Part shown: in pieces, positions 1-64,000 of the stretch | Layout of the letters: every line of letters begins with the position of its first letter | Position numbering within the stretch: the first letter of the stretch is position 1 | NCBI RefSeq assembly: GCF_023149035.1 | Contig: NZ_JAHXMY010000001.1 | Span: forward strand, 310,001-374,000 | Source: Microbacterium sp. EYE_78 | GTDB lineage: Bacteria; Actinomycetota; Actinomycetes; Actinomycetales; Microbacteriaceae | DNA: 64,000 bases | Direction of reading: 5' to 3' | Notes under the pieces: model-generated | Database searches by the model: none | The model's input: the letters and a program-made list of their open reading frames with translations, nothing else | What the model was told of the DNA's origin: nothing | Made by a program: the position numbers and the translations under genes

Positions 1-1
1 G

Positions 2-703
2 CCCGCCATAGTCACGCGCGAACGGTACGAGGAAATGATGGCGGTCCTCAGCGACCCCGACCGGAAACCGAAGCGGGGCAGGCGAGCACAGGCCCTCCTC
101 TCCGGGATCGCGACGTGCTCGGTCTGCGGCTACTCACTCACAGCGGCGACCTCTCGGAAAGGCAAACGGAAAGACGGCACCGTCCGCGCGTACGAAATCT
201 ACCGCTGTTCCAACAATCAACCTGTAGGCCGGGGCACCCATCCCTCGATACAGCGAGAGATTCTCGACGCGAAGGTCGAGGTCGCGGTCATCGAGCACTT
301 CATACATGCGAAAGACGAGACCCCTTCCCTCGACGCCCTCAGCATGGACGCCGTGGCTGCTGAGCTACGAGACCTCGATGAGCGCAAGCAAGATGTGCTG
401 AGCGGCCTGCAGATGGGTCTCAAGATGTCGGACCTCCGGGAGCACCTGCAGCCGATCCTGGACGCTCAGAAAACCGCTGAGGAGCGTAGGGACGCGATCC
501 TGCGACAGAGCGTGCGTGCCCGCGTTATCGCCCAGGTGAGCGCCCTCCTACCGGGGTCGTGGCTCGCCACCGGGCTGCGAATCGGAAGCATCACAAACAC
601 TCTCCCTCTTGACCAGAAGCGAGAACTCATCCGCGCTCTCTTCGACGTGACGCTAGAGCCTGGAAGCGATGAGGACAGGGTGAAGCTCACGCCCAAGAGC
701 TAA
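2..703 (+). CDS. Large serine recombinase/integrase, C-terminal part (5' end outside window)
   Basis: The frame is open from the first bases of the window, so this is the 3' part of a longer gene. The visible protein begins in the end of the Recombinase domain (PAIVTRERYEE), continues into a zinc-beta-ribbon with a CSVCG pair and a later YRCSN cysteine, and then an alpha-helical, probably coiled-coil region (about residues 115-170). This order is that of large serine integrases, which insert phages and integrative elements at specific att sites through a 5' phosphoserine intermediate. The catalytic N-terminal domain is not in the window. Only one cysteine of the second zinc pair is obvious. 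The methionine at 35 is internal, not the true start. Confidence 0.85.
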   Translation, partial: PAIVTRERYEEMMAVLSDPDRKPKRGRRAQALLSGIATCSVCGYSLTAATSRKGKRKDGTVRAYEIYRCSNNQPVGRGTHPSIQREILDAKVEVAVIEHFIHAKDETPSLDALSMDAVAAELRDLDERKQDVLSGLQMGLKMSDLREHLQPILDAQKTAEERRDAILRQSVRARVIAQVSALLPGSWLATGLRIGSITNTLPLDQKRELIRALFDVTLEPGSDEDRVKLTPKS

Positions 704-771
704 ACGCCGGTTGTCCCCAGCACCGATTTCCTGTGGATAACTACATCGATGTGATTCGTTACCAATCTGTG

Positions 772-793
772 ACCGTTGCACTCGTGCAACGGT
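772..793 (+). terminator. Perfect hairpin downstream of the integrase gene
   Basis: A 9-bp perfect inverted repeat with a CTCG loop starts about 70 bases after the integrase stop codon. No clear T-run follows, so it may end transcription weakly or serve as a recombinase or regulator site instead. Confidence 0.4.
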
Positions 794-1195
794 TATGTAG
801 GCCCGGATGTTGGCTCGAAATCGTGAGGTGGAACCAAAGGTCGGGACCTTGAAGGGGTGCGACGGCACGGAATCCGCTAGCAGGTGCATCCCAGGTGTAC
901 CCGAAAGGTGTAGCCGATGGAGCTTTCCCACAAGGAGTAACGGGACTACTCCCCGTCACTCCAAACGTGCACGCATGCAACGGTAGGACGGGTGCGGAAC
1001 CCACAGCCTAGGCACGGTGTCGCACCCGGAACGTAGACTCTAGGCAAGCGAGAACCCCCCACCAAGAGTTGCCAGTGACGCGGCGATGAGGGGTTCCCGT
1101 AGTTGTATGGCGACCTTCGTCAACAGTGCACGCACTGAGAGACAGGGCCACAGGGATCGCCTGGAGTTGCACCTCTGGGCGGTCCCTGTTCTACC

Positions 1196-1309
1196 TTACG
1201 TCGCCTGCACTAGATAGTGCACCGTACCCCAGACATCGGGCTGGTCGTCGTCGCCGTCAGCGAGCACCTCAAGATGGCGCGCGGCGACTACTGACAGCGA
1301 CATCATCAC
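1196..1309 (-). CDS. Possible small protein (37 aa) between the recombinases
   Basis: A short ORF with a GTG start at 1309, or ATG at 1306, is preceded by a good GGGGGAG ribosome site five bases upstream of the GTG. The product is short and acidic in the middle (a DGDDD stretch) with no cysteines and no membrane segment. I do not recognise it. It sits downstream of the resolvase gene in the same direction (gap about 50 bases) and could be co-transcribed. It may also be a chance ORF. The reading frame extends upstream to 1396 but that part looks like low-complexity shadow. Confidence 0.3.
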   Translation of the reverse strand: MMMSLSVVAARHLEVLADGDDDQPDVWGTVHYLVQAT

Positions 1310-1361
1310 GGGCACTCCCCCGTACGACAGCGTTCGTCCACGGCCCGAGTGCCCTCTCCGA

Positions 1362-1964
1362 CTACGCGGACTCCAGCGCCCTGTAGACGCTCGCACGGCT
1401 CACTCCGAGACTGCTCGTGATCCAAGCAATGGTCTTACCCTCGGCGCGCAGAGTCTTGGCTGCAGCGACCTTCTCAGGGGTGAGGGCGGTCTTAGCCCGG
1501 GGCTTGCGCTCCCCGTTGGCTGCTCGCGCTGCTCTACCCTCTGCAGCGCGCTCCTTGATCATTTCGCGCTCCCACTGAGCGACAGACAACATGATGTTCC
1601 TCAGTAGTGTGCCCGTGATCCCTTCGAACTCCTCACCCTCCTTCAAGCTCCTGACGCGGATGCCCTTCTTCTCCAGGTCCTCGAAGGTCTGGAGGACACC
1701 GAGCACGGTGCGTCCAAGACGGTCCAGCGAGCTGACGCAAACGATGTCGCCACGCCTCGCCCTCCTGAGAAGGGCCGTCAGTCCGGGGCGGTCCATCGTC
1801 TTGCCGCTCATCTTGTCCTCGAAGATGTGATCCTCGATGTCGTCGGCGGGTACTCCCCGTTTGAGGAGGGCGGCGGTCAGGTCTTCCGTCTGCCGCGCAT
1901 AGGACTGCTGCACACTACTGACGCGCCGGTATCCCCACACGTAACCCTGCTGCTCATCGCTCAT
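1362..1964 (-). CDS. Small serine recombinase (resolvase/invertase family)
   Basis: The 200-residue protein has the resolvase fold: the catalytic serine lies in YRRVSSVQQS near residue 16, the conserved SLDRLGRT block is near residues 79-86, and QWEREMIKERAAEGRAAR marks the E-helix/hinge. A C-terminal helix-turn-helix (residues about 160-198, ending GVSRASVYRALES) binds DNA. Length and layout match Tn3/gamma-delta-type resolvases. Upstream of the start lie paired GTCTC/GAGAC sites arranged like a three-part res site. The gene looks leaderless: TACGCT (1971-1976 on the minus strand) ends six bases before the ATG. Likely job: resolving dimers of the circular form of the element. A DNA invertase is an alternative. 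Confidence 0.9.
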   Translation of the reverse strand: MSDEQQGYVWGYRRVSSVQQSYARQTEDLTAALLKRGVPADDIEDHIFEDKMSGKTMDRPGLTALLRRARRGDIVCVSSLDRLGRTVLGVLQTFEDLEKKGIRVRSLKEGEEFEGITGTLLRNIMLSVAQWEREMIKERAAEGRAARAANGERKPRAKTALTPEKVAAAKTLRAEGKTIAWITSSLGVSRASVYRALESA

Positions 1965-1990
1965 GGGCAGAGCGTATCATCTGCTGACCC

Positions 1991-2096
1991 TGTGACTCAA
2001 TATCTGATACATGTCTCAAATGCTGTTTCTGATCGAGCTGAGAGACACTTTGAGGGGGTCGGCGGGACCGTCTCATCTGTTATGCGAGCTGAGACA
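1991..2096. promoter_or_regulatory. Putative res site upstream of the resolvase
   Basis: Two inverted-repeat sites flank a 23-base spacer: GTCTCA-N14-TGAGAC at 2070-2095 (26 bp, 28 with the next matching pair) and GTCTC-N24-GAGAC at 2013-2046 (34 bp). A third, weaker TGTGACTCA motif near 1991 would be the site nearest the gene. In Tn3-type res sites the order away from the resolvase gene is III (25 bp), II (34 bp), I (28 bp), which this matches in order and size. Resolvase binding is inferred only. Confidence 0.5.
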
Positions 2097-2106
2097 CAAA
2101 AGGGGT

Positions 2107-2154
2107 GCCCCCTCCAGGCGAGATTGCAATGAGATACAGGTTCCTGGAGGGGGC
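2107..2154 (-). terminator. Long inverted repeat at the end of the element's minus-strand gene run
   Basis: GCCCCCTCCAGG at 2107-2118 and its perfect complement at 2143-2154 form a 12-bp stem with a 24-base loop. It lies 67 bases beyond the stop of the last gene of the 2221-5490 minus-strand run and before the res region, a position that fits transcription termination. Confidence 0.5.
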
Positions 2155-2220
2155 GGGGTGACTCGGCGGGCGTGGTCTACCTCCACGCCATTTGTAGAAG
2201 TACCGAGTCGGTCTATGGAG

Positions 2221-2412
2221 TCAGGTGCTGAACCGTCCGCGGGCATTCAAGCCGATGTCGGCGCACAACTTGCGAACGGTAGCGAGCGCGCGGCGGGTCT
2301 CATCATTCGTCAGCATGTCAAAGCGTTCGAAGTCTCGAAGCTCGGCCAGCTCACGCATGACACGGCGGGCGACTTCTTCAGGACGGGCGCTTGACGAATT
2401 CAACGCAATCAC
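2221..2412 (-). CDS. Small hypothetical protein (63 aa)
   Basis: The product is charged and mostly helical, with the conserved-looking core RRVMRELAELRDFERFDML. I do not recognise a family. The GTG start at 2412 lies inside the end of the next upstream short gene (stop at 2378-2380), so the two overlap by about 35 bases in different frames, a layout common in phage and plasmid gene blocks. No strong ribosome site precedes the GTG; translation may be coupled to the gene upstream, or may start at an internal ATG nearer position 2360. Confidence 0.5.
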   Translation of the reverse strand: MIALNSSSARPEEVARRVMRELAELRDFERFDMLTNDETRRALATVRKLCADIGLNARGRFST

Positions 2413-2545
2413 CTGCCCACACTTTGAGGCGCGCGATGGCGGCGAGGTCGGCGGGGTCGGTCGTCAACTTGGCCAGCATGTCCAGGCTGCGGGGTAGGCC
2501 GCGGGCGATGCTGGCACTCAGGATAAGGAGCCTGTCACTAGTCAC
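2378..2545 (-). CDS. Small hypothetical protein (55 aa), translationally coupled
   Basis: The GTG start at 2543-2545 overlaps the last bases of the preceding gene (stop at 2538-2540). The translation has a hydrophobic N-terminal third (LLILSASIARGLP) followed by LAKLTTDPADLAAIARLKVW, consistent with two amphipathic helices. I do not recognise it. Its support is the overlap at both ends with genes in the same direction, which gives a gap-free chain from 3681 down to 2221. Confidence 0.5.
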   Translation of the reverse strand: MTSDRLLILSASIARGLPRSLDMLAKLTTDPADLAAIARLKVWAGDCVEFVKRPS

Positions 2546-2735
2546 GGTCGTTCGCCCTCCGAACCTGTAGACGGCGACCGATGGCGGTGCCGATGATGCT
2601 GCGGGCGGCGTGCAGGAGGTTCATGTCCCCGCACGTCAACTCGCTGTCGAGGGCGACGATGGCGCGAGCCAATCCCATGTAGCCGTCCGCGAGGGCGTCA
2701 TCTGTTGCTGTATCTGTACCGGCGAGGATGCTCAT
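2538..2735 (-). CDS. Small hypothetical protein (65 aa)
   Basis: The start codon overlaps the stop of the upstream gene in an ATGA arrangement at 2732-2735, so translation is very likely coupled. The N-terminal half is acidic and threonine-rich, the C-terminal half basic (GRRLQVRR). No known domain is recognised. Small size and coupling suggest an accessory role in the mobile element. Confidence 0.6.
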   Translation of the reverse strand: MSILAGTDTATDDALADGYMGLARAIVALDSELTCGDMNLLHAARSIIGTAIGRRLQVRRANDRD

Positions 2736-3154
2736 GCTGGCCTCGGGCCGTATCGATTTTCAGCGTCGGGCGGATACGTCGCAATCGTCGTGCTCGTTAG
2801 TGGAGTGCCGAACTCGGCGGCGATGCGGGCAAGCTCTATACGTTGCTCGGTTGGGTGCCCGATCCTCTTCGCCTCATTGATCAGGAACTGTCGGCGTGCT
2901 TCGCGAGCTGCAAGGTCGGTATCCCAGGGATGAATGTTTTCCGGTGCGGGTCCGCGCTGGAAGTTGATCTTGCCCCAGCGAGCCTGCTGTTCATCGTCGG
3001 AGAGGTCGAGCCATGACACGCCGTTGCGGTCTTTCGTGGACTCGATCTGCGCCTCGGTAAGCAAGAACTCTTCGCCACGAAGACGAACGCGCCCGTCGAA
3101 GGTGAGTCCGCTGTCTACGAAATGGATCGTGTCTCCGGCTGTGATGGTGGTCAT
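2732..3154 (-). CDS. Hypothetical protein of the mobile element (140 aa)
   Basis: The protein begins with a beta-rich segment (MTTITAGDTIHFVDSGLTFDGRVRLRG would form strands) followed by a helical, charged middle with EARRQFLINEAKRIG and ending in a proline-rich tail. It has no cysteines, signal peptide or membrane segment, so it should be cytoplasmic. The start overlaps the stop of the upstream DNA-binding gene (ATGA at 3151-3154). Function unknown; similar-sized proteins of this layout are common in actinobacterial phages and integrative elements. Confidence 0.6.
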   Translation of the reverse strand: MTTITAGDTIHFVDSGLTFDGRVRLRGEEFLLTEAQIESTKDRNGVSWLDLSDDEQQARWGKINFQRGPAPENIHPWDTDLAAREARRQFLINEAKRIGHPTEQRIELARIAAEFGTPLTSTTIATYPPDAENRYGPRPA

Positions 3155-3681
3155 GAGGGGTCTCCTACAGGGGCAAGGGCGGCAAGGATCGAGCGCCCGA
3201 GGTCTTTGGTTTCGGTCTTCTCGATGAGGGTCTCCGCGAGGGTGCGGGCGGTCTCGGGCTGTGACTCGACCAGGTGTCGGAGGCCTGCGGCGAAGCCGGT
3301 GACCTCGCTGTACATGTCACGGAACGACGAGAGGTCGATGTCGAGCGCACTGAGCTTGCTGAGGATCGAGGTTTCGACGGCAATGGCCCTAGCGATGGCT
3401 GTAGGCGAGCCGGTGGCGGCTGCGGCCTGTCGAGCTGCTCGGGCAGCGTCTGCAGCGTCCACAAGGCGGCTGACGATGTCGAGAGGAGTCGTCTCCTTCG
3501 CGAACATTCGCGCGATGACTGCACGGCGAGAGGCCGAGTAGTTGTAAATCGTGGGGATGCTGACGCTGTGTCCCGCGTCTGCCAGTTGTCGGGCGATTTC
3601 TGGAACCGGCACGCGCTGGTCCAAGAGCCAGTCGACTTTGCCCTGGAGCGGGGTGTCTCTGATCTTGGGTGGTCTTCCCAT
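3151..3681 (-). CDS. Probable DNA-binding protein with N-terminal helix-turn-helix (176 aa)
   Basis: I place the start at the ATG at 3681 (MGRPPKIRDTPL), preceded by AGGAACAGGAC, rather than at the first in-frame codon at 3840. The N-terminus (residues 1-60) looks like a homeodomain-like helix-turn-helix: VPEIARQLADAGHSVSIPTI is a recognition pair. The rest is a long, mostly helical alanine-rich region (residues 60-170). The layout resembles small plasmid or phage proteins that bind DNA, such as terminase small subunits or partition accessory proteins, but no family can be named with confidence. It heads the coupled chain that runs down to 2221. Confidence 0.6.
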   Translation of the reverse strand: MGRPPKIRDTPLQGKVDWLLDQRVPVPEIARQLADAGHSVSIPTIYNYSASRRAVIARMFAKETTPLDIVSRLVDAADAARAARQAAAATGSPTAIARAIAVETSILSKLSALDIDLSSFRDMYSEVTGFAAGLRHLVESQPETARTLAETLIEKTETKDLGRSILAALAPVGDPS

Positions 3682-3989
3682 GTCCTGTTCCTGTCTTGCC
3701 GTAGTGATGGTCCCCTGGGGTGGCTGGCGATGAACTTGAGGAACCCAGCCACCACCAGGGGGTTTTCCCGAAGTCTTTCTAGGGTGAAGTGAGCCCTCAT
3801 CGGGATCGCGATGCCTCTCTGGGCTTTGGAGAACCCACATCGCTAGGTTGAGAGCTGGCGAGACCTAGACGAATCGCTTCGCCCTCACTAACTACTATCG
3901 CGCGCTGGATCAGAAAGTTAGTGAAAAGTCAAGACTTTTTTGAGACAGTAGCTATCAGAATTAGGAAAGCCCAGATCGAGAGGGCGAAA
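3682..3989. other. Intergenic control region of the mobile element
   Basis: This gap of about 310 bases has no supportable gene. It holds a strong imperfect hairpin (3712-3727 with 3745-3762) followed by TTTT on the plus strand, a dyad of TCACTAACT (3885-3893) and AGTTAGTGA (3916-3924), and AAAAGTC-AA-GACTTTT just after it. On the minus strand the last one contains TTGACT, a plausible -35 for the operon starting at 3681. The region is therefore a likely operator/promoter or attenuator of the small-gene chain. Confidence 0.45.
3712..3766 (+). terminator. Hairpin followed by T4
   Basis: CCCCTGG and GGTGGCTGG on the left pair with CCAGCCACC and CCAGGGGG on the right, followed by TTTT at 3763-3766. 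No plus-strand gene lies just upstream, so on the minus strand it may act instead as a leader hairpin ahead of the gene starting at 3681. Confidence 0.4.
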
Positions 3990-4712
3990 CTACTTCTTGG
4001 GAACAACGAGACCGCCTAGAAGGTCTTCGAGGTCGTCGGCGGTCACTGAGAGCGATCCGACACCAGCCAAGGAATCTTCGAGCGAGTGTTCTTCCTTTGG
4101 TTCTCTCAGATTCTCTGCCGCGCCGACGCTCGCGCCGACAGGCGGGAGAGCGACGACAGGCGCGGGCGAGGGAGCGTTAGCGTTCGAGCCTTTGAGTTCC
4201 TTGGAATCCTTATTGTGGGTCTGTGGTTCGCACTCAGTAGTGCTGTGGTTCCTACTGAGTGGGGCTGTAGTTCCTACTCGTTCCGCCTGAGTGGGTCTGT
4301 GGTTCCTACTCGCTGATTCGTCGGGCTTCCAGTCGCGATCCTCGGTACGCATTACGTCGGCAACGAACTTCGACCTCCGGAACCGGTACACCTTCGATGG
4401 GCTTCCACCGTGGCGCTGCAAGTCGACAACCTCGACAGCCTGCGCCCGCTCTAGGAAGGCGAGCACCTTACGAACCGTCGCGGTACTCAGCCCGGTGATG
4501 TCGGCCAGGGCGACCTGAGTAGGACGTACGTCCTCGCCGGTCTTGAAGGTGCCGAACTCTGCCAGCGCCATGCAGACGGCATAGAAGCTGGGCCGCTCGA
4601 TCTTGTTCGCCTTCAGGAAGTAGGTCGGCGTGAACCGAGCAAAGCGTCGAAACTCCCACGCCTGCAGCTCATAAGGGTCGGCGGGTTCGGCAGGGTTCGG
4701 CTTCGTGGCCAT
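3990..4712 (-). CDS. Winged-helix replication-initiator-like protein with origin repeats in its gene
   Basis: The ATG at 4712 (MATKPNPAEPADP) is preferred to the upstream in-frame codon at 4823 because the first 37 residues of the longer frame look like shadow translation. Residues about 20-125 form a winged helix: LADITGLSTATVRKVLAFLERAQAV is a helix-turn-helix followed by a wing ending KVYRFRRS. Residues 130-185 are low-complexity, and the C-terminus is acidic (TADDLEDLLGG). The DNA coding the middle carries four iteron-like repeats. This layout, an N-terminal winged helix plus an origin inside the gene, recalls lambda O-type initiators and phage replication proteins. Function as replication initiator is inferred; a plain transcription regulator is the alternative. 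Confidence 0.6.
   Translation of the reverse strand: MATKPNPAEPADPYELQAWEFRRFARFTPTYFLKANKIERPSFYAVCMALAEFGTFKTGEDVRPTQVALADITGLSTATVRKVLAFLERAQAVEVVDLQRHGGSPSKVYRFRRSKFVADVMRTEDRDWKPDESASRNHRPTQAERVGTTAPLSRNHSTTECEPQTHNKDSKELKGSNANAPSPAPVVALPPVGASVGAAENLREPKEEHSLEDSLAGVGSLSVTADDLEDLLGGLVVPKK
4221..4310 (+). repeat. Four iteron-like direct repeats inside the initiator gene (candidate origin)
   Basis: The 14-base word CTGTGGTTCCTACT occurs at 4221 (as CTGTGGTTCGCACT), 4243, 4265 (CTGTAGTTCCTACT) and 4297. Start-to-start distances are 22, 22 and 32 bases, about two, two and three helical turns. The third unit equals the 22-base unit with a 10-base insertion. Because 22 and 32 are not multiples of three, the repeats are read in different codon frames, so it is the DNA sequence that is being kept, not a protein repeat. 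Confidence 0.65.
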
Positions 4713-4899
4713 GATCGTCTCAATTCTTGAATGCCCTCTGTCGAAGGGCGGGGGGATGCTGAGCGCGGAGACGAAACACGCCCGACTGCATCCCCCCAGG
4801 TGCGGTTTCGACAGCCCGCGCATCTGTTGTACGAGTTCTGCTGCGGGCGCGTTGCCGACGACACGCCAAACGTTGTGTCCGAGCTATGAACTCTCGGAA
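4713..4899. other. Short intergenic region of the mobile element
   Basis: These 187 bases separate the initiator-like gene from the zinc-finger-like gene. An inverted pair around the GGGGGGATG and CATCCCCCC words (4749-4757 and 4788-4797) is visible and may be an operator or terminator. No gene is supported. Confidence 0.4.
4749..4798. repeat. Inverted repeat GGGGGGATGC / GCATCCCCCC
   Basis: Ten-base perfect arms flank a spacer of about 30 bases upstream of the initiator-like gene start. Position fits an operator in its promoter, or a terminator for the gene upstream. Confidence 0.4.
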
Positions 4900-5490
4900 T
4901 CAGTCGTCGTCCTGAGAGGGATTCCAGCTCTTCAACGCCGTCTGCTCAGCTCGCTTGACGCGCGACCTGCGAGCCGTCTCCGCTTTCCACGCTCTGCACT
5001 CGTTACAGCGGCAGCGGAACGACTGGTAGGCCTTGTGGCCGCCGTGGAGGGTGCCAGGGGGCAGGTCGACGGGCACGCGATCTTGATTCGTGATCTGTCG
5101 AGGCCCCCTCTGCTGCTGAGCGCCCTCTGGAAGGGTCTTCGAGGGCTCGACGTGTCTTACCGTCACCTCACGCGGCTGGTGGCGCTCCAGGGCCTCTGAA
5201 CGCTTCCGTGCGGCTCTCTCAGCTCGGGATGCCTCGCAGGTCTTGCACATGCATCGGTCACGCAACACGCATCGGTCGCTACCGTGCTGATGCGATGTCG
5301 GGCAGGTGTACGGTGCCGGGGCCGGTGGCAGCTCCTCGCGGTCGGGGAGCTGATTTCGGCTCTGGGCCACCAGGGCACCCGCACGGGCGACGGCGAAAGA
5401 GTACGCATTGTCCTGACCAAACGCTCGGCGCGCCTCAGCCATGAGTTGACGGATGTCGTCTGTGGGTTGGAACTCGGGTTTACGTTGCAT
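4900..5490 (-). CDS. Cysteine-rich putative zinc-binding protein of the mobile element (196 aa)
   Basis: The ATG at 5490 follows GGGGGAC and is preferred to the GTG at 5499, which would destroy that ribosome site. The first 60 residues are helical. Two cysteine clusters follow: CPTSHQHGSDRC...DRCMCKTC (about residues 70-95) and CRCNECRAWK near residue 165, each with a CxCxxC core followed by a basic helix rich in RRSRVKR. Such paired CxCxxC-plus-basic-helix modules suggest zinc-supported DNA or RNA binding. Related proteins are seen in actinophages, but I do not recognise a named family. It is the first gene of the element from the chromosome side. Confidence 0.6.
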   Translation of the reverse strand: MQRKPEFQPTDDIRQLMAEARRAFGQDNAYSFAVARAGALVAQSRNQLPDREELPPAPAPYTCPTSHQHGSDRCVLRDRCMCKTCEASRAERAARKRSEALERHQPREVTVRHVEPSKTLPEGAQQQRGPRQITNQDRVPVDLPPGTLHGGHKAYQSFRCRCNECRAWKAETARRSRVKRAEQTALKSWNPSQDDD

Positions 5491-5499
5491 GTCCCCCAC

Positions 5500-5702
5500 T
5501 ATCGAGCGTTTACGGACGTCAATTCAGAAAAAACTTGACGAACACAACCAGTCTGTGGTATATGCCGTGTCGCGCATACGATTTGCGTCAAGTGTGGGCT
5601 CTTAGGGCTCATTTCTCGTTCTGCGGGGGGGGGCGTTCTAACTTGCCGTCAGGCGAGGCCGAGTACCACGCCCCGCACTGACCGCGGTCCTAGGGTGGCC
5701 GT
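5500..5702. other. Element-chromosome junction region with inverted TTGACG motifs
   Basis: CTTGACG at 5534-5540 and CGTCAAG at 5586-5592 form an inverted repeat with a 45-base spacer, and GTCAATT near 5518 is a third copy of the TTGAC motif. TTGACG (5535-5540), 18 bases, TATATG (5559-5564) resembles a plus-strand promoter with no obvious gene before the chromosomal one. A run of nine G at 5625-5633 lies near the point where composition turns chromosomal. The exact att core was not found. Confidence 0.4.
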
Positions 5703-5703
5703 G
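5691..5703 (+). promoter_or_regulatory. -10 box of a leaderless promoter
   Basis: TAGGGT at 5691-5696 ends six bases before the GTG start at 5703, leaving no room for a ribosome site. This fixes the GTG as a likely leaderless start. Confidence 0.55.
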
Positions 5704-6503
5704 TGCCCATCGACATCGCGCTCGAGCTCGAGCTCGACGAGGATCCGGATCTCGCGGACGTCATCCTCGTGCGCGTCGCGGCCGAGATCGATGGGGCGCC
5801 GCGGCCGCTCATCATCGACACCGGCGGCGCACGCAGTGGCCTGCCGGCTGGCAAGCTGACCGACGGTCTGACACGGCTGCCGCCGCAGGACGGTGGTGGC
5901 GGCGGAGTGTTCTCCGCGAGCGCGTCCAGCGAGCGGGTCGAAGCGCGCACGATGCGGATCGGCGACCTCCTCGTCGAACGTCCGGTGTTCGACGTCGAAC
6001 CGCACGAGGACGCACCGGCGATCCTCGGCCTCGACGTGCTGCGGCGCCACCGTCTGGACTTCCGCTTCGACGACGCGAGACTCGTGCTCGACGCCGACGC
6101 TCCGGTGGACCGGCGGCGCGAGCTCGTGCAGTCGTCCCGGGGGCATCCGTACGTCGACGTCGACTGGGTGGAAGGGAGCTGGCCCGCGATCTGGGACTCG
6201 GGCGCCAGCATCAGCGTCATCGACCGCGGCGTGGTGTCGCGGCATCCCGAGCGGTTCCGAGCCGCGGGCGCCGCGTCGGGCACGGACTCGTCGGGCGCCT
6301 CGGCCGAGACGCCGCTCGTCCTCCTTCCGGAGGTGACCGTCGGCGGACGCCGGTTCGCCCCGTCGGTCGCGGCCGTCGCCGACATCGCGAGGCTCTCGCG
6401 CCCCGACGATCCCCCGTTCGAACTCATCCTCGGGATGCCGGTGCTCCGCCATGCGAACTGGGCGGTGCACCTGCGCGACGGCTGGTGGGGCTACCTGGTC
6501 TGA
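5703..6503 (+). CDS. Retropepsin-like aspartyl protease, two-lobed
   Basis: The 266-residue protein has two copies of the clan AA aspartyl-protease half-site: LIIDTGGARSGL with Asp39 and AIWDSGASISVI with Asp165. Each lobe also has the matching hydrophobic-Gly motif (AILGLDVL near residue 107 and LILGMPVL near 243). Thus one chain carries both catalytic aspartates, the pepsin-like arrangement, whereas most bacterial retropepsin-like proteins carry one and dimerise. There is no signal peptide, so it is probably cytoplasmic. Substrate unknown. It starts at a leaderless GTG and is followed by a perfect hairpin. It stands alone next to the mobile-element boundary. Confidence 0.75.
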   Translation: MPIDIALELELDEDPDLADVILVRVAAEIDGAPRPLIIDTGGARSGLPAGKLTDGLTRLPPQDGGGGGVFSASASSERVEARTMRIGDLLVERPVFDVEPHEDAPAILGLDVLRRHRLDFRFDDARLVLDADAPVDRRRELVQSSRGHPYVDVDWVEGSWPAIWDSGASISVIDRGVVSRHPERFRAAGAASGTDSSGASAETPLVLLPEVTVGGRRFAPSVAAVADIARLSRPDDPPFELILGMPVLRHANWAVHLRDGWWGYLV

Positions 6504-6664
6504 GCGTTGACGCCCGCGTTCCGCGCCGCCCGACCGTCCGGATCATATGCTCGGAACGACTCGACACGCTCCGGACGGTACGCAACGTGTGATCTCGACC
6601 GGAGAACATGATGTGGAACGGCACGGGCGGCGGCGCAAGGGCGACTGCGCGCGGGCGGCGGCCC
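6504..6664. terminator. Hairpin-bearing gap between convergent genes
   Basis: ACCGTCCGGA (6533-6542) and TCCGGACGGT (6570-6579) are perfect 10-base complements with a 27-base loop, placed between the plus-strand protease gene and the minus-strand aldo/keto reductase. It probably ends transcription from the left. Nothing else is seen in the gap. Confidence 0.5.
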
Positions 6665-7495
6665 CTACATCTCCTCGTGGGTGTCGGGGTCGCCGTCCCA
6701 CAGCCGGCCGCGCTCGAGGGCGGAGATCGCCGCGATCTCGTCGTCGGTCAGCGAGAAGCCGAACACGTCGGCGTTCTCCGCCTGGCGCGCGGGGTCGGCC
6801 GACTTCGGGATCGGCGTGCTGCCGAGCTGTACGTGCCAGCGGAGCACGGCCTGCGTGGGCGTCACCTCGTGGGCGGCGGCGACGTCGAGCACGGTCTGCT
6901 CGCTCAGCAGCTCCGACCGGCGCGCCAGCGGGCTCCAGCTCTCGGTGCGGATCCCCTGCGAGACGTGGAAGGCGCGCAGGTGCGCCTGCGGGAAGTACGG
7001 GTGCAGCTCGACCTGGTTCACCGCGGGCACGACGCCCGTCGCCTCGATGATGCGGGCGAGCATCGGCTCGGTGAAGTTCGAGACGCCGACCGATCCGACG
7101 CGTCCCTCCTTCTGCAGGTCGACCATCGCGCGGTAGGTGTCGACGTACTTGTCGACGCTCGGGTTCGGCCAATGGATGAGGTACAGGTCGATCCGGTCGA
7201 GGCCGAGCCGCTCGAGCGACCCCTCGGCGCTGCGGCGCGTCTCGTCGTAGCCGTGGTCGCGACCGGGCACCTTGGTCGTCACGAGGAGCTCGTCACGGAT
7301 GCCGCTGCGCCGCACGGCCTCGCCGACCTCGCGCTCGTTCTCGTAGTTCACGGCCGAGTCGAGCAGCCGGTAGCCGCCCTCGATCGCCGCGACGACCGCA
7401 GCCGTCCCGTCCTCCCCGCGGAGGTTGTAGGTGCCGAGGCCGAGCTGGGGGAACGCGGTGCCGTCGTTCAGCGAGACGGTGGGGATGGTGACCAT
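6665..7495 (-). CDS. Aldo/keto reductase
   Basis: A full-length (276 aa) AKR3/5-type protein: LGLGTYN near residue 18, catalytic Asp/Tyr in LLDSAVNYENE, the lysine in VTTKVPG, His in LIHWPNP, then GVSNF and the NADPH-binding IPKSADPARQAEN near the C-terminus. It reduces carbonyl compounds with NADPH in the cytoplasm; the substrate cannot be read from sequence. TAGCGT (7502-7507, minus strand) ends six bases before the ATG, so it has its own leaderless promoter inside the 3' end of cofC and is probably transcribed separately from the large operon. Confidence 0.9.
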   Translation of the reverse strand: MVTIPTVSLNDGTAFPQLGLGTYNLRGEDGTAAVVAAIEGGYRLLDSAVNYENEREVGEAVRRSGIRDELLVTTKVPGRDHGYDETRRSAEGSLERLGLDRIDLYLIHWPNPSVDKYVDTYRAMVDLQKEGRVGSVGVSNFTEPMLARIIEATGVVPAVNQVELHPYFPQAHLRAFHVSQGIRTESWSPLARRSELLSEQTVLDVAAAHEVTPTQAVLRWHVQLGSTPIPKSADPARQAENADVFGFSLTDDEIAAISALERGRLWDGDPDTHEEM

Positions 7496-7499
7496 CCCC

Positions 7500-8099
7500 T
7501 CACGCTACGCCCCGCACACGCTCCCCGGCGCGGGGCAGCAGACCGGCGAGATCGTCGGGGGTGTCGAGGTCCCACCGGAGGCCCGAGGTGGCGCGAACCG
7601 GCAACGGGCGGCAGCCGAGCGCCACGTGCTGCGAGAACGATTCCGTGCCGTACGCAGAGGCCCACGGCACACCGGCCCGTGCGGTGACGAGGGTCGAGCC
7701 GGTGCCGGCGGCATCCGGGATCACCGCGCGAGGCACGCCCGCGGCCATCGACAGCGCCGCCGCCAACTCCGCGGGGGCGAGTGCGGCGAGGTCTGCGGGC
7801 AGTGACGCCCGGTGACGCCGCAGACCGACGCGAGCGGATGCGGCGAGCAAGGCTGCGTCGATGCCCGCCGGCTCGCGCTCGCGGACCAGCTCGACACCGC
7901 CGGGCAGCAGCGAGGCCAGCGCCGCATCGGCGGTCACGACGATCACCCGGGCGACCCCGGCCGTGCGCGTGGCGACGTCGATCGTGTCGAGCGCGAGTGC
8001 GCGGGCGATCCCGCCGCGGCGGATGTCGTCGCCGAGCCGCGACTTGGCGTCGGCGAACGGCTTGACCGGGATCATCACCGCCCAGCCGCGACCGCTCAT
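7500..8099 (-). CDS. cofC: 2-phospho-L-lactate/phosphoenolpyruvate guanylyltransferase (CofC/FbiD)
   Basis: This 199-residue protein begins WAVMIPVKPFADAKSRLG, the nucleotide-binding signature of CofC/FbiD, and continues with VARVIVVTADAALASL and a C-terminal SGLRWDLDTPDDL. It activates phosphoenolpyruvate or 2-phospholactate with GTP for coupling to FO, the third step in making coenzyme F420. The ATG at 8099 overlaps the stop of the upstream fgd gene (8096-8099), so it is translationally coupled. It is the last gene of the 13-gene pyrimidine/F420 run. Which substrate it uses cannot be told from sequence; actinobacterial FbiD enzymes use phosphoenolpyruvate. Confidence 0.88.
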   Translation of the reverse strand: MSGRGWAVMIPVKPFADAKSRLGDDIRRGGIARALALDTIDVATRTAGVARVIVVTADAALASLLPGGVELVREREPAGIDAALLAASARVGLRRHRASLPADLAALAPAELAAALSMAAGVPRAVIPDAAGTGSTLVTARAGVPWASAYGTESFSQHVALGCRPLPVRATSGLRWDLDTPDDLAGLLPRAGERVRGVA

Positions 8100-9106
8100 G
8101 CGAACCTCTTCCGCAGTCGCGGCAGGATGTCGTCGGCGTAGCGCCGCAGGAACGCCTGCTGGTCCGCGCCCGGGTCGTGGAAGACGAGGTGGCGGAAGCC
8201 CATGTCGACGTACTCCGCGATGCGCTCGACGTGCTCGTCGGGGTCGTCCGAGACGATGAAGCGGGATGCCGCTCGCTCGATCGGCAGGGCAGCGGCCCGC
8301 CGCTGCATCTCGCGCGGATCGTGGATCCCCATCTTCTCCTCGGCCGACAGCGCGAGCGGAGCCCAGAAGCGGGTGCGCTCCCGCGCCGTCTCGAGGTCGG
8401 GGTGATACGACACCTTGACCTCGATCATGCGGTCGACCTCGTCGGCGTCCCGCCCACCCTTGGTCACCCCGTCGGCGACGGCGGGCAGCAGCGTGTCGGT
8501 GTACAGCTCCCGGTTCTTGCCGCTCGTCGTGATGAACCCGTCGCCGGTGCGGCCCGCCAGACGCGCGGCGGCCGGTCCGGCCGCGCCGATGTAGATCGGC
8601 ACGGGCTCGTCGGGGCGGTCGTAGACGGTCGCATCGTCGACCTTCCAGAACGCTCCGTCGAAGGTGACCCGCTCGTGGTCCCACAGCTCCCGCATCAGCG
8701 CGATCGACTCCTTGAGGCGCTGGAACCGCTCGGGGGGCTCCGGCCAGTCCAGTCCGAGCGTCACCTCGTTGAGCGCCTCCCCGGTGCCGACCCCCAGGAT
8801 GATGCGCCCGGGGTTCAGCACCGCGAGGGTCGCGATCGACTGCGCGACGACCGCCGGGTGGTACCGGAAGGACGGGGTGAGCACCGAGGTGCCCAGCAGG
8901 ATGCGGGAGGTGCGGGCGCCGAGCGCCCCCAACCAGGGCAGGGCGGCCGGCGCGTGACCGCCGTCGTGCATCCACGGCTGGAAGTGGTCGGAGATGAAGA
9001 CGCTGTCGAAGCCCGCCGCCTCGGCGGCGACGGCGTGCTCGAGCAGCTCGACGGGGCCGAACTGCTCCGCCGAGGCCTTGTATCCGAACCGGATCGGGAC
9101 GCTCAT
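8096..9106 (-). CDS. fgd: F420-dependent glucose-6-phosphate dehydrogenase
   Basis: The 336-residue luciferase-like protein matches FGD throughout: GYKASAEQF at the N-terminus, SDHFQPW with catalytic His41, GTSVLTP, GVGTGEALNE with Glu110, and the phosphate-contacting Lys197, Lys258 and Arg282 at positions equivalent to Lys198, Lys259 and Arg283 of mycobacterial FGD1. It oxidises glucose 6-phosphate to the lactone and reduces F420, the main way actinobacteria recharge this cofactor. It overlaps cofC downstream and the monooxygenase upstream (stop/start overlap at 9103-9106), placing F420 recharging inside the pyrimidine operon. Confidence 0.88.
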   Translation of the reverse strand: MSVPIRFGYKASAEQFGPVELLEHAVAAEAAGFDSVFISDHFQPWMHDGGHAPAALPWLGALGARTSRILLGTSVLTPSFRYHPAVVAQSIATLAVLNPGRIILGVGTGEALNEVTLGLDWPEPPERFQRLKESIALMRELWDHERVTFDGAFWKVDDATVYDRPDEPVPIYIGAAGPAAARLAGRTGDGFITTSGKNRELYTDTLLPAVADGVTKGGRDADEVDRMIEVKVSYHPDLETARERTRFWAPLALSAEEKMGIHDPREMQRRAAALPIERAASRFIVSDDPDEHVERIAEYVDMGFRHLVFHDPGADQQAFLRRYADDILPRLRKRFA

Positions 9107-10572
9107 CGTGCTCCTCCTGTCAGCACGGACCGCTCGGTCCGCGTCACCGCGGTCTGCGCCGCGTCCGTCATCGCCGCATCCATGTCGGACACCGTCCCCG
9201 GCCAGAGCACCCCGATGCCGCCGGAGCGGTCATCGAGGTACCAGCTCTCGCACCCGCTGAGCCACGCCGTCCCCGCGGCTCGTGCGGCGACGTCGGCGGT
9301 GGCGCGGGCCTCGGCATCCGCGTCGACGCGGGCAACACCGCCGCCGTCGACCACCCGGCGGACGAAGGCCGCCTGCCGTTCGAGGACCAGCAGCGACGAG
9401 GCGTGCGGCAGCGCGGAGTGCGGACCGTTCATCACGAAGAGGTTGGGGAAGCCCGCGACCATCGTCGAGGCGACCGCGGTCATCCCACCGGCCCAGTGCT
9501 CGGCGAGCGTGCGCCCGCCCTCGCCCCGCACGATCTCGGCGTAGGGCTGATGCGTCGTCTCGAACCCCGTCGCCAGCACGATGCGGTCGACCCCGTCGTA
9601 CGCGACGCCCGACGCGCCGACGAGGCGGCGACCCTCGACGCGGGCGAGGGCCGACGGCTCGAGGACGACGGCGTCGCCCGCGACGGCGGGGTAGAAGGCG
9701 TCGGACAGCACGACGCGCTTGCACCCGAACGGATACGTCGGGGTCAGGGCGCGCCGCAGCGCCCGGTCGGGCACGCTGCCGGCGAGGTGCGCGAGCGCGG
9801 CGCGACGGGCCCGAGCGGATGCCGCGCCGCGCCCGGACCGCGCCGCGAATCGCTCGTCGTCGCCGGACGCGTGCGCCTCCCGCTCCTGTGCGACCGCGCC
9901 CCGGGCGGCGAACCGCTCGGCGTCGACGGCGTCGTAGGTGCGGCCGCCGCGCGGGAGCACCCATGCCGGCGAGCGCTGGAACAGGGTGACCTCGGCGCCC
10001 GCGGCCACCAGCTCCGGGACGAGCTGCGCGGCGCTCGACCCGGTGCCGACCACGGCGATGCGCCTGCCGGCGACCGGTTCGGACGGATCCCACCTCGCGG
10101 TGTGCGCGACGCTGCCGGGGAAGGAGGCGAGGCCCGGGACGTCCGGGATCCGCGGCTCGCTGAGCCGCCCGCAGCCGAGCACGAGCACGTCGGCCGTGTC
10201 GGGGCCGTCGCCCGAGAACCCGAGGCGCCAGACCTGTGCGAGCTCGTCCCAGGCGGCATCCGTCAGCGCGGTGCCGAAGCGGATCGCGGCGCGCAGGCCC
10301 TCACGGTCGACGATCGCGTCGAGGTACGCGGCGATCTCGGCGCCGGGGGCGAACTCGGCCGACCAGTGCGGGTTCGGGTGACGCTCGAGGCTGTACAGGT
10401 GCGCGGGGACGTCGCACGCGACACCCGGGTAGACGTTCTCGCGCCACGTGCCGCCGACCCGGTCGGCGCGCTCGACGACCACGACCTCGTGTCCGGCGGC
10501 GCGCAGTTCGAGGGCCGCCGCGACACCGGCGAACCCGGCGCCGATGACGACGACCTCGCTGTGCCCCGTCAC
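9103..10572 (-). CDS. Flavin monooxygenase of the Baeyer-Villiger type
   Basis: The GTG at 10572 overlaps the fbiC stop (10569-10572) and begins HSEVVVIGAGFAGVAAA. The 489-residue protein has the FAD site GAGFAG (residues 11-16), GGTWRENVYPGVACD, the Baeyer-Villiger fingerprint FPGSVAHTARWD at residues 151-162 (FxGxxxHxxxW[P/D]), and the NADPH site GTGSSA at 176-181. Such enzymes insert oxygen next to a ketone using NADPH and O2 via a flavin peroxide. Its substrate is unknown, and it is odd to find it between fbiC and fgd. It could also be a related N-hydroxylating monooxygenase, but the fingerprint argues for the Baeyer-Villiger group. Confidence 0.82.
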   Translation of the reverse strand: MTGHSEVVVIGAGFAGVAAALELRAAGHEVVVVERADRVGGTWRENVYPGVACDVPAHLYSLERHPNPHWSAEFAPGAEIAAYLDAIVDREGLRAAIRFGTALTDAAWDELAQVWRLGFSGDGPDTADVLVLGCGRLSEPRIPDVPGLASFPGSVAHTARWDPSEPVAGRRIAVVGTGSSAAQLVPELVAAGAEVTLFQRSPAWVLPRGGRTYDAVDAERFAARGAVAQEREAHASGDDERFAARSGRGAASARARRAALAHLAGSVPDRALRRALTPTYPFGCKRVVLSDAFYPAVAGDAVVLEPSALARVEGRRLVGASGVAYDGVDRIVLATGFETTHQPYAEIVRGEGGRTLAEHWAGGMTAVASTMVAGFPNLFVMNGPHSALPHASSLLVLERQAAFVRRVVDGGGVARVDADAEARATADVAARAAGTAWLSGCESWYLDDRSGGIGVLWPGTVSDMDAAMTDAAQTAVTRTERSVLTGGAR

Positions 10573-12833
10573 GCGGCCGCCCCGACCGGTGCGCCGTAGG
10601 CAGTGGTGCGTTCGCGGAGCCGCCGCCGCAGCGACGCCGACAGACGCGCGGCGTCGGCGAACGGCAGCTCGAGGCCCTGCTCGACGCCGGCGTCCGGGCG
10701 CACCCGACCGTCCAGCAGCGTGCCGCCCAGGTCGTCGCCGCCGCTGCGCAGGAGTTCGGCGGTGACCGCGCGACCGTGCCGGGTCCATGGGATCTGGATG
10801 TGTCGGATGCCGTCGTTCAGCAGCAGGCGCGAGACGGCGACCATCGCGCGGTGCTCATCGAGCGGCGAGCGTTCCGCGGCCGTCGACCCGTGGCCCGGTA
10901 ACGGGATCGGGACGAACTCGGTGAATCCACCGGTCTCGTCGTGCAGATCGCGGAGCGCCAGCAGATGCGCGATGCGGGCGGCGGCCGACTCGACGTGCCC
11001 GTAGAAGAGGACCGAGCTGGTCCGCACGCCGAGGGCATGCTCGGCGCGGACGATCTCCACCCACCGGTCGACCTCGAGATCCTCCGGCGCGATGCGGCGC
11101 CGGATGTCGTCGTCGAGGACCTTCACGCCCGTGCCGGGCATCGTCCCGACGCCGGCATCTCGGAGGAGCGTGATCGCTCGCGTGACGCCGATGGTCGTCC
11201 GGTCCGCGAGGTCGGCGACGTCCTGCGGCCGGAACGCGTGGAGGTGCAGCGCGGGCGCGGCGGCGCGGACGACCCGCACGAGCTCCTCGTAGAGCGCGGG
11301 GTCCTCGGTGGCCTCGAGCCGCCCCTGGATGCAGAGTTCCGTCGCGCCCAGGGCCGCGGCATCCCTCGCGATCTCGGCCGCGTCCGCGAGCCCGAACGCT
11401 CCCGCACCGGATGCCGACGATCCGGCGACGGACCGGTGCAGGCCGCCGGAGGCGAGGTTGCGGTTGACGACGATGCTCACGGTGTCGCCGATCGTCGCGC
11501 GGCGCAGATCGTCGGCCGTCCGGACGAGACGCTCGAGGTCGGTGCCGGTCGCCGTCAGCAGGTGCTCCCAGTCCCCCGCGTCCAGCTCGCGGGGCGTCGT
11601 CGCGGCGGTCTCGAGCAGCGCGGTGCCCCGCGAGCGTCGTCCCGCCGCGCGAGGCGCCGTCCGCGCGAGTCCCGACATCGGGTCGGCGAGCGCCTCGACG
11701 GCCGCGTGCAGCCCTTGGTCGATCCACGCATCCCGGTCCTGCACGAACTCCGGCTGGGCGGTGAGCCGCTCGACCAGCGTGAAGCCCGCCGCGGCGGTGG
11801 CGGCGGCGAGGTCGTCCAGGTGCGGCCACGGCCGCTCCGGGTTCACGTGGTCCGCCGTCAGCGGCGAGACGCCGCCCCAGTCGTCGACGCCGGCGGCGAG
11901 CAGAGCCGCGAGCTCCGCCGGGTCCGACAGGTTCGGCGGCGCCTGGATGCGCATGCACGGCCCGAGGACCAGGCGCGCCACGGCGATCGCGGCGAGGTAC
12001 GCGTCGCGGTCGGCATCGGGCGTGCTCTGCATCGCAGTGCTCGGCTTGGCGCGGAAGTTCTGGACGATCACCTCCTGCAGGTGATCGTGGCGCGCGTGCG
12101 CGTCGCGGAGCTCGAACAGCGACGCCGCGCGGTCCGCGACCGTTTCGCCGATCCCGACCAGGATGCCGGTGGTGAAGGGGATGCGGGCGCGCCCGGCATC
12201 CTCGATGACGGCCGACCGCACGGCCGGGTCCTTGTCCGGCGAGCCGTGATGCGCGGCTCCGGGGGTCTCGAACAGGGCGCGCGAGGTCGTCTCGAGCATC
12301 ATCCCCATCGAGGGCGACACCAGGCGGAGCGTCGCGAGCTCGGCCGGGGTCATGACCCCGGGGTTCGCGTGCGCCAGAAGCCCCGTCTCGGCCGTCACGA
12401 GGCGCGCGGCGTGCGCGACGTAGTCGATCGTCGAGGCGAAGCCGTGCGCGTCGAGCCACGCCCTCGCCTCGGGCCAGCGGTCCTCGGGCCGGTCGCCGAG
12501 GGTGAGGAGGGCCTCCTTGCAGCCCTGCGCCGCCCCGGCCCGCGCGATGCGCAGGATCTGCGCGTCGTCGAGATACGCGGGCGCCTGCTTGCGCAGCAAC
12601 TGCGCTGGGGTGTCGACGAAGGCGCAGTAGTGGCACCGATCGCGGCAGAGGGTCGTCAGCGGCAGGAAGACCTTGCGGGAGTAGGTGACGACGCCGGGGC
12701 GCCCCGCGGCGGCGAGCCCGCTGTCGCGCATCGCCGCGGCACGAGCCATCAGGGCGTCGAGCTCCCGCCCGGTCGCGGCGAGCAGGCGCTCGGCCTCGAC
12801 CGGGTCGGCGAGGGTGTTCTCGGGGTGGGGCAT
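10569..12833 (-). CDS. fbiC: FO synthase (CofG-CofH fusion) with degenerate CofH half
   Basis: A 754-residue two-domain protein. The N-terminal CofG half has the radical-SAM cluster C63-RDR-C67-HY-C70 and aligns in order with FbiC proteins. The C-terminal CofH half is recognisable (VVNRN at 455-459, ALGATELCIQG, LRDAGVGTMPGTG, SSVLFYGHVE, TGGFTEFVPIPL, DLGGTLLDG), but residues 460-486, where CX3CX2C should follow VxNRN, contain no cysteine and are a Gly/Ser/Ala-rich string. No frame of that DNA restores the motif. The whole protein is about 100 residues shorter than mycobacterial FbiC. FbiC normally joins a pyrimidine intermediate of flavin biosynthesis to tyrosine to make the deazaflavin FO. 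As written, only the CofG reaction looks possible. Confidence 0.85.
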   Translation of the reverse strand: MPHPENTLADPVEAERLLAATGRELDALMARAAAMRDSGLAAAGRPGVVTYSRKVFLPLTTLCRDRCHYCAFVDTPAQLLRKQAPAYLDDAQILRIARAGAAQGCKEALLTLGDRPEDRWPEARAWLDAHGFASTIDYVAHAARLVTAETGLLAHANPGVMTPAELATLRLVSPSMGMMLETTSRALFETPGAAHHGSPDKDPAVRSAVIEDAGRARIPFTTGILVGIGETVADRAASLFELRDAHARHDHLQEVIVQNFRAKPSTAMQSTPDADRDAYLAAIAVARLVLGPCMRIQAPPNLSDPAELAALLAAGVDDWGGVSPLTADHVNPERPWPHLDDLAAATAAAGFTLVERLTAQPEFVQDRDAWIDQGLHAAVEALADPMSGLARTAPRAAGRRSRGTALLETAATTPRELDAGDWEHLLTATGTDLERLVRTADDLRRATIGDTVSIVVNRNLASGGLHRSVAGSSASGAGAFGLADAAEIARDAAALGATELCIQGRLEATEDPALYEELVRVVRAAAPALHLHAFRPQDVADLADRTTIGVTRAITLLRDAGVGTMPGTGVKVLDDDIRRRIAPEDLEVDRWVEIVRAEHALGVRTSSVLFYGHVESAAARIAHLLALRDLHDETGGFTEFVPIPLPGHGSTAAERSPLDEHRAMVAVSRLLLNDGIRHIQIPWTRHGRAVTAELLRSGGDDLGGTLLDGRVRPDAGVEQGLELPFADAARLSASLRRRLRERTTAYGAPVGAAA

Positions 12834-12843
12834 GGCGGGTCTC

Positions 12844-14352
12844 TCAGTCGTGCTGCGGGAAGCCCAGGTTCAGGCCGCCGTGGGACGGGTCGAGCCAGCG
12901 CGAGGTCACCGCCTTCTCGCGGGTGAAGAACGCGAAGCCCTGGGGGCCGTAGGCCTTCGCATCGCCGAACAACGACGCCTTCCAGCCGCCGAACGAGTGG
13001 TACGCGACGGGCACCGGGATCGGGACGTTCACGCCGACCATGCCGACGCTGACCTCGCGCTGGAACCGGCGCGCGGCGCCGCCGTCGTTCGTGAAGATCG
13101 CCGTGCCGTTGCCGTACGGGCTCGCCTCGATGAGGGCGAGACCCTCCTCGTACCCGGCGACGCGCACGACCGACAGCACCGGGCCGAAGATCTCGTCGGT
13201 GTAGACCGCGGACGAGGTCGGCACCTTGTCGATGAGCGTCGGGCCGAGCCAGAACCCGTCACCGTCGGCATCCGGCACCACGTCGCGCCCGTCGACGACG
13301 ATGTCGGCGCCGTCGGCCTCGGCCACGCCGAGGTAGCCGGCCACCTTGTCGCGGTGCTCGCGGGTGATGAGCGGGCCCATGTCGCAGCCGCGCGTCCCGT
13401 CGCCGGTGCGGAGGGTCGCGACCCGCTCGGCGATCTTCGCGACGAGCGTGTCGGCGATCGACTCGGTCGCGAGCAGCACCGAGATGGCCATGCACCGCTC
13501 CCCCGCCGAGCCGAAGCCGGCATTGACGGCGGCGTCGGCGGCGAGATCGAGGTCGGCATCCGGAAGGACCAGCATGTGGTTCTTCGCACCGCCGAGCGCC
13601 TGCACCCGCTTGCCCTGCGCGCTCGCGCGCTCGTAGATGTAGCGCGCGATGGGCGTCGACCCGACGAAGGAGACCGCACCGACGGACGGGTGGTCGAGGA
13701 TGGCGTCGACGGCCTCCTTGTCGCCGTGGACGACGTTCAGCACACCCGCCGGCAGCCCGGCCTCGGCGAGCGCGCGAGCGATCCAGTCCGACGCGGTCGG
13801 GTCCTTCTCGCTGGGCTTCAGGACGACCGTGTTCCCGGCGACGAGCGCGATCGGCAGGAACCACAGCGGCACCATCGCGGGGAAGTTGAACGGGCTGATG
13901 ACCCCGACGACGCCCACCGGCTGCTTGACGGAGTAGACGTCGACGCCGGTCGACACGTTCTCGGAGTACTCGCCCTTCAGCAGGTGCGAGGCGCCGCAGG
14001 CGAACTCGACGACCTCGAGCCCGCGGGCGATCTCGCCGAGCGCGTCGGAGAGGACCTTGCCGTGCTCCGCCGTGAGGATCGCGGCGAGCTCGTCCTTCCG
14101 CGCGTTGAGGATCTCGCGGAACGAGAACATCACGCCCTGCCGCTTGGCGAGGCTCGCGTCGCGCCAGGCGGGGAGCGCCGCGGCCGCCCGCTCGACCGCG
14201 ACGCCGATGTCGGCGGTGCTCGCGAGGCGGACCTGTCCGCTCACACGGCCGGTGGCGGGGTTGTGGATCGGGCCGGTGCGGTCCGAGTCACCGCTCCACG
14301 CGGCGCCGTCGACCCAGTGATCGAGCACGGGGGCAGAAGTCTGTTCGGTCAT
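12844..14352 (-). CDS. mmsA: (Methyl)malonate-semialdehyde dehydrogenase, CoA-acylating
   Basis: A 502-residue aldehyde dehydrogenase with SPFNFPAMVPLWF, VLKPSEKDP, and catalytic Cys287 in GSAGERCMAI. The residues around the cysteine and the NGTAIFT and GWKASLFGD blocks are typical of methylmalonate-semialdehyde dehydrogenase, which makes propionyl-CoA or acetyl-CoA from methylmalonate or malonate semialdehyde with NAD+ and CoA. Next to the aminotransferase and dihydropyrimidinase genes, it fits the last step of uracil or thymine degradation. Eleven bases separate it from fbiC downstream and 25 from the aminotransferase upstream. Confidence 0.88.
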   Translation of the reverse strand: MTEQTSAPVLDHWVDGAAWSGDSDRTGPIHNPATGRVSGQVRLASTADIGVAVERAAAALPAWRDASLAKRQGVMFSFREILNARKDELAAILTAEHGKVLSDALGEIARGLEVVEFACGASHLLKGEYSENVSTGVDVYSVKQPVGVVGVISPFNFPAMVPLWFLPIALVAGNTVVLKPSEKDPTASDWIARALAEAGLPAGVLNVVHGDKEAVDAILDHPSVGAVSFVGSTPIARYIYERASAQGKRVQALGGAKNHMLVLPDADLDLAADAAVNAGFGSAGERCMAISVLLATESIADTLVAKIAERVATLRTGDGTRGCDMGPLITREHRDKVAGYLGVAEADGADIVVDGRDVVPDADGDGFWLGPTLIDKVPTSSAVYTDEIFGPVLSVVRVAGYEEGLALIEASPYGNGTAIFTNDGGAARRFQREVSVGMVGVNVPIPVPVAYHSFGGWKASLFGDAKAYGPQGFAFFTREKAVTSRWLDPSHGGLNLGFPQHD

Positions 14353-14377
14353 GGTTCCTCCGAAGAAGTCGTGCGGG

Positions 14378-15682
14378 TCAGAGCGCGGCGAATGCCGCGT
14401 CGTAGATCTCGAGCGCCTGTCGCACCTCGTCGTCGGTGACGACGCAGGGCGGGACGACGTGGATGCGGTTGTCGGCGGCGAAGGGCAGGAGCCCCCGCGC
14501 CATGAGGTCCTTCTTCAGCGCGCCGATGACGGCGGGCGCCACGGGCTCCCGGGTCGCGGGGTCGGCGACGAGCTCGAGGGCCCAGAACACCCCTTCACCG
14601 CGGACCTCGCCGATGATCGCGTGTCGCTCGGCCAGGGCGCGCAGTCCCGGCCCGAGGGCGTTCTCGCCGATGCGACGGGCGTGCTCGACGATCCCCTCGG
14701 CCTGCATCGCGTCGAGCGCTGCGACCACGGATGCCGCAGCGAGGGGATGCCCCGAGTAGGTCAGCCCGCCGGGGAACACGCGCTCGTCGAACGTCGCCGC
14801 GATGGCATCGGAGATGATGACCCCGCCGATGGGGATGTACCCGGAGTTCACCCCCTTCGCGAACGTGATGAGGTCGGGGACGACACCGTGCCCCTCGAAC
14901 GCGAACCACCGTCCGGTGCGGCCGAACCCGCTCATGACCTCGTCCAGGATCAGCACGATGCCGAACTCGTCGGCCAGCGCCCGCACGCCCGCGAGGTAGC
15001 CCGGCGGGGGGATCATGATGCCCGCCGTGCCGGGCACCGACTCGAGCAGGATCGCCGCGATCGAGGTGGGACCTTCCGCCTCGATGACGCGCCGCAGGTG
15101 GTGGAGGGCCCGCTCGCACTCCTCCTCGGGCGTGGTCGCCCAGAACTCCGACCGGTACAGGTACGGGCCGAAGACGTGCACGTGACCGCGGGCGTACTCG
15201 TTCGGGATGCGGCGCCAGTCCCCGGTCGCGACGATCGCCGCCCCCGTGTTGCCGTGGTAGCTGCGGTACCGCGAGAGCACCTTGTCGCGCCCGGTGTGCA
15301 GGCGCGCCATCCGGATCGCGTTCTCGTTCGCGTCCGCGCCGCCGTTCGTGAAGAACACCTTCGAGAACCCCTCCGGCGCGAGATCCACGATCCGCTTCGC
15401 GGCCTCGCCGCGGGCGAGGTGGGCCGTCGAGGGCGCGACGGTCGTCAGGAGGTCTGCCTGCGCCTTGATGGCGTCGACGACGGCCGGATGCTGGTGGCCG
15501 ATGTTCACGTTGACGAGCTGGCTCGAGAAGTCGAGCAGACGCGTGCCGGTGTGGTCCCAGACGGTCGATCCGGACCCGCCCGCGAGCGGGAACGGGTCGA
15601 TCAGTGTCTGCGCGGACCAGGAATGGAAGACGTGCGCGCGATCGAGCTCGCGGGTGCGGGTGTCGAGGTCGTCGGAAACCAT
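14378..15682 (-). CDS. Class III omega-aminotransferase, probably beta-alanine/3-aminoisobutyrate:pyruvate
   Basis: A 434-residue fold-type I PLP enzyme with VFFTNGGADANENAIRMAR, YRSYHGNTGAA, the PLP-pyridine Asp247 in LILDEVMSGFGRTG, and the Schiff-base Lys276 in ITFAKGVNSGY. It is the size of bacterial beta-alanine:pyruvate transaminases. In the operon it lies between the importer and the semialdehyde dehydrogenase, so the likely reaction is removal of the amino group from beta-alanine or 3-aminoisobutyrate. Other omega-amino acids are possible substrates. A strong hairpin lies in the 69-base gap upstream. Confidence 0.85.
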   Translation of the reverse strand: MVSDDLDTRTRELDRAHVFHSWSAQTLIDPFPLAGGSGSTVWDHTGTRLLDFSSQLVNVNIGHQHPAVVDAIKAQADLLTTVAPSTAHLARGEAAKRIVDLAPEGFSKVFFTNGGADANENAIRMARLHTGRDKVLSRYRSYHGNTGAAIVATGDWRRIPNEYARGHVHVFGPYLYRSEFWATTPEEECERALHHLRRVIEAEGPTSIAAILLESVPGTAGIMIPPPGYLAGVRALADEFGIVLILDEVMSGFGRTGRWFAFEGHGVVPDLITFAKGVNSGYIPIGGVIISDAIAATFDERVFPGGLTYSGHPLAAASVVAALDAMQAEGIVEHARRIGENALGPGLRALAERHAIIGEVRGEGVFWALELVADPATREPVAPAVIGALKKDLMARGLLPFAADNRIHVVPPCVVTDDEVRQALEIYDAAFAAL

Positions 15683-15703
15683 CGGGTGCTCCAGGGGGTG
15701 AAG

Positions 15704-15739
15704 GACGGTCCCGGGTGCCCGGGGACCCCCGGGACCGTC
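15704..15739 (-). terminator. 12-bp perfect hairpin inside the operon
   Basis: GACGGTCCCGGG and CCCGGGACCGTC form a perfect 12-bp stem in the gap between the substrate-binding-protein gene and the aminotransferase gene. There is no T-run. It may partly stop transcription or stabilise the upstream mRNA so the binding protein is made in excess, as is usual in ABC operons. Confidence 0.5.
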
Positions 15740-15751
15740 ACTGCGGTGCTG

Positions 15752-16924
15752 TTACTGTCCGCCCTCGGTGAGGGTGACGTCGATCGGCGTGTACCCGCCG
15801 TCGACGCTGACACCCTCATCCTCGAGCTCGGCGAGGGCCTTCTCGATGTACTCGTTCGAGAACGCGGATGCCGGGGGCTCGGCGGTGATGAGGTTCATGC
15901 CGTCCTGGTTGACCGCCGCGAGCGCGCCGTCGACGGTCTGGTCCCACTTGTCCTGCTCGACGGTGCCGAAGGGCGCATCGGTCCAGATGAGCTTGTTGAC
16001 CTCGTTGAGCTGCCACAGCTGGTGCACCGGGCCGACGGGGAAGGCCGCTTCGGCGTTGGAGGCGACGTCCCACACGAGGTCCGCCGACTCCTCGACGTTG
16101 TCCCGCGCGTACAGCCATCCCTTGGTGACCGCCTTGAGGAAGCGGACCGCCGCGTCGGCGTAGGCCGGGTCCTCCTCGAGCCGCTGGGTGTCGGCCCAGA
16201 TGGCGTCCTGCAGCATGGCCCCCTCGGTGTCCTCGTACGAGACGACGTCGAGGTCGTCGAGGGTGTAGAGCTCACCGGTGTCGGGGTTCACGACCTCGAG
16301 CACCTGGGCGAGCTCGTTGTAGGTCATCGCCTGCGCGGCATCCACATCGCCGTCGAGCAGGGCGTTCATCGAGAAGTCCTGCGTCGTGATCGAGACCGTC
16401 GACGAGTCGACCCCGTCGGCGGCCATCGCGGCGAAGATCTCCCACTCGTTGCCGAAGCCCCAGGATCCGATCCGCTTGCCCTCGAAGTCGCCGACGCTCG
16501 TGATGCCGTCGCCCTTCCACGAGACCTGCGTCGTGCCCGAGCGCTGGAAGACCTGCGCGATGTCGGTGAGTTCGACGCCGGACGATTCGATCGTGCCGAG
16601 GACCTTCGGCACCCACGCGACGGCGAAGTCGACGTCGCCGGCGGCGAGGGCGTCCTGGGGGATGATGTCGCCGCCCGAGGGCAGGATCTCGACGTTGTCG
16701 AACCCCTCGTCCTCGAAGTAGCCCATCTCCTGGGCGACGTAGTAGCCCGCGAACTGCGTCTGCGGCAGCCACTGCAGCTGCAGGCTGATGTCGGTGATCG
16801 GCTCGAAGTCCTCGTCGCCGCCGGCGGGGGTGGTGCTCGTGGTGCCCGCGCACGCGGACAGGGCGAGTGCGGCGGCGGTCACGGTCGTGACGACCGCGAA
16901 CCGGCGTCGGGTGCTGTGTCGCAT
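15752..16924 (-). CDS. ABC importer substrate-binding lipoprotein (NMT1/THI5-like)
   Basis: A 390-residue exported protein with a basic N-terminus, hydrophobic core and LSAC lipobox (cysteine at about residue 25). The mature part begins ISLQLQWLPQTQFAGYYVAQEMGYF, the start of the NMT1/THI5-like family that binds pyrimidines, thiamine precursors, riboflavin, nitrate or sulfonates. It is the first gene after two permeases and an ATPase in the same operon. Given dihydropyrimidinase and beta-ureidopropionase in the run, uptake of a pyrimidine or a hydrolysed pyrimidine ring is the best guess. Substrate is inferred from context only. Confidence 0.88.
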   Translation of the reverse strand: MRHSTRRRFAVVTTVTAAALALSACAGTTSTTPAGGDEDFEPITDISLQLQWLPQTQFAGYYVAQEMGYFEDEGFDNVEILPSGGDIIPQDALAAGDVDFAVAWVPKVLGTIESSGVELTDIAQVFQRSGTTQVSWKGDGITSVGDFEGKRIGSWGFGNEWEIFAAMAADGVDSSTVSITTQDFSMNALLDGDVDAAQAMTYNELAQVLEVVNPDTGELYTLDDLDVVSYEDTEGAMLQDAIWADTQRLEEDPAYADAAVRFLKAVTKGWLYARDNVEESADLVWDVASNAEAAFPVGPVHQLWQLNEVNKLIWTDAPFGTVEQDKWDQTVDGALAAVNQDGMNLITAEPPASAFSNEYIEKALAELEDEGVSVDGGYTPIDVTLTEGGQ

Positions 16925-16988
16925 GGTGTTCCTTTCGGGTGTTCGGATGATGCGGGTGATGCGGTGGAGCTGACCGGGCCGACGGACG

Positions 16989-17753
16989 TCAGACCGGCCT
17001 CCGCCTGGTCACGGCGCGCTCGAGGAGCACGGTGACGAGGAAGAAGATGAGACCGACGGCGACGGCCGCGCCGACGTAGGTCCACGCGACGGCGGCGTTG
17101 CCGGTCTTCGCGTAGCTGGCGATCGCGGTACCGAGGCCGTCGGTCGGGCCGCCGAAGTACTCGGCGACGAGGGCCGAGATGACCGCGACGGAGCTCGCGA
17201 TCCGGACGCCGGTCACGAGGTAGGGCACGGCGACGGGGAGTGTCAGCTTGCGGAACTGCTGCCCGCCCGTGGCGGCGTACGCCAGGAAGAGGTCGCGCTG
17301 GACCGGACGCGACTGTCGGAGGCCCCGCAGGACGTTCACGAAGACGGGGACGAAGGCGGCGATCGCCGCGACGATCTGCCGGCCGGACTGCGCCGACGCG
17401 CCGAACATCGTGTTGAGCAGCGGCGTGAGCGCGACGATGGGGACCACCGCGATGGCGGCGACGAGTGGCGCGAGCATGCCGTCCGCCGGCCGCAGCCACG
17501 CCGCGAGCGCCGCCAACACGACGCCGAGAAGGGTGCCGAGCACCAGCCCCACGAGGGTGTTGCCGCCGGTGACGAGCGCGTCCTCGCCCACGACCGCCGC
17601 GATCCGCACTGCCGTCTCGGCGACGTCGGCGGGCGCGGGGATCAGCGAGAGCCTGCCGATCTTCACACCCGACAGCACCTGCCAGAGCAGGAGCAGCAGG
17701 ATGCCGGTGGCCACCGGCGCGGCGATGCGGGAGATCCGCTGGGTCGTCGTCAC
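16989..17753 (-). CDS. ABC importer permease
   Basis: A 254-residue membrane protein with about six transmembrane segments. The cytoplasmic coupling loop LAYAATGGQQFRKLTLPVAVPYLVTGVRIA is of the BPD_transp_1 (SsuC/TauC-like) type: here seen around residues 158-186. It pairs with the second permease gene at 18588-19469 and the ATPase between them. Seven bases separate it from the ATPase stop. It carries the substrate delivered by the NMT1-like lipoprotein across the membrane. Confidence 0.88.
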   Translation of the reverse strand: MTTTQRISRIAAPVATGILLLLLWQVLSGVKIGRLSLIPAPADVAETAVRIAAVVGEDALVTGGNTLVGLVLGTLLGVVLAALAAWLRPADGMLAPLVAAIAVVPIVALTPLLNTMFGASAQSGRQIVAAIAAFVPVFVNVLRGLRQSRPVQRDLFLAYAATGGQQFRKLTLPVAVPYLVTGVRIASSVAVISALVAEYFGGPTDGLGTAIASYAKTGNAAVAWTYVGAAVAVGLIFFLVTVLLERAVTRRRPV

Positions 17754-17760
17754 GGTGCCG

Positions 17761-18555
17761 TCACCGCTCGTTCGCGCGAGCGACCGGGGTGCCGTGGAGT
17801 GCCTCGCGCACCTCGGTCACCTTCTCGAAGAACTCGGGCGACTCGCGCAGCAGGTCGGGTCGTTCGGTGCCGAACGGGACGGTGACGACGTCGGTGATCC
17901 GACCGGGCCGGGGCGACATGACGACGACCCGGTCCGACAGGTACACCGCCTCGGGGATCGAGTGGGTCACGAAGACGACCGCGGCGCCGGTCTCGCCGGC
18001 GATGCGGGTGAGCTCGGTCTGCATCCGCTCCCGCGTCATCTCGTCGAGTGCGCCGAACGGCTCGTCCATGAGCAGCAGCTTCGGTCGCGTCGCGAGGGCG
18101 CGGGCGATGGCGACGCGCTGCTGCATGCCGCCCGACAGCTCGTCCGGGTATCGGCCGCCGAAGTCCGTGAGCCCGACCATCTCCGCCAACTCCGCCGCGC
18201 GGGCGCGGCGCTCCGCCTTGCCGACCCCGTGCAGTTCGAGCGGCAGCACGATGTTCTCCAGCACCGTGCGCCAGGGCAGCAGTCCCGCCTGCTGGAAGGC
18301 GATGCCGTAGTCCTGGTCGAGGCGCGCCTGCTTCGGCGTCTTGCCGAAGACGTCGAGCGCGCCCGCCGTCGGCTGGTCGAGGTCGGCGATCAGCCGCATG
18401 AGCGTCGACTTGCCGCATCCGGACGGACCGATCAGCGACACGAACTCGCCCGCGGCGATCTCGAGGTCGACACCGGTGAGGGCGTGCACCTCGGTTGTGC
18501 GGCGGCCGCCGAAGGTGCGGCCGACACCGGTGGCGCGAACGGCGATCTCGCTCAT
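17761..18555 (-). CDS. ABC importer ATPase
   Basis: A 264-residue ATPase of the SsuB/TauB/ThiZ group with Walker A GPSGCGKST, Q-loop AFQQAGLLPWR, signature LSGGMQQR, Walker B LLLMDEPFGALD and switch His in FVTHSIPEAV. The ATG at 18555 follows GAGAGG; an alternative ATG at 18591 overlaps the permease stop in ATGA fashion and would add 12 residues (MTTPPSPERNPR) that do not look like the family. It powers the importer formed with the two neighbouring permeases. Confidence 0.9.
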   Translation of the reverse strand: MSEIAVRATGVGRTFGGRRTTEVHALTGVDLEIAAGEFVSLIGPSGCGKSTLMRLIADLDQPTAGALDVFGKTPKQARLDQDYGIAFQQAGLLPWRTVLENIVLPLELHGVGKAERRARAAELAEMVGLTDFGGRYPDELSGGMQQRVAIARALATRPKLLLMDEPFGALDEMTRERMQTELTRIAGETGAAVVFVTHSIPEAVYLSDRVVVMSPRPGRITDVVTVPFGTERPDLLRESPEFFEKVTEVREALHGTPVARANER

Positions 18556-18587
18556 GCGGGGATTCCTCTCGGGTGAGGGCGGTGTGG

Positions 18588-19469
18588 TCATGCGGATGCC
18601 TCGCCCCGGCGGTAGCGGTGCAGCGTCGCCGCGAGCAGCGCGACGACGCCGGCGACGATGAGGCCGAGCAGCACGGCGCCGAAGATCGGCCCCCACGGCA
18701 GGGCCGGGTCGGCCGAGGACGATTGGGCGGCCTGCAGCAGCATTCGCCCGAGGCCTCCGCGCATGCCGATCGAGACCTCGGCCACGACGACGCCGACGAC
18801 GGCGTTCGCGGCGGCCAAGCGGACCGCGGGGATGAGGTACGGCACGGCCGAGGGGAACTGCAGCGCCCGGAGGGTCTGCCCGTACCCGGCCGCGTAGCTG
18901 CGCATCAGGTCGAGGTGGATCGCGTCGGGCGACGACAGCCCCTTGAGCGCTCCGATCGAGACGGGGAAGAAGGCGAGGTACGACGCGATGATCGCGACCG
19001 AGAGCCACTCCGGCCACGGGAGGCCGGCGCGATCGATCTGCGACCCGATCCGGGCGACGAGCGGGGCGAACGCGATGAGCGGGACCGTCTGCGACACCAC
19101 GATCCAGGGCAGCAGGCCCCGCTCGACGATGCGCCAGCGCTGCATCAGCAGCGCGAACGCCACGCCGACCACGACGCCGATGATCCAGCCGACCAGGGCG
19201 ATGCCGAGGGTCACGAGTCCCGCCCCGGCCACCGTCGCCCACAGGGGCGGCGTGTCGGCGCCGCTCGTGGGGTCGAACAGCCGCGCGACCATGTCGGCGA
19301 CGTGCGGCATCGCGCGGTCGTGGGTGCGCGGCAGGACCCGCAGCCCCTCGTCGCCGCCGATCACGACGCCGTCGGCGGGACCGAGCCACTTGTACGCCTC
19401 CCACAGCGCGACGAGGGCGAGGACGCCGAGGGCACCCCACCCCCATGCGACTGCGGAGCGGCGGGTCAT
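18588..19469 (-). CDS. ABC importer permease, second subunit
   Basis: A 293-residue membrane protein with an N-terminal anchor, a periplasmic-side loop of about 70 residues, and about five further membrane segments. The coupling loop MRSYAAGYGQTLRALQFPSAVPYLIPA is typical of BPD_transp_1 permeases. The long loop between the first and second membrane segments is longer than in its partner permease (16989-17753). Its ATG overlaps the stop of the LLM gene (19466-19469), so translation is coupled to the catabolic genes. Confidence 0.86.
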   Translation of the reverse strand: MTRRSAVAWGWGALGVLALVALWEAYKWLGPADGVVIGGDEGLRVLPRTHDRAMPHVADMVARLFDPTSGADTPPLWATVAGAGLVTLGIALVGWIIGVVVGVAFALLMQRWRIVERGLLPWIVVSQTVPLIAFAPLVARIGSQIDRAGLPWPEWLSVAIIASYLAFFPVSIGALKGLSSPDAIHLDLMRSYAAGYGQTLRALQFPSAVPYLIPAVRLAAANAVVGVVVAEVSIGMRGGLGRMLLQAAQSSSADPALPWGPIFGAVLLGLIVAGVVALLAATLHRYRRGEASA

Positions 19470-20482
19470 GACTTGGCCGTGATGTGCTCGGAGAGGGCGG
19501 GGATCACCGTCTCGCCGTACACCCGCATCGTCTCCTCCTTGTTGTCGTGCTGGAGGTAGCCGGCGAACTGGGTGACGCCGAGGGCGCGGAGCTGCTCGAG
19601 CTTGGCGATGTGCTCCTCAGCGGTGCCGAGCAGGCAGAACCGGTCGACGATCTCGTCGGGGACGAAGTCCACGTGGTCGTTGTCGCTCTTGCCGTGCGAG
19701 TTGTAGTCGTACCCGGTGCGGCCCGCGATGTAATCGGTCAGCGCCTGCGGCACGTCACCCTCGGTGCCGTACTTCGACACGATGTCGGCGACGTGGTTGC
19801 CGACCATTCCGCCGAACCAGCGGCACTGGTCGCGCATGTGCTCCCGGTCCTCGCCGATGTACATCGGGGCAGCGACGCAGAAGGCGATCGAGTCGGGGTC
19901 GCGTCCGGCGGCCTCGGCGGCATCCCGGACGACCTTGATCATCCACGCCGCGATGTCGACGTCGGCCAGCTGCAGGATGAAGCCGTCGCCCACCTCGCCG
20001 GTGAGCTGCAGCGCCATCGGGCCGTACGCGGCGACCCACACATCGAGTTCGGAGCCACGGCTCCAGGGGAACTGGAGCGTGGCGCCCTTGTACTCGACGG
20101 CGCGGGAGTTGCCGAGCTCGCGGATGACGTGGATGGATTCGCGGAGCTCCCGCATCGTGACCGGCTTGCCGTTGGTCACCCGCACCGCCGAGTCGCCTCG
20201 GCCGATGCCGCAGATGGTGCGGTTGCCGTACATCTCGTTGAGCGTCGCGAACACGGATGCCGTGACCGTCCAGTCGCGGGTGGCCGGGTTCGTGACGAAC
20301 GGCCCGACCGTGATGCGCTTGGTCGCGTTGAGGATGGCCGAGTGGACGACGTAGGGCTCCTCCCACAGGAGGTGCGAGTCGAAGGTCCAGACGTGGCTGA
20401 AGCCGTGGGCCTCGGCGAGTGCGGACAGCTGCACGGTGCGCGAGGCGGGCGGGTTCGTCTGCAGGACGACGCCGAAGTCCAT
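19466..20482 (-). CDS. LLM-class F420-type oxidoreductase linked to pyrimidine degradation
   Basis: A 338-residue luciferase-like TIM barrel beginning MDFGVVLQTNPPASRTVQL and containing ICGIGRGDSAVRV, VAAYGPMALQLTGEVGDGF and LLGTAEEHIAKLEQL, the usual LLM landmarks. It resembles the CPS_4043-type group (TIGR03842), from memory. It sits between dihydropyrimidinase and the importer. The pathway needs an enzyme for the first step, reduction of uracil or thymine, and no dihydropyrimidine dehydrogenase is present. I infer that this enzyme does it with F420H2. An oxygenase role with reduced flavin, as in RutA, is the main alternative. The ATG at 20482 follows GAAAGAGAG. Confidence 0.82.
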   Translation of the reverse strand: MDFGVVLQTNPPASRTVQLSALAEAHGFSHVWTFDSHLLWEEPYVVHSAILNATKRITVGPFVTNPATRDWTVTASVFATLNEMYGNRTICGIGRGDSAVRVTNGKPVTMRELRESIHVIRELGNSRAVEYKGATLQFPWSRGSELDVWVAAYGPMALQLTGEVGDGFILQLADVDIAAWMIKVVRDAAEAAGRDPDSIAFCVAAPMYIGEDREHMRDQCRWFGGMVGNHVADIVSKYGTEGDVPQALTDYIAGRTGYDYNSHGKSDNDHVDFVPDEIVDRFCLLGTAEEHIAKLEQLRALGVTQFAGYLQHDNKEETMRVYGETVIPALSEHITAKS

Positions 20483-20506
20483 GGATGCTCTCTTTCGGGG
20501 TTCGGG

Positions 20507-21943
20507 TCAGATGAGGTACTGGCTGAGGCCGCGCTTGACGTAGCGACCGTCGCCCTTGCGACCGAGGTAGGCACCGTCGTCGACGATGACCTTGCCCCGC
20601 GAGAGCACGGTGTCGACGTGACCGTCGATCTCGAAGCCCTCCCACGCGGAGTGGTCCATGTTCATGTGGTGGGTCTTCTCGTAGCCGATCGAGGTGTGCC
20701 CGTTGGGGTCGTAGATCACGACGTCACCGTCGGCGCCCGGGGCGATGACGCCCTTCTTGCCGTACATGCCGAACATGCGCGCGGGCGTCGTGCTCGTGAG
20801 TTCGACCCAGCGCTCGAGGGTGATCTCGCCCGTCACGACGCCCTGGTACATGAGGTCGATGCGGTGCTCGACCGACCCGATGCCGTTCGGGATCGAGCGG
20901 AAGTCGCCCCGGCCGAGCTCCTTCTGGTCCTTCATGCAGAACGGGCAGTGGTCGGTGGAGACCATCTGGAGGTCGTTCGTGCGCAGCGCCTGCCACATGT
21001 GGTCCTGGTGCCCCTCGGCACGGGAGCGCAGCGGCGTCGAGCACACGTACTTCGCGCCCTCGAACGCCCCCCACTCCTCGCTGCGCGCACCCAGGTGCTC
21101 TTCCAGCGACAGGTAGAGGTATTGCGGGCACGTCTCACCGAAGACGTTCTGCCCCTTGTCGCGTGCCCACGCGAGCTGCTCGACCGCCTGCTTCGCACTG
21201 ACGTGCACGACGTAGAGCGGCGCGCCGGTGATGTTCGACAGCATGATCGCGCGGTGGGTCGCCTCCTCCTCCGCCTGCCACACCCGGGCCTTGCCGTGGA
21301 AGAAGGGGTCGGTGCTGCCGGCGCGCACGAGCTGCTCGGCGAGGACGTCGATGACGGGGCCGTTCTCGGCGTGCATCATCGTGAGCAGCCCGGTGTCGGC
21401 CGAGACCTGCATGGCCTTCAGGATCTGCGCGTCGTCGGCGTAGAAGACCCCCGGGTAGGCCATGAACATCTTGAAGCTCGTGATGCCCTCGTCGATCAGT
21501 GTCGGCAGCGCGGCGAGCGAGTGCTCGTCGACCCCGCCGATGATCTGATGGAAGCCGTAGTCCACCGCGCACCCCCCCGCGGCGAGTGCGTGCCAGGCGG
21601 CGAGTCCGTCCTCGACGCGCTCGCCCTGCCGCTGCACCGCGAAGTCGACGATGGTGGTCGTCCCGCCCCATGCGGCGGCCCGCGTGCCCGTCTCGAACGT
21701 GTCGGACGCGCTCGTGCCGCCGAAGGGCAGCTGCATGTGCGTGTGGGCGTCGATGCCGCCGGGGATCACGTACTTCCCCGTCGCGTCGATGACGGTGTCG
21801 ACGGATGCCGCCAGGTCGTGTCCGAGCAGGGTGGAGCCGGGCGTCAGCACGGCGACGATGGTCTCGCCGTCGATGAGGACGTCGGCGGGTCCGCGACCGG
21901 TCGACGAGACGACGGTGCCGCCGGTGATGAGGGTGGTGGGCAT
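20507..21943 (-). CDS. hydA: Dihydropyrimidinase
   Basis: A 478-residue cyclic amidohydrolase with all metal ligands: His67 and His69 in DAHTHM, carboxylated Lys158 in TSFKMFMAYPG, His191 in MMHAENG, His247 in YVVHVSA and Asp331 in STDHCPF. The SIPNGIGSVEHR loop matches dihydropyrimidinases. It opens dihydrouracil or dihydrothymine to N-carbamoyl-beta-amino acids in the cytoplasm. The ATG at 21943 (MPTTLITGGTVV) follows a GGAGGAGTC ribosome site; longer frames upstream are shadow. It lies 23 bases after the beta-ureidopropionase stop. Confidence 0.93.
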   Translation of the reverse strand: MPTTLITGGTVVSSTGRGPADVLIDGETIVAVLTPGSTLLGHDLAASVDTVIDATGKYVIPGGIDAHTHMQLPFGGTSASDTFETGTRAAAWGGTTTIVDFAVQRQGERVEDGLAAWHALAAGGCAVDYGFHQIIGGVDEHSLAALPTLIDEGITSFKMFMAYPGVFYADDAQILKAMQVSADTGLLTMMHAENGPVIDVLAEQLVRAGSTDPFFHGKARVWQAEEEATHRAIMLSNITGAPLYVVHVSAKQAVEQLAWARDKGQNVFGETCPQYLYLSLEEHLGARSEEWGAFEGAKYVCSTPLRSRAEGHQDHMWQALRTNDLQMVSTDHCPFCMKDQKELGRGDFRSIPNGIGSVEHRIDLMYQGVVTGEITLERWVELTSTTPARMFGMYGKKGVIAPGADGDVVIYDPNGHTSIGYEKTHHMNMDHSAWEGFEIDGHVDTVLSRGKVIVDDGAYLGRKGDGRYVKRGLSQYLI

Positions 21944-21966
21944 GACTCCTCCGGAGTGCGGTCGGC

Positions 21967-22815
21967 TTACGGGGCGACGATCTCGGCGTACGAGTCGGGA
22001 CGGCGGTCTCGGTAGAACTGCCAGTCGTCGCGCATCTCGCGGACGAGGTCCATGTCGAGGTCGCGGATGAGGATCTCCTCGTCGGTGCCCGAGCCGAGCT
22101 CGCCGACGTAGTTGCCGCGCGGGTCGACGATCTGGCTCGTGCCGTAGAAGGTGACCGCCTCGTCGCCGTACTCGTTGTCCTCGCGGCCGACGCGGTTGGG
22201 GGCGAGGACGAAGTAGCCGTTCGCGACGGCGGCGGCGGGCTGCTCGACCTCCCACAGCCGGTTCGAGAGCCCCGGCTTGGTGGCGTTCGGGTTGAAGGCG
22301 AGGTGCGCGCCGTTCAACCCGAGCTCGCGCCACGCCTCGGGGAAGTGCCGGTCGTAGCAGATGATGACGCCGACCTTGCCGACCGCGGTGTCGAAGACGG
22401 GGTAGCCGATGTTGCCCGGCCGGAAGTAGAACTTCTCCCAGAACTTCTCCACGTGGGGGATGTGGTGCTTGCGGTACGAGCCGAGGATCGTGCCGTCGGC
22501 ATCCACCACCACCGCGGTGTTGTAGTACACACCGGTCTGCGCCTCTTCGTAGATGGGGAGGACCATGACCATGCCGAGCTCCTTCGCGAGCGCCGCGAAG
22601 CGCTGCACGATGGGGCCGTCGACGGGCTCGGCGTAGCGGTAGTACTTCTTCTCCTGCGTGATGCCGAAGTAGGGGCCGTAGAACAGCTCCTGGAAGCAGA
22701 TGACCTGCGCGCCCTGGGCTGCCGCCTCCCGCGCGAACTGCTCGTGCTTGTCGAGCATCGACTCCTTGTCGCCGGTCCACGTCGTCTGCGTGATCGCCGC
22801 TCTCACCGTTGCCAT
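21967..22815 (-). CDS. Beta-ureidopropionase / N-carbamoyl-beta-amino acid amidohydrolase
   Basis: A 282-residue nitrilase-superfamily enzyme with the triad Glu43 (CFQELFYGPYF), Lys116 (YRKHHIPH) and Cys153 (VIICYDRHFPE). It is the size of bacterial beta-ureidopropionases and N-carbamoylputrescine amidases; the dihydropyrimidinase next to it makes the former far more likely. It releases CO2 and ammonia from N-carbamoyl-beta-alanine. The ATG at 22815 follows GGAAGGAAGG. It is the first gene of the 13-gene minus-strand run and is divergent from the MocR regulator. Confidence 0.9.
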   Translation of the reverse strand: MATVRAAITQTTWTGDKESMLDKHEQFAREAAAQGAQVICFQELFYGPYFGITQEKKYYRYAEPVDGPIVQRFAALAKELGMVMVLPIYEEAQTGVYYNTAVVVDADGTILGSYRKHHIPHVEKFWEKFYFRPGNIGYPVFDTAVGKVGVIICYDRHFPEAWRELGLNGAHLAFNPNATKPGLSNRLWEVEQPAAAVANGYFVLAPNRVGREDNEYGDEAVTFYGTSQIVDPRGNYVGELGSGTDEEILIRDLDMDLVREMRDDWQFYRDRRPDSYAEIVAP

Positions 22816-22928
22816 CTCGGCCTTCCTTCCCTCGGTTCTGTTACTGTCCTGCTTGAACATTTCCCGACAGTTTCCGAGTGTGTCGCGGCCGTTAATCCTC
22901 CGGACACCTCGCGCACCCGAGGAGACGG
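22816..22928. promoter_or_regulatory. Divergent control region of the pyrimidine/F420 operon and its MocR regulator
   Basis: The 113-base gap between divergent starts contains ACTGTC (22843-22848) and GACAGT (22866-22871), a perfect inverted repeat with 17-base spacing, in an AT-richer stretch. GGAGGAGACGG-type ribosome sequence precedes the regulator's ATG. The inverted repeat is the best operator candidate for the MocR protein; promoter boxes are not clear. Confidence 0.5.
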
Positions 22929-24275
22929 ATGCTTCGTCCCGAATCGCTCGAGACCCGCACGCCGCTCGGCATGGCCGGTGAGATCGCCCGACTCGTCGCG
23001 GACGGCTCGCTCGAGCCGGGCGAGCGCCTGCCGACCGTGCGCGAGATGTCGGCCGCACTCGGCGTCTCCGCCGGGACCGTCGCCGCCGCGTGGCGCGCCC
23101 TCTCGGATGCGGGCACGATCGTCTCGCGCGGCCGGGCCGGCAGCTTCGTGCGGACCGAACCGCGCGAGTGGCTGAGTCCGCGCGTGCAGGGACTGGCCGG
23201 CGGCGCGCAGCCCGTGCGCCTCGACCTCTCGCACGGCACACCCGATCCGACGATGCTCCCCGCGTTGGAGGGCGCCTTCTCGCGGGTCGCCCCGCGCGCG
23301 GACACCGGGCGCTATCACGACCTGCCGGTGCTCCCCGAGCTGCACGCCCACATCGCCGAGACCTGGCCCGCACCCGGCGTCGAGACGTTCACCGTCGTCG
23401 ACGGCGCGCTCGACGGCATCTCGCGGACGCTCGAGCAGGTCGTGCGCTTCGGCGATCGCGTGGCGATCGAGTCGCCCGGGTTCCCGTACTTCTTCGACCT
23501 GCTCGAAGCGCTCGGCGCCGAGCCGATCCCGCTCACCCTCGACCGGGACGGCGTCACCCCGGGGTCGCTCTCCCGGGCACTCGCGCGCAAACCCGCCGCG
23601 ATCGTCGTGCAGCCCCGTGCGCAGAACCCGACCGGCATCTCGATGACGGTCGAACGCGCCCGCGTGCTCGCGCAGCTCATCATGCACGCGCCCGACGGCC
23701 GTCGCGTGACGGTCGTGGAGGACGACCACTCCGCCCTCATCTGCTCCGCACCCGATGTGACCCTCGCCCGGTGGATCCCGGGTCAGGTCGTGCACGTGCG
23801 GAGCTTCTCGAAGTCGCACGGGCCCGACCTCCGCATCGCCGCGCTCGGCGGACCCGCCCGCGTCGTGGAACGCCTCATCGCGCGCCGGATGCTCGGCCCC
23901 GGGTGGACCTCCCGGCTCCTGCAGACCGTGCTCCTCGGCCTGCTGACCGACCCGGGGTCCGTCGCGCGCGTGCGGACGGCCAGGCTCATCTACCGCGACC
24001 GCCTCGATCGGATGGCGACCGCGCTCCGCAAGCTCGGGGTCGATGTCGGCGACCCCGACGGCATCAACCTGTGGCTGCCGGTGGTCGACGAGCGGGCCGC
24101 GCGGATGCGGCTGGCCGCCTCGGGCATCGCCGTCTCAGCCGGTGTGCCCTACCGCGCCCCCGGGGACGAGACGATGGCGCCGCACGTGCGGGTGACCGCC
24201 GGTGTCGTCACCGCGAACGTCCGTCTCGTCGCCGAGGCTCTCGCCGAGGCCGCAGAGGCGCCGCCGCTGCCGTAG
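22929..24275 (+). CDS. MocR/GntR-type transcription regulator with aminotransferase-like domain
   Basis: Residues about 10-75 are a GntR winged helix (LEPGERLPTVREMSAALGVSAGTVAAAWRAL), and residues about 100-445 are a fold-type I aminotransferase-like domain with VVEDDHSALI and the PLP lysine in SFSKSHGPDLR. MocR proteins use PLP, sometimes with an amino compound, to sense metabolites and regulate adjacent divergent genes. Here the adjacent genes make and consume beta-alanine-type amines, so a beta-amino acid could be the signal. Full length for the family (448 aa). The ATG at 22929 has GAGGAGACGG just upstream. A short GGCGCC-AGC-GGCGCC hairpin (24275-24289) follows the gene. Confidence 0.88.
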   Translation: MLRPESLETRTPLGMAGEIARLVADGSLEPGERLPTVREMSAALGVSAGTVAAAWRALSDAGTIVSRGRAGSFVRTEPREWLSPRVQGLAGGAQPVRLDLSHGTPDPTMLPALEGAFSRVAPRADTGRYHDLPVLPELHAHIAETWPAPGVETFTVVDGALDGISRTLEQVVRFGDRVAIESPGFPYFFDLLEALGAEPIPLTLDRDGVTPGSLSRALARKPAAIVVQPRAQNPTGISMTVERARVLAQLIMHAPDGRRVTVVEDDHSALICSAPDVTLARWIPGQVVHVRSFSKSHGPDLRIAALGGPARVVERLIARRMLGPGWTSRLLQTVLLGLLTDPGSVARVRTARLIYRDRLDRMATALRKLGVDVGDPDGINLWLPVVDERAARMRLAASGIAVSAGVPYRAPGDETMAPHVRVTAGVVTANVRLVAEALAEAAEAPPLP

Positions 24276-24289
24276 GCGCCAGCGGCGCC
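24275..24289. terminator. Short hairpin between convergent MocR and cofD genes
   Basis: GGCGCC-AGC-GGCGCC is a perfect 6-bp stem with a 3-base loop in the 31-base gap between convergent genes. It is small but well placed for termination. Confidence 0.35.
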
Positions 24290-24306
24290 GTGTTGCCCCG
24301 GGCGAC

Positions 24307-25278
24307 TCACAGTCCCGCGGCCGCGAGCGCGGCGACGGCGAGCGCGCGGGTGCGCGCGGCATCCGCCATCCAGAGGGGCTCGACCCGGGCGTGCACGCCG
24401 AGCGCTTCGACTTCCGCCGCGGCGGCGGCGTCCTCTTCGGCGACAAGCCACGTGTCGAGCAGGCCGCCGTTCGAGCGGGCGCCGTAGTGGCCCGCGACCC
24501 CCGCCGCGGTGCACGGCACACCGGCCACCCGCAGGCAGACGTCGGCCATTCCCCGCACCGGGGCGTCGCCGATGATGGGCGAGACCCCGACGACGGGAGC
24601 GGATGCCTCGCGCACGGCATCGCCGAGGCCGGGGACGGCGACCACGGGGCCGATCGACACGATCGGGTTGGACGGAGCGAGAAGGATCGCGTCCGCCGCC
24701 GCGATCGCCTCGAGGACGCCCGGTGCCGGGACGGATGCCTCGACGCCTGGGTTCTCGAAGCGGACCGGTTCGAGCGAGGCGCGGTGGCGGGTCCACCACT
24801 CCTGGAAGTGCATCCGCCCGGCCTCCACCACCACGTGGGTGTCGACCTCGGCGTCGGTCATCGGCAGGAGGGTCGCCCGGAGGTCCCATCGGGACTGCAG
24901 ACGCGCGACGGCCTCGCTCGGCGTCTTCCCCTCGCGCAGCCACGACGTCCGTGCGATGTGGGCGCCGAGGTCGAGGTCGCCGAGCTCGAACCAGTCCCAG
25001 CCGACCCGCCAGGCGCGAAGCTCGTCGGAGACCCGACGGGAGTCGTCCGCGCGCCCCCACCCTCTGGTCCGGTCCTTCACCCCGGCGAGGGCGTACAGCA
25101 TCGAGTCGACGTCCGGCTGCAGCCGCAGGCCGCTCAGCCACAGGTCGTCGCCGGTGTTGCACACGACGGTGAGCTCGCCGCCGCGGGCGCGCAGTTCGTC
25201 GCGCAGGCCCACGGCGAAGGTGGAGCCGCCGACGCCGCCGGCGAGCAGGACGACACGGGGCGGGGTGCGGGCGGTCAC
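24307..25278 (-). CDS. cofD: 2-phospho-L-lactate/EPPG transferase (CofD/FbiA)
   Basis: The GTG at 25278 starts TARTPPRVVLLAGGVGGSTFAVGL, with the glycine-rich LAGGVGGS motif of CofD/FbiA. CNTGDDLWLSGLRLQPDVDSMLYALAG and LLAPSNPIVSIGPVVAVPG are further family blocks. The 323-residue enzyme transfers the phosphorylated three-carbon unit from its GDP form (made by CofC) to FO, giving (dehydro-)F420-0. TACGCT ends six bases before the GTG on the minus strand, so it is leaderless and shares a 33-base divergent promoter region with cofE. It converges on the MocR gene. Confidence 0.9.
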   Translation of the reverse strand: MTARTPPRVVLLAGGVGGSTFAVGLRDELRARGGELTVVCNTGDDLWLSGLRLQPDVDSMLYALAGVKDRTRGWGRADDSRRVSDELRAWRVGWDWFELGDLDLGAHIARTSWLREGKTPSEAVARLQSRWDLRATLLPMTDAEVDTHVVVEAGRMHFQEWWTRHRASLEPVRFENPGVEASVPAPGVLEAIAAADAILLAPSNPIVSIGPVVAVPGLGDAVREASAPVVGVSPIIGDAPVRGMADVCLRVAGVPCTAAGVAGHYGARSNGGLLDTWLVAEEDAAAAAEVEALGVHARVEPLWMADAARTRALAVAALAAAGL

Positions 25279-25311
25279 TCCCCCAGCGTACGGTCGCCGT
25301 ATCCTGGGCCG
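25279..25311. promoter_or_regulatory. Back-to-back leaderless promoters of cofD and cofE
   Basis: On the plus strand TATCCT (25300-25305) ends six bases before the cofE ATG. On the minus strand TACGCT ends six bases before the cofD GTG. The two genes are thus driven from a 33-base gap, with overlapping -35 regions. Confidence 0.55.
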
Positions 25312-26079
25312 ATGCCCGCCGCCCCCGCTCCCGCCGCGCTCACCGTCTGGCCCCTGACGGGGATCGGCGAGATCGTCCCCGGCACCGACCTGGTCGACGA
25401 GATCGTCCGGGCGGCCGGCGGCACGCTGGCGCACGGCGACATCCTCGTCGTCACCAGCAAGATCGTCTCGAAGGCCGAGGGGCGCTATCGCCCCGAGGCC
25501 GACCGCGACGCGGCCGTCGCCGAGGAGACCGTTCGCGTCGTCGCCGAGAACGAGGCGGGGACGGTCCGCATCGTCGAGAGCCGCCTCGGCATCGTCGCCG
25601 CCGCCGCGGGCGTCGACGCCAGCAACACCCCCGACGGGCTCATCCTGCTGCTGCCCGAAGACCCGGACGCCTCCGCACGGGTGCTGGCGGCCGGTATCCG
25701 GGAGCGCACCGGCGCCACGATCGGCGTCATCGTCTCGGACACGCTCGGGCGCGCGTGGCGCGAGGGGCAGACGGACTGCGCGATCGGCGCCGCAGGTGTG
25801 GTCGTCATCGAGGACCTACGGGGAGGGACGGATGCCTCGGGTCGCCCGCTCGCCGTCACACTGCCGTGCGTCGCCGACGAGATCGCGGGGGCGGGCGACC
25901 TCGTCAAGCGCAAGTCGAGCGGGATGCCGGTGGCCGTCGTCCGCGGTCGCGCCGACCTCGTGGGCGGCCTCGACCTGCCGGGTGCCCGGTCGATCGTCCG
26001 CCCGGCCGAGCGCGACCTCTTCGGCGAGGGCACGCGCGAGGCGTACGCGCGCGGCGTCGCCGACGCATCCGGGGGATAA
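25312..26079 (+). CDS. cofE: Coenzyme F420-0:L-glutamate ligase (CofE), stand-alone
   Basis: The 255-residue protein contains the CofE core: WPLTGIGEIVPGTDL, HGDILVVTSKIVSKAEGR, SDTLGRAWREGQTDCAIG and RGRADLVGGLDLPG. It adds the glutamate tail to F420-0 with GTP. Mycobacterial FbiB has the same domain fused to a C-terminal nitroreductase-like domain that reduces dehydro-F420-0; that domain is missing here and no separate copy is seen nearby. Leaderless start, TATCCT six bases upstream. With cofD, cofC and fbiC it completes the F420 gene set of the window. Confidence 0.9.
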   Translation: MPAAPAPAALTVWPLTGIGEIVPGTDLVDEIVRAAGGTLAHGDILVVTSKIVSKAEGRYRPEADRDAAVAEETVRVVAENEAGTVRIVESRLGIVAAAAGVDASNTPDGLILLLPEDPDASARVLAAGIRERTGATIGVIVSDTLGRAWREGQTDCAIGAAGVVVIEDLRGGTDASGRPLAVTLPCVADEIAGAGDLVKRKSSGMPVAVVRGRADLVGGLDLPGARSIVRPAERDLFGEGTREAYARGVADASGG

Positions 26080-26142
26080 CCCGAACCGAGGTCTCCGGAC
26101 CGCCCCGATGTGGGCGTTCTCCCCCGCCCCTACCTTGGGGAC

Positions 26143-27411
26143 ATGACCTCGAACACCACCCCGCCCCGCCGGCGGATCAGGCCGCTGCGCCGCCTCGGTG
26201 CGCTCGCGCAGCTCGCCGCGGCCGGCGTCGTCGGCATCGGCTTCCTGACCGCCCTCGTCTCACTCGTGAGCGTGGGCGTCGGCATGATCCTCGTGCTCGG
26301 CATCGGCATCCTCTTCCTCATCGCGGCGGTCTACGTCGCGTGGGCCGCGGCCTGGCTCGAGCACGAGCGGGTCGAGGGACTGTACGGACACGGCGTGCCG
26401 CGACTGCGGATCCGCACGAGCGGCGAACCCGGGTTCCGGGGATTCCTCCGGACCCTCTGGCTGCAGTTCATCGACGGCGGGATGTGGCGCGGCATCGCGA
26501 GCCTCGCGATCGCGACGGTCCTCGGCTGGGTCGTCATCGGCGCAGCCTGGGGCTTCGTCGCGGCGCTCGGCGTCGTGTTCTCGCCCGCCACCGCGCAGGG
26601 CCGTGACGTGCCCCTCATCGGCGTCGCGGTCAGCGACGGCTGGGCCGTCGTGGGCGGCATCGTCGCGGCGCTGTTCAGCCTCGGCATCCTCTTCGGCGTC
26701 TCACTCCTCGACGACCTCATCACCCGGTCGATCCTGGTGCCGTCCCGCGAGGCGATTCTCGCCGAGCAGGCACGGGCCGCCGGCGCACAGCGAGCCGGCG
26801 CCGTCCGCGCCAGCGAGGTCGAGCGCACCCGCATCGAGCGGGATCTCCACGACGGCGTCCAGCCCCGGCTCGTCTCGGTGGGGATGACCCTCGGCATGGC
26901 GCAGCAGAAGATCGACTCCGACCCGGCGGCCGCCAGGGCGCTCATCGACGAGGCGCACACCTCGACGAAGGCCGCCATCACCGAGCTCCGGCAGCTGGCC
27001 CGCGGCATCCACGCCTCGGTCCTCGACGACCGCGGACTCGATGCGGCCCTCTCAGCCCTCGCCGCACGGTCGCATGTGCCCGTCGCCCTCGACGTGCGCC
27101 TCGACGATCGGTGCAGCGCCACCTCCGAGGCCGCCGTGTACTTCGTCATCGCCGAATCGCTGACCAACGCCGCGAAGCACGCCCGCGCGACGGAGGTGCG
27201 GGTCGTGGTGCGCAGCCGCGACGACGCCGCGACCGGCCGGCTCATCTGGGCCCGGGTCGAGGACAACGGCATCGGCGGCGCGACCGTCGTGCCCGGCGGC
27301 GGCCTCGACGGCATCACCAACCGGGTGCTCGCCGCCGGCGGCACCGCGAAGCTCGACAGCCCCGTCGGCGGCCCGACGGCTCTGGAGGTGACGGTCCCGT
27401 GCGCATCCTGA
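26143..27411 (+). CDS. Two-component sensor histidine kinase (NarL-type, HisKA_3)
   Basis: A 422-residue kinase with two N-terminal membrane hairpins (about residues 28-75 and 120-195), a linker, the HisKA_3 dimerisation box with phosphorylated His236 in RIERDLHDGVQPRL, and a C-terminal HATPase with ESLTNAAKHA and VEDNGIGGATVVPGGGLDG. The membrane part resembles the Sensor domain of actinobacterial kinases with no large extracellular region. TACCTT ends six bases before the ATG at 26143, so it is leaderless. The next gene is its response regulator, overlapping by 13 bases. The signal is unknown; envelope stress is a guess based on the third gene of the operon. Confidence 0.9.
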   Translation: MTSNTTPPRRRIRPLRRLGALAQLAAAGVVGIGFLTALVSLVSVGVGMILVLGIGILFLIAAVYVAWAAAWLEHERVEGLYGHGVPRLRIRTSGEPGFRGFLRTLWLQFIDGGMWRGIASLAIATVLGWVVIGAAWGFVAALGVVFSPATAQGRDVPLIGVAVSDGWAVVGGIVAALFSLGILFGVSLLDDLITRSILVPSREAILAEQARAAGAQRAGAVRASEVERTRIERDLHDGVQPRLVSVGMTLGMAQQKIDSDPAAARALIDEAHTSTKAAITELRQLARGIHASVLDDRGLDAALSALAARSHVPVALDVRLDDRCSATSEAAVYFVIAESLTNAAKHARATEVRVVVRSRDDAATGRLIWARVEDNGIGGATVVPGGGLDGITNRVLAAGGTAKLDSPVGGPTALEVTVPCAS

Positions 27412-28082
27412 TCTGCGAGGACTCCACACTGCTGCGCGAAGGACTCGTGCGCGTGCTCGAGGACGCCGGCCACACCGTGGTCGCCGCCCTCCCCGACGCC
27501 GACGGCCTCGTCGACGCGGTCACCGATACGGCCCCCGAGCTCTGCATCCTCGACGTGCGACTGCCGCCGACGTTCACGGACGAAGGCATCCGGGCGGCGC
27601 TCGCGCTGCGGGCGCAGCATCCTTCCCTCCCGGTGCTGGTCCTCAGCCAGTACGTCGAGGAGCGCTACGCGAGCGACCTCATCACCGGCCAGAACGCCGC
27701 CCTCGGCTACCTGCTGAAGGACCGCGTCGCCGACGTCCGCGACTTCCTCGACTCGATCGACCGCATCGCGTCGGGAGCCACGGTGCTCGACCCCGAGGTC
27801 GTCGCCCAGCTGCTGACGCGACGGGCGCGGGACGAGCGGATGTCGCGCCTCACCGACCGGGAACGCTCGGTCCTCGCGCTCATCGCCGAAGGCAAGAGCA
27901 ACTCCGCGATCGCCGGCGCGCTCTTCGTCTCCGAGGCGAGCGTCGAGAAGCACATCACGTCCCTCTTCCAGAAACTCGACCTCGAACAGGACGAGCACGG
28001 CAACCGCCGCGTCCTCGCGGCCCTCGTGCACCTCGAGCACGGCGGTCCCGGCCACACCGACCAGAACGGAGCAGTCCGATGA
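27399..28082 (+). CDS. NarL/FixJ-family response regulator
   Basis: A 227-residue regulator: receiver with acidic pocket (CEDS at residues 6-9), phosphoacceptor Asp52 (LCILDVRLP), Lys in LLKDRV, and a C-terminal LuxR helix-turn-helix (LTDRERSVLALIAEGKSN...VSEASVEKHI). The GTG start at 27399 lies inside the end of the kinase gene, with GGAGG 13 bases upstream. A RLPPTFTDEG insertion after the phosphorylation site is typical of this subgroup. It probably controls its own operon including the DUF4097-like gene, with which it overlaps by four bases. Confidence 0.9.
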   Translation: MRILICEDSTLLREGLVRVLEDAGHTVVAALPDADGLVDAVTDTAPELCILDVRLPPTFTDEGIRAALALRAQHPSLPVLVLSQYVEERYASDLITGQNAALGYLLKDRVADVRDFLDSIDRIASGATVLDPEVVAQLLTRRARDERMSRLTDRERSVLALIAEGKSNSAIAGALFVSEASVEKHITSLFQKLDLEQDEHGNRRVLAALVHLEHGGPGHTDQNGAVR

Positions 28083-28933
28083 GCATCGACCTGAACCCGC
28101 CCGCCGCCGCAGCCGGCGCCACGCCCCCGCCCCCGTCCCCGCCGCGTTCGTCGGCGAAGGTCGTCGCGATCCTCGCGATGAGCCTCGGCGGCGCGCTGCT
28201 GCTCGGCACCCTCGTGTCGGGCATCGGCTCGATCGCCTACGCCGCCGGCGACCGCGGCGCCGGCAGCCGCTCCGCGGACGCGACCGACATCAGCGCCCTG
28301 TCACTCGACGTGTCGGCAGGCCACGTCGTCGTCCAATACGCGGACGTCGACGAGGCGGTCCTCGAGATCACCGGCGGCGATCGTGACTGGCGACTGGATC
28401 GCCGAGGCGACACGCTCTCGCTCTCGAACGACCGGCCGTGGTGGGCGTTCCAGGCCGGCTTCGACTGGAACGACAGCCGCGCGACGCTGACCCTCCCGTC
28501 GGAACTCGAGGAACAGCAGCTCGACGCCCGCTTCGAGGTGTCCGCCGGGTCGATCACGGCGGGCGGCACCTACGGCGACCTCCAGATCGACGTCGGGGCC
28601 GGCGACGCGGATGTGACGGGCACCGCCGACGACGTGACCGTCGAGGTGAGCGCCGGCAGTGCCGATGTCGACGTCGACGGCGTGCGCACCGCGGACCTGC
28701 AGATCGGCGCCGGCGAGATCGTCGCGTCGCTGACGGGCGAGTCGCTCCGGGACGTCCGGATCGACGTCAGCGCCGGAACGCTCGTGGCCGACCTCCCCGA
28801 CGCGGACTACGACGTCACGTCCGACGTGTCGGCGGGCTCCTTCGACAACAACCTGTCGACCTCGACCGGCGCGGCGCGCACGGTCGACGTGCAGGTCTCC
28901 GCCGGCAACGTCACCCTCACCCCCGGCGACTGA
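28079..28933 (+). CDS. DUF4097-like membrane-anchored beta-repeat protein
   Basis: A 284-residue protein with a proline-rich cytoplasmic N-terminus, one membrane segment (about residues 28-58) and an extracellular beta-helix-like region. The region carries repeated xVSAGxxxV and xIGAGxxxx units spaced about 20 residues (LDVSAGHVVV, FEVSAGSITA, IDVGAGDADV, VEVSAGSADV, LQIGAGEIVA, IDVSAGTLVA, SDVSAGSFDN, VQVSAGNVTL). This pattern is that of DUF4097/DUF4098 'adhesin-like' repeats often found with two-component or PspC-type envelope genes. ATGA overlap with the response regulator shows it is part of the operon. Function unknown. Confidence 0.8.
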   Translation: MSIDLNPPAAAAGATPPPPSPPRSSAKVVAILAMSLGGALLLGTLVSGIGSIAYAAGDRGAGSRSADATDISALSLDVSAGHVVVQYADVDEAVLEITGGDRDWRLDRRGDTLSLSNDRPWWAFQAGFDWNDSRATLTLPSELEEQQLDARFEVSAGSITAGGTYGDLQIDVGAGDADVTGTADDVTVEVSAGSADVDVDGVRTADLQIGAGEIVASLTGESLRDVRIDVSAGTLVADLPDADYDVTSDVSAGSFDNNLSTSTGAARTVDVQVSAGNVTLTPGD

Positions 28934-28947
28934 CTCCGTCGCGCACC

Positions 28948-29006
28948 GCGAGCCGCCGCAGATGGTCGCCCCTTCGACGGGCGAATGACCATCCGCGGCG
29001 GCTCGC
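28948..29006. terminator. Bidirectional terminator
   Basis: GCGAGCCGCCGC (28948-28959) and GCGGCGGCTCGC (28995-29006) are perfect complements, extended inward by GATGGTC/GACCAT and GCCC/GGGC pairs, forming a long hairpin between the convergent DUF4097-like and aztD genes. Confidence 0.75.
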
Positions 29007-29020
29007 GGGCGTTGCGAGGG

Positions 29021-30205
29021 TCAGCCGATGACGGCGATCTCGTTGGGGACGTGGTCGAGGGCGACCGTCTGCGCGATCTCGCCGGTGGTCAAGTCGACGA
29101 CGACGATCTCGCTGTCGGCGGGGTCGGTGACGTAGGCGCGGTCACCCGCCACCTTCACCGAGGGGTGCGGGTCCTGCCACTCGGCCGGGCCCTCCCACGG
29201 GTCGACCACCTGCAGCGACGAGGTGATCTCACCCGTCGCCGGGTCGATCGAGTGCAGCTTGCCGTCGGTGCCGATCAGCACGGCCTCCTCGGCCGGTCCG
29301 CGTCCGACGCCCCGGTAGGTGTACTCCACACCGTCGGGCAGGGCGACCGTCTCGAGCGTGCCGGCGGCGGTGTCGACGAGGGCGAGGTCGCGCAGGAGGT
29401 AGCCCTCGGCATCCGGGTCGGTCTTGTAATCCATGACGACGAGCGGGCTCGACTCGGAGACGTACGCGTTGCCGCTGCGGCCGAACTCGTCGGGAGCGTC
29501 GAGCTTGGTGATCTCGCCGTCCTTCACGAGCAGCACGCCGTCCTCGCAGCCGAAGACGACCGCCTCGCCCTGCGCCGTCCCCTCGCCGTGCACGCCGGGG
29601 CACTGGTCGTTCGACGCGATCTCGTCGCGGTTCGCGTCGAGGACGCGGATGCCGGTGCGCCCCGCCTCGGTCCCGACGGTCGTCAGCAGCGTGCCGTCCT
29701 CGAGCTCGACCGAGACGCCGTGGTGGGCGGTGTCACCCGGGATCACCTCGGCTTCGGGTAGCTCGCCCTCCGATGCCGCGAGCGCGGCGGAGTCGAACAC
29801 GGTCGTGTCGCTCGTCGCGTCGTCGTAGAGCACCGTCTTGTCGGCGTGCGAGACGACGTGTCCCGCGGCGGCCGCCGGCACCAGCAGCTCGGTCAGCTCG
29901 GGGGCCCGCGCGTCGAGCAGCTGGAAGCCCTTCGACGTCGTCACCATGACGTGTCGGCCGTCGCCGGCGGCGTTGAGGCGGATGAACTCCTCGGAGTCGA
30001 AGTCGCCGAGCTCGGCCAGGTCGTCGCCGCCGAAGACGGTGACGCCGCCCTCGTAGGCGACCGCGAGCCGCGGCCCGGCGACCGGCGCGGGCGCGTCGCT
30101 GGACTCCGCCGCGGGCGCCGAGCCCGGGTCCGCCGCGGACGCGCAGCCCGCCAGCAGCAGGGCAGCGGCGCCGGCGAGGGCGCCGTACTGCAGGATCTTG
30201 TTCAT
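29021..30205 (-). CDS. aztD: AztD-type zinc metallochaperone lipoprotein (first copy)
   Basis: The ATG at 30205 (MNKILQYGALAG) follows GGAAAGGAAAACC and is preferred to the in-frame codon at 30232. The 394-residue protein has a lipoprotein signal with lipobox LAGC and then beta-propeller-like repeats (VTVFGGDDLAELGDF, LLVKDGEITKL, AYVTDPADSEIVVVDLTTGEI). It matches the AztD family: secreted chaperones that hand zinc to the binding protein AztC. It is the last gene of the aztBDCD run. It lacks the HVDHFHYY cluster of the second copy, so its metal site must be built otherwise. Two cysteines (NDQCPG, VFGCED) may pair. Confidence 0.75.
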   Translation of the reverse strand: MNKILQYGALAGAAALLLAGCASAADPGSAPAAESSDAPAPVAGPRLAVAYEGGVTVFGGDDLAELGDFDSEEFIRLNAAGDGRHVMVTTSKGFQLLDARAPELTELLVPAAAAGHVVSHADKTVLYDDATSDTTVFDSAALAASEGELPEAEVIPGDTAHHGVSVELEDGTLLTTVGTEAGRTGIRVLDANRDEIASNDQCPGVHGEGTAQGEAVVFGCEDGVLLVKDGEITKLDAPDEFGRSGNAYVSESSPLVVMDYKTDPDAEGYLLRDLALVDTAAGTLETVALPDGVEYTYRGVGRGPAEEAVLIGTDGKLHSIDPATGEITSSLQVVDPWEGPAEWQDPHPSVKVAGDRAYVTDPADSEIVVVDLTTGEIAQTVALDHVPNEIAVIG

Positions 30206-30228
30206 GGTTTTCCTTTCCAGGGAACGCC

Positions 30229-31128
30229 TCACGGGGTGAGGCCGTCGGCGATGCGCTGCAGGTTGCGTCGCATCATGTCGAGGTAGGTGTCGCCGGGTTC
30301 ACCGGCGGGCGCGAGGGACTCGGTGAACAGCGCGACGACGCCCACGTCGCGTCCCGCCTCGTCGGCGAGCACCTGCATGAGCCGGTCGGGCTGCGACGAG
30401 TCCGCGAAGATCGTCCGCACGCCGCCCTCGTCGATCGCATCGACGAGCTCCTGCAGATCCGACGCGCTCGGTGCAGCGAGGGTCGTGCCGCCCGGGACGG
30501 CCGCACCGAGGATGCGGACGTCGTACCGGCGGGCGAGGTAGCCGAACACGTGGTGGTTCGTCACGAGCGCGCGCCGATCCTCCGGGATGTCGCCGAGGGT
30601 CGCCGCCATCTCGGCATCGAGCTCGTCGAGCTGCGCGAGATACGCCGCGGCGGCGCGGTCGACGGATGCCGCGCCGTCGCCCGCGATCCCGGCGAGCTCC
30701 GGCGCGAGCGCGTCGACCACGAGCGCGGTCTGCGTGGGGTCGGTCCAGAAGTGAGGGTCCGCGCCGTCGCCCTCCGCGTACGGGAGCACCTCGACGTGAT
30801 CACCCGCGACGAACTGCGGTGCACCGTCGGCGGCGGCCGCGTCGACGTGGTGCTGCACGCCCTCTTCGAGCCCCAGCCCGTTCGAGACGACGAGGTCGGC
30901 GTCGCGCAGCTGGGCGGCCTCCCTCGCCGACAGCTCGAACGAGTGCGGGTCGGCGTTCGGCGGCATCAGGGTGACGACCTCGACCGCGTCGCCGGCGAGG
31001 TTCTCGACGATGTCGCCGAGGATGTTCGTCGTCGCGACCACGGTCGGGCGGTCATCCGCCGCCGGTGCGCAGGCGACGAGCGCCGCCACGCTCGCGACGG
31101 CCAGCGTCACGGCGAGCGCGCGCCTCAT
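30229..31128 (-). CDS. aztC: Zinc ABC importer substrate-binding lipoprotein (AztC-like)
   Basis: A 299-residue cluster A-I (ZnuA/AztC) binding protein with a lipobox LVAC. Likely zinc ligands are the histidines in PNADPHSFE, ADPHFWTDP and VTNHHVFGYL and the acidic residue in TIFADSSQPDRL. The family's His-rich loop is short here (HHVDAAAADG). The ATG at 31128 overlaps the stop of the upstream aztD copy. It picks up zinc at the cell surface and passes it to AztB. Confidence 0.87.
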   Translation of the reverse strand: MRRALAVTLAVASVAALVACAPAADDRPTVVATTNILGDIVENLAGDAVEVVTLMPPNADPHSFELSAREAAQLRDADLVVSNGLGLEEGVQHHVDAAAADGAPQFVAGDHVEVLPYAEGDGADPHFWTDPTQTALVVDALAPELAGIAGDGAASVDRAAAAYLAQLDELDAEMAATLGDIPEDRRALVTNHHVFGYLARRYDVRILGAAVPGGTTLAAPSASDLQELVDAIDEGGVRTIFADSSQPDRLMQVLADEAGRDVGVVALFTESLAPAGEPGDTYLDMMRRNLQRIADGLTP

Positions 31129-32315
31129 CGTCCCGTCTCCGCGACGAATGCGGGCGTGTGGGCGGCGGCGAAGGTGCGGGCGACGCGGGCGTCGTCGGCG
31201 GGATCGATCTCGAACATGGCGTGCTCGGCGGGTCCGTTCAGGTAGGTGCGGTGCTGGTCGACGGTGAGACTCACGCCGTCTGCGAGGTCGGGGGCGGCGA
31301 GGGATGCGGCGACGAGCGGCTCGGTGCGGGCGAGGCGCGCCCCGGTCTCGCCGTCGAGGACGAGCACCGCGCCGTCGGCGGTGAGGGCGACGACGTGCTG
31401 GTCGGCGTCGTCGACGGCGGCGACGCGGACGATCCGCTCCCCCGCCTCGATGCGGCTCCACGAGCGCTCCCGCGTGTCGAGCAGCCAGACGCCGTCATCC
31501 CCGCCGAGCCCGGCCACCGTCGGGCGCCCCTCGCGTGCCGCGAAGGCCATCACGCGGTCCTCGGCCCCGTCGGGGTACGGGATCCGCTCGAAGGTCGTGC
31601 CGTCGGCATCCGTCACCGCGAGGACCGCGCCGTCGGCGCACCCCACGACGACGCCGACGTTGGTGGCGATCGAGCCGGCCGGTTCGGCGCAGGAGACGAC
31701 CTCGAGCTGCCGTCCGGTGCCGTCGACGTGGCGGAGGCCGGCGGCATCCGTCACGAGGGCGCCGGTCGGCAGCGGCACGACCATGCCGTCCCCGGGAGCC
31801 GACTCGAGGCGGAAACGCTCGACGATCTCGCCGTCCTTCAGCGCGTCGAGATCGAGCAGCGCGGCTTCACCGCCGTCGAAGTGGATGCCGGCGCCCAGGT
31901 CGCTCGCGACGACGGTCGGCGCTCCGGCGCCGCGCACGTCGCCGAGCAGGTCGGCCGGCGCCTCGTAGTAGTGGAAGTGGTCGACGTGGTTCCAGGTCCA
32001 GACGCCGCTGTCGACGACCGAGACGCCTCCGTCCCGCACGGCGTAGAGGAACCGTCCATCGGTCTGGAGCCCGGTCGCGGGGGCGATCTCGCCGAGGCGC
32101 TCGCTCTGCTCGTCGAGGAGGTCGAGGTGGTGGACGCCGCCGTCGGTCGCGATGCTCGTCAGGTGCAGCGCCGGTTCGGCGAGCTCTCGCGCGCCGGCGA
32201 TCGCACCGTGGTCGTCCTCGTCGGTCGCGGCGGGCTCAGCGGTAGGCGCCGTCTGACAGGCGGTGAGGGTGAGGGCGAGTGCGGCCAGCAGGGCGGCGGG
32301 TGCGCGACGGTTCAT
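31125..32315 (-). CDS. aztD: AztD-type zinc metallochaperone lipoprotein (second copy)
   Basis: The ATG at 32315 overlaps the aztB stop (32312-32315). The 396-residue protein has a lipobox LTAC followed by an acidic spacer with a His (ATDEDDHGAIAG) and beta-propeller repeats (THLTSIATDGGVHHLDLL, GTAVVDSGVW-type blades, VLVLDGETGARLART). A striking WNHVDHFHYYEAP segment near residue 125 offers four histidine/tyrosine metal ligands. The family chaperones zinc outside the membrane to AztC. Together with the copy at 29021 the locus has two divergent AztD proteins, which is unusual. Confidence 0.78.
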   Translation of the reverse strand: MNRRAPAALLAALALTLTACQTAPTAEPAATDEDDHGAIAGARELAEPALHLTSIATDGGVHHLDLLDEQSERLGEIAPATGLQTDGRFLYAVRDGGVSVVDSGVWTWNHVDHFHYYEAPADLLGDVRGAGAPTVVASDLGAGIHFDGGEAALLDLDALKDGEIVERFRLESAPGDGMVVPLPTGALVTDAAGLRHVDGTGRQLEVVSCAEPAGSIATNVGVVVGCADGAVLAVTDADGTTFERIPYPDGAEDRVMAFAAREGRPTVAGLGGDDGVWLLDTRERSWSRIEAGERIVRVAAVDDADQHVVALTADGAVLVLDGETGARLARTEPLVAASLAAPDLADGVSLTVDQHRTYLNGPAEHAMFEIDPADDARVARTFAAAHTPAFVAETGR

Positions 32316-33157
32316 GCGGTCCTTTCGACGGGGACGGCTCGGCGGAGGCGACCGAGCGAGCGGATGCCGGTGGACACCGCGCCGGAGCAGATCGCGGCGA
32401 ACGCGACGGTGGCACCGGCCGCGGTGCCGAGATGCCACGAGAGGATGAGCCCCGCGGCCACGGCGACGACACCGACGAGCGCGGCGACGATCATGGTGGG
32501 GACGATCCGTCGCGTCCAGGCGCCGGCGGCGACGGCCGGGCCGAGCAGCATGCCGACGACCAGCAGCGAGCCGACCGCCTGGTAGGCCGAGACGACCGCG
32601 AGGGTGACGAGGCCGACCAGCAGGACGTGCGCGAGCCGCGGCCGGAGGCCCAGCAGCTGCGCCTGCCGCGGGTCGACGGCGAGGGCGACGAACGACCGGT
32701 GGCCGAGCGCGGCGACGGCGAGCGTGACGGCCACCGCGACCGCCAGCACGGCGAGGTCGCCCCGCTCGATGGCGAGGATGTCGCCGAAGAGGATCGCGGA
32801 GGCATCCGTCGCGAAGCTCCGAGACGCGGAGATCACGATCACACCGAGCGAGAGGCTCGCGACGAAGAGCAGGCCGATGCTCGTGTCGGCGGAGAGCCTG
32901 CCGCGGCGCTGCAACGCGCCGACGCCGAGCGACATCGCCGCCGCACTGACCGCGGCGCCGGCCATGGGCGGGACGCCCAGGAGGGTCGCGACCGCGACAC
33001 CGGGGAGCATGCCGTGGGCCATCGCCTCCCCCAGGAACGCCATGCCGCGAAGGACCACCCAGGTCCCGACGACGCCGCAGACGACCGCGACGAGCGCGCC
33101 GCCGAGCAGCGCGCGCTGGACGAACTCGGCGGCGAAGGGGTCGAAGAGGGGGGACAC
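32312..33157 (-). CDS. aztB: Zinc ABC importer permease (AztB-like)
   Basis: A 281-residue ABC-3 family permease with about eight membrane segments. AFLGEAMAHGMLPGVAVATLLG is the family signature and GLRPRLAHVLLVGLVTLAVVSAYQAVGSLLVVGMLLGPA the coupling region, seen in part around residues 180-215. I choose the GTG at 33157 (SPLFDPFAAEFVQRALL): TACAGT ends eight bases upstream on the minus strand, which suggests a near-leaderless start. It forms the zinc channel with AztA, encoded divergently. The Zur-type operator lies just upstream. Confidence 0.85.
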   Translation of the reverse strand: MSPLFDPFAAEFVQRALLGGALVAVVCGVVGTWVVLRGMAFLGEAMAHGMLPGVAVATLLGVPPMAGAAVSAAAMSLGVGALQRRGRLSADTSIGLLFVASLSLGVIVISASRSFATDASAILFGDILAIERGDLAVLAVAVAVTLAVAALGHRSFVALAVDPRQAQLLGLRPRLAHVLLVGLVTLAVVSAYQAVGSLLVVGMLLGPAVAAGAWTRRIVPTMIVAALVGVVAVAAGLILSWHLGTAAGATVAFAAICSGAVSTGIRSLGRLRRAVPVERTA

Positions 33158-33211
33158 GGTCGACGACTGTACACGTAATTGAGAACGGTTTTCATTTGCA
33201 ATAATGAACGG
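33158..33211. promoter_or_regulatory. Divergent zinc-operon promoter with Zur-box-like operator
   Basis: TGAGAACGGTTTTCA at 33180-33194 is a dyad matching at 12 of 14 arm positions and close to the actinobacterial Zur box (TGAAAATGATTTTCA-like). It covers the -35 region of the plus-strand promoter: AATAAT (33200-33205) ends six bases before the aztA ATG. On the minus strand TACAGT (33166-33171) precedes aztB. One operator could therefore shut both arms when zinc is plentiful. Confidence 0.65.
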
Positions 33212-33913
33212 ATGCTGCCCACCGCCGCTCTCGCCTCTCTGACCGACGCGACCCTCGAGATCGACGGTCATGTCGCGTTGACGGGCGTCGACCTCGACGT
33301 GCACGCCGGCCGGGTGACCGCCGTCGTCGGCGCGAACGGTTCGGGCAAATCGACCCTGCTCGCCGTCATCGCGGGCCTGCGACGGCCCACGCGAGGAACC
33401 GCGACGAGTCGCCCCGGCATCCGGGTGGCGTTCGTGCCGCAGCACACCGCCGACACCGCGAGACTCCCGCTGACCCTCTCGGATCTCGTCGCGATGGGCC
33501 GGTGGCGCGAGCGCGGCGCGTTCCGTCCGCTCCGCCGCGTCGACCGCGATCGTGTCGCCGAGGCCATCGAGGCCGTCGGGCTGACGCCGCTGTCGCGGCG
33601 GCACCTCGGGGCGCTCTCGGGCGGTCAGCGGCAGCGGGCGTTCGTCGCGCAGGCCCTCGCACAGGAGGCCGACCTGCTGCTGCTCGACGAGCCGATGACC
33701 GGGCTCGACGACGCTGCGCGGCGGGCGACGGCATCCGCCCTGCGCTTGGCAGCCGACCGCGGTGCGGCGGTCGTCGTCGTGACGCACGACCTCACGGAGG
33801 TCGGCGAGGTCGACGAGGTCGTCACGCTCGAGGCCGGTCGCGTCTCGGGGCGCGTCACACAGCCGTCACCGCGTGGACGGGCCCTCGGGAACGTCGGTAC
33901 CGTTGAGGCGTGA
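33212..33913 (+). CDS. aztA: Zinc ABC importer ATPase (AztA-like)
   Basis: The ATG at 33212 is chosen because the upstream in-frame ATG at 33179 lies within the operator. The 233-residue ATPase has Walker [11 protein letters not shown]-loop FVPQHTA, signature ALSGGQRQR, Walker [13 protein letters not shown] and His in VVVTHDL. It powers AztB. Its stop overlaps the pgi start by four bases (GTGA at 33910-33913). Confidence 0.88.
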
Positions 33914-35592
33914 CCAACGCTCCGATCGACGCCACCACCACCTCCGCTTGGGCCGAGCTCGAGGCCCTCACCTCCAGCTTCACCCCTGACCTCCGCGGCT
34001 GGTTCGCGTCGGATCCGCAGCGCGTCGCGAAGCTCACGCACGACGTGGCCGACCTGCACGTCGATCTGTCGAAGAACCTCGTGACCGACGAGATCGTCGC
34101 GGCCCTCGTGCGCCTCGCCGAGCAGACCGGGGTCGCCGACCGCTACGCGGCCATGCTCGCCGGCGAGCACATCAACACCACCGAGGATCGCGCCGTCCTG
34201 CACACGGCGCTGCGACGCCCCGCCAAGGCCGTGCCCGCGCTGACAGTCGACGGCCAGGACATCGACACCGACGTGCAGGAGGTGCTCGACGCGATGGCGG
34301 AGTTCGCCGGGCGGGTGCGCTCGGGCGAGTTCACCGGCATCACCGGCAAGAAGGTCGAGACGGTCGTCAACATCGGCATCGGCGGCTCGGACCTCGGTCC
34401 GGTCATGATCTCGGCGGCGCTGGAGCCGTACGCGGACGCCGGCATCTCCGCGCGGTTCGTCTCGAACATCGACCCGTTCGACATCGCGTCGAAGACGAAG
34501 GACCTCGACCCCGAGACGACGCTGTTCATCGTCGCCTCGAAGACGTTCACGACGCTCGAGACGCTGACCAACGCGCGTCTGGCGCGGGATTGGCTGTGGG
34601 AGGGCCTCGCGTCGGCGGGCGCGATCGACGGCAGCGACGAGCAGAAGAAAGATGCCGTCGCCCACCACTTCGTCGCCGTCTCCACCGCACTCGAGAAGGT
34701 CGCCGAGTTCGGCATCGACACCGCGAACGCGTTCGGCTTCTGGGACTGGGTGGGCGGCCGCTACTCGGTCGACTCGGCGATCGGGCTGTCGCTCGTCATC
34801 GAGTTCGGCGCCGACACGTTCCGCGAGCTGCTCGCCGGCTTCCACGCCGTGGACGAGCACGTGCGGACGACGCCGCTGGCCGAGAATGTCCCGGTGCTCA
34901 TGGGCCTGCTGAACGTCTGGTACACGAACTTCCTCGGCGCGCAGTCGCACGCGGTGCTGCCGTATGCGCAGCAGCTGAGCCGGTTCGCCGCGTACCTGCA
35001 GCAGCTGACGATGGAGTCGAACGGCAAGTCGGTGCGGTGGGACGGCTCCCCCGTGACGACCGACACCGGCGAGGTGTTCTGGGGTGAGCCGGGGACGAAC
35101 GGGCAGCACGCGTTCTACCAGCTGATTCACCAGGGAACGCGCCTCATCCCCGCGGACTTCATCGCGTTCGCGAACCCGGCCTACACCCTGACGGACGGCG
35201 ACCGCGACGTGCACGGCCTGTTCCTCGCGAATTTCCTCGCACAGACGAAGGCGCTCGCCTTCGGCAAGACCGCCGAAGAGGTCGAGGCTGAGGGCACGAC
35301 CGGCGCGCTCGTCGCGGCACGGACGTTCCCGGGGAACCGCCCCACGACGTCGATCTTCGCGCCGTCGCTGACGCCCGCGGTGCTCGGCCAGCTCGTCGCA
35401 CTCTACGAGCACATCACCTTCACGCAGGGCGTGATCTGGGGCATCAACTCGTTCGATCAGTGGGGTGTCGAGCTCGGCAAGCAGCTCGCCCTGCAGATCG
35501 CGCCGGCGATCGAGGGCGACAGCGACGCGCTCGAGTCGCAGGATGCCTCGACGAAGGCGCTGCTCGAGTACTACCGCGACCACCGCGCCTGA
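33910..35592 (+). CDS. pgi: Glucose-6-phosphate isomerase
   Basis: A 560-residue full-length PGI with [44 protein letters not shown] (seen about residues 278-293), and the C-terminal [23 protein letters not shown] region. It interconverts glucose 6-phosphate and fructose 6-phosphate in glycolysis and gluconeogenesis. It begins at GTG 33910 overlapping aztA, but TACCGT (33898-33903) ends six bases before the GTG, so it has its own leaderless promoter inside the end of aztA and need not depend on zinc control. Confidence 0.95.
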
Positions 35593-35638
35593 GGCGGGGC
35601 TCCCGGGCGGCGGCCTCGGTCCTGTCGGTCGACCGGGC

Positions 35639-36083
35639 CGTCCTTCGAGCGGGCCGTCGTCCGAGCGGGCCGTCGTCCGAGCGGGCCGTCGTTCGAGCGG
35701 CCGTCGTTCGATCGGCCGTCGTTCGAGCGGAGGTCTGCGTTCGAGCGGCCGTCGTTCGAGCGGAGGTCTGCGTTCGAGCGGAGATCTGCGTTCCCGCGGA
35801 CGGATGCCGCGCGCAGCGTCCGCTGTTGTGCGGATCTCCGCGCGGGGGCCGTTGCGCGGCGGCTGTCGCGGTGCGAGGGTGGCCGTCGTTCGTGCTGACT
35901 GACGTTCAAGCGAGCCGTCGTTCGATCGGCCGTCGTTCGAGCGTGCCGTCGTTCGAGCGGAGATGTGCGTTCGCGCGGAGATCTGCGTTCGCGCGGACGG
36001 ATGCCGCGCGCAGCGTCCGCTGTCGTGCGGATCTCCGCGCGGGGGCCGTTGCGCGGCGGCTGTCGCGGTGCGAGGGTGGCCGC
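35639..36083 (+). repeat. Compound tandem-repeat region with duplicated hairpin unit
   Basis: The gap between pgi and the next gene is filled by units of 15-16 bases (GCGGCCGTCGTTCGA and variants) and 18 bases (GCGGAGGTCTGCGTTCGA), then a 107-base block at 35778-35884 repeated at 35975-36081 with two differences. Each 107-base block folds into nested stems GCGGAGATC/GATCTCCGC and GCGGAC/GTCCGC. The second copy ends in GAGGGTGGCCGC just before the ATG of the hydrolase, so the promoter-proximal sequence itself has been duplicated. No spacers are present, so it is not a CRISPR array. Bases 35593-35638 hold nothing notable. Confidence 0.85.
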
Positions 36084-36965
36084 ATGTCGGCGTGGAACGA
36101 CGCGACGGTCGATGTCCGGGGCGGGGTCGTGGCCGCGCAGTCGCTCGGCGCCCATGGTCCCGCGGTGGTGCTGCTGGGCGGCGCGACCTGGTCGCGGGAT
36201 TGGTGGCCCGAGGGGTTCTGCCGGGCGTTGGTCGACGCCGGGCTCCGGGTGATCCGGTTCGATCCGCGGGACACGGGCGGGTCGACGCTGAGCCCGCCCG
36301 GAACGCCGGAGTACGACGCGGAGGACATGGCGGCGGATGTCGTCGCGGTGTTGGACGCGTTCCAGGTCGGGTCGGCGACGGTGGTCGGGTTGTCGGCCGG
36401 TGGCGGGATCGCGCAGGAGGTCGCGGGGTGGCATCCGTCTCGGGTGGCGGGTCTCGTGCTGATGTCGACGACCGCCGGCGGGGACATCGGCGTCGACCTG
36501 CCGGGGCCGGCGGACGCGCTGGCGACCACCTTCGCGCATCCGCCGGCCGACCCGGATTGGTCGGACCGCGGCGCGGTCGTCGACGGGGTCGTCGAGTCGG
36601 AGCGGCCGTATGCCGGGCCAGGGATGTTCGACGAGGCCGAGGTGCGCAGGCTTGCAGGCGTGGTCTGGGACCGTACGCCGTCGATGGCGAGCGGATCGAA
36701 TCATTTCGTGATCGCCGAGGCGTCGCCTGCCTTGTCGATGGACGCGCTGCGGGGCGTTCGTGCGCTGATCATCCACGGAACGGCGGATCCGCTGTTCCCC
36801 GTGGCGCACGGTGAGGCGCTGGCGGAGTACCTCCGCGCACCGCTGCTCACGCTCGATGGCGTGGGACACCAGATCCCGCCGGCGTCGATGTGGCCGGAAG
36901 TCGTGCAGGCCATCGCCGAGGTCGCGGCCGTCGACCAGTACGTCCGACCCCTCCGGACTCGATAG
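36084..36965 (+). CDS. Alpha/beta hydrolase
   Basis: A 293-residue cytoplasmic hydrolase with VVLLGGATWSRDWW (oxyanion region), FDPRDTGGSTLSPPG, nucleophile Ser in VVGLSAGGG (about residue 105), Asp in IIHGTADPLFP and His in LDGVGHQIPP. It belongs to the esterase/haloperoxidase-like group; substrate unknown. The reading frame continues upstream through the repeat region, but MSAWND at 36084 is the sensible start: the repeat translation is not protein-like and GAGGGT lies six bases upstream of the ATG. Confidence 0.85.
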   Translation: MSAWNDATVDVRGGVVAAQSLGAHGPAVVLLGGATWSRDWWPEGFCRALVDAGLRVIRFDPRDTGGSTLSPPGTPEYDAEDMAADVVAVLDAFQVGSATVVGLSAGGGIAQEVAGWHPSRVAGLVLMSTTAGGDIGVDLPGPADALATTFAHPPADPDWSDRGAVVDGVVESERPYAGPGMFDEAEVRRLAGVVWDRTPSMASGSNHFVIAEASPALSMDALRGVRALIIHGTADPLFPVAHGEALAEYLRAPLLTLDGVGHQIPPASMWPEVVQAIAEVAAVDQYVRPLRTR

Positions 36966-37060
36966 CCGCGATCCCGCACCGAGGAGCCGGCGCCTCGACC
37001 CTGGACAACCGCCCTCCGCAGCGGAACCCTGGTCGCATACACCGGACGAAGGAGACCGCC

Positions 37061-37432
37061 ATGTTCCAAATCGACGGCGCCTACAGCGGCTTCGCGGTCG
37101 ACGACCTCGACGCAGCGAAGGCGTTCTACGCCGACACGCTCGGCGTGGAGGTCGACACGCTCGACAACGGGTTCCTGCAGCTGCGTCTCGACTCAGGCGC
37201 GACGATCCTCGTCTACGGCAAGGAGCACCACGAACCGGCGAGCTTCACGATCTTGAACTTCCCGGTCGACGACGTCGAGGCGGCGGTCGACGACCTCAAC
37301 GCGAAGGGCGTCGAGACCGCCATCTACGATGACTTCCCCACGGACTCGAAGGGAATCATGCGAGGTAACGGTCCGACGATCGCGTGGTTCCGCGACCCCG
37401 CCGGCAACGTCCTCGCGGTGCACGAGCGCTGA
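37061..37432 (+). CDS. VOC-family (glyoxalase-like) protein
   Basis: A 123-residue single-unit VOC protein: GAYSGFAVDDLDAAKAFYADTLG at the start, FTILNFPVDDVEAAVDDLNAKG in the middle and WFRDPAGNVLAVHE at the end, the conserved Pro-Ala-Gly-Asn-xx turn. Members bind small ligands or metals, including resistance proteins and lyases; the role cannot be told. GAAGGAGACCGCC precedes the ATG. It converges with the next gene with three bases between stops. Confidence 0.85.
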   Translation: MFQIDGAYSGFAVDDLDAAKAFYADTLGVEVDTLDNGFLQLRLDSGATILVYGKEHHEPASFTILNFPVDDVEAAVDDLNAKGVETAIYDDFPTDSKGIMRGNGPTIAWFRDPAGNVLAVHER

Positions 37433-37435
37433 GGC

Positions 37436-38017
37436 TCAGGGCTCCCAGTACCCGACCGCGCACAGCAGCCGCGTCTCGTCGTCCGCGTCCGCGGGCGGCT
37501 CGATCGCGGGTGGGAAGACACCCCACTGCCGCCACTCGTCCGCGTGCGGGACGACGTGCTCGCTCAGCCCGGCGATGATCTCGGGCGAGAGGTGGAACGG
37601 GATGCCGAGATGCTTCGCGATCAGCCACGCCTGGAACGCCCGATACGTCGCCAGGTGGGCGAACCCTTCCTCGGCGGAGTAGTCGCCGTACTGGAACCGG
37701 AACACCGTCCCCGGCTCGACGCCTTCGCGCACCGCGGCCGTCGCGGCGTCGTTCAGACGGTCGTACGCCGCGATCGGGTCGTCGCCGAGCAGATCGGCAT
37801 GTCGGAACTCGTCGCCGTCGGCGATCGACCTCCCGGCGAGGACGCCCGGCACCCACGCCTCGTCGTAGGCGTGCGCGAAGAGGATGTCGCGGAAGGTGGG
37901 GTCGGGCGTCGACGTCCACTCCTTCGGCGCCGGCTTGGACAGATCGGCCGGGTCGATGCGATCGATGACGGAGCGCAACGCCGCATCCGCCTGGAGAAAC
38001 AGCTCGTCGGTTCTCAT
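37436..38017 (-). CDS. DinB/maleylpyruvate-isomerase-like protein
   Basis: A 193-residue helical protein of the DinB-like four-helix type: FLQADAALRSVIDRIDPADLSKPAPKEW at the start is the usual first helix plus turn (seen about residues 6-34), and later HAYDEAWVPG and HLGIPFHLSPEII. Such proteins are thiol-dependent transferases or unknown enzymes, often with a histidine metal triad that is not clear here. ATG at 38017 is chosen over GTG 38023 because TACGGT ends six bases before it, a leaderless arrangement. Confidence 0.65.
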   Translation of the reverse strand: MRTDELFLQADAALRSVIDRIDPADLSKPAPKEWTSTPDPTFRDILFAHAYDEAWVPGVLAGRSIADGDEFRHADLLGDDPIAAYDRLNDAATAAVREGVEPGTVFRFQYGDYSAEEGFAHLATYRAFQAWLIAKHLGIPFHLSPEIIAGLSEHVVPHADEWRQWGVFPPAIEPPADADDETRLLCAVGYWEP

Positions 38018-38048
38018 GCCCACACCGTAGAACCGGCCGCCGACATCG

Positions 38049-38600
38049 TCACGCCCCGTGCATGTGGATGCGCTCCCCGGCCGCGCTGAAGATGCTCACC
38101 GCCTCGGCCGCGCCGTCCGCGGTCGCGCTGATGCTGTGCGGCAGGCGGGTGTCGAACTCCGCCGCCTCACCCGCCCGGATCAGGTGCTCCTCGCCGTCAA
38201 GCACCAGCCGCACCACGCCGCTCAGCACGTAAAACCACTCGACGCCGTCGTGCACCTTCGGCGGCGGCGCCGCGGCCGTCGCGGGAAGGGTCACCTTGAA
38301 CGTCTGCACGGGCGAGTGCTCGAGCGTCAGGGGTGCGATCACCATCCCGTCCCGACGCCTCGTCGCCCTGCGCACCCGCGGGTCCACCGGCTCGCCGCGC
38401 ACGAGGTCGTCGAGGCGCATGTCGAGCACCGACACGAGCGGGACGAGCAGTTCGAGGGATGCCTGGCGCCGCCCGGCCTCGAGGCGCGACAACGTGCTGA
38501 CCGACATCCCCGCCCGGCCCGCCAGGTCGGCGAGCGTCCAGCCGCGCTGCTGTCTCGCAGCGCGGAGCCGCGGTCCGACCCGTTGCAGATCCGTCGTCAT
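38049..38600 (-). CDS. XRE-family regulator with C-terminal cupin domain
   Basis: A 183-residue protein with an N-terminal lambda-repressor-type helix-turn-helix (LRAARQQRGWTLADLAGRAGMSVSTLSRLE, residues about 10-40) and a C-terminal cupin (VHDGVEWFYVLSGVVRLVLDGE and GEAAEFDTRLPHSI). These regulators sense a small ligand or metal in the cupin and control the adjacent gene. Here the adjacent divergent gene is a flavoprotein reductase, and a perfect TTTGCC-N5-GGCAAA dyad lies between them. The ATG at 38600 (MTTDLQRVG) replaces a longer shadow frame. Confidence 0.88.
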   Translation of the reverse strand: MTTDLQRVGPRLRAARQQRGWTLADLAGRAGMSVSTLSRLEAGRRQASLELLVPLVSVLDMRLDDLVRGEPVDPRVRRATRRRDGMVIAPLTLEHSPVQTFKVTLPATAAAPPPKVHDGVEWFYVLSGVVRLVLDGEEHLIRAGEAAEFDTRLPHSISATADGAAEAVSIFSAAGERIHMHGA

Positions 38601-38667
38601 GCCGACCAGTTTGCCACTTCGGCAAAGAACGTTGCAGAAAGGGTATCCGGCGGCGCACCGTGGAGGC
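38601..38667. promoter_or_regulatory. Operator between the XRE-cupin gene and the reductase gene
   Basis: TTTGCC (38610-38615) and GGCAAA (38621-38626) form a perfect inverted repeat with a 5-base spacer in the 67-base divergent gap. TGGAGG precedes the reductase ATG. The dyad is the likely XRE-cupin binding site. Confidence 0.5.
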
Positions 38668-39603
38668 ATGACAGACACCCTGTACGACGCGGTCATCGTG
38701 GGCGGCGGCACCGCGGGCCTCAGCGCAGCCCAGATGCTCGGCCGCGCCGGCCGCCGCACGCTCGTGATCGACGCCGGAGCCCCTCGCAACCGCTTCGCAG
38801 CGCACATGCACGGCGTCCTCGGGCACGACGGCCGCCCACCCGCCGAGCTCCTCGCGCTCGGCCGCGCCGAGGCGGAGTCCTACGGTGTCGAGGTGATCGA
38901 CGGCGTCGTACAGCGCCTCGACGACGCGGACGACACGATCGCCGTGCGCTACGACGGGGGCACCGTCGCGGCACGCGGCATCGTCCTCACCACCGGCGTC
39001 GTCGACGACCTGCCCGACATCCCCGGGCTCCGCGAGCAGTGGGGGCGAAGCGTGCTGCACTGCCCCTACTGCCACGGCTTCGAGGTCGGGGGGCAGCGTT
39101 TGGGCGTGCTCGCCACCTCGCCCGCAAGCCTCCACCAGATGGAGCTCATCCGGCAGTGGAGCGACGACGTCACGGCCTTCACAGCGGCTGCCGGCCCGCT
39201 CGACGGGGCGGTCACCGAGCGCATGCGAGCCCGCGGCATCCGCATCGTCGACTCGCCCGTCACGGCACTCCGCACCGACGACGACCGGCTGATCGCGGCG
39301 GTGACGGCGGACGGCGCCGAGCACCCGATCGACGCGCTCTTCACCGCGCCGACCCCGCACCTGCAGCTCGACATCGCCGCAGGCCTCGACCTCGCCGTCT
39401 CGGATCAGCCCGGCGAGGGGCTGCGTGTCGACATGCGCGGCGCCACGAGCCACCCTCGGGTCTTCGCCGCGGGGAACGTCGTCGCTCCGTTCGGCAACGT
39501 CCCGCTGGCGATGGGTCAGGGCTCGATGGCCGGTGCCGGTCTCAACGCGGCACTCGTGATGGACGACGCCGAGCGCGCGCTCGCGTCACTCGCGCGCGGC
39601 TGA
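38668..39603 (+). CDS. Thioredoxin-reductase-like NAD(P)/FAD oxidoreductase
   Basis: A 311-residue flavoprotein with the FAD site IVGGGTAGLSAAQ at the N-terminus, GIVLTTGVVDDLPDIPG, the redox-active CPYC in LHCPYCHGFE (about residue 133), and a C-terminal RVFAAGNVV block that binds the flavin ribityl chain. It resembles low-molecular-weight thioredoxin reductases but the NADPH site is poor: the expected GGGxSA after CPYC reads GVLATSPAS. It may therefore use another partner. It is probably repressed by the divergent XRE-cupin protein. Its 3' end overlaps the next gene tail-to-tail by 18 bases. Confidence 0.85.
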   Translation: MTDTLYDAVIVGGGTAGLSAAQMLGRAGRRTLVIDAGAPRNRFAAHMHGVLGHDGRPPAELLALGRAEAESYGVEVIDGVVQRLDDADDTIAVRYDGGTVAARGIVLTTGVVDDLPDIPGLREQWGRSVLHCPYCHGFEVGGQRLGVLATSPASLHQMELIRQWSDDVTAFTAAAGPLDGAVTERMRARGIRIVDSPVTALRTDDDRLIAAVTADGAEHPIDALFTAPTPHLQLDIAAGLDLAVSDQPGEGLRVDMRGATSHPRVFAAGNVVAPFGNVPLAMGQGSMAGAGLNAALVMDDAERALASLARG

Positions 39604-40230
39604 GGCAGCGGCGGCCGCGCGGGCGAGCCATGCCGGCGGATCGCCGTACCGCTGGAACGGCACGAGCCTGCCCGCCGCCGAGTCCTCGATCAGCGTCGCG
39701 AGCCGGTCGACCCGGGTCTGCTCGCGGTTGGCCGTCTGCACCCAGTTCGCCACGGTACGGCGATAGGAGGGGGTTGCGGCATCCCAGAACGCCTGCGCCG
39801 CCGGGTTCGCGGCGAGGGATGCCGCCTGCTCGGCGGTCAGCTCGTTGCGCTGCTCGTGGGAGTACACCGCCGTCCGCTCCGGCGTGCGCGCCTCGTAGGC
39901 GGCCAGGCCGGCAGGATGCATCCGCCCCTCGGCGATCAGGCGCTCGACGTGGGTGATGTTGACGACGCTCCAGATCGACCGGGGCTTGCGGGGCGTCCAC
40001 CGCTGCATGCGCGCCCCGTCGCCGATCGCACGGTTCGCCGAGTCGATCCAGCCGAAGCGGAGCGCCTCGGGCACGGCATCCACCCACGTCAGCCCCTGTC
40101 GCGGGTCGCCCTTGCGGTAGAACACCGTCCACACCTCGGTCGCCGCGGCGTGGTTCGCCTCGAGCCAGTCGCCGAACTCGGTCGCGGACGCGAAGAAGAT
40201 CGGTTCGGGATCGGATGCCGCAGCCGCCAT
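39586..40230 (-). CDS. YdeI/OmpD-associated-family protein
   Basis: A 214-residue cytoplasmic protein with the family start IFFASATEFGDWLEANHAAATEVWTVFYRK (residues about 10-40), WVDAVPEALRFGWIDS, RWTPRKPRSIWSVVN and a C-terminal TPSYRRTVANWVQTANREQTRVDRL block. Function of the family is not settled. TAGCTT ends seven bases before the ATG at 40230, so it is leaderless; the in-frame codon at 40260 is less likely. Confidence 0.85.
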   Translation of the reverse strand: MAAAASDPEPIFFASATEFGDWLEANHAAATEVWTVFYRKGDPRQGLTWVDAVPEALRFGWIDSANRAIGDGARMQRWTPRKPRSIWSVVNITHVERLIAEGRMHPAGLAAYEARTPERTAVYSHEQRNELTAEQAASLAANPAAQAFWDAATPSYRRTVANWVQTANREQTRVDRLATLIEDSAAGRLVPFQRYGDPPAWLARAAAAASAARE

Positions 40231-40263
40231 GCGGGCGAAGCTACCACCGGCATCCGACACTGC

Positions 40264-40965
40264 TCAGCGCAGCTGCAGGGTGTTCCAGGCTCCGGGCTCG
40301 TCGAGTTCGCCGTAGACCACGTCCGCGCCGGAGGCCGAGACCGACGCGGCGCACACGAGCAGCGACAGCGTCGGGTAGCCGTGCGGACGGTTGTCGCGGA
40401 TGATGGCGCGGTCGTCCGTGGGCGGCAGCGCCGTGGTGCGCTCGAGGGCGGCGAGCCACTCGGTCACCCAGTCGTCGCCCGTGGGGGCGGCGAAGGCGTC
40501 GTGCCACGCCACGATCCGCGCCGTGCGAGGGTCGTCGACGTCGTCGTGGGCGATCATGTGGACGCCCGGCGCGAGGTCGACGGCGCGCACCGCGGCGCCG
40601 TCCCACATCGACACGCGGGCGCGCCCCGCCGTGACGTCGAGGAGGTTGAACCCATGCGTCGGGGGTGCCTCCGGCAGGCCTTCGCCGGCCGCTGCGTCGA
40701 GGACGATGTGCCCCCGCGATCCGGTCGCGAGCGAGTCGTCGATCAGGTCGGCGCGGTTGAGGACGACGGCCAGCCGGCCCGCCTCGGGGTCGGCGGCGAG
40801 CCACGCGCCACCCGCACGGGTGTCGCGGACGCCCACGAGCGACGGCCGGTCCGGCCACCACGCGCCGAGCGGATCCCACGCCCGTGCGGGGTCCTCGTCG
40901 CGGACGGCGAGCAGGCGGATCGCCGCGGCGGGATCCTCGGGCACGTGGACGATCACGGTGCACAT
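40264..40965 (-). CDS. NRDE (TANGO2-like) protein
   Basis: A 233-residue protein starting MCTVIVHVPE, with the N-terminal Cys2 that is typical of NRDE/TANGO2 proteins, followed by LLAVRDEDPARAWDPLGAWWPD (the NRDE-type motif region reads AVRDED) and GGAWLAADPEAGRLAVVLNR. The family is an Ntn-hydrolase-like group with poorly known function, linked in eukaryotes to haem or lipid handling. The C-terminal RDNRPHGYPTLSLLVCA completes it. It is divergent from coaBC with a 42-base gap. Confidence 0.82.
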   Translation of the reverse strand: MCTVIVHVPEDPAAAIRLLAVRDEDPARAWDPLGAWWPDRPSLVGVRDTRAGGAWLAADPEAGRLAVVLNRADLIDDSLATGSRGHIVLDAAAGEGLPEAPPTHGFNLLDVTAGRARVSMWDGAAVRAVDLAPGVHMIAHDDVDDPRTARIVAWHDAFAAPTGDDWVTEWLAALERTTALPPTDDRAIIRDNRPHGYPTLSLLVCAASVSASGADVVYGELDEPGAWNTLQLR

Positions 40966-41007
40966 CGTTCGGGCCTTTCGCGTCCGACCCCGTGGGAGGA
41001 TCGGACC

Positions 41008-42249
41008 ATGTTCGTCGTCGTGGGCGTCTCTGGCGGCATCGCCGCGTACAAGACGGTGCAGGTGATCCGTGCGCTGGTGACCAACGGGCACGAGGTGCAC
41101 GTTGTTCCCACGGACGACGCCCTGCGCTTCGTCGGGACCGCCACCTGGGAGGCGATCAGCCGCCATCCTGTCACGACGAGCGTGCACGACGACGTCGCCG
41201 AGGTCCGCCACGTCGCGCTCGGCACGAAGGCCGACCTCGTCATCGTCGCCCCCGCCACGGCGAACACCCTCGCGAAGATGGCCGCCGGCATCTCCGACAA
41301 CCTCCTGGGAGTCACCCTGCTGGCGACGACAGCGCCCGTCGTCGTCGCGCCCGCCATGCACACGGCCATGTGGGACCACGCCGCGACGCAGGCGAACATC
41401 GCGACCCTCCGCGAGCGCGGCGTGCACGTCGTGGGCCCGGCGAACGGTCCCCTTACGGGCGGCGACAGCGGCCCCGGCCGCATGGTCGAGCCCGACGAGA
41501 TCGTCGCGGCCGCCCTCGCGGCCGTCGACGAGCAGACGACGGATGCCGGTGCCCCCCACGACCGCGATGACCTCCGCGACCTCGACGGCCTCCGCGCCGT
41601 CGTGTCGGCGGGTGGCACGCGCGAGCCGATCGATCCGGTGCGCTACCTCGGCAACCGCTCGAGCGGACGACAGGGCGTCGCCGTGGCGGTCGCGGCGGCC
41701 GACCGCGGCGCACGGGTGCACCTCGTCGCGGCGCACGTCGACGACGGCGTGCTCGGCGATGCGGAGCGGCATCCCGGCATCACGATCGAGCGCGCCGGGA
41801 CGGCGGCGGAGCTCGACACGGCCGTCCGGGCTGCGACATCCGAGGCGGACGTCGTCGTCATGGCAGCCGCCGTCGCGGACTTCTCGGTGCCCGAGGTCTC
41901 GGACGTCAAGATCCGCAAGGAGGACGGCACCGTCACCCTCGACCTCGTCGAGAACCCCGACATCCTCGTGGGCCTGGTCGAGCGCCGCCGGCCCGGGCAG
42001 ACGATCGTGGGCTTCGCCGCCGAGACGGCCGACACCGACGACGAACTCCGCGAACGCGGTGTCCGCAAGCGGGCACGGAAGGGCGTCGACCTGCTGACCG
42101 TCAACCGTGTCGGCTGGCAGCGAGGCTTCGAGGCCACCGAGAACGCGGCGCTGTTCATCGACGGGACCGACGAGGTCGTCGCGGAGGCGTCGGGATCCAA
42201 GCGCGCCGTGGCCGACGCCCTGTGGGACGCCGTGCTGCGCCTGCGCTGA
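41008..42249 (+). CDS. coaBC: Bifunctional phosphopantothenoylcysteine decarboxylase/synthetase
   Basis: The 413-residue protein has the CoaC flavodoxin-like half (VGVSGGIAAYKTVQVIRAL, PATANTLAKMAAGISDNLL, PAMHTAMWDHAATQANI) and the CoaB half (VSAGGTREPIDPVRYLGNRSSG, MAAAVADFSVPEVSDVKIRK). The CoaC substrate flap reads LTGGDSGPGRM, as in actinobacterial enzymes that lack the usual cysteine. It adds cysteine to phosphopantothenate and decarboxylates the product, two steps of coenzyme A synthesis. GGGAGGA precedes the ATG by seven bases. Confidence 0.93.
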   Translation: MFVVVGVSGGIAAYKTVQVIRALVTNGHEVHVVPTDDALRFVGTATWEAISRHPVTTSVHDDVAEVRHVALGTKADLVIVAPATANTLAKMAAGISDNLLGVTLLATTAPVVVAPAMHTAMWDHAATQANIATLRERGVHVVGPANGPLTGGDSGPGRMVEPDEIVAAALAAVDEQTTDAGAPHDRDDLRDLDGLRAVVSAGGTREPIDPVRYLGNRSSGRQGVAVAVAAADRGARVHLVAAHVDDGVLGDAERHPGITIERAGTAAELDTAVRAATSEADVVVMAAAVADFSVPEVSDVKIRKEDGTVTLDLVENPDILVGLVERRRPGQTIVGFAAETADTDDELRERGVRKRARKGVDLLTVNRVGWQRGFEATENAALFIDGTDEVVAEASGSKRAVADALWDAVLRLR

Positions 42250-42384
42250 CGCACGGAGGACCCCTTCCCGGGGCTGCTCCGGGGACGTGGGATGCCGTGT
42301 GCTGACCGCCTGAGCGACCGTTCGCGTCCCCGGAACCGACGCCAACGCTGCTCCGGGGACCCGATACGCCGCGGCGCCCCCGCG
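42250..42384. terminator. Terminator region with inverted and direct repeats
   Basis: TCCGGGGACG (42278-42287) and CGTCCCCGGA (42325-42334) form a 10-bp perfect stem with a 37-base loop. GCTGCTCCGGGGAC occurs twice (42273-42286 and 42347-42360), so an alternative pairing is possible. The gap separates convergent coaBC and the S9 peptidase. Confidence 0.5.
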
Positions 42385-44469
42385 TCAGCCGAGCCCGGCG
42401 ACCTTCGGCGCTGGCTCGCCGTGCACGTGCTCGCCGAGGAAGCCGAAGACCGTCTCGTACCAGACGACCGCGTGCTGGGGCTTCAGCACCCAGTGGTTCT
42501 CGTCGGGAAAGTACAGGAACCGGTGCACGGTCGTGCCGTCGTCCTCGCCGAAGTGCTCGTTCAGCTCGGACCACAGGCGCAGGCTCTCGCCGATCGGCAC
42601 CCGGTAGTCGCGGTCGCCGTGGATGACGAGCAGCGGCGTGGAGATGTCCTTCACGGACCGGTGCGGTGAGTTCTCCACCATCGCCTCGGGCGTGAAGATC
42701 TCCTGCCAGTACGACGAGCTGTCGGTCGTGCCGGCGAACTGGTCGAGGGCCCACAGACTCGCGTGGGTGACGATCGCACGGAAGCGGTCGGTGTGCCCGG
42801 CGACCCAGTTCGCCATGTAGCCGCCGAACGAGCCGCCCATCGCCGCGGTCTTCGTCTCGTCGATGTCCGCGCGCGCGACGACCTCGTCGGTGATCGACAT
42901 GAGGTCGGTGTAGGGCTTGCCGCCCCAGCTGTTCCAGCCGCGCGCGATGAACTCGAGTCCGTACCCGGTCGAGAGCGCCGGGTCGGGCAGCAGCACGGCG
43001 TAGCCGCGGGCGAGGGCGAGCTGCGGGTTCCACCGCCAGCTCCACGCGTTCCAGCTGTTCAGCGGTCCGCCGTGGATCCACAGCAGCAGAGGGGCGGAGG
43101 ATGCCGCATCCGCCCCCTCCGGCAACAGCAGCCAGCCGCGCACCCGGGCGCCGTCCTCGGCCGTCGTCTCGACCTCGGTCATCGTGCCCGCCGGCGTCGG
43201 CAGCGGGGCCGGCGTCGCGAGCGCGGTGACGGTGCCGTCGGGATCGATCCGGACGGGATGCGGCGGCGCCATCCATGACGAGCGGAGCGCGACGAGCGCG
43301 CCGGTCGCACGGTCGACCGACACGTTCGAGTAGGTGTGGTCGTCGGTCGTCAGCTGGTGCGGCGCGCCGCCGTCGAGCGGGACGCGGAAGATCGGGCCGC
43401 GGCCGTCCTGATCGGCGGTGACGATCAGCGCGGCGTCGTCGTGCGCGAACGCGATGCTCGTGGGCCAGCGGTCCCAGCCCTCGGCGAGGAGGCGCGGCGA
43501 CGATCCGTCGATACCGGCGATCCACAGCTCTTGGTCGGCGGGGCCGCTGGGGTCCGAGAACGCGGCGCGGACGTAGGCGATCGCCGTGCCGTCGTGGCTG
43601 ATGACGGGCGACTCGAAATAGGTCGAACGCTCCTCGAAGAGCGTCGCCCGCTCCCCCGATGCGACGTCGATCGACACGATGGCGAAGCGTTCCGCACGGC
43701 CCTGCGGGAACCGCATCGCGGCGATGAGCGTGCGTCCGTCGGGTGTGAGCGCCGCGCCGGCGGTGTCGGCCGTGCGGCCGGGGGCGGGTGTCAGGTCGCG
43801 GGGGCGCGGGAGCGACGCCGGGTAGGGGGTCGTGGCATCCGGTTCGTCCTCCGCGGTGTCCGACGCGGCGAAGGACCGGACCGAGTCGGAGAGGTCGCCG
43901 AGCTCGAGCGAGAGCAGGTGCGGCTCGGCCGGGCCGAGATCGTGGTCCCAGTACCGAATCGGGTAGGTCGTGTGCAGGATCGCGGAGAGCCCCCGCTTCT
44001 TCCGCTCGGCGCGCAGCTTCGCGTCTGCCTCGAGAGAATCCGCCGAGGGCAGCAGGTCGGCTGCGAGGACAGCGACGGATGCCGCTGCCGCCGTGGCAGC
44101 GACGGCCGACACACCGCCGGCGAAGCGGGTGATCGCCCGCGCGTCGCCACCCGCGGCGGGCAGCAGCCACAGCTGCGCCGCCTCGTCATCGCCGTCGCCT
44201 TCGGCATCGGGTCGGGCGCTCACGAACAGCACATCCCCGTCCGCCGTGAACGCGGCGCCCTGCTCGCCCTTCGCGGAGCGGGTGAGGCGCCGCGGCGTGC
44301 CGCCGCCGGTCGCCGGCACCTCCCACAGCGCACGGTCGTACCCGGTCCTCTCCGCGTTCAGCGTCGCGACCGTGAGCACCGCGCGGGTGCCGTCGGGTGA
44401 GAGGGCGACGGCGTCGATGCGGGGCAGGGCGATGGCGTCCTCGAGCGAGGCGAAGGGGGTCTGCGGCAT
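42385..44469 (-). CDS. S9-family acylaminoacyl-peptidase-like serine peptidase
   Basis: A 694-residue cytoplasmic peptidase: an N-terminal beta-propeller (residues about 10-410, repeated LSPDG/LTPDG blades) and a C-terminal alpha/beta-hydrolase domain with LLLWIHGGPLNSW, nucleophile Ser in AMGGSFGGYM, Asp in HGDRDYRVP and His in FPDENHWVLK. Such enzymes (S9C) cleave short peptides or acylated amino acids. TAGCGT ends six bases before the ATG at 44469, so it is leaderless. Confidence 0.9.
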   Translation of the reverse strand: MPQTPFASLEDAIALPRIDAVALSPDGTRAVLTVATLNAERTGYDRALWEVPATGGGTPRRLTRSAKGEQGAAFTADGDVLFVSARPDAEGDGDDEAAQLWLLPAAGGDARAITRFAGGVSAVAATAAAASVAVLAADLLPSADSLEADAKLRAERKKRGLSAILHTTYPIRYWDHDLGPAEPHLLSLELGDLSDSVRSFAASDTAEDEPDATTPYPASLPRPRDLTPAPGRTADTAGAALTPDGRTLIAAMRFPQGRAERFAIVSIDVASGERATLFEERSTYFESPVISHDGTAIAYVRAAFSDPSGPADQELWIAGIDGSSPRLLAEGWDRWPTSIAFAHDDAALIVTADQDGRGPIFRVPLDGGAPHQLTTDDHTYSNVSVDRATGALVALRSSWMAPPHPVRIDPDGTVTALATPAPLPTPAGTMTEVETTAEDGARVRGWLLLPEGADAASSAPLLLWIHGGPLNSWNAWSWRWNPQLALARGYAVLLPDPALSTGYGLEFIARGWNSWGGKPYTDLMSITDEVVARADIDETKTAAMGGSFGGYMANWVAGHTDRFRAIVTHASLWALDQFAGTTDSSSYWQEIFTPEAMVENSPHRSVKDISTPLLVIHGDRDYRVPIGESLRLWSELNEHFGEDDGTTVHRFLYFPDENHWVLKPQHAVVWYETVFGFLGEHVHGEPAPKVAGLG

Positions 44470-44513
44470 CCGTCCACGCTAACCGCGCACCCCGTCCCGG
44501 CGACAGGGGCGGT

Positions 44514-45086
44514 TCAGCGCAGCAGGTCGCGGGTCGAGACGACGGTGGCGAACTCGCCGTCGAGGTTCGCCGCGGTGACGGCGGCGAGGGTCGCGGCCGG
44601 GATGACGGTGCCGTCGGGTGCGGTGCGGTCGAAGGTGTGCGTCGCATCGAGGGCGAAGTACACGTCGTAGCCGAGGTTGCCGCCGACGCGAGCCGTCGTC
44701 TCGCAGCAGTGGTTCGTCGAGATGCCGGTGATCACGATCTGCGAGGTGCTGTTCGCTCGCAGCCACGCGTCCAGATCGGGCGAACCGTGGAACGACGAGT
44801 TCACGTGCTTGGTGACGAGCAGATCCGGCGTGCCGGTGACCGCGCCCTTCATGTCGTTCCCCCGCTGCCCCGGGCGCAGGGGCGAGTCGGGCGACGTCGA
44901 GTCGTGCCGGACGAACACGATCGGCCAGCGGCGGTCACGCCACCGACCGATGAGCGAGGCGACGTTCGCCTCGCAGTCGGGGTTGTCGCGCACGCCCCAG
45001 TGCGCAGCGTCGTCGAACCCACGCTGCACGTCGACGACGATGAGCGCGGCGCGGTCGAGCGTGAGGTCTCGCGGCGGGATCTGCAC
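44514..45086 (-). CDS. Isochorismatase-family cysteine hydrolase
   Basis: A 190-residue enzyme with the family triad: Asp in ALIVVDVQRGF, Lys in LLVTKHVNSSFHG and Cys in ISTNHCCETTAR. Bacterial relatives hydrolyse nicotinamide, N-carbamoylsarcosine, ureidoacrylate or isochorismate; substrate cannot be read here. The GTG at 45086 is the start; CAGGCT lies seven bases upstream, a weak leaderless-type box. Confidence 0.87.
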   Translation of the reverse strand: MQIPPRDLTLDRAALIVVDVQRGFDDAAHWGVRDNPDCEANVASLIGRWRDRRWPIVFVRHDSTSPDSPLRPGQRGNDMKGAVTGTPDLLVTKHVNSSFHGSPDLDAWLRANSTSQIVITGISTNHCCETTARVGGNLGYDVYFALDATHTFDRTAPDGTVIPAATLAAVTAANLDGEFATVVSTRDLLR

Positions 45087-45216
45087 GAGTCCGAGCCTGG
45101 CACGAGGTCAGCCGCGACGACGGTCAGGATGCGGCGGGATCCTGCCATGCCTGCGCCTCAGCCGACGCGGTGTCAAGGGTGTCCGCGGATGCAGGTCCGT
45201 CGGCGACCGTAGGGGG

Positions 45217-46866
45217 ATGCCGCGCCGCTCCACCCCTGCATCGTCCGCCCCAGATCGCGCCGAGGTCGAGCGCGTCGCAGCCGAGCGATTCGGCCTCGAG
45301 CACCTGCGACCGGCGCAGCTCGATGCCATCGAGGCGGCAGCCGGCGGGCGTGACGTCCTGGTGGTGTGGGCGACCGGTTCGGGCAAGTCGGCGGTCTACC
45401 AGGTGGCCGCGGCGCTGCGCCCCGGTGTCACCGTCGTCGTCTCGCCGCTGATCGCCCTGCAGGAGGACCAGCTCGCCGGCCTCGAGCACGCCCCCGACGC
45501 GCCGAAGGCCGTCGCCCTGAACTCCGGTCGAGGCGAGAAGGCCCGCGACGAGGCGTGGCGTCGCCTGCGCGAGGGCGAGGCGACCTACGTGCTCCTCGCG
45601 CCCGAGCAGCTCGCGAACGACGAGGTCGTCGCCGAGCTCGCGAAACTCGACGTCGCGCTCTTGGCGGTCGACGAGGCGCACTGCATCGCCTCGTGGGGGC
45701 ACGACTTCCGACCGGACTACCTGGGACTCGGCGAGGTGGCCGAGCGGCTCGGACGGCCGCCCATCCTCGCGCTGACCGCGACGGCATCCACTCCCGTCCG
45801 CGAGGAGATCGCGACCCGCCTCGGCCTGCAGGACCTGTCGGTGCACATCGGCGACGTCGACCGACCGTCGATCCGACTCGGCGTGCGCCGCCACGGCGAC
45901 GATCGCGAGAAGCGCGCCGCGGTGGTCGACGAGGTCGCCTCGCTGCCCGTGCCCGGCCTGCTCTACACGTCGACGCGACGCTCGGCGGAGCAGTACGCCG
46001 ACGACCTCATCGAGCGCGGCCGCCGCGCTCGCGCGTACCACGCGGGCCTGCCGGCGAAGGAGCGGGCGGAGGTGCACCGGCAGTTCCTCTGCGACGAGCT
46101 CGACGTCGTCGTCGCGACGAGCGCGTTCGGCATGGGCATCGACAAGGAGAACGTGCGGTTCGTCATCCACGCCGACGTCCCCGAGTCGATCGACGCCTAC
46201 TTCCAGGAGCTCGGCCGCGCCGGCCGCGATGGAGAGGACGCCCACGGCACCCTGCACTACCGCGCCGAGGACCTCGCCCTGCGGCGGTACTTCGCGACGA
46301 AGAACCCGGATGCCGGTGAGCTCCGCACCCTGATGTCGGCGATGTCGACGCGCGCGCGGCTGAAGTCCGCGCTCGCGAAGGAGACGGGGCTCTCTCCGCG
46401 GCGCGTCACCGGATTGCTCACGCTGCTGGTCGACACCGGCTCCGCACGGGCGTCGAAGTCCGGCGTCTCGCTGCGACGCGGCCTCGACGAGCGCGCCGCG
46501 GTGAAGGCGGCGCTGGAACGCGTCGAGGAGCGCGAGCGCATCGAGCGATCTCGCATCGAGACGATGCGGGAGTACGCCGAGACGCGCCGCTGCCGCCGGC
46601 AGGTGCTGCTCGGCTACTTCGGACAGGATCTCGACGAACCGTGCGGCAACTGCGACACCTGCGAGAGCGGCGCCGCGACCGCCGTGAGGCGTGACGCGGC
46701 ATCCACCCCGTTCGGGATCGACGAGAAGGTCTCGCACCGTGAATGGGGCGCCGGCACGGTCGTCTCGATCGACGACGACCGCATGCGCGTGTTCTTCGAG
46801 AGCGAGGGTTACAAGGTGCTGTCGCTCGAGATCGTCGAGCGCGAGGAGCTGCTCAAGGCCGGGTGA
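45217..46866 (+). CDS. recQ: RecQ-type ATP-dependent DNA helicase
   Basis: A 549-residue superfamily 2 helicase: motif 0 FGLEHLRPAQLDAIE, Walker A WATGSGKSA, VVVSPLIALQEDQ, DEAH in AVDEAHCIASWGHDFR, TATAS, and motif VI ELGRAGRDGE. The RecQ zinc-binding region follows with the last three cysteines in CGNCDTC and one in TRRCRRQ. The C-terminal 60 residues (HREWGAGTVVSIDDDRMRVFF) form a small beta-barrel in place of an HRDC domain. It unwinds recombination and repair intermediates. The ATG at 45217 has GGGGG directly before it; the initiation site is not certain. Confidence 0.9.
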   Translation: MPRRSTPASSAPDRAEVERVAAERFGLEHLRPAQLDAIEAAAGGRDVLVVWATGSGKSAVYQVAAALRPGVTVVVSPLIALQEDQLAGLEHAPDAPKAVALNSGRGEKARDEAWRRLREGEATYVLLAPEQLANDEVVAELAKLDVALLAVDEAHCIASWGHDFRPDYLGLGEVAERLGRPPILALTATASTPVREEIATRLGLQDLSVHIGDVDRPSIRLGVRRHGDDREKRAAVVDEVASLPVPGLLYTSTRRSAEQYADDLIERGRRARAYHAGLPAKERAEVHRQFLCDELDVVVATSAFGMGIDKENVRFVIHADVPESIDAYFQELGRAGRDGEDAHGTLHYRAEDLALRRYFATKNPDAGELRTLMSAMSTRARLKSALAKETGLSPRRVTGLLTLLVDTGSARASKSGVSLRRGLDERAAVKAALERVEERERIERSRIETMREYAETRRCRRQVLLGYFGQDLDEPCGNCDTCESGAATAVRRDAASTPFGIDEKVSHREWGAGTVVSIDDDRMRVFFESEGYKVLSLEIVEREELLKAG

Positions 46867-46871
46867 GGGAT

Positions 46872-46938
46872 CGGCCCCGCCGTTCCCCTGTCACGACGTG
46901 CCGCCGCACGCGGCGTGTCGCGACGGGGGAAGCGGCCG
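46872..46938. terminator. Long imperfect hairpin between convergent genes
   Basis: GGCC, TTCCCC, GTC, ACG and GCCGC segments on the left pair with GCGGC, CGT, GAC, GGGGAA and GGCC on the right in a nested imperfect stem centred near 46906, between recQ and the aldo/keto reductase. Likely a bidirectional terminator. Confidence 0.6.
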
Positions 46939-46939
46939 C

Positions 46940-47830
46940 TCAGACCTCGAGGCCGACGGCAGCCGAGCAGCGGGCGAGCTCGTCGGAGGACAGCTCGAGG
47001 TCGGCGGCCTTCGCCGAGTCGGTGATGGACTCCGCCCGCCGGGCGCCGGGGATGGGGATGACCGTCTCGCCGAGCGAGAGCTCCCAGGCGAGGACGACCT
47101 GCTGCGGGCTGACGCCGTGCGCCTGCCCGATCTCCGCGAACGCCGCGAAGCGTTCGCCGACCGCGCGTGCGCCGCCGCCGGTGCCGCCGAGCGGACTCCA
47201 CGGCAGGAACGCGATCCCGTGCTTCACGCAGTACTGCAGTTCGTCGTAGCTGCCGGGATGCCGCGGCGAGAACTCGTTCTGGACGCTCGTGAGCCCTCCC
47301 TCGCCGAGCACCTCACGGGCGATCGCGATCTCCTCGACGCTCGCGTTCGAGATGCCGATCGTGCGGACGAGGCCCTCGTCCTGCAGCGTCTTCAGGTTCT
47401 GGATGATGTCGCCGTAGACCATCCAGCGGTCGGGACGGTGGTACTGGTACAGGTCGATGACGTCGACCTGCAGGTTCTCGAGCGACTTCTGGACGGCGGT
47501 GCGCAGGTAGTCGAGCGAGCCGTCCCGGCCGAAGTCCTTCTCCTCACCCCGGGTGATGCCGCCCTTGGTCGCGACGACGATGGTCGACCGGTCGCCGTCC
47601 CAGCCGGCGAGCGCGTCCGCGACGATCCGCTCGTTGTGGCCCATGAGGTCCCAGCTCGGCGCGTAGATGTCGGCGGTGTCGATCAGCGTGACACCCGCGT
47701 CGAGCGCCGCGCGCACCGTCGCGACGGCCTCGTCGTGCGAGGGGAAGCGGTTGTCACTGTTCATCGAGACCGGCATCGCCCCGAGGCCGATGGCCGAGAC
47801 GGTGAACGGTCCGAGGGTGCGCTGCTGCAT
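46940..47830 (-). CDS. Aldo/keto reductase
   Basis: A 296-residue AKR (AKR11-like) with GLGAMPVSM, catalytic Asp/Tyr in LIDTADIYAPSW, Lys in VATKGGI, and His in YQYHRPDR. NADPH binding is supported by IPIPGARRAESITDSAKA. Carbonyl substrate unknown. The ATG at 47830 follows AAGGAGACCC; a longer shadow start at 47881 is rejected. Not closely alike to the AKR at 6665 (that one has the LIHWPNP motif). Confidence 0.88.
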   Translation of the reverse strand: MQQRTLGPFTVSAIGLGAMPVSMNSDNRFPSHDEAVATVRAALDAGVTLIDTADIYAPSWDLMGHNERIVADALAGWDGDRSTIVVATKGGITRGEEKDFGRDGSLDYLRTAVQKSLENLQVDVIDLYQYHRPDRWMVYGDIIQNLKTLQDEGLVRTIGISNASVEEIAIAREVLGEGGLTSVQNEFSPRHPGSYDELQYCVKHGIAFLPWSPLGGTGGGARAVGERFAAFAEIGQAHGVSPQQVVLAWELSLGETVIPIPGARRAESITDSAKAADLELSSDELARCSAAVGLEV

Positions 47831-47908
47831 GGGTCTCCTTCGACGGGGTGGGGGTTCCGGCATCCACCCTGCCACCTTCAACAGGCGGGCCGGGCAGGCC
47901 TTGACAGC

Positions 47909-49636
47909 TCAGCGCTTGGTCAGCTGCTCCCGCACCTGACGGCGCAGCACCTTGCCGATCTGCGACCGCGGCAGGTCGTCGACCTGCACCACGCGGCGAG
48001 GCACCTTGTACGACGCGAGGTGCGACCGCGCGAAGTCCTTGAGGCCGGATGCGTCGAACACCGCGCCGGGCTTCGAGACGACCGCAGCGACGACGTCCTC
48101 GCCGCCGGTCGGCCGCGCGACACCGACGACGGCGACCGCATCGACGTCGGGGTGCAGCGCGAGCACCTGCTCGACCTCGCTCGGGCTCACGTTGAAGCCG
48201 CCCGTGATGATGAGTTCCTTCACCCGATCGACGACCGTCACGAAGCCGTCCTCCGAGACGGTGACGATGTCGCCGGTTCGGAGCCAGCCGTCCTCGAGCA
48301 GCACCGACGCCGTCTCCTCGGGGCGACGCCAGTAGCCCTGGAACACCTGCGGCCCGCGCACGAGCAGTTCACCGGGCTCGCCGAAGGCCCGGTCGGTCAT
48401 CGGGTCGTCGGGGTCGACGACCCGGATCTCGGTGCTCGGGAACGGGACGCCGACGGTTCCGGGGCGACGTGTCGGACCGATGGGGTTGCCGAGCGCGACC
48501 GGTGAGGTCTCGGTCATGCCGTACCCCTCGACGAGCAGCCCGCCGGTCGCCTCCTCCCAGCGGGTCACGGTCGGCACCGGCAGGCTCATCGCGCCCGAGA
48601 TGGCGAAGCGGATGCTGGACAGGTCGACGTCCTTCCGGGTGCTCGCCCGCGACAGCGCGTCGTAGATCGGAGGCACGCCGGGGAGGAAGGTCGGCGGCGA
48701 CTTCTTGAGCGCGCCGACGACGAGGTCGACATCGAACTTGGGGAACAGCACGATCCGCGCCCCGATCGACACGGCGAAGGTGAGGCACAGAGTCAGCCCG
48801 TAGGCATGGAACATCGGCAGGACGGCGTAGAAGACCTCTTCGCCCTCGCGGAGCCCGGGCACCCACGCGCGCCCCTGCGCCGCGTTCGAACGGAGGTTTC
48901 GGTGCGAGAGGACGGCGGCCTTCGGCATCCCCGTCGTCCCGCTCGTCAACTGCAGGAGCGCGATGTCGTCGAGCCCGGGGGCGGGATGCTTCGCCCGCAG
49001 CGGTCGCGTCTTCACGAACTGCGACCAGCGGATCACCCCGCGGGCGGTGGGCTTGGACGTCATCGCCTCGCGGCGCTCGCGCACGGCAGGCACCGGCAGG
49101 CGCAGCGCCGCGCGCTTGGCGAACGGGAGCGCGTCGGTCATGTCGACCGCGATGATCGCCGACGGCGCGACGTCGCTCGGGAACTCGGCGACGATGTCGG
49201 CGACCTTGTCCCAGACGATCGCGACGACCGCCTCGTGCACCTCGAACTGGTGGCGCAGCTCACGTGCCGTGTACGTGGGGTTGTGCTCCACGACGATCGC
49301 GCCCAGTCGCAGCGCCGCATAGAACGCCACGATGTGCTGCGGGCAGTTCGGCAGCACGAGGGCGACGCGGTCGCCCTTCTCGACCCCGAGCCTGCGGAGC
49401 GCGTTGGCCGCGCGGGAGACCTGTTCGCCGAGGTCGGCGTAGGTCGTCTCGGCCCCGAAGAACTCGGTCGCGACGTTCTTGCCGTACCGCGCGACGGCGT
49501 GATCGAGCAGGTCCACGAGCGTCTCGTCGACGGGGTCGATGTCGTGGGGGACGCCGTCGGCATAGGCGGTGAGCCACGGTCGAGCGGCGAGCCGGGCGGC
49601 CTGGTCGTCGTCGGACGCGTTCGGGTTCGCGGGCAT
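47909..49636 (-). CDS. Long-chain fatty-acid--CoA ligase-like AMP-forming enzyme
   Basis: A 575-residue ANL-superfamily ligase with the P-loop LLQLTSGTTGMPKAAVLSHRN (seen about residues 190-210), EGYGMTETSP, DGWLRTGDI, VVDRVKELIITGGFNVSP and the catalytic lysine in SQIGKVLRRQ near the C-terminus. It activates carboxylic acids, most likely fatty acids, as acyl-AMP and then acyl-CoA. The ATG at 49636 follows GAAGGAGTCACC. Confidence 0.9.
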   Translation of the reverse strand: MPANPNASDDDQAARLAARPWLTAYADGVPHDIDPVDETLVDLLDHAVARYGKNVATEFFGAETTYADLGEQVSRAANALRRLGVEKGDRVALVLPNCPQHIVAFYAALRLGAIVVEHNPTYTARELRHQFEVHEAVVAIVWDKVADIVAEFPSDVAPSAIIAVDMTDALPFAKRAALRLPVPAVRERREAMTSKPTARGVIRWSQFVKTRPLRAKHPAPGLDDIALLQLTSGTTGMPKAAVLSHRNLRSNAAQGRAWVPGLREGEEVFYAVLPMFHAYGLTLCLTFAVSIGARIVLFPKFDVDLVVGALKKSPPTFLPGVPPIYDALSRASTRKDVDLSSIRFAISGAMSLPVPTVTRWEEATGGLLVEGYGMTETSPVALGNPIGPTRRPGTVGVPFPSTEIRVVDPDDPMTDRAFGEPGELLVRGPQVFQGYWRRPEETASVLLEDGWLRTGDIVTVSEDGFVTVVDRVKELIITGGFNVSPSEVEQVLALHPDVDAVAVVGVARPTGGEDVVAAVVSKPGAVFDASGLKDFARSHLASYKVPRRVVQVDDLPRSQIGKVLRRQVREQLTKR

Positions 49637-49746
49637 GGTGACTCCTTCGGGACTCGGCCAGAGTAGGACGAGGATGTCATGCGGCGGCTGAGTGCCCGGA
49701 CGGGTTGACGCGGGCGGGAAGAGCCGGACGACGAAGGGGCTGAGCG

Positions 49747-50253
49747 ATGAGCGAGCAGTGGCGACCGGTCGTGGCGGCTTTGGCGAACGACCGTGTCCGG
49801 GAGGTGTACGCGCGTCTCGTGCTGGGCTCGTCGGCGGACGACGCGCTCGCCGACCTCGCACCCTCACGTCGGCGGCACATCCGCGCCGCGCTCCTCGACG
49901 CCGGTCTCGTGACGGGCGACGACCTGCGACCGGATGCCGCAGTCTTCGCGCGCGTGCTCACCGCGGCATCAACTCGCGCGAAGCCCACGGGCGCCCTCCG
50001 CTTCCTCTCGGCCGACGGACGCCTGCTGGCATACCCGTCGCAGCACAGCGAGCGGCACGAGCTGCTCGGGATCATCGCGCGGCGGACCCTCGCGCCGGGC
50101 GAGGTTGTCACCGAGCCCGAGATCAACGAACGTCTCGAGCGCGTCAGCGATGACGTCGCCGTCCTCCGCCGTTACCTCGTCGACCACGAGTTCGTCGAGC
50201 GCACCCGCTCGGGCACCGAATACGCGCTCGTCGAGGACGCCCCTCAGTCGTAG
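49747..50253 (+). CDS. DUF2087-domain protein
   Basis: A 168-residue protein. The N-terminal third is a small helical, probably winged-helix region (residues 1-60), and the C-terminal part is the DUF2087 domain: HSERHELLGIIARRTLAPGEVVTEPEINERL then DDVAVLRRYLVDHEFVERTRSGTEYAL (seen about residues 98-160), a winged-helix-like fold often fused to transcription regulators. The role is probably DNA binding. GAAGGGGCTGAGCG precedes the ATG. Confidence 0.82.
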   Translation: MSEQWRPVVAALANDRVREVYARLVLGSSADDALADLAPSRRRHIRAALLDAGLVTGDDLRPDAAVFARVLTAASTRAKPTGALRFLSADGRLLAYPSQHSERHELLGIIARRTLAPGEVVTEPEINERLERVSDDVAVLRRYLVDHEFVERTRSGTEYALVEDAPQS

Positions 50254-50279
50254 GACGCGGAGACGCGACGCGCGAGGCC

Positions 50280-50324
50280 ATTCACCCCGACGGTCATCGG
50301 CTGTTCACCCTCGATTCACCCCGG
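50280..50324 (+). promoter_or_regulatory. Pho-box-like direct repeats upstream of phoX
   Basis: Four TTCACC-like units occur at 50280 (ATTCACC), 50292 (GGTCATC), 50303 (GTTCACC) and 50314 (ATTCACC), spaced 12, 11 and 11 bases. In Streptomyces the PhoP response regulator binds direct repeats of an 11-base unit with the GTTCACC core. The array ends 51 bases before the phoX GTG. Confidence 0.65.
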
Positions 50325-50375
50325 CGGGCGAGCCTCGACGGATCCTGGAACGGATCTCACAGGAGAGGAAACACG

Positions 50376-52439
50376 GTGACGACTCTGGAACCCCCCACCA
50401 CCCGCACCACACTCCCGCTCGCAGCGCATGCCGTCGGCAAGCGCTCGGCGGTGACCTGCCAGTTCAAGTGCGCGAACGCGTGCATGAGCCCCGAATGCAA
50501 CGCCTCGGACAACCCCACGTTCCGCAGCATCGCCGAGCACGCCCTCTCGCGACGCGCGCTGCTCGGCGCAGCCGCTGCCGGCGCCATCGTGGTCGCGACC
50601 GATGCGTTCGGCGTGCTGAACCCGGCCCCCGCTTCGGCCGCAACCGGTGGCCTCGTCGACGCGACCCGCGGGTGGGGCGGCGGCAGCCTGCCCTTCCAGC
50701 CGATCGCGCCGGTCGCGGCATCCGTCGATGCGTTCACCGTGCCGAAGGGATACACCTGGTCGCCGATCATCCGCTGGGGCGACCCGCTGTTCTCCGACGC
50801 TCCGGCCTTCTCGCTCGATGCGCAGAGCCCGGCCGCACAGGCCCGGCAGTTCGGCTACAACAGCGACTACCTCGACATCCTCGCCGACCGGGGTGGCAAG
50901 ACGGGCGTGCTGGTCAACAACCACGAGTACGTGAACCCGAACATCATGTTCGCGCCGACCACGGATGCCGCCGAGCTGCGGCGTCGCGGTGACGTCTACA
51001 AGGCCGCGCAGGGGCTGTCCGTCGTCGAGATCACGCGGCGTCGACGAGGCACGCCGTGGCGATACGTGGTCGACGGCAAGCGCAACCGGCGCATCACGGT
51101 CGAGACGGTCTTCGAGCTCACCGGTCCCGCCGCGGGGTCCGACCTCGTGAAGACGGCCGCCGACCGCGAGGGACGGTGGGTGCACGGCACCCTCGGCAAC
51201 TGCGCCGGCGGAACGACGCCCTGGGGGACGATCCTCTCGGGCGAGGAGAACTTCAACGGCTACTTCGCCTGGGCGACCGACACCTCCGGGCAGAAGCGCT
51301 ACCAGGCGACGGCGTCGCGGACGACCTCGACCGGGTGGGAGCAGTACGACCCCCGATTCAACGCCCACGACCCCGGGTACGTGAACGAGCCGAACCGCTT
51401 CGGCTACATCGTCGAGATCGACCCCGACGACCCGACCTCCACCCCCGTCAAGCACACCGCGATGGGACGCTTCAAGCACGAGGGCGCGAACGTCATCGTC
51501 GCGCGCGACCGCCGGGTCGTCGCGTACATGGGCGATGACGAGCGCAACGACTACCTCTACAAGTTCGTGTCGAAGCACAAGGTCACCGGGTCGCGGAAGA
51601 AGAACATGCGCCTGCTCGCCGAGGGCGACCTCTTCGTCGCACGCTTCCGGGGCGACTCCCCCGCCTCCCAGATCGACGGGTCCGGCATGCTGCCCTCGGA
51701 CGGCGCGTTCGACGGCACCGGCGAGTGGGTGGCCCTCACGCGCGGCGGCAAGAGCGCCGTCCCGGGGATGACCGTCGAGGAGGTGCTCGTCTACACACGG
51801 CTCGCCGCCGACAAGGTGGGCGCCACGAAGATGGACCGGCCGGAGGACGTCGAGCCGGACCCCCGAACGGGCAAGGTCTACGTCGCCCTGACGAACAACA
51901 CCGATCGCGGGAAGACCTCGATGGTCGACGAGGCGAACCCCCGCACCGGCAATCGGTACGGACACGTGATCGAGCTCACCGAGCGCGGCGGCCAGACGGG
52001 CACGTCGTTCGGATGGAGCATCCTGCTGCAGTGCGGCAACCCGTCGGATCCCAGCACCTACTTCGCGGGCTACCCGAAGGACAAGGTCTCGCCGATCTCC
52101 TGCCCCGACAACCTCGCGTTCGACGAGGACGGCAACCTGTGGATCTCGACGGACGGCGCTCCGAGCACGATCGGGTTCAACGACGGGCTCTTCCGCGTGC
52201 CGTTGCGCGGCCGCGACCGCGGACGCGTCGAGCAGTTCCTCGCCGTCCCGCGTGAGGCGGAGACCTGTGGACCGGTCATCCGCGCTCGCGAGCAGATGGT
52301 GTTCGTCGCGGTGCAGCATCCCGGCGAGAACGGCACCGTCGCGGCGCCCACGTCGCTGTTCCCCGACTACGGATCGACTCGTCCGGGCGACGTGCCGAAC
52401 GCGCCGCGGCCGTCGGTGGTGCAGGTCTACCGGGCCTGA
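50376..52439 (+). CDS. phoX: PhoX-family alkaline phosphatase (DUF839), Tat-exported
   Basis: The 687-residue protein has the actinobacterial PhoX layout: a cysteine-bearing pre-region (CQFKCANACMSPEC), a twin-arginine signal LSRRALLGAAAAG (about residues 58-70), then the catalytic beta-propeller domain. The domain includes NHEYVNPNIMF, GNCAGGTTPWGTILSGEENF, RFGYIVEIDP and MGDDERNDYLYKFVS. PhoX enzymes release phosphate from esters outside the cell using calcium and iron. Pho-box-like repeats upstream support induction by phosphate lack. GTG start with GGAGAGG upstream; a strong terminator follows. Confidence 0.9.
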   Translation: MTTLEPPTTRTTLPLAAHAVGKRSAVTCQFKCANACMSPECNASDNPTFRSIAEHALSRRALLGAAAAGAIVVATDAFGVLNPAPASAATGGLVDATRGWGGGSLPFQPIAPVAASVDAFTVPKGYTWSPIIRWGDPLFSDAPAFSLDAQSPAAQARQFGYNSDYLDILADRGGKTGVLVNNHEYVNPNIMFAPTTDAAELRRRGDVYKAAQGLSVVEITRRRRGTPWRYVVDGKRNRRITVETVFELTGPAAGSDLVKTAADREGRWVHGTLGNCAGGTTPWGTILSGEENFNGYFAWATDTSGQKRYQATASRTTSTGWEQYDPRFNAHDPGYVNEPNRFGYIVEIDPDDPTSTPVKHTAMGRFKHEGANVIVARDRRVVAYMGDDERNDYLYKFVSKHKVTGSRKKNMRLLAEGDLFVARFRGDSPASQIDGSGMLPSDGAFDGTGEWVALTRGGKSAVPGMTVEEVLVYTRLAADKVGATKMDRPEDVEPDPRTGKVYVALTNNTDRGKTSMVDEANPRTGNRYGHVIELTERGGQTGTSFGWSILLQCGNPSDPSTYFAGYPKDKVSPISCPDNLAFDEDGNLWISTDGAPSTIGFNDGLFRVPLRGRDRGRVEQFLAVPREAETCGPVIRAREQMVFVAVQHPGENGTVAAPTSLFPDYGSTRPGDVPNAPRPSVVQVYRA

Positions 52440-52457
52440 GCCGCGTCGGACAGGAGA

Positions 52458-52496
52458 GGCGGTGCGGCCAGGCGCGAGACCCCTGGCCGCACCGCC
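52458..52496 (+). terminator. 14-bp perfect hairpin after phoX
   Basis: GGCGGTGCGGCCAG pairs perfectly with CTGGCCGCACCGCC around an 11-base loop, 19 bases after the phoX stop. Strong intrinsic-type stem without a long T-run. Confidence 0.75.
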
Positions 52497-52540
52497 ATCC
52501 GCTCCCTAGGCTGACCTCGTCCGCCGACGGAGGAGGCACC

Positions 52541-53293
52541 ATGTGGATCGAATGCTTCAAGGGTGACGAACGCGTCGAAGGGTCGGATGCCGACGCCCTC
52601 GTCGAGCGCATGCTCGCCCACATCCGGAGCACCCACGACGTGTCGTACGACGACGACGAGATCCGCCTCTGGGCGCGGAACTTCGGAGATGCGTCGGAGC
52701 GGGAAGACGGACCGGTCGAACGCCTCGCCTCCATCGGCGAGATCGACGTGCAGCCAGTGACCGAAGAGCGCATCGACGACTGGCTGCGCTTCTTCGACCG
52801 CGACGCCTTTCCCGACAACCCTGATTGGGGCTCGTGCTACTGCCTGCATCCGCACGAAGGCGACGGGCCGGAGCGTCCGTGGCGCGACCTGCGCGCCGAC
52901 ATGATCGAGCGGCTGCGCGCGGGCGCGACCGTCGGCTATCTCGCCTATGCAGCAGGGCGGGTGGCGGGGTGGGTGAACGCCTCGCTCCGCTCGACGTACC
53001 GGAAGTACGACGGGCTCGATCCCGACGGCCCCGACCCGGCGAGCGTCGTGGGCGTGTCGTGCTTCGTCGTCGCGCCGCCGTTCCGTCGTCACGGGGTTTC
53101 GTCAGCGCTGCTGGGACGCGTCGTCGCCGACGGCGCCGACCGGGGCGCCCGCTTCATCGAGGGCTACCCTCGGGCGGGATCGGACGGCGGCGACGCCGCC
53201 GAGTTCTGCGGGCCTCGCTCGCTCTTCGACGCGCACGGGTTCGATCCCGCGCGCAATGAAGAGCGCTTCACCGTCATGCGACGAACGGTCTGA
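52541..53293 (+). CDS. GNAT acetyltransferase with N-terminal DUF1059-like segment
   Basis: The first about 50 residues (MWIECFKGDERVEGSDADALVERMLAH is the start) resemble the small DUF1059 fold: a cysteine followed by a loop and a helix containing histidines. Residues about 75-245 form a GNAT domain with GYLAYAAGRVAGWVNASLRS and the acetyl-CoA loop FRRHGVSSALLGRVV. Substrate unknown. GGAGGAGGCACC precedes the ATG. The N-terminal addition is unusual. It ends tail-to-tail with the next gene. Confidence 0.78.
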   Translation: MWIECFKGDERVEGSDADALVERMLAHIRSTHDVSYDDDEIRLWARNFGDASEREDGPVERLASIGEIDVQPVTEERIDDWLRFFDRDAFPDNPDWGSCYCLHPHEGDGPERPWRDLRADMIERLRAGATVGYLAYAAGRVAGWVNASLRSTYRKYDGLDPDGPDPASVVGVSCFVVAPPFRRHGVSSALLGRVVADGADRGARFIEGYPRAGSDGGDAAEFCGPRSLFDAHGFDPARNEERFTVMRRTV

Positions 53294-53300
53294 CGCCGCC

Positions 53301-54209
53301 TCACTGCGGCAGGAAGCGCACGGGCAGGGCGGCGGCAGGAATCCCGGATGCCGCGACGATCCGCGCGACCTCGTCGTGCGTCCGCGGCGGCGCGATGATC
53401 TGGATCCCGTCGACCGGCGCCTCGGCGTCGGGGACGACGGCGAAGGACCGCACGCGGTGGTCGCGAGCGAGCGTCGCGAGCAGCGCCGCATAGGCGTCGC
53501 CGTCCGCTGCCATGACCGGGACGCTCAGGGAGGTCGACTCGAGGATGACGGTGCCCGAGGGGTCGAGGCCGGCGGCGGCGCGCATCGCCTCGGACTGGGT
53601 GACGAGGGGCAGCATGTCGTCGTAGCCGACGGTCGGCGCAGCCTCGAAGGCGGACAAGGAGAGTTCGTCCTCCTGCCAGAGCGACGCATACAGGACGAGA
53701 CCGGGTGCGAGGCGATCGATCTCCCCGACCAGGGCCCCCGCGTCGGCCCCGAAGTCCGGACACGTCCCGGAGGAGAAGACCGGATCGTCGAAGCCGTTCT
53801 CGACCACGAGCGCCGTCCCGGCAGGAGTCTCCACCCGGACATTGACACTCACAGGGTCCGTGTATGCGGTTCCGCAGAGGAAGTCCATGACTGCCGGCAG
53901 CCCGGCATCCGTGACCGTGAGGTCGAGCCACGACGTGGGGCCGGCGAAGGTGGGCGCTTCGACCCAGCGCTCGGATTGCACGTCGGACACGCCCGACAGC
54001 CCGCTGATCTCGCCGACGAGCGCGTCGAAGTCCGGATCAGGCCGCTCGAAGCGCGTCTCGTCCACCATCCAGGAGAAGAGCACCATTCCGCCGATGACGG
54101 CGACGGCCGTCGTGGCGCCCAGGGCCCAGGCGGCCGCCCTGCGCCGCGCGCGGGTGAGATCCGACGGGCTCTGGGGAACGTCATCCGAGGTCTCGCGCGT
54201 CGTGGTCAC
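53301..54209 (-). CDS. Hypothetical single-pass membrane protein (302 aa)
   Basis: A short basic N-terminus (RARRRAAAWALG), one membrane segment at about residues 27-48 and a soluble part presumably outside the cell. The outer part seems to hold repeated alpha/beta units of about 70 residues (FDALVGEISGLSGVSDVQSE, GALVGEIDRLAPG, YAALLATLARDHRVRSF, ARIVAASGIPAAALPV), each reminiscent of a ferredoxin-like half. Two cysteines (FLCGTA, GTCPDF). I do not recognise a family. GTG start at 54209 with GGAGGTGCGAGA upstream. Confidence 0.65.
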   Translation of the reverse strand: MTTTRETSDDVPQSPSDLTRARRRAAAWALGATTAVAVIGGMVLFSWMVDETRFERPDPDFDALVGEISGLSGVSDVQSERWVEAPTFAGPTSWLDLTVTDAGLPAVMDFLCGTAYTDPVSVNVRVETPAGTALVVENGFDDPVFSSGTCPDFGADAGALVGEIDRLAPGLVLYASLWQEDELSLSAFEAAPTVGYDDMLPLVTQSEAMRAAAGLDPSGTVILESTSLSVPVMAADGDAYAALLATLARDHRVRSFAVVPDAEAPVDGIQIIAPPRTHDEVARIVAASGIPAAALPVRFLPQ

Positions 54210-54381
54210 TCTCGCACCTCCGGTCGCCGCTGGGGTCTATGCCGAGTATCCCGCTCACCCCGACGCTGCACCAGCACGCATCGGTGAGCGACACCCTTCG
54301 CCGCCGAGCCCGCGCACGGAAGCTTGGAATTGCTGTGAAGACGCTCTTGCGCTGTTCGGCTAATAGCCGTAGCTTGTAGCT
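54210..54381. promoter_or_regulatory. Divergent control region with TTGCGC-N17-TAGCTT promoter and operator
   Basis: On the plus strand TTGCGC (54347-54352), 17 bases, TAGCTT (54370-54375) then six bases to the ATG at 54382 make a complete leaderless promoter. The dyad CGGCTAATAGCCG (54357-54369) fills the spacer, where a bound repressor would block it. The TetR protein encoded after the hydrolase is the natural candidate. Confidence 0.55.
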
Positions 54382-55251
54382 ATGACCCTTAGCCCGAAAG
54401 AGATCGCCATGACGCTGCGCTTCACCTGCGACGAGGGGACCATCGCCTACGACCTCGCCGGCGAGGGACCGCTGGTCCTGCTGGCCCACGGGATGGGCGA
54501 CAGCCGCCACTCCTACCGCTTCGTGGCTCCGGCCCTCGTCGACGCCGGCTACCGCGTCGCCAACGTCGATCTGCGCGGCTGCGGGGAATCGAGCGTCGGA
54601 TGGTCCGATTACAGCCGCACGGCGATCGCCGACGATCTCGTGGCGCTCGCGCGCCACCTGGGTGGCCCTGCCGTGATCGTGGGCCAGTCGATCAGCGGCG
54701 GAGCGGCGACGATCGCGGCCGCCGCCGCTCCCGACGTCATCCGCGGCGTCGTCGAGCTCGCACCGTTCACTCGCGCCCAATCCGTCGATGTCGGCGGATT
54801 GCTCCGCAACGCCGCGCACCGCAAGGGCACCGCCCGACTCGCAAAGGTGATGCTGACCGGCAGCCTCCCGGGATGGCTGGCGTACCTCGATCTCGCCATC
54901 CCGGCCAAGCCCGTCGATTGGCCGAGCGAACGTGCGCGCATCGAATCCAGCCTGCGCGACCCCGAGCGCATGGCCGTGCTGCGGGCGATGACGAAGACCA
55001 GCCCCGCCGACGCGGGCGCCCGCCTCGGGGACGTGGAGTGCCCCGTCCTGATCGTCCAAGGCGGCAGCGACCCGGACTGGGCCGATCCCGAGGCGGAGGG
55101 CAGACGCATCCTGGCCGACCTCCGCCCCGGCGTGGGAGAGCTCGCCGTGATCGCGCGGGCGGGGCATTATCCGCACGTCGAGACCCCCGACGATGTGGTC
55201 GCCCTGATCCTCCCCTTCCTCGCGAGGGTTGCGGCAGGTGGACGTGCCTAG
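54382..55251 (+). CDS. Alpha/beta hydrolase, in operon with a TetR regulator
   Basis: A 289-residue hydrolase with LVLLAHGMGDSRHSYR, NVDLRGCGESS, nucleophile Ser in IVGQSISGGAA (about residue 100), Asp in LIVQGGSDPDW and His in ARAGHYPHVE. The leaderless promoter points to ATG 54382; an internal ATG at 54409 with GAGATC upstream could also be used. Substrate unknown. The next gene starts within the last bases of this one. Confidence 0.85.
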   Translation: MTLSPKEIAMTLRFTCDEGTIAYDLAGEGPLVLLAHGMGDSRHSYRFVAPALVDAGYRVANVDLRGCGESSVGWSDYSRTAIADDLVALARHLGGPAVIVGQSISGGAATIAAAAAPDVIRGVVELAPFTRAQSVDVGGLLRNAAHRKGTARLAKVMLTGSLPGWLAYLDLAIPAKPVDWPSERARIESSLRDPERMAVLRAMTKTSPADAGARLGDVECPVLIVQGGSDPDWADPEAEGRRILADLRPGVGELAVIARAGHYPHVETPDDVVALILPFLARVAAGGRA

Positions 55252-55816
55252 GGTCGGGCTCGATGCGCGGACGGTGACCGAGGCCGGCGCCGACCTCGCC
55301 GACGAGATCGGCCTCGAGCGCCTCAGTATGAGCCTCGTGGCCGAGCGCCTCGGGGTGAAGCCACCCTCGCTCTACAAACACGTCGACAGCCTCGCCACCC
55401 TCATCCACCGCATCGCGGTGCTCGGCGCCGACGACATGGCGGACGAGCTCCGCGACGCACTGCAGGGAGTCTCCGGCCGGGAGGCAGTGGCCGCGGCGGC
55501 GCACGCATTCCGGCGGTACGTGCGGGAGCACCCGGGTCGCTACGGCGCTACCACCGGCGCCCGACCGCGGGGGCCCGAGGACGCGCTCGCCGCGGCCCTG
55601 CAGCGCACCCTCACCTCCCTCGAGGCGGTATTGCACGACTACCGCCTCGATCCAGCCGAGTCGATTCACGCCTTGCGGATGCTGCGCAGCATCCTGCACG
55701 GCTTCGCGACCCTCGAGGCCGCCGGCGGATTCCAGATCCGCACCGACGTCGACGAGAGCGTGGACTGGGTCGTGGACTTCATCGACCGCGGTCTGCGCAC
55801 ACCCGCACGGCACTGA
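55238..55816 (+). CDS. TetR/AcrR-family regulator
   Basis: A 192-residue regulator with the N-terminal helix-turn-helix LSMSLVAERLGVKPPSLYKHVDSLATLI (about residues 28-55) and a C-terminal ligand domain with RMLRSILHGFATLEAAGGF, the block seen in TetR_C_33-type proteins. The start is uncertain: TTG 55229, GTG 55238 or GTG 55244 are in frame; all overlap the end of the hydrolase gene, so translation is coupled. It probably represses its own operon through the dyad at 54357-54369. Confidence 0.85.
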   Translation: MDVPRVGLDARTVTEAGADLADEIGLERLSMSLVAERLGVKPPSLYKHVDSLATLIHRIAVLGADDMADELRDALQGVSGREAVAAAAHAFRRYVREHPGRYGATTGARPRGPEDALAAALQRTLTSLEAVLHDYRLDPAESIHALRMLRSILHGFATLEAAGGFQIRTDVDESVDWVVDFIDRGLRTPARH

Positions 55817-55916
55817 GCCCGACGACCCCGCGGATCCCGTCGAGTCACCCATATCCCGCGCATCACGAATTCATAACGAGAAACCCTTGCCACCGTTACC
55901 TCGTCGTTATACAGTC

Positions 55917-56025
55917 GTCAGCACGGTAGATGTTTTGCTGTGGCAGCTACCGACATGTGATTGCAGGACACTCTTGGTGCAAGGGACAAGGGCCGGCCGG
56001 ATGCCTCTCCGACCGGCCCTTACTC
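55917..56025 (+). ncRNA. Candidate small RNA
   Basis: In an AT-richer gap, TTGCCA, 15 bases and TATACA near 55890-55916 resemble a promoter. The next 110 bases have no ORF but hold a CGGTAG/CTACCG stem (about 55924-55952) and end in a terminator-like hairpin. This is the layout of an independently transcribed small RNA. No known family is recognised; it could instead be an abandoned promoter. Confidence 0.3.
55988..56021. terminator. 9-bp hairpin terminator
   Basis: AAGGGCCGG (55988-55996) and CCGGCCCTT (56013-56021) are perfect complements with a 16-base loop, placed just after the stop of the minus-strand TetR gene (56033) and usable in both directions. Confidence 0.65.
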
Positions 56026-56032
56026 TGTCCCG

Positions 56033-56614
56033 TCAGGCGCGGGTCGGCGATCGCGAGTCGACCAGCGCCAGATCGATGAGCGACTCGGCCGCAGCCCGCG
56101 CATCCGCTGCGACCTCGGGCCGGTGGGAGATCGCCGCCGTCGTCTGCGCACCCTCGGCGAGGAGGGCGAGCTGAGACGCGAGGCGCCGCGGGGCGCCGAG
56201 TTCGTCGACGAGATCGGCGAGGTATCCGTGGAACGAGGACTTCTGCTCGTCGACGACCGCAGCCACCGACGGCATCACCGCACCGAGCTCCCCGAAGCTG
56301 TTGATGAAGCCGCATCCCCGGAAGTCGTCTTCGCGGAACCATGCATCGAGGAAGTCATACACCGCGAGCAACCGCTCCCGCGGCGTCGTCGCCCCTGCGG
56401 ACGCCGCGGCGATGCCGTCATCCCAGATCCCACGCCTCCGCTCGAGCACCGCCAGAACCAGCTGCTCCTTCGATGAGAACGCGGCGTACACCCGCTTGAG
56501 CGACAGGCCCGCCGCCGCTCGGACCTCATCCATGCCGACCGATTGGATGCCTCGGCCGTAGAACAGTTCATCCGCCGCCGTGACGATCCGATCGCGGTCG
56601 ATCGTGGTGTCCAT
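56033..56614 (-). CDS. TetR/AcrR-family regulator of the divergent hydrolase
   Basis: A 193-residue regulator: helix-turn-helix in VGMDEVRAAAGLSLKRVYAAFSSKEQLVLAVLE (about residues 22-54) and a C-terminal domain with FLDAWFREDDFRGCGFINSFGEL, the TetR_C type with a conserved RGCxF motif. ATG at 56614 follows GGAGCAGACC. The divergent gene is an alpha/beta hydrolase and two matching palindromes lie between them, so it very likely represses both genes. Confidence 0.9.
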   Translation of the reverse strand: MDTTIDRDRIVTAADELFYGRGIQSVGMDEVRAAAGLSLKRVYAAFSSKEQLVLAVLERRRGIWDDGIAAASAGATTPRERLLAVYDFLDAWFREDDFRGCGFINSFGELGAVMPSVAAVVDEQKSSFHGYLADLVDELGAPRRLASQLALLAEGAQTTAAISHRPEVAADARAAAESLIDLALVDSRSPTRA

Positions 56615-56655
56615 GGTCTGCTCCGTGTCCAAGTCGTGCTGGGGAATGTTGCGTC

Positions 56656-57553
<898 letters not shown>

Positions 57554-57605
57554 CCGTCGAGGCGGGGGTCCAGTCGTGGACCCCCGCCTCGCCCGTCCGC
57601 GTGAC

Positions 57606-59396
57606 TCAGACGCCGCCGACGCCTCCCCCGCCTCCGCCGCCCCCGGCACTGCCGCCGCCGGAGGATCCGCCCGTCGAGGACGACGATGAGGTGGTGGCCG
57701 AGAGGGAACCGATGCCGGACGAGAAGGATGCCGCGTCGAACCCGCCCGTTCCCGCGTACCAGACCGGCGCGACGACGCCCGCCGATGCGTAGAGCACGGC
57801 CAGATGCCTCGCCCACTGCCGCTCCTGCCCGAAGACCACCGCGTACGGGAGCAGGCGCTCGTAGAGGTCGAGCATCGCGCGCGGGTCGTCGGTGTCCAGC
57901 GGGACGCGCTCCGCCGTCCCGGGCGCCTGCAGCATCCGGATGCGGTCGGCTTCGGCCCACTCGATGAACCTGCGGAGGCCCGCGAGGTGATCACGGATCT
58001 CGGCGCCCTCCGCGGTCAGGGGGGTCCGGATCACGAGCCCCACCACCGCGAGGACCGCGACGATCCCGACGACGAGCAGGGCGATCGGCCACAGCGGCTG
58101 GACCGCGCGCTCGGCCAGCACGATCGTGAGGACGATGAGCGCCGCGAGCAGCGCCACGACGACGAGGATCGGAGCGACGCGCACCCGTGCGGCGACCTCG
58201 CGGCGGAGGCCGCGCTCCTTCAGGCCGGCTGCGGCATCCTTCAAGATCTTCTGGGCGGTCGTCGACAAGCGGGTGTCGGACGATCCGAACTCGAACCGGT
58301 CGCCGGGTTCGCCGTTCGGGAAGAGTCCGTTCAGCAGGACCCGGCCGTTCTCGTCGGCGCGGCCCGGGTCGATCAATTCGGCGACGAGCTTCGCGGAACC
58401 CCAGCGCGGCTTCTCACCCTCGGTGATGCGGATGGATCCGACGACGGCCTGCTCGAGGACCTCCGCGGGGATCGCCTTCCCGGTCTTCTCGAGCAGCACC
58501 GCGGCCTGCAGGGCGTCGACGCCCGGCGGCGGCTCGGACTCCGCGATGATCGTCGGCCGCCCCGGCCCGTCGGCAAGTCGTCGCCGACGCAGCCACAGCG
58601 CCCAGCCGAGCGACCCGACGAGCCCCGCGCCGACCGCAGCGTGCCCCCACCCGAGGGGCGTGGCGAGGTAGGACGTGTCGACCGGCTCGAACGTCCCGTC
58701 CGCGAACCCCACGGCGACGGTCAGCGACTCGTGCGGACCCACATCGGCCTGCCGTGCGGTGACGGTCACCCCGGTCCCGGTCTTGGTCAGGTCGACGCCG
58801 TCGCAGCGCGTCTCGGCGTCGAATGCGCCGGCGTAGCAGGCCGTCGCACCCACGGCATCCGCCACGTCGCCGTCCAGGTGCAGGCGCGCCGTGATCTCGC
58901 CGAAGCGCTGCTGCGAGTCGAAGCCGTTGACGTCCCAGTACAGCTCGATCCCGGTGTCCGGGAACTCCCGGGTGACGTTGTCGAGCGTGTAGGTGAAGAC
59001 GAAGGTCTGCCTGCCGTGCACGTAGTCCTCGGACCGGGCGGTGACGACGAGCCCGTCGTCACCGTCGTCGGTCTCGACCACCTCCCAGGCGGCCCCGTCC
59101 GCGTCGACGGCGGATTCGAACGACGGGCGCAGCGGCTGCCCGTCGTACTCGTCGGGGATGACCCGGCGGATGCCGCGGTTCTGATCCGTCTCGGGGAAGA
59201 CCGCCACGAACTCCTCGACGACCCGCATCCGGCTCGTGCCGTCACCGGCACGCGTGAGCGTGTAGTCGACCTCGAGGCGTTCGAAGGAGAAGTCCTCGAC
59301 GTCGGCGGAGGCCGCCTGCGGGGCCGCGAGCACGGCTGCCACGGCCACGGCGAGGGATGCCGCGAATCGAACGTGCCGACGCAGGGATATGTCCAC
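57606..59396 (-). CDS. DUF2207-family membrane protein
   Basis: A 596-residue protein with a signal peptide (cut near ASA at about residue 31), an extracellular DUF2207 domain (residues about 35-240, with NRGIRRVIPDEYDG and IELYWDVNG), a membrane segment at about 250-268, a cytoplasmic winged-helix-like part (AEVLEQAVVGSIRITEG), two more membrane segments near 415-460, and a C-terminal glycine/serine-rich tail. The family role is unknown. The GTG at 59396 has TAGGGT six bases upstream: leaderless, back-to-back with the MarR gene. Confidence 0.88.
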   Translation of the reverse strand: MDISLRRHVRFAASLAVAVAAVLAAPQAASADVEDFSFERLEVDYTLTRAGDGTSRMRVVEEFVAVFPETDQNRGIRRVIPDEYDGQPLRPSFESAVDADGAAWEVVETDDGDDGLVVTARSEDYVHGRQTFVFTYTLDNVTREFPDTGIELYWDVNGFDSQQRFGEITARLHLDGDVADAVGATACYAGAFDAETRCDGVDLTKTGTGVTVTARQADVGPHESLTVAVGFADGTFEPVDTSYLATPLGWGHAAVGAGLVGSLGWALWLRRRRLADGPGRPTIIAESEPPPGVDALQAAVLLEKTGKAIPAEVLEQAVVGSIRITEGEKPRWGSAKLVAELIDPGRADENGRVLLNGLFPNGEPGDRFEFGSSDTRLSTTAQKILKDAAAGLKERGLRREVAARVRVAPILVVVALLAALIVLTIVLAERAVQPLWPIALLVVGIVAVLAVVGLVIRTPLTAEGAEIRDHLAGLRRFIEWAEADRIRMLQAPGTAERVPLDTDDPRAMLDLYERLLPYAVVFGQERQWARHLAVLYASAGVVAPVWYAGTGGFDAASFSSGIGSLSATTSSSSSTGGSSGGGSAGGGGGGGGVGGV

Positions 59397-59431
59397 GCTG
59401 ACACCCTATGAGCGGGGATACAGTGGACGCC
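59397..59431. promoter_or_regulatory. Overlapping divergent leaderless promoters
   Basis: TAGGGT (minus strand, 59403-59408) and TACAGT (plus strand, 59419-59424) sit in a 35-base gap, six or seven bases from the GTG at 59396 and the ATG at 59432. The -35 regions must lie inside the opposite genes, so the two promoters exclude or affect each other. Confidence 0.55.
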
Positions 59432-59869
59432 ATGACCGACAGACGCCTCGCCATCGCCGCATGGGAGAGTCTGTTCCGCGCGCAGCACGAAGTGATGGGC
59501 GAGATCTCGCAGGACTTCGACGAGGACGACCTCTCCAGCGCCGAGTACGACGTGCTCCTGACCGTCACGCGCTGCGATGAGCACACCGCCCGCCTGCGCG
59601 ACGTCACCGCGAACATGCTGATCAGCCAGCCGAGCGTCTCGCGGCTCGTAGACCGGATGGTCGCGCGGGGGCTCGTCGCGAAGTGCCCCGACCCAGCCGA
59701 CGGACGCGGGGCGATCCTGCGGGCGACCGAGAAGGGCGCGTCGACCTTCCGGCGTCTCGCGACGGTCCACGGCCGGACGATCGCCGAGCGGATGTCGGTG
59801 CTCAGCGATGACGAGCTGTCCCAGCTGCAGTCGCTGACCGCGAAGCTGCGAGGCGTCGACGGACGCTGA
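59432..59869 (+). CDS. MarR-family regulator
   Basis: A 145-residue winged-helix protein: ESLFRAQHEVMGEISQDF helix, helix-turn-helix LRDVTANMLISQPSVSRLVDRMVARGLV (about residues 52-80) and the wing KCPDPADGRGAILRATEKG. I start it at ATG 59432 (MTDRRLAIAAW), not at the in-frame ATG 59408, because TACAGT ends seven bases before it. It probably regulates itself and the divergent DUF2207 gene. Confidence 0.9.
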   Translation: MTDRRLAIAAWESLFRAQHEVMGEISQDFDEDDLSSAEYDVLLTVTRCDEHTARLRDVTANMLISQPSVSRLVDRMVARGLVAKCPDPADGRGAILRATEKGASTFRRLATVHGRTIAERMSVLSDDELSQLQSLTAKLRGVDGR

Positions 59870-59879
59870 CGAATGCCGA

Positions 59880-59911
59880 ACGCCCCGCATCCGATTCGGG
59901 ATGCGGGGCGT
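59880..59911. terminator. 13-bp perfect bidirectional terminator
   Basis: ACGCCCCGCATCC pairs with GGATGCGGGGCGT around a 6-base loop, between the convergent MarR and hsp20 genes. Confidence 0.8.
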
Positions 59912-59962
59912 CCGACGTCTCAGCGCTGCAGTGGCTCAGCGATGTGAGGACTCAGCGGTCGC

Positions 59963-60415
59963 TCACTGATCGATGGGCTGCGGCTCGTCGCTCTCGCTCG
60001 CGGCGATGGTGCGGCTCGAGCCGGCGGCCTGCACCGCCACCTTGCGCGGCTTGGCCTTCTCGCTCACCGGGATGGTGACGCTCAGGACACCGTTGTCGTA
60101 GGTGGCGGTGATCGCCTCGGTGTCGATGCCCTGGCCGAGATTCAGCTGACGCAGGAAGCTCGCGGCTTCGCGCTCGCGGGTGATCCACTTCACGCCGTCG
60201 CCGGATGCGAGGGTCCGCTCGGCGCGGATCGTCAGCAGCTGGCCGTCCACGTCGATGTCGACCGAGCCCGGGTCGATGCCCGGGAGGTCTGCGGTGAGGA
60301 CGTAGTGGTCGCCGTCGCGGTACAGATCCATCGGCATCCGTCGCGGGCCGCGGCGCGTGTCGAAGAGCGTCGACGCGAGGCGGTCGATGTCACGGAACGG
60401 GTCGTAGGTCGCCAT
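59963..60415 (-). CDS. Small heat-shock protein (Hsp20/alpha-crystallin)
   Basis: A 150-residue protein with the alpha-crystallin domain at about residues 28-125: MDLYRDGDHYVLTADLPGIDPGSVDIDVDG opens it, and GVLSVTIPVSEKAKPRKV closes it with the conserved A/GxLxxxxP-type motif. It holds unfolding proteins as an oligomer in the cytoplasm. The start at 60415 follows GGAGA. HAIR and CIRCE operators lie upstream, so both HspR and HrcA may repress it. Confidence 0.93.
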   Translation of the reverse strand: MATYDPFRDIDRLASTLFDTRRGPRRMPMDLYRDGDHYVLTADLPGIDPGSVDIDVDGQLLTIRAERTLASGDGVKWITREREAASFLRQLNLGQGIDTEAITATYDNGVLSVTIPVSEKAKPRKVAVQAAGSSRTIAASESDEPQPIDQ

Positions 60416-60447
60416 GATTCTCTCCTTTGTCTGTTCGTGGTCTCAAA

Positions 60448-60468
60448 GTTGAGCCCGTGCGGCTCAAG
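60448..60468. promoter_or_regulatory. HAIR element (HspR operator)
   Basis: GTTGAGC-N7-GCTCAAG matches the HspR-associated inverted repeat CTTGAGT-N7-ACTCAAG in spacing and all core positions. It lies 33 bases upstream of hsp20. Confidence 0.75.
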
Positions 60469-60478
60469 TAGGTCCAGA

Positions 60479-60505
60479 TTAGCACTCGGGGTGGTCGAGT
60501 GCCAA
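60479..60505. promoter_or_regulatory. CIRCE element (HrcA operator)
   Basis: TTAGCACTC-N9-GAGTGCCAA differs from the CIRCE consensus (TTAGCACTC-N9-GAGTGCTAA) at one base. It lies 64 bases upstream of hsp20 and 53 bases upstream of the divergent S9 peptidase gene. Confidence 0.85.
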
Positions 60506-60557
60506 CGGTTCTCCGAGGGCGAACGAGGGCCCGCCGATGCGCCCGTAGGCTGGCCCG

Positions 60558-62636
60558 ATGAGTGCCGCCGAGACTGCGCCCGAGCCCGCCGACCCGTTCC
60601 TGTGGCTGGAGGACGTCGACGGCCCGGCGGCCCGCGCCTGGGCCGCCGATCGCACCGCCGAGACCGAGCGCACCCTCGCCGGACCCGACCGCGACGCCCT
60701 CGAAGACCGTCTGACCGGCATCCTCCAGGACCCCGACCGTCTCGTCGTCCCGAGCCGGCACGGTGACCTCGTCTACGACCTGTGGCGCGACGCCGACAAC
60801 CCCCGCGGCCTTTGGCGACGGAGTGCGCTGGCCGCCTTCCGGGACGGCGCCCCGAAGTGGGAGACCCTGCTCGATGTCGACGCGCTCGGCCGCGACGAGG
60901 GCACGTCGTGGGCGTTCGCCGGCGCGACGCACGCCCCGACGGGCAGCGGCCGTGCGCTCGTCCGGCTGAGTCCCGACGGTGGAGACGCCGCGGTCGTCCG
61001 CGAGTTCGACCTCGAGACCCTCCGCTTCGTCGACGACCGGCCGTTCACACTCGCCGCCGACAAGCACCGCGTCGCCTGGATCGACGTCGACACGCTCCTG
61101 GTCGCCACCGCGCTCCACGGCGGCGGCGTCACCGACTCGGGGTACCCGATCAGTGCACGCGCATGGCGCCGCGGCGAGTCCCTCGACGATGCACCCCCCA
61201 TCGTCATGGGTGTCGCCGGCGACGTCGGCGTCTTCGCACACGTCGATCACACCGGCGGGTCCGCGACGCCCGTCGTCATCGTCGCCCACGACTTCTTCCA
61301 CTCCGAGGCGTGGATCTGGGACGGGCACGAGCCGCGGCTGCTGGCCGTGCCGCAGGATGCGCACGCGGACGTCCACGGCGACCTCGTGGCCGTCCGTACC
61401 ACGACGCCGTGGCGCATCGGCGGCACGACGCATCCCGCCGGCACGCTCCTCGTCGGCCCGGTCGACACCGTCACCACCGGCGATGCGTCCGAGCTGCGCG
61501 TCGCGTTCGCACCCACCTCGACCTCGGTGCTCGAGACGTGGTCGTGGACGCGGAACCGACTGGTGCTCACGATCCTCGATCGCGTCCGAAGCCGACTCGC
61601 GTCGCTCGATCCGCACACGTTCGCCGCTGTCGACCTCGACCTGGGACTCGGGGACGCCGACCTGTTCAGCGCGAACGTCGCGGCGCTCGACCCCGACGAG
61701 GACGACGAACTGTGGGTCCTCGCCCGCGGCTTCCTCACCCCGCCGACGCTGCTGGTGCTGGACGCGGCCGTCCACCCGGGCACGGATGCCGCTGCCAGCG
61801 CACCGCGGATCGTCGACCGCAGCCACGCCACCTTCGACACCGATGGTCTCGTCGCCGAGCAGCACTGGGCGACGTCCGCCGACGGCACCCGCATCCCGTA
61901 CTTCGAAGTCGGGCCCCGCGAGCGCGACGGCGTCCTCCCGGTGCTGATGAGCGGTTACGGCGGCTTCGAACACGCGCTCACGCCCGAGTACCCGACGATC
62001 GTCGGGCCGGCGTGGCTCGAGCAGGGGCGCGTGTTCGTCGTGGCGAACATCCGCGGCGGCGGGGAGTTCGGGCCGCAGTGGCATCTGGCCGCCCTCCGCG
62101 AGCATCGCCATCGTGCCTACGAGGACTTCGCCGCCGTCGCGCGCGATCTCGTCGCCCGCGGCGTCTCGACGGCCGACCGCATCGCCTGCCACGGGCGCAG
62201 CAACGGCGGGCTGCTCGTCGGCAACATGCTGACGCAGTATCCCGATGACTTCGGGGCCGTCGTGTGCGGTGTGCCGCTGCTCGACATGCGCCGCTACACG
62301 CGCCTGTCGGCCGGTGCCAGCTGGATCGCCGAGTACGGCGACCCGGACGACCCCGCGCAGTGGGAGTACGTGAAGACCTTCTCGCCGTACCATCTGATCG
62401 AGCCGGGGCGGCGGTACCCGGCATCCCTCATCTACGCGGCCGCCAGCGATGACCGCGTGGGGCCGGTGCAGGCGCGGAAGATGGCGGCGCGCATGGCGGA
62501 CGAGACCGACGCCGAGGTCCACTACCTGGAGCCCGTCGAGGGCGGCCATGCCGGCGCGATCGACGCGCGAACGACCGCCGCGCTGCACGCCACCATCCAC
62601 GCCTTCCTCGAACGGACGGTGGCGCGCGGCGCCTGA
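60558..62636 (+). CDS. Prolyl oligopeptidase-family (S9A-like) peptidase
   Basis: A 692-residue cytoplasmic peptidase: N-terminal DPFLWLEDVDGPAARAWA, a beta-propeller and a C-terminal hydrolase domain with VLMSGYGGFEHALTPEY, NIRGGGEFGPQWH, nucleophile Ser in CHGRSNGGLLVGN (GGSNGG in most relatives), Asp in ASDDRVGPVQA and His in VEGGHAGAID. It cleaves small peptides, classically after proline. TAGGCT (60546-60551) ends six bases before the ATG, so it is leaderless. The CIRCE element lies just upstream, and this gene may also respond to heat. Confidence 0.92.
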   Translation: MSAAETAPEPADPFLWLEDVDGPAARAWAADRTAETERTLAGPDRDALEDRLTGILQDPDRLVVPSRHGDLVYDLWRDADNPRGLWRRSALAAFRDGAPKWETLLDVDALGRDEGTSWAFAGATHAPTGSGRALVRLSPDGGDAAVVREFDLETLRFVDDRPFTLAADKHRVAWIDVDTLLVATALHGGGVTDSGYPISARAWRRGESLDDAPPIVMGVAGDVGVFAHVDHTGGSATPVVIVAHDFFHSEAWIWDGHEPRLLAVPQDAHADVHGDLVAVRTTTPWRIGGTTHPAGTLLVGPVDTVTTGDASELRVAFAPTSTSVLETWSWTRNRLVLTILDRVRSRLASLDPHTFAAVDLDLGLGDADLFSANVAALDPDEDDELWVLARGFLTPPTLLVLDAAVHPGTDAAASAPRIVDRSHATFDTDGLVAEQHWATSADGTRIPYFEVGPRERDGVLPVLMSGYGGFEHALTPEYPTIVGPAWLEQGRVFVVANIRGGGEFGPQWHLAALREHRHRAYEDFAAVARDLVARGVSTADRIACHGRSNGGLLVGNMLTQYPDDFGAVVCGVPLLDMRRYTRLSAGASWIAEYGDPDDPAQWEYVKTFSPYHLIEPGRRYPASLIYAAASDDRVGPVQARKMAARMADETDAEVHYLEPVEGGHAGAIDARTTAALHATIHAFLERTVARGA

Positions 62637-62681
62637 GCGTCCGGGGTGCGCCCTCTACGCTGGGGGCGGGAGGTCCACCGC

Positions 62682-64000
62682 ATGAGCACCATCGGGACCG
62701 TCGACGACGAGCTCGCCGCGGCCCTGTCCGCCGCCGAGAACGCAGCGCGCGTCGACGACGCGCTGCGGGTGCGCATCGACGAGTCCTTCGCCGCACTGCA
62801 CGACGCGGTGGGGCGGATGCCGGGGGCCACCTCCGCCGAGCTGTCGGCACTCGTGACCGCGGCGGTCGTCTCGTCGCACGCCCGCTCCCTCGACCTGCGC
62901 GTGCACGGCGAGCAGCGCGCCGCCCGACCCGACCGGATGACCTCGCGCTTCGCGCTGGGCGCCGCCTGCTACGCGGACCGGTTCGCGGGCAACCTGGCGG
63001 GGCTGCGGGACGAGATCCCGTACCTCCGCGAGCTGGGCGTCAGCCTGCTGCACGTGCAGTCCCCGTTCGCGCGGAGGGGCGACGGGACCGTCGACCTGCG
63101 CCGCGGGGACCCGGGCCTCGGTTCCATCGACCGTCTCACCGAGCTCGCCGCCGCGCTGCGGCTGGCCGGCATCTCGCTCGCGGTGGACGTGGCGGCATCC
63201 GGATCGATCCTGTCCTTCGCCGACGACCTGCTGTTCCTCGCGAACCGCGGCGTCGAGGCGTTCATCATCGCCGACCGCGCAGTGGGCGCGGTCATCGCGC
63301 CGGTGCTCGCGATCGGGGCACCCGGTGTCGCTGTGCTGGCGGCCTCCCCGGGATCGGCACCGCTCTGGCAGGCACTCGCCACGGGAGACGCCGCCCCATT
63401 GCGGCGAGCGGTCGGTCGACGGGGCGGCAGAGCGGATGTGGCCGCCGTCCGCGACGCGGACGCCGTGGTCTGGCACGAGGACACCGACCGGCTCACCGCG
63501 GCCTATGCCGACGGCCTCGGCCTGCCCGTTCCCGGCGGCATCGCGGGGACGGCGGCATCGCTCGCCGGCGTCGGCCAGGGCTCGCATCTGGGGGAAGCGC
63601 GTCTCGCCCTCGCGCATGCCGTCGCCCTGAGCGTGCCGGGGCTGCCCGTGCTGTGGCTCGGCGACGAGGTCGGCGCGCTGAACGACGAGACCTTCCGCGA
63701 CGATCCCGACCGCCGCGACGATCCGCGCTGGGTGCATCGTGGGCAGAAACCCCGCGATCGCTATGCGACGAGGACGGATGCCGCGACCGCGGCGGGGCGC
63801 ATCTTCCGCGACACGACGAAGCTGATCGCCGTCCGCCACACGACGCCCGAGTTCGACGGGACGACGCTCGTGGGCTTCGACGTGCCCGCGCCGTCCGTGG
63901 CCGCCTGGCAGCGCCCGGGGGCTGATGCCGTCGTGCTCGTGCTCGTCAACGCGGCATCCCACCCCGTGACGATCGATCCCGTCACGTTCTCTGGCTTCGC
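62682..64000 (+). CDS. GH13 (amylosucrase-like) protein without recognisable catalytic residues; 3' end outside window
   Basis: The frame is open from the ATG at 62682 (GGGAGG upstream) to the end of the window, about 440 residues. RFALGAACYADRFAGNLAGL and IPYLRELGVSLLHVQSPFA match the start of the amylosucrase-type barrel, and GLPVLWLGDEVGALND matches the late conserved block. The usual GH13 motifs are altered: the histidine-bearing DxxxNH strand reads AVDVAASGS, the nucleophile strand (normally RLDA) reads FIIADRAVG, and no general-acid glutamate block is seen. Domain B is missing. It looks like a shortened pseudoenzyme with a binding or regulatory role, or a decaying gene. Confidence 0.7.
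   Translation, partial: MSTIGTVDDELAAALSAAENAARVDDALRVRIDESFAALHDAVGRMPGATSAELSALVTAAVVSSHARSLDLRVHGEQRAARPDRMTSRFALGAACYADRFAGNLAGLRDEIPYLRELGVSLLHVQSPFARRGDGTVDLRRGDPGLGSIDRLTELAAALRLAGISLAVDVAASGSILSFADDLLFLANRGVEAFIIADRAVGAVIAPVLAIGAPGVAVLAASPGSAPLWQALATGDAAPLRRAVGRRGGRADVAAVRDADAVVWHEDTDRLTAAYADGLGLPVPGGIAGTAASLAGVGQGSHLGEARLALAHAVALSVPGLPVLWLGDEVGALNDETFRDDPDRRDDPRWVHRGQKPRDRYATRTDAATAAGRIFRDTTKLIAVRHTTPEFDGTTLVGFDVPAPSVAAWQRPGADAVVLVLVNAASHPVTIDPVTFSGF

Follow-up and report, generated by a model that had tools for sequence, protein, structure and literature searches.

Replication origins that lie inside the gene of their own initiator are already well known from lambdoid phages and from staphylococcal RepA_N plasmids. 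In phage lambda, as described in the accessible parts of the papers cited here, the origin is located within O and consists of four iterons followed by an A+T-rich stretch (PMC7466680, PMC5043065, PMC3349717). For the staphylococcal plasmid pSK41, the available text reports that the N-terminal 120 residues of Rep bind four boxes situated centrally in the rep gene, that Rep can do without the residues for which the origin codes, and that the C-terminal domain is a separate one (PMC5703833). In Vibrio cholerae, the PLE satellite is, according to the portions consulted, a small integrated element that has iterons and an origin of its own, with RepA as its initiator (PMC7145576). Among actinobacteria, the authors of a study on extrachromosomal mycobacterial prophages suggest an origin that, as in lambda, lies within repA or immediately upstream of it, and in the accessible text an intragenic location goes no further than this suspicion (PMC7157519). 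A literature search restricted to open-licence papers without preprints, and to titles and the beginnings of abstracts, returned, among the matches listed, no paper on the elements described below or on an intragenic origin in Microbacterium.

Here we describe a gene on a 64,000-nucleotide stretch of the Microbacterium sp. EYE_78 genome (hereafter, the window). Based on sequence comparison, we consider it likely, with a probability of roughly 0.85, that a 6.4-kb integrative element has its replication initiator encoded at 3990-4712 and that the origin of the element is located in the middle of this gene's coding sequence.

Results

The integrative element

The gene is part of an element of 6,413 bp that coincides with a dip in the G+C content of the chromosome (Table 1). 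The left core copy is found near the 3' end of a gene for a siderophore-interacting protein (Pfam SIP, E 1.6e-26). Eleven loci were found in relatives, six of which were compared, and in all six the site is empty: the match to the SIP gene reaches the core and then proceeds, for 28 to 37 bases counted from the core, as the window does from 5652 onward. This continuity at the core defines an element of 6,413 bp that replaces the last codons of the SIP gene, and, together with the integrase and the att core, the empty sites indicate that the element is mobile. No tRNA gene was predicted near either element end.

Table 1. Features of the element in window coordinates, with the strand on which each is read.
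Feature	Position	Strand	Remarks
Large serine integrase, 478 aa, 3' part in window	1..703	+	Starts at window -733; Resolvase, Recombinase and Zn-ribbon domains
Small serine recombinase (resolvase/invertase type)	1362..1964	-	Related ORF in 6/8 other loci
140-aa protein	2732..3154	-	Related ORF in 6/8 other loci
Protein with HTH and long helices, 176 aa	3151..3681	-	Direct match in 5/8 other loci; sixth (G595) linked via other members
Putative initiator gene, 240 aa, ATG at 4712	3990..4712	-	phrog_678 'replication initiation O-like', E 9.5e-6
Predicted short C-terminal helix, residues 225-233	4014..4040	-	AlphaFold2, block pLDDT 51-56; candidate contact point for host replication proteins
Hairpin, outer arms CCGCGCC/GGCGCGG, inner GTCGC/GCGTC (4/5 inner pairs)	4118..4165	-	Compensatory changes
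Candidate unwinding stretch	4172..4216	-	A+T 0.53 vs 0.39 for the gene
Box ACAATAAGGAT	4206..4216	-	ACAATAGGAAT in 5/7 genes, ACAATAAGACC in G595
Iteron copy with 2 mismatches, separated from the box by four bases	4221..4234	+	CTGTGGTTCCTACT match
Iteron copy, exact	4243..4256	+	CTGTGGTTCCTACT match; within perfect 7-bp dyad TCAGTAG...CTACTGA (gene strand)
Iteron copy, 1 mismatch, then 10-bp insert	4265..4278	+	CTGTGGTTCCTACT match
Exact iteron copy, the first along the gene	4297..4310	+	CTGTGGTTCCTACT match
Predicted winged-helix codons, ~residues 17-127	4332..4664	-	AlphaFold2 model on two sequences; generic fold matches
Cys-rich protein upstream of putative initiator, same direction	4900..5490	-	Direct match in 2/8 other loci, G353 and G595 only
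attR core GGCGAGGC, 8 bp	5652..5659	+	attL copy at C1:309239-309246 (window -761 to -754)

Between the integrase and the small recombinase, the roughly 650 bp of window 704-1361 lack a convincing gene. This region, possibly a resolution site, holds repeats of the TGCACTCGTGCAACGGT type at 777-793 and 968-984, also in inverted orientation, as well as the one perfect DnaA box of the element (732-740, minus strand); inside the candidate origin, no DnaA box was found at one mismatch. The 176-aa protein, for which a terminase-like role was considered, gave no informative match either by sequence (Pfam, PHROGs) or by fold (predicted model). It was the protein examined for a function in redirecting the packaging of a helper phage, such as that of a small terminase, which would mark a phage satellite of the PICI type. 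No gene for a P-like helicase loader was recognised among the seven element ORFs other than the putative initiator gene (Pfam, PHROGs, E 1); it is possible that the element encodes a loader that escaped recognition.

The putative initiator protein and its distribution

The best sequence matches of the protein family are weak ones to replication-initiator profiles in PHROGs, among them the O-like ones. Besides the window protein, the O-like profile matched the homologs from genomes G460 (E 2.8e-7) and G579 (E 1.9e-5), and the better of phrog_678 and phrog_391 gave E values of 2.8e-7 to 0.005 in five of the six homologs, a weak but recurrent signal; the sixth, G400, had no phrog match at E 0.1. 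phrog_678 also matched in 8 of 14 control genomes. Pfam returned generic HTH matches below the cut-off for the window protein, and no match to RepA_N (PF06970) at E 1 for the window protein or at E 0.1 for the six homologs. Given that the protein is not of the RepA_N type by sequence and has a weak O-type match, we class it as working like lambda O or pSK41 Rep; it is probably a relative of the O-type initiators.

An AlphaFold2 model of the window protein, built on an alignment of two sequences, has a mean pLDDT of 60, with block means of 81-93 for residues 11-50, 71-90, and 111-120, and of 54-74 for residues 51-70 and 91-110. Wing strands are predicted at residues 93-101 and 104-112, and residues 128-223, modelled with low confidence, are taken as disordered. 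Searches with this model (Foldseek, VIA) recovered generic winged helices, mostly of regulators and transcription factors. Foldseek gave no match at E 0.001, no replication initiator appeared among the VIA matches listed, and the RepA_N fold was absent among the fold matches listed, two absences that do not speak against such a fold.

Searching 99 genomes of the genus at E 0.01 yielded five matches, three of which were strong, including the window's own, and two of which (G330 and G308) covered the tail only. With a 3-row profile and E 0.001, ten matches were obtained in 315 genomes of the genus, a set that overlaps the 99; seven were strong, and a fragment in G472 (profile positions 48-83 of 125) and partial matches in G441 and G505 (E 3e-4 and 5e-4) were set aside. 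In 299 genomes of the family, the single protein gave 3 matches and a 7-row profile gave 16, the strong one being the window's own each time. Strong homologs are thus rare, the full-length ones numbering seven, those of the window, G400, G401 (Microbacterium allomyrinae BWT-G7), G579, G460, G595, and G458, all from one genus. By tblastn, the window protein matched neither plasmids nor phages, the proteins of G400, G401, G579, and G458 matched no phage, and those of G401 and G579 matched no plasmid; a distant DNA search of plasmids also found none. No viral contig matched the window protein, the 3-row alignment, or two exact DNA patterns, and in a collection of genome contigs, the single protein found none and the 3-row alignment one, G401 itself.

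Eight other loci, including those of G472 and G353, were compared with the window element, and the initiator was matched in six of them. Apart from the initiator and an integrase, the G400 locus has little in common with the window, and that of G472 has no shared ORF. The window, G400, G401, and G460 have a large serine integrase nearby, and G579 and G458 one of the tyrosine type, with a relative near G595. At G401 (L047:7154-9295), the initiator gene points the opposite way to the genes on either side, which is not the case in the window, G460, G579, G595, and G458. At G353 (L007:1428-1611), the neighbours are shared and the initiator gene is shorter by 489 bp, in frame, relative to that of G595. 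The winged helix, the repeats, and the box described below are all absent together from this gene, and the hairpin is kept. Since what remains on either side of the gap matches the full gene, a deletion is the simpler reading.

The iteron array

Inside the putative initiator gene, CTGTGGTTCCTACT recurs in four near-copies on the plus strand, two exact and two inexact, spaced 22, 22, and 32 bp apart (Table 1). The preliminary description of this DNA had reported the four copies and their spacings and had read the longer step as an exact 10-base insertion; both observations were borne out, the 32-bp step being the 22-bp unit plus ten extra bases, CGTTCCGCCT, placed after the core. Its proposal that the spacing preserves helical phase is a matter of arithmetic in a single element; in the relatives, the steps are 21, 22, and, in one case, 23 bp. 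As the gene is read from the minus strand, the array codes for approximately residues 135-164, directly behind the winged helix. When the codon order of the gene was shuffled 1000 times and 14-mers differing from one of their number at no more than 2 positions were counted within 130 bp of the gene, 743 shuffles gave one copy, 257 gave two, and none gave three, compared to the four observed. Allowing up to three mismatches, CTGTGGTTCCTACT has 6 matches across the window, compared to a mean of 1.21 in shuffled sequence, with 0 of 100 shuffles reaching 6; the two matches outside the array, at 826 and 13853, are scattered. At up to two mismatches, the element, including the start of the operon, holds no further copy of the repeat unit, the nearest having 3 and 4 mismatches.

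The idea that the repeats generally have dyad symmetry was considered and dropped, since its shuffle support is confined to one window context. There, 1 of 300 shuffles reached the observed symmetry, compared to 127 in the other window context, and among the homologs, the corresponding counts were 24 for G460, 34 for G458, and 199-248 for the rest.

All seven full-length genes, the window's included, have direct repeats in the part that follows the winged-helix codons and precedes the tail. The steps are 32, 22, and 22 bp in the window, 22 bp in G460 and G595, 23, 22, and 22 bp in G458, and 21 bp in G400, G401, and G579. Of 100 codon shuffles per gene, none reached the observed copy number for the window, G400, G401, and G458, and one did so for G579 and G460. 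For G595, this test failed, with 82 of 100 shuffles reaching the copy number, and the evidence consists instead of two adjacent exact 22-bp copies. The homologous proteins share 35-45% identity, and the position of the repeats is constant despite their changed sequence. The differing repeat sequences imply that it is the array itself that is kept and not its letters, and the 22-bp steps in four members, which break the reading frame, imply that it is kept as DNA; over the window array, the peptide has no repeat. These results agree with the argument in the preliminary description that a spacing indivisible by three reflects selection acting on DNA, as does the second frame in which the box is read in G458. 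Loss of the repeats from homologous genes had been named there as an outcome that would speak against an origin, and the opposite was found, all seven genes having kept them. The reading of the array as the replication origin of the element, put forward in that description, is thus supported by the comparison.

The sequence of the putative recognition helix goes together with the spacing: HHxTI is found in the three of seven genes with 21-bp steps (G400, G401, G579) and TVR in the four with 22-bp steps (window, G460, G595, G458), a split that may reflect shared descent.

Box, A+T-richer stretch, and hairpin

Three further features of the gene, namely a box, an A+T-richer stretch, and a hairpin, as well as the borders of the element and the element family, lie beyond what the preliminary description covered. 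The box is found close behind the last repeat, with a search pattern that was widened to take in the forms of the window and G595, and six genes share its codon phase, G458 having it in another frame. In all seven genes, the 45 nt from the box onward have an A+T content above the gene average (0.47-0.67 vs 0.39-0.48). In G595, this is marginal, at 0.47 for the stretch vs 0.45 for the gene, and part of the gene's own upstream flank has 0.50.

A G+C-rich inverted repeat lies 19 nt (G595) to 52 nt behind the box, and 40 nt behind it in the window. In the outer stem, 55 of 56 cells (7 pairs in 8 sequences) are standard pairs, and changes in both partners are seen at 5 of the 7 pairs, at four of them in one sequence only. 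When right arms were swapped among the sequences, 11 of 10,000 trials reached the pairing score, a figure obtained with arms placed by eye, which favours pairing. The inner stem is absent in G401 and has 3 of 5 pairs in G460. Folding z-scores were -1.0 for G460, -1.5 for the window, -1.8 for G579, -2.4 for G595, -2.8 for G400, -3.3 for G401, where the fragment holds a second hairpin, and -4.8 for G458. The window and G353 are 91% identical over 46 bases of the hairpin region, with four differences, all nonsynonymous as judged by eye. A strict pattern fitted to these two, and too strict for the other members, matched 2 of 295 genomes of the genus, exactly those two. Rfam gave no match at gathering scores in window 1-6000.

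Arrays in more distant O-like genes

We also examined 38 rows of more distant candidates, comprising 30 loci matching the O-like profile, 2 weak relatives from the family search with the single protein, and 6 of the 16 foreign loci from the 7-row profile. Arrays matched by 0 of 30 shuffles were found in 11 of the 38 rows, corresponding to 10 of 37 distinct genes, two of which (L024 and L028) have their repeats in common; the other rows, which include many short MarR-like matches, failed the shuffle test. Given these ten genes, it seems common for O-like genes in this bacterial family to contain iterons, as judged from chosen rows and not from a systematic count. In L015, L018, and L027, and less regularly in L068, the iterons are followed by the motif ACCAYCA every 10-11 bp, perhaps an unwinding element.

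Discussion

The most plausible alternative to an intragenic origin, though still an improbable one, is that the protein regulates transcription and that the repeats are its operators, acting in autoregulation or antisense control without a role in replication. Matches in Pfam to winged helices of the GntR, Crp, and MarR types would fit such a regulator, as would the nearest solved folds, most of which belong to regulators and transcription factors. However, the array is located in the middle of the gene and not at a promoter, there are no extra copies with up to two mismatches near the start of the operon, and no sigma-70-like promoter was found in 3600-5700, although actinobacterial promoters may differ from that model. 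The phage profiles, moreover, favour replication initiation proteins.

It is far less likely that the repeats constitute a centromere-like partition or incompatibility site bound by the winged-helix protein. A centromere-binding winged helix of a plasmid (4rs8, Z 6.6) is among the VIA matches and TubR among those of Foldseek, both in the range expected for a common fold, but none of the eight element ORFs scanned encodes a ParA- or TubZ-like protein. We give even less credence to a tandem protein repeat, in which the DNA would repeat merely because the peptide does. The 21-bp step does produce a heptapeptide repeat in G400 and G401; in the window, G460, G595, and G458, however, the 22-bp step shifts the frame, and yet the DNA repeats.

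If the gene is instead an initiator that carries its own origin, as we favour, the N-terminal winged helix would bind the direct repeats as iterons, and the resulting protein array would open the A+T-richer stretch from the box onward. On a disordered linker encoded by the origin itself, the C-terminal tail would then bring in host replication proteins, and the excised circle would replicate from the intragenic origin. Binding, opening, helicase recruitment, and replication are inferred steps; the array, its recurrence at one position in seven of seven genes, the box, the compensatory changes of the hairpin, and the borders of the element are observed. This reading is favoured by an array beyond chance expectation, by its constant position in diverged homologs, by frame-breaking 22-bp steps, by the link of helix sequence and spacing, by the joint loss of winged helix, repeats, and box in G353, by the lack of further copies of the unit elsewhere in the element, and by the O-like profile matches. 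Against it stand the weakness of these profile matches, the generic nature of the winged-helix fold, the modest A+T excess, and the shuffle result for G595. A more tentative extension, which we regard as possible but doubtful, is that the 720-bp gene amounts to a complete replicon of an actinobacterial family of integrative elements, uniting initiator, iterons, opening box, and a hairpin that aids loading or priming on single-stranded DNA, with the host helicase recruited directly by the C-terminal peptide and no loader encoded by the element.

The gene is a candidate 0.7-kb replicon for Microbacterium vectors. Across the family, repeats and winged helices both change and so offer natural pairs of initiator and origin for tests of specificity, and G353 represents a natural deletion in which the binding domain and the sites presumed for it are lost at once.

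In its order of DNA-binding codons, iterons, and an A+T-richer stretch within the initiator gene, the locus resembles lambda O and ori-lambda. The lambda iterons, as described in the accessible text, are inverted repeats of 18-19 bp bound by O dimers, whereas those of the window family are direct repeats with steps of 21-22 bp, and in contrast to the inverted repeats of lambda, a clear dyad is present in the window only. Lambda O has the partner P, whereas no loader-like gene was recognised in the window element. In lambda, an inverted repeat also adjoins the A+T-rich part; a search of one of the lambda papers cited found no such term. For the box and the hairpin of the window family, the available portions of the lambda descriptions hold no counterpart that we could find (PMC7466680, PMC5043065, PMC3349717). 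The likeness to pSK41 Rep lies in a DNA-binding N-terminus, sites in the middle of the gene, and a separate C-terminal part. According to the accessible text, however, the C-terminus of Rep is a five-helix domain, whereas a single short helix is predicted for the window protein, and, unlike pSK41-type proteins, neither the window protein nor its six homologs match RepA_N in Pfam. The iterons of PLE are noncoding and its RepA belongs to RepA_N, as far as the portions consulted describe them, whereas the window iterons are intragenic and the protein is non-RepA_N by sequence. Finally, for the RepA of mycobacterial prophages, which is likewise actinobacterial, the available text reports no repeated motifs in the regions searched (PMC7157519), whereas in the window the repeats are plain.
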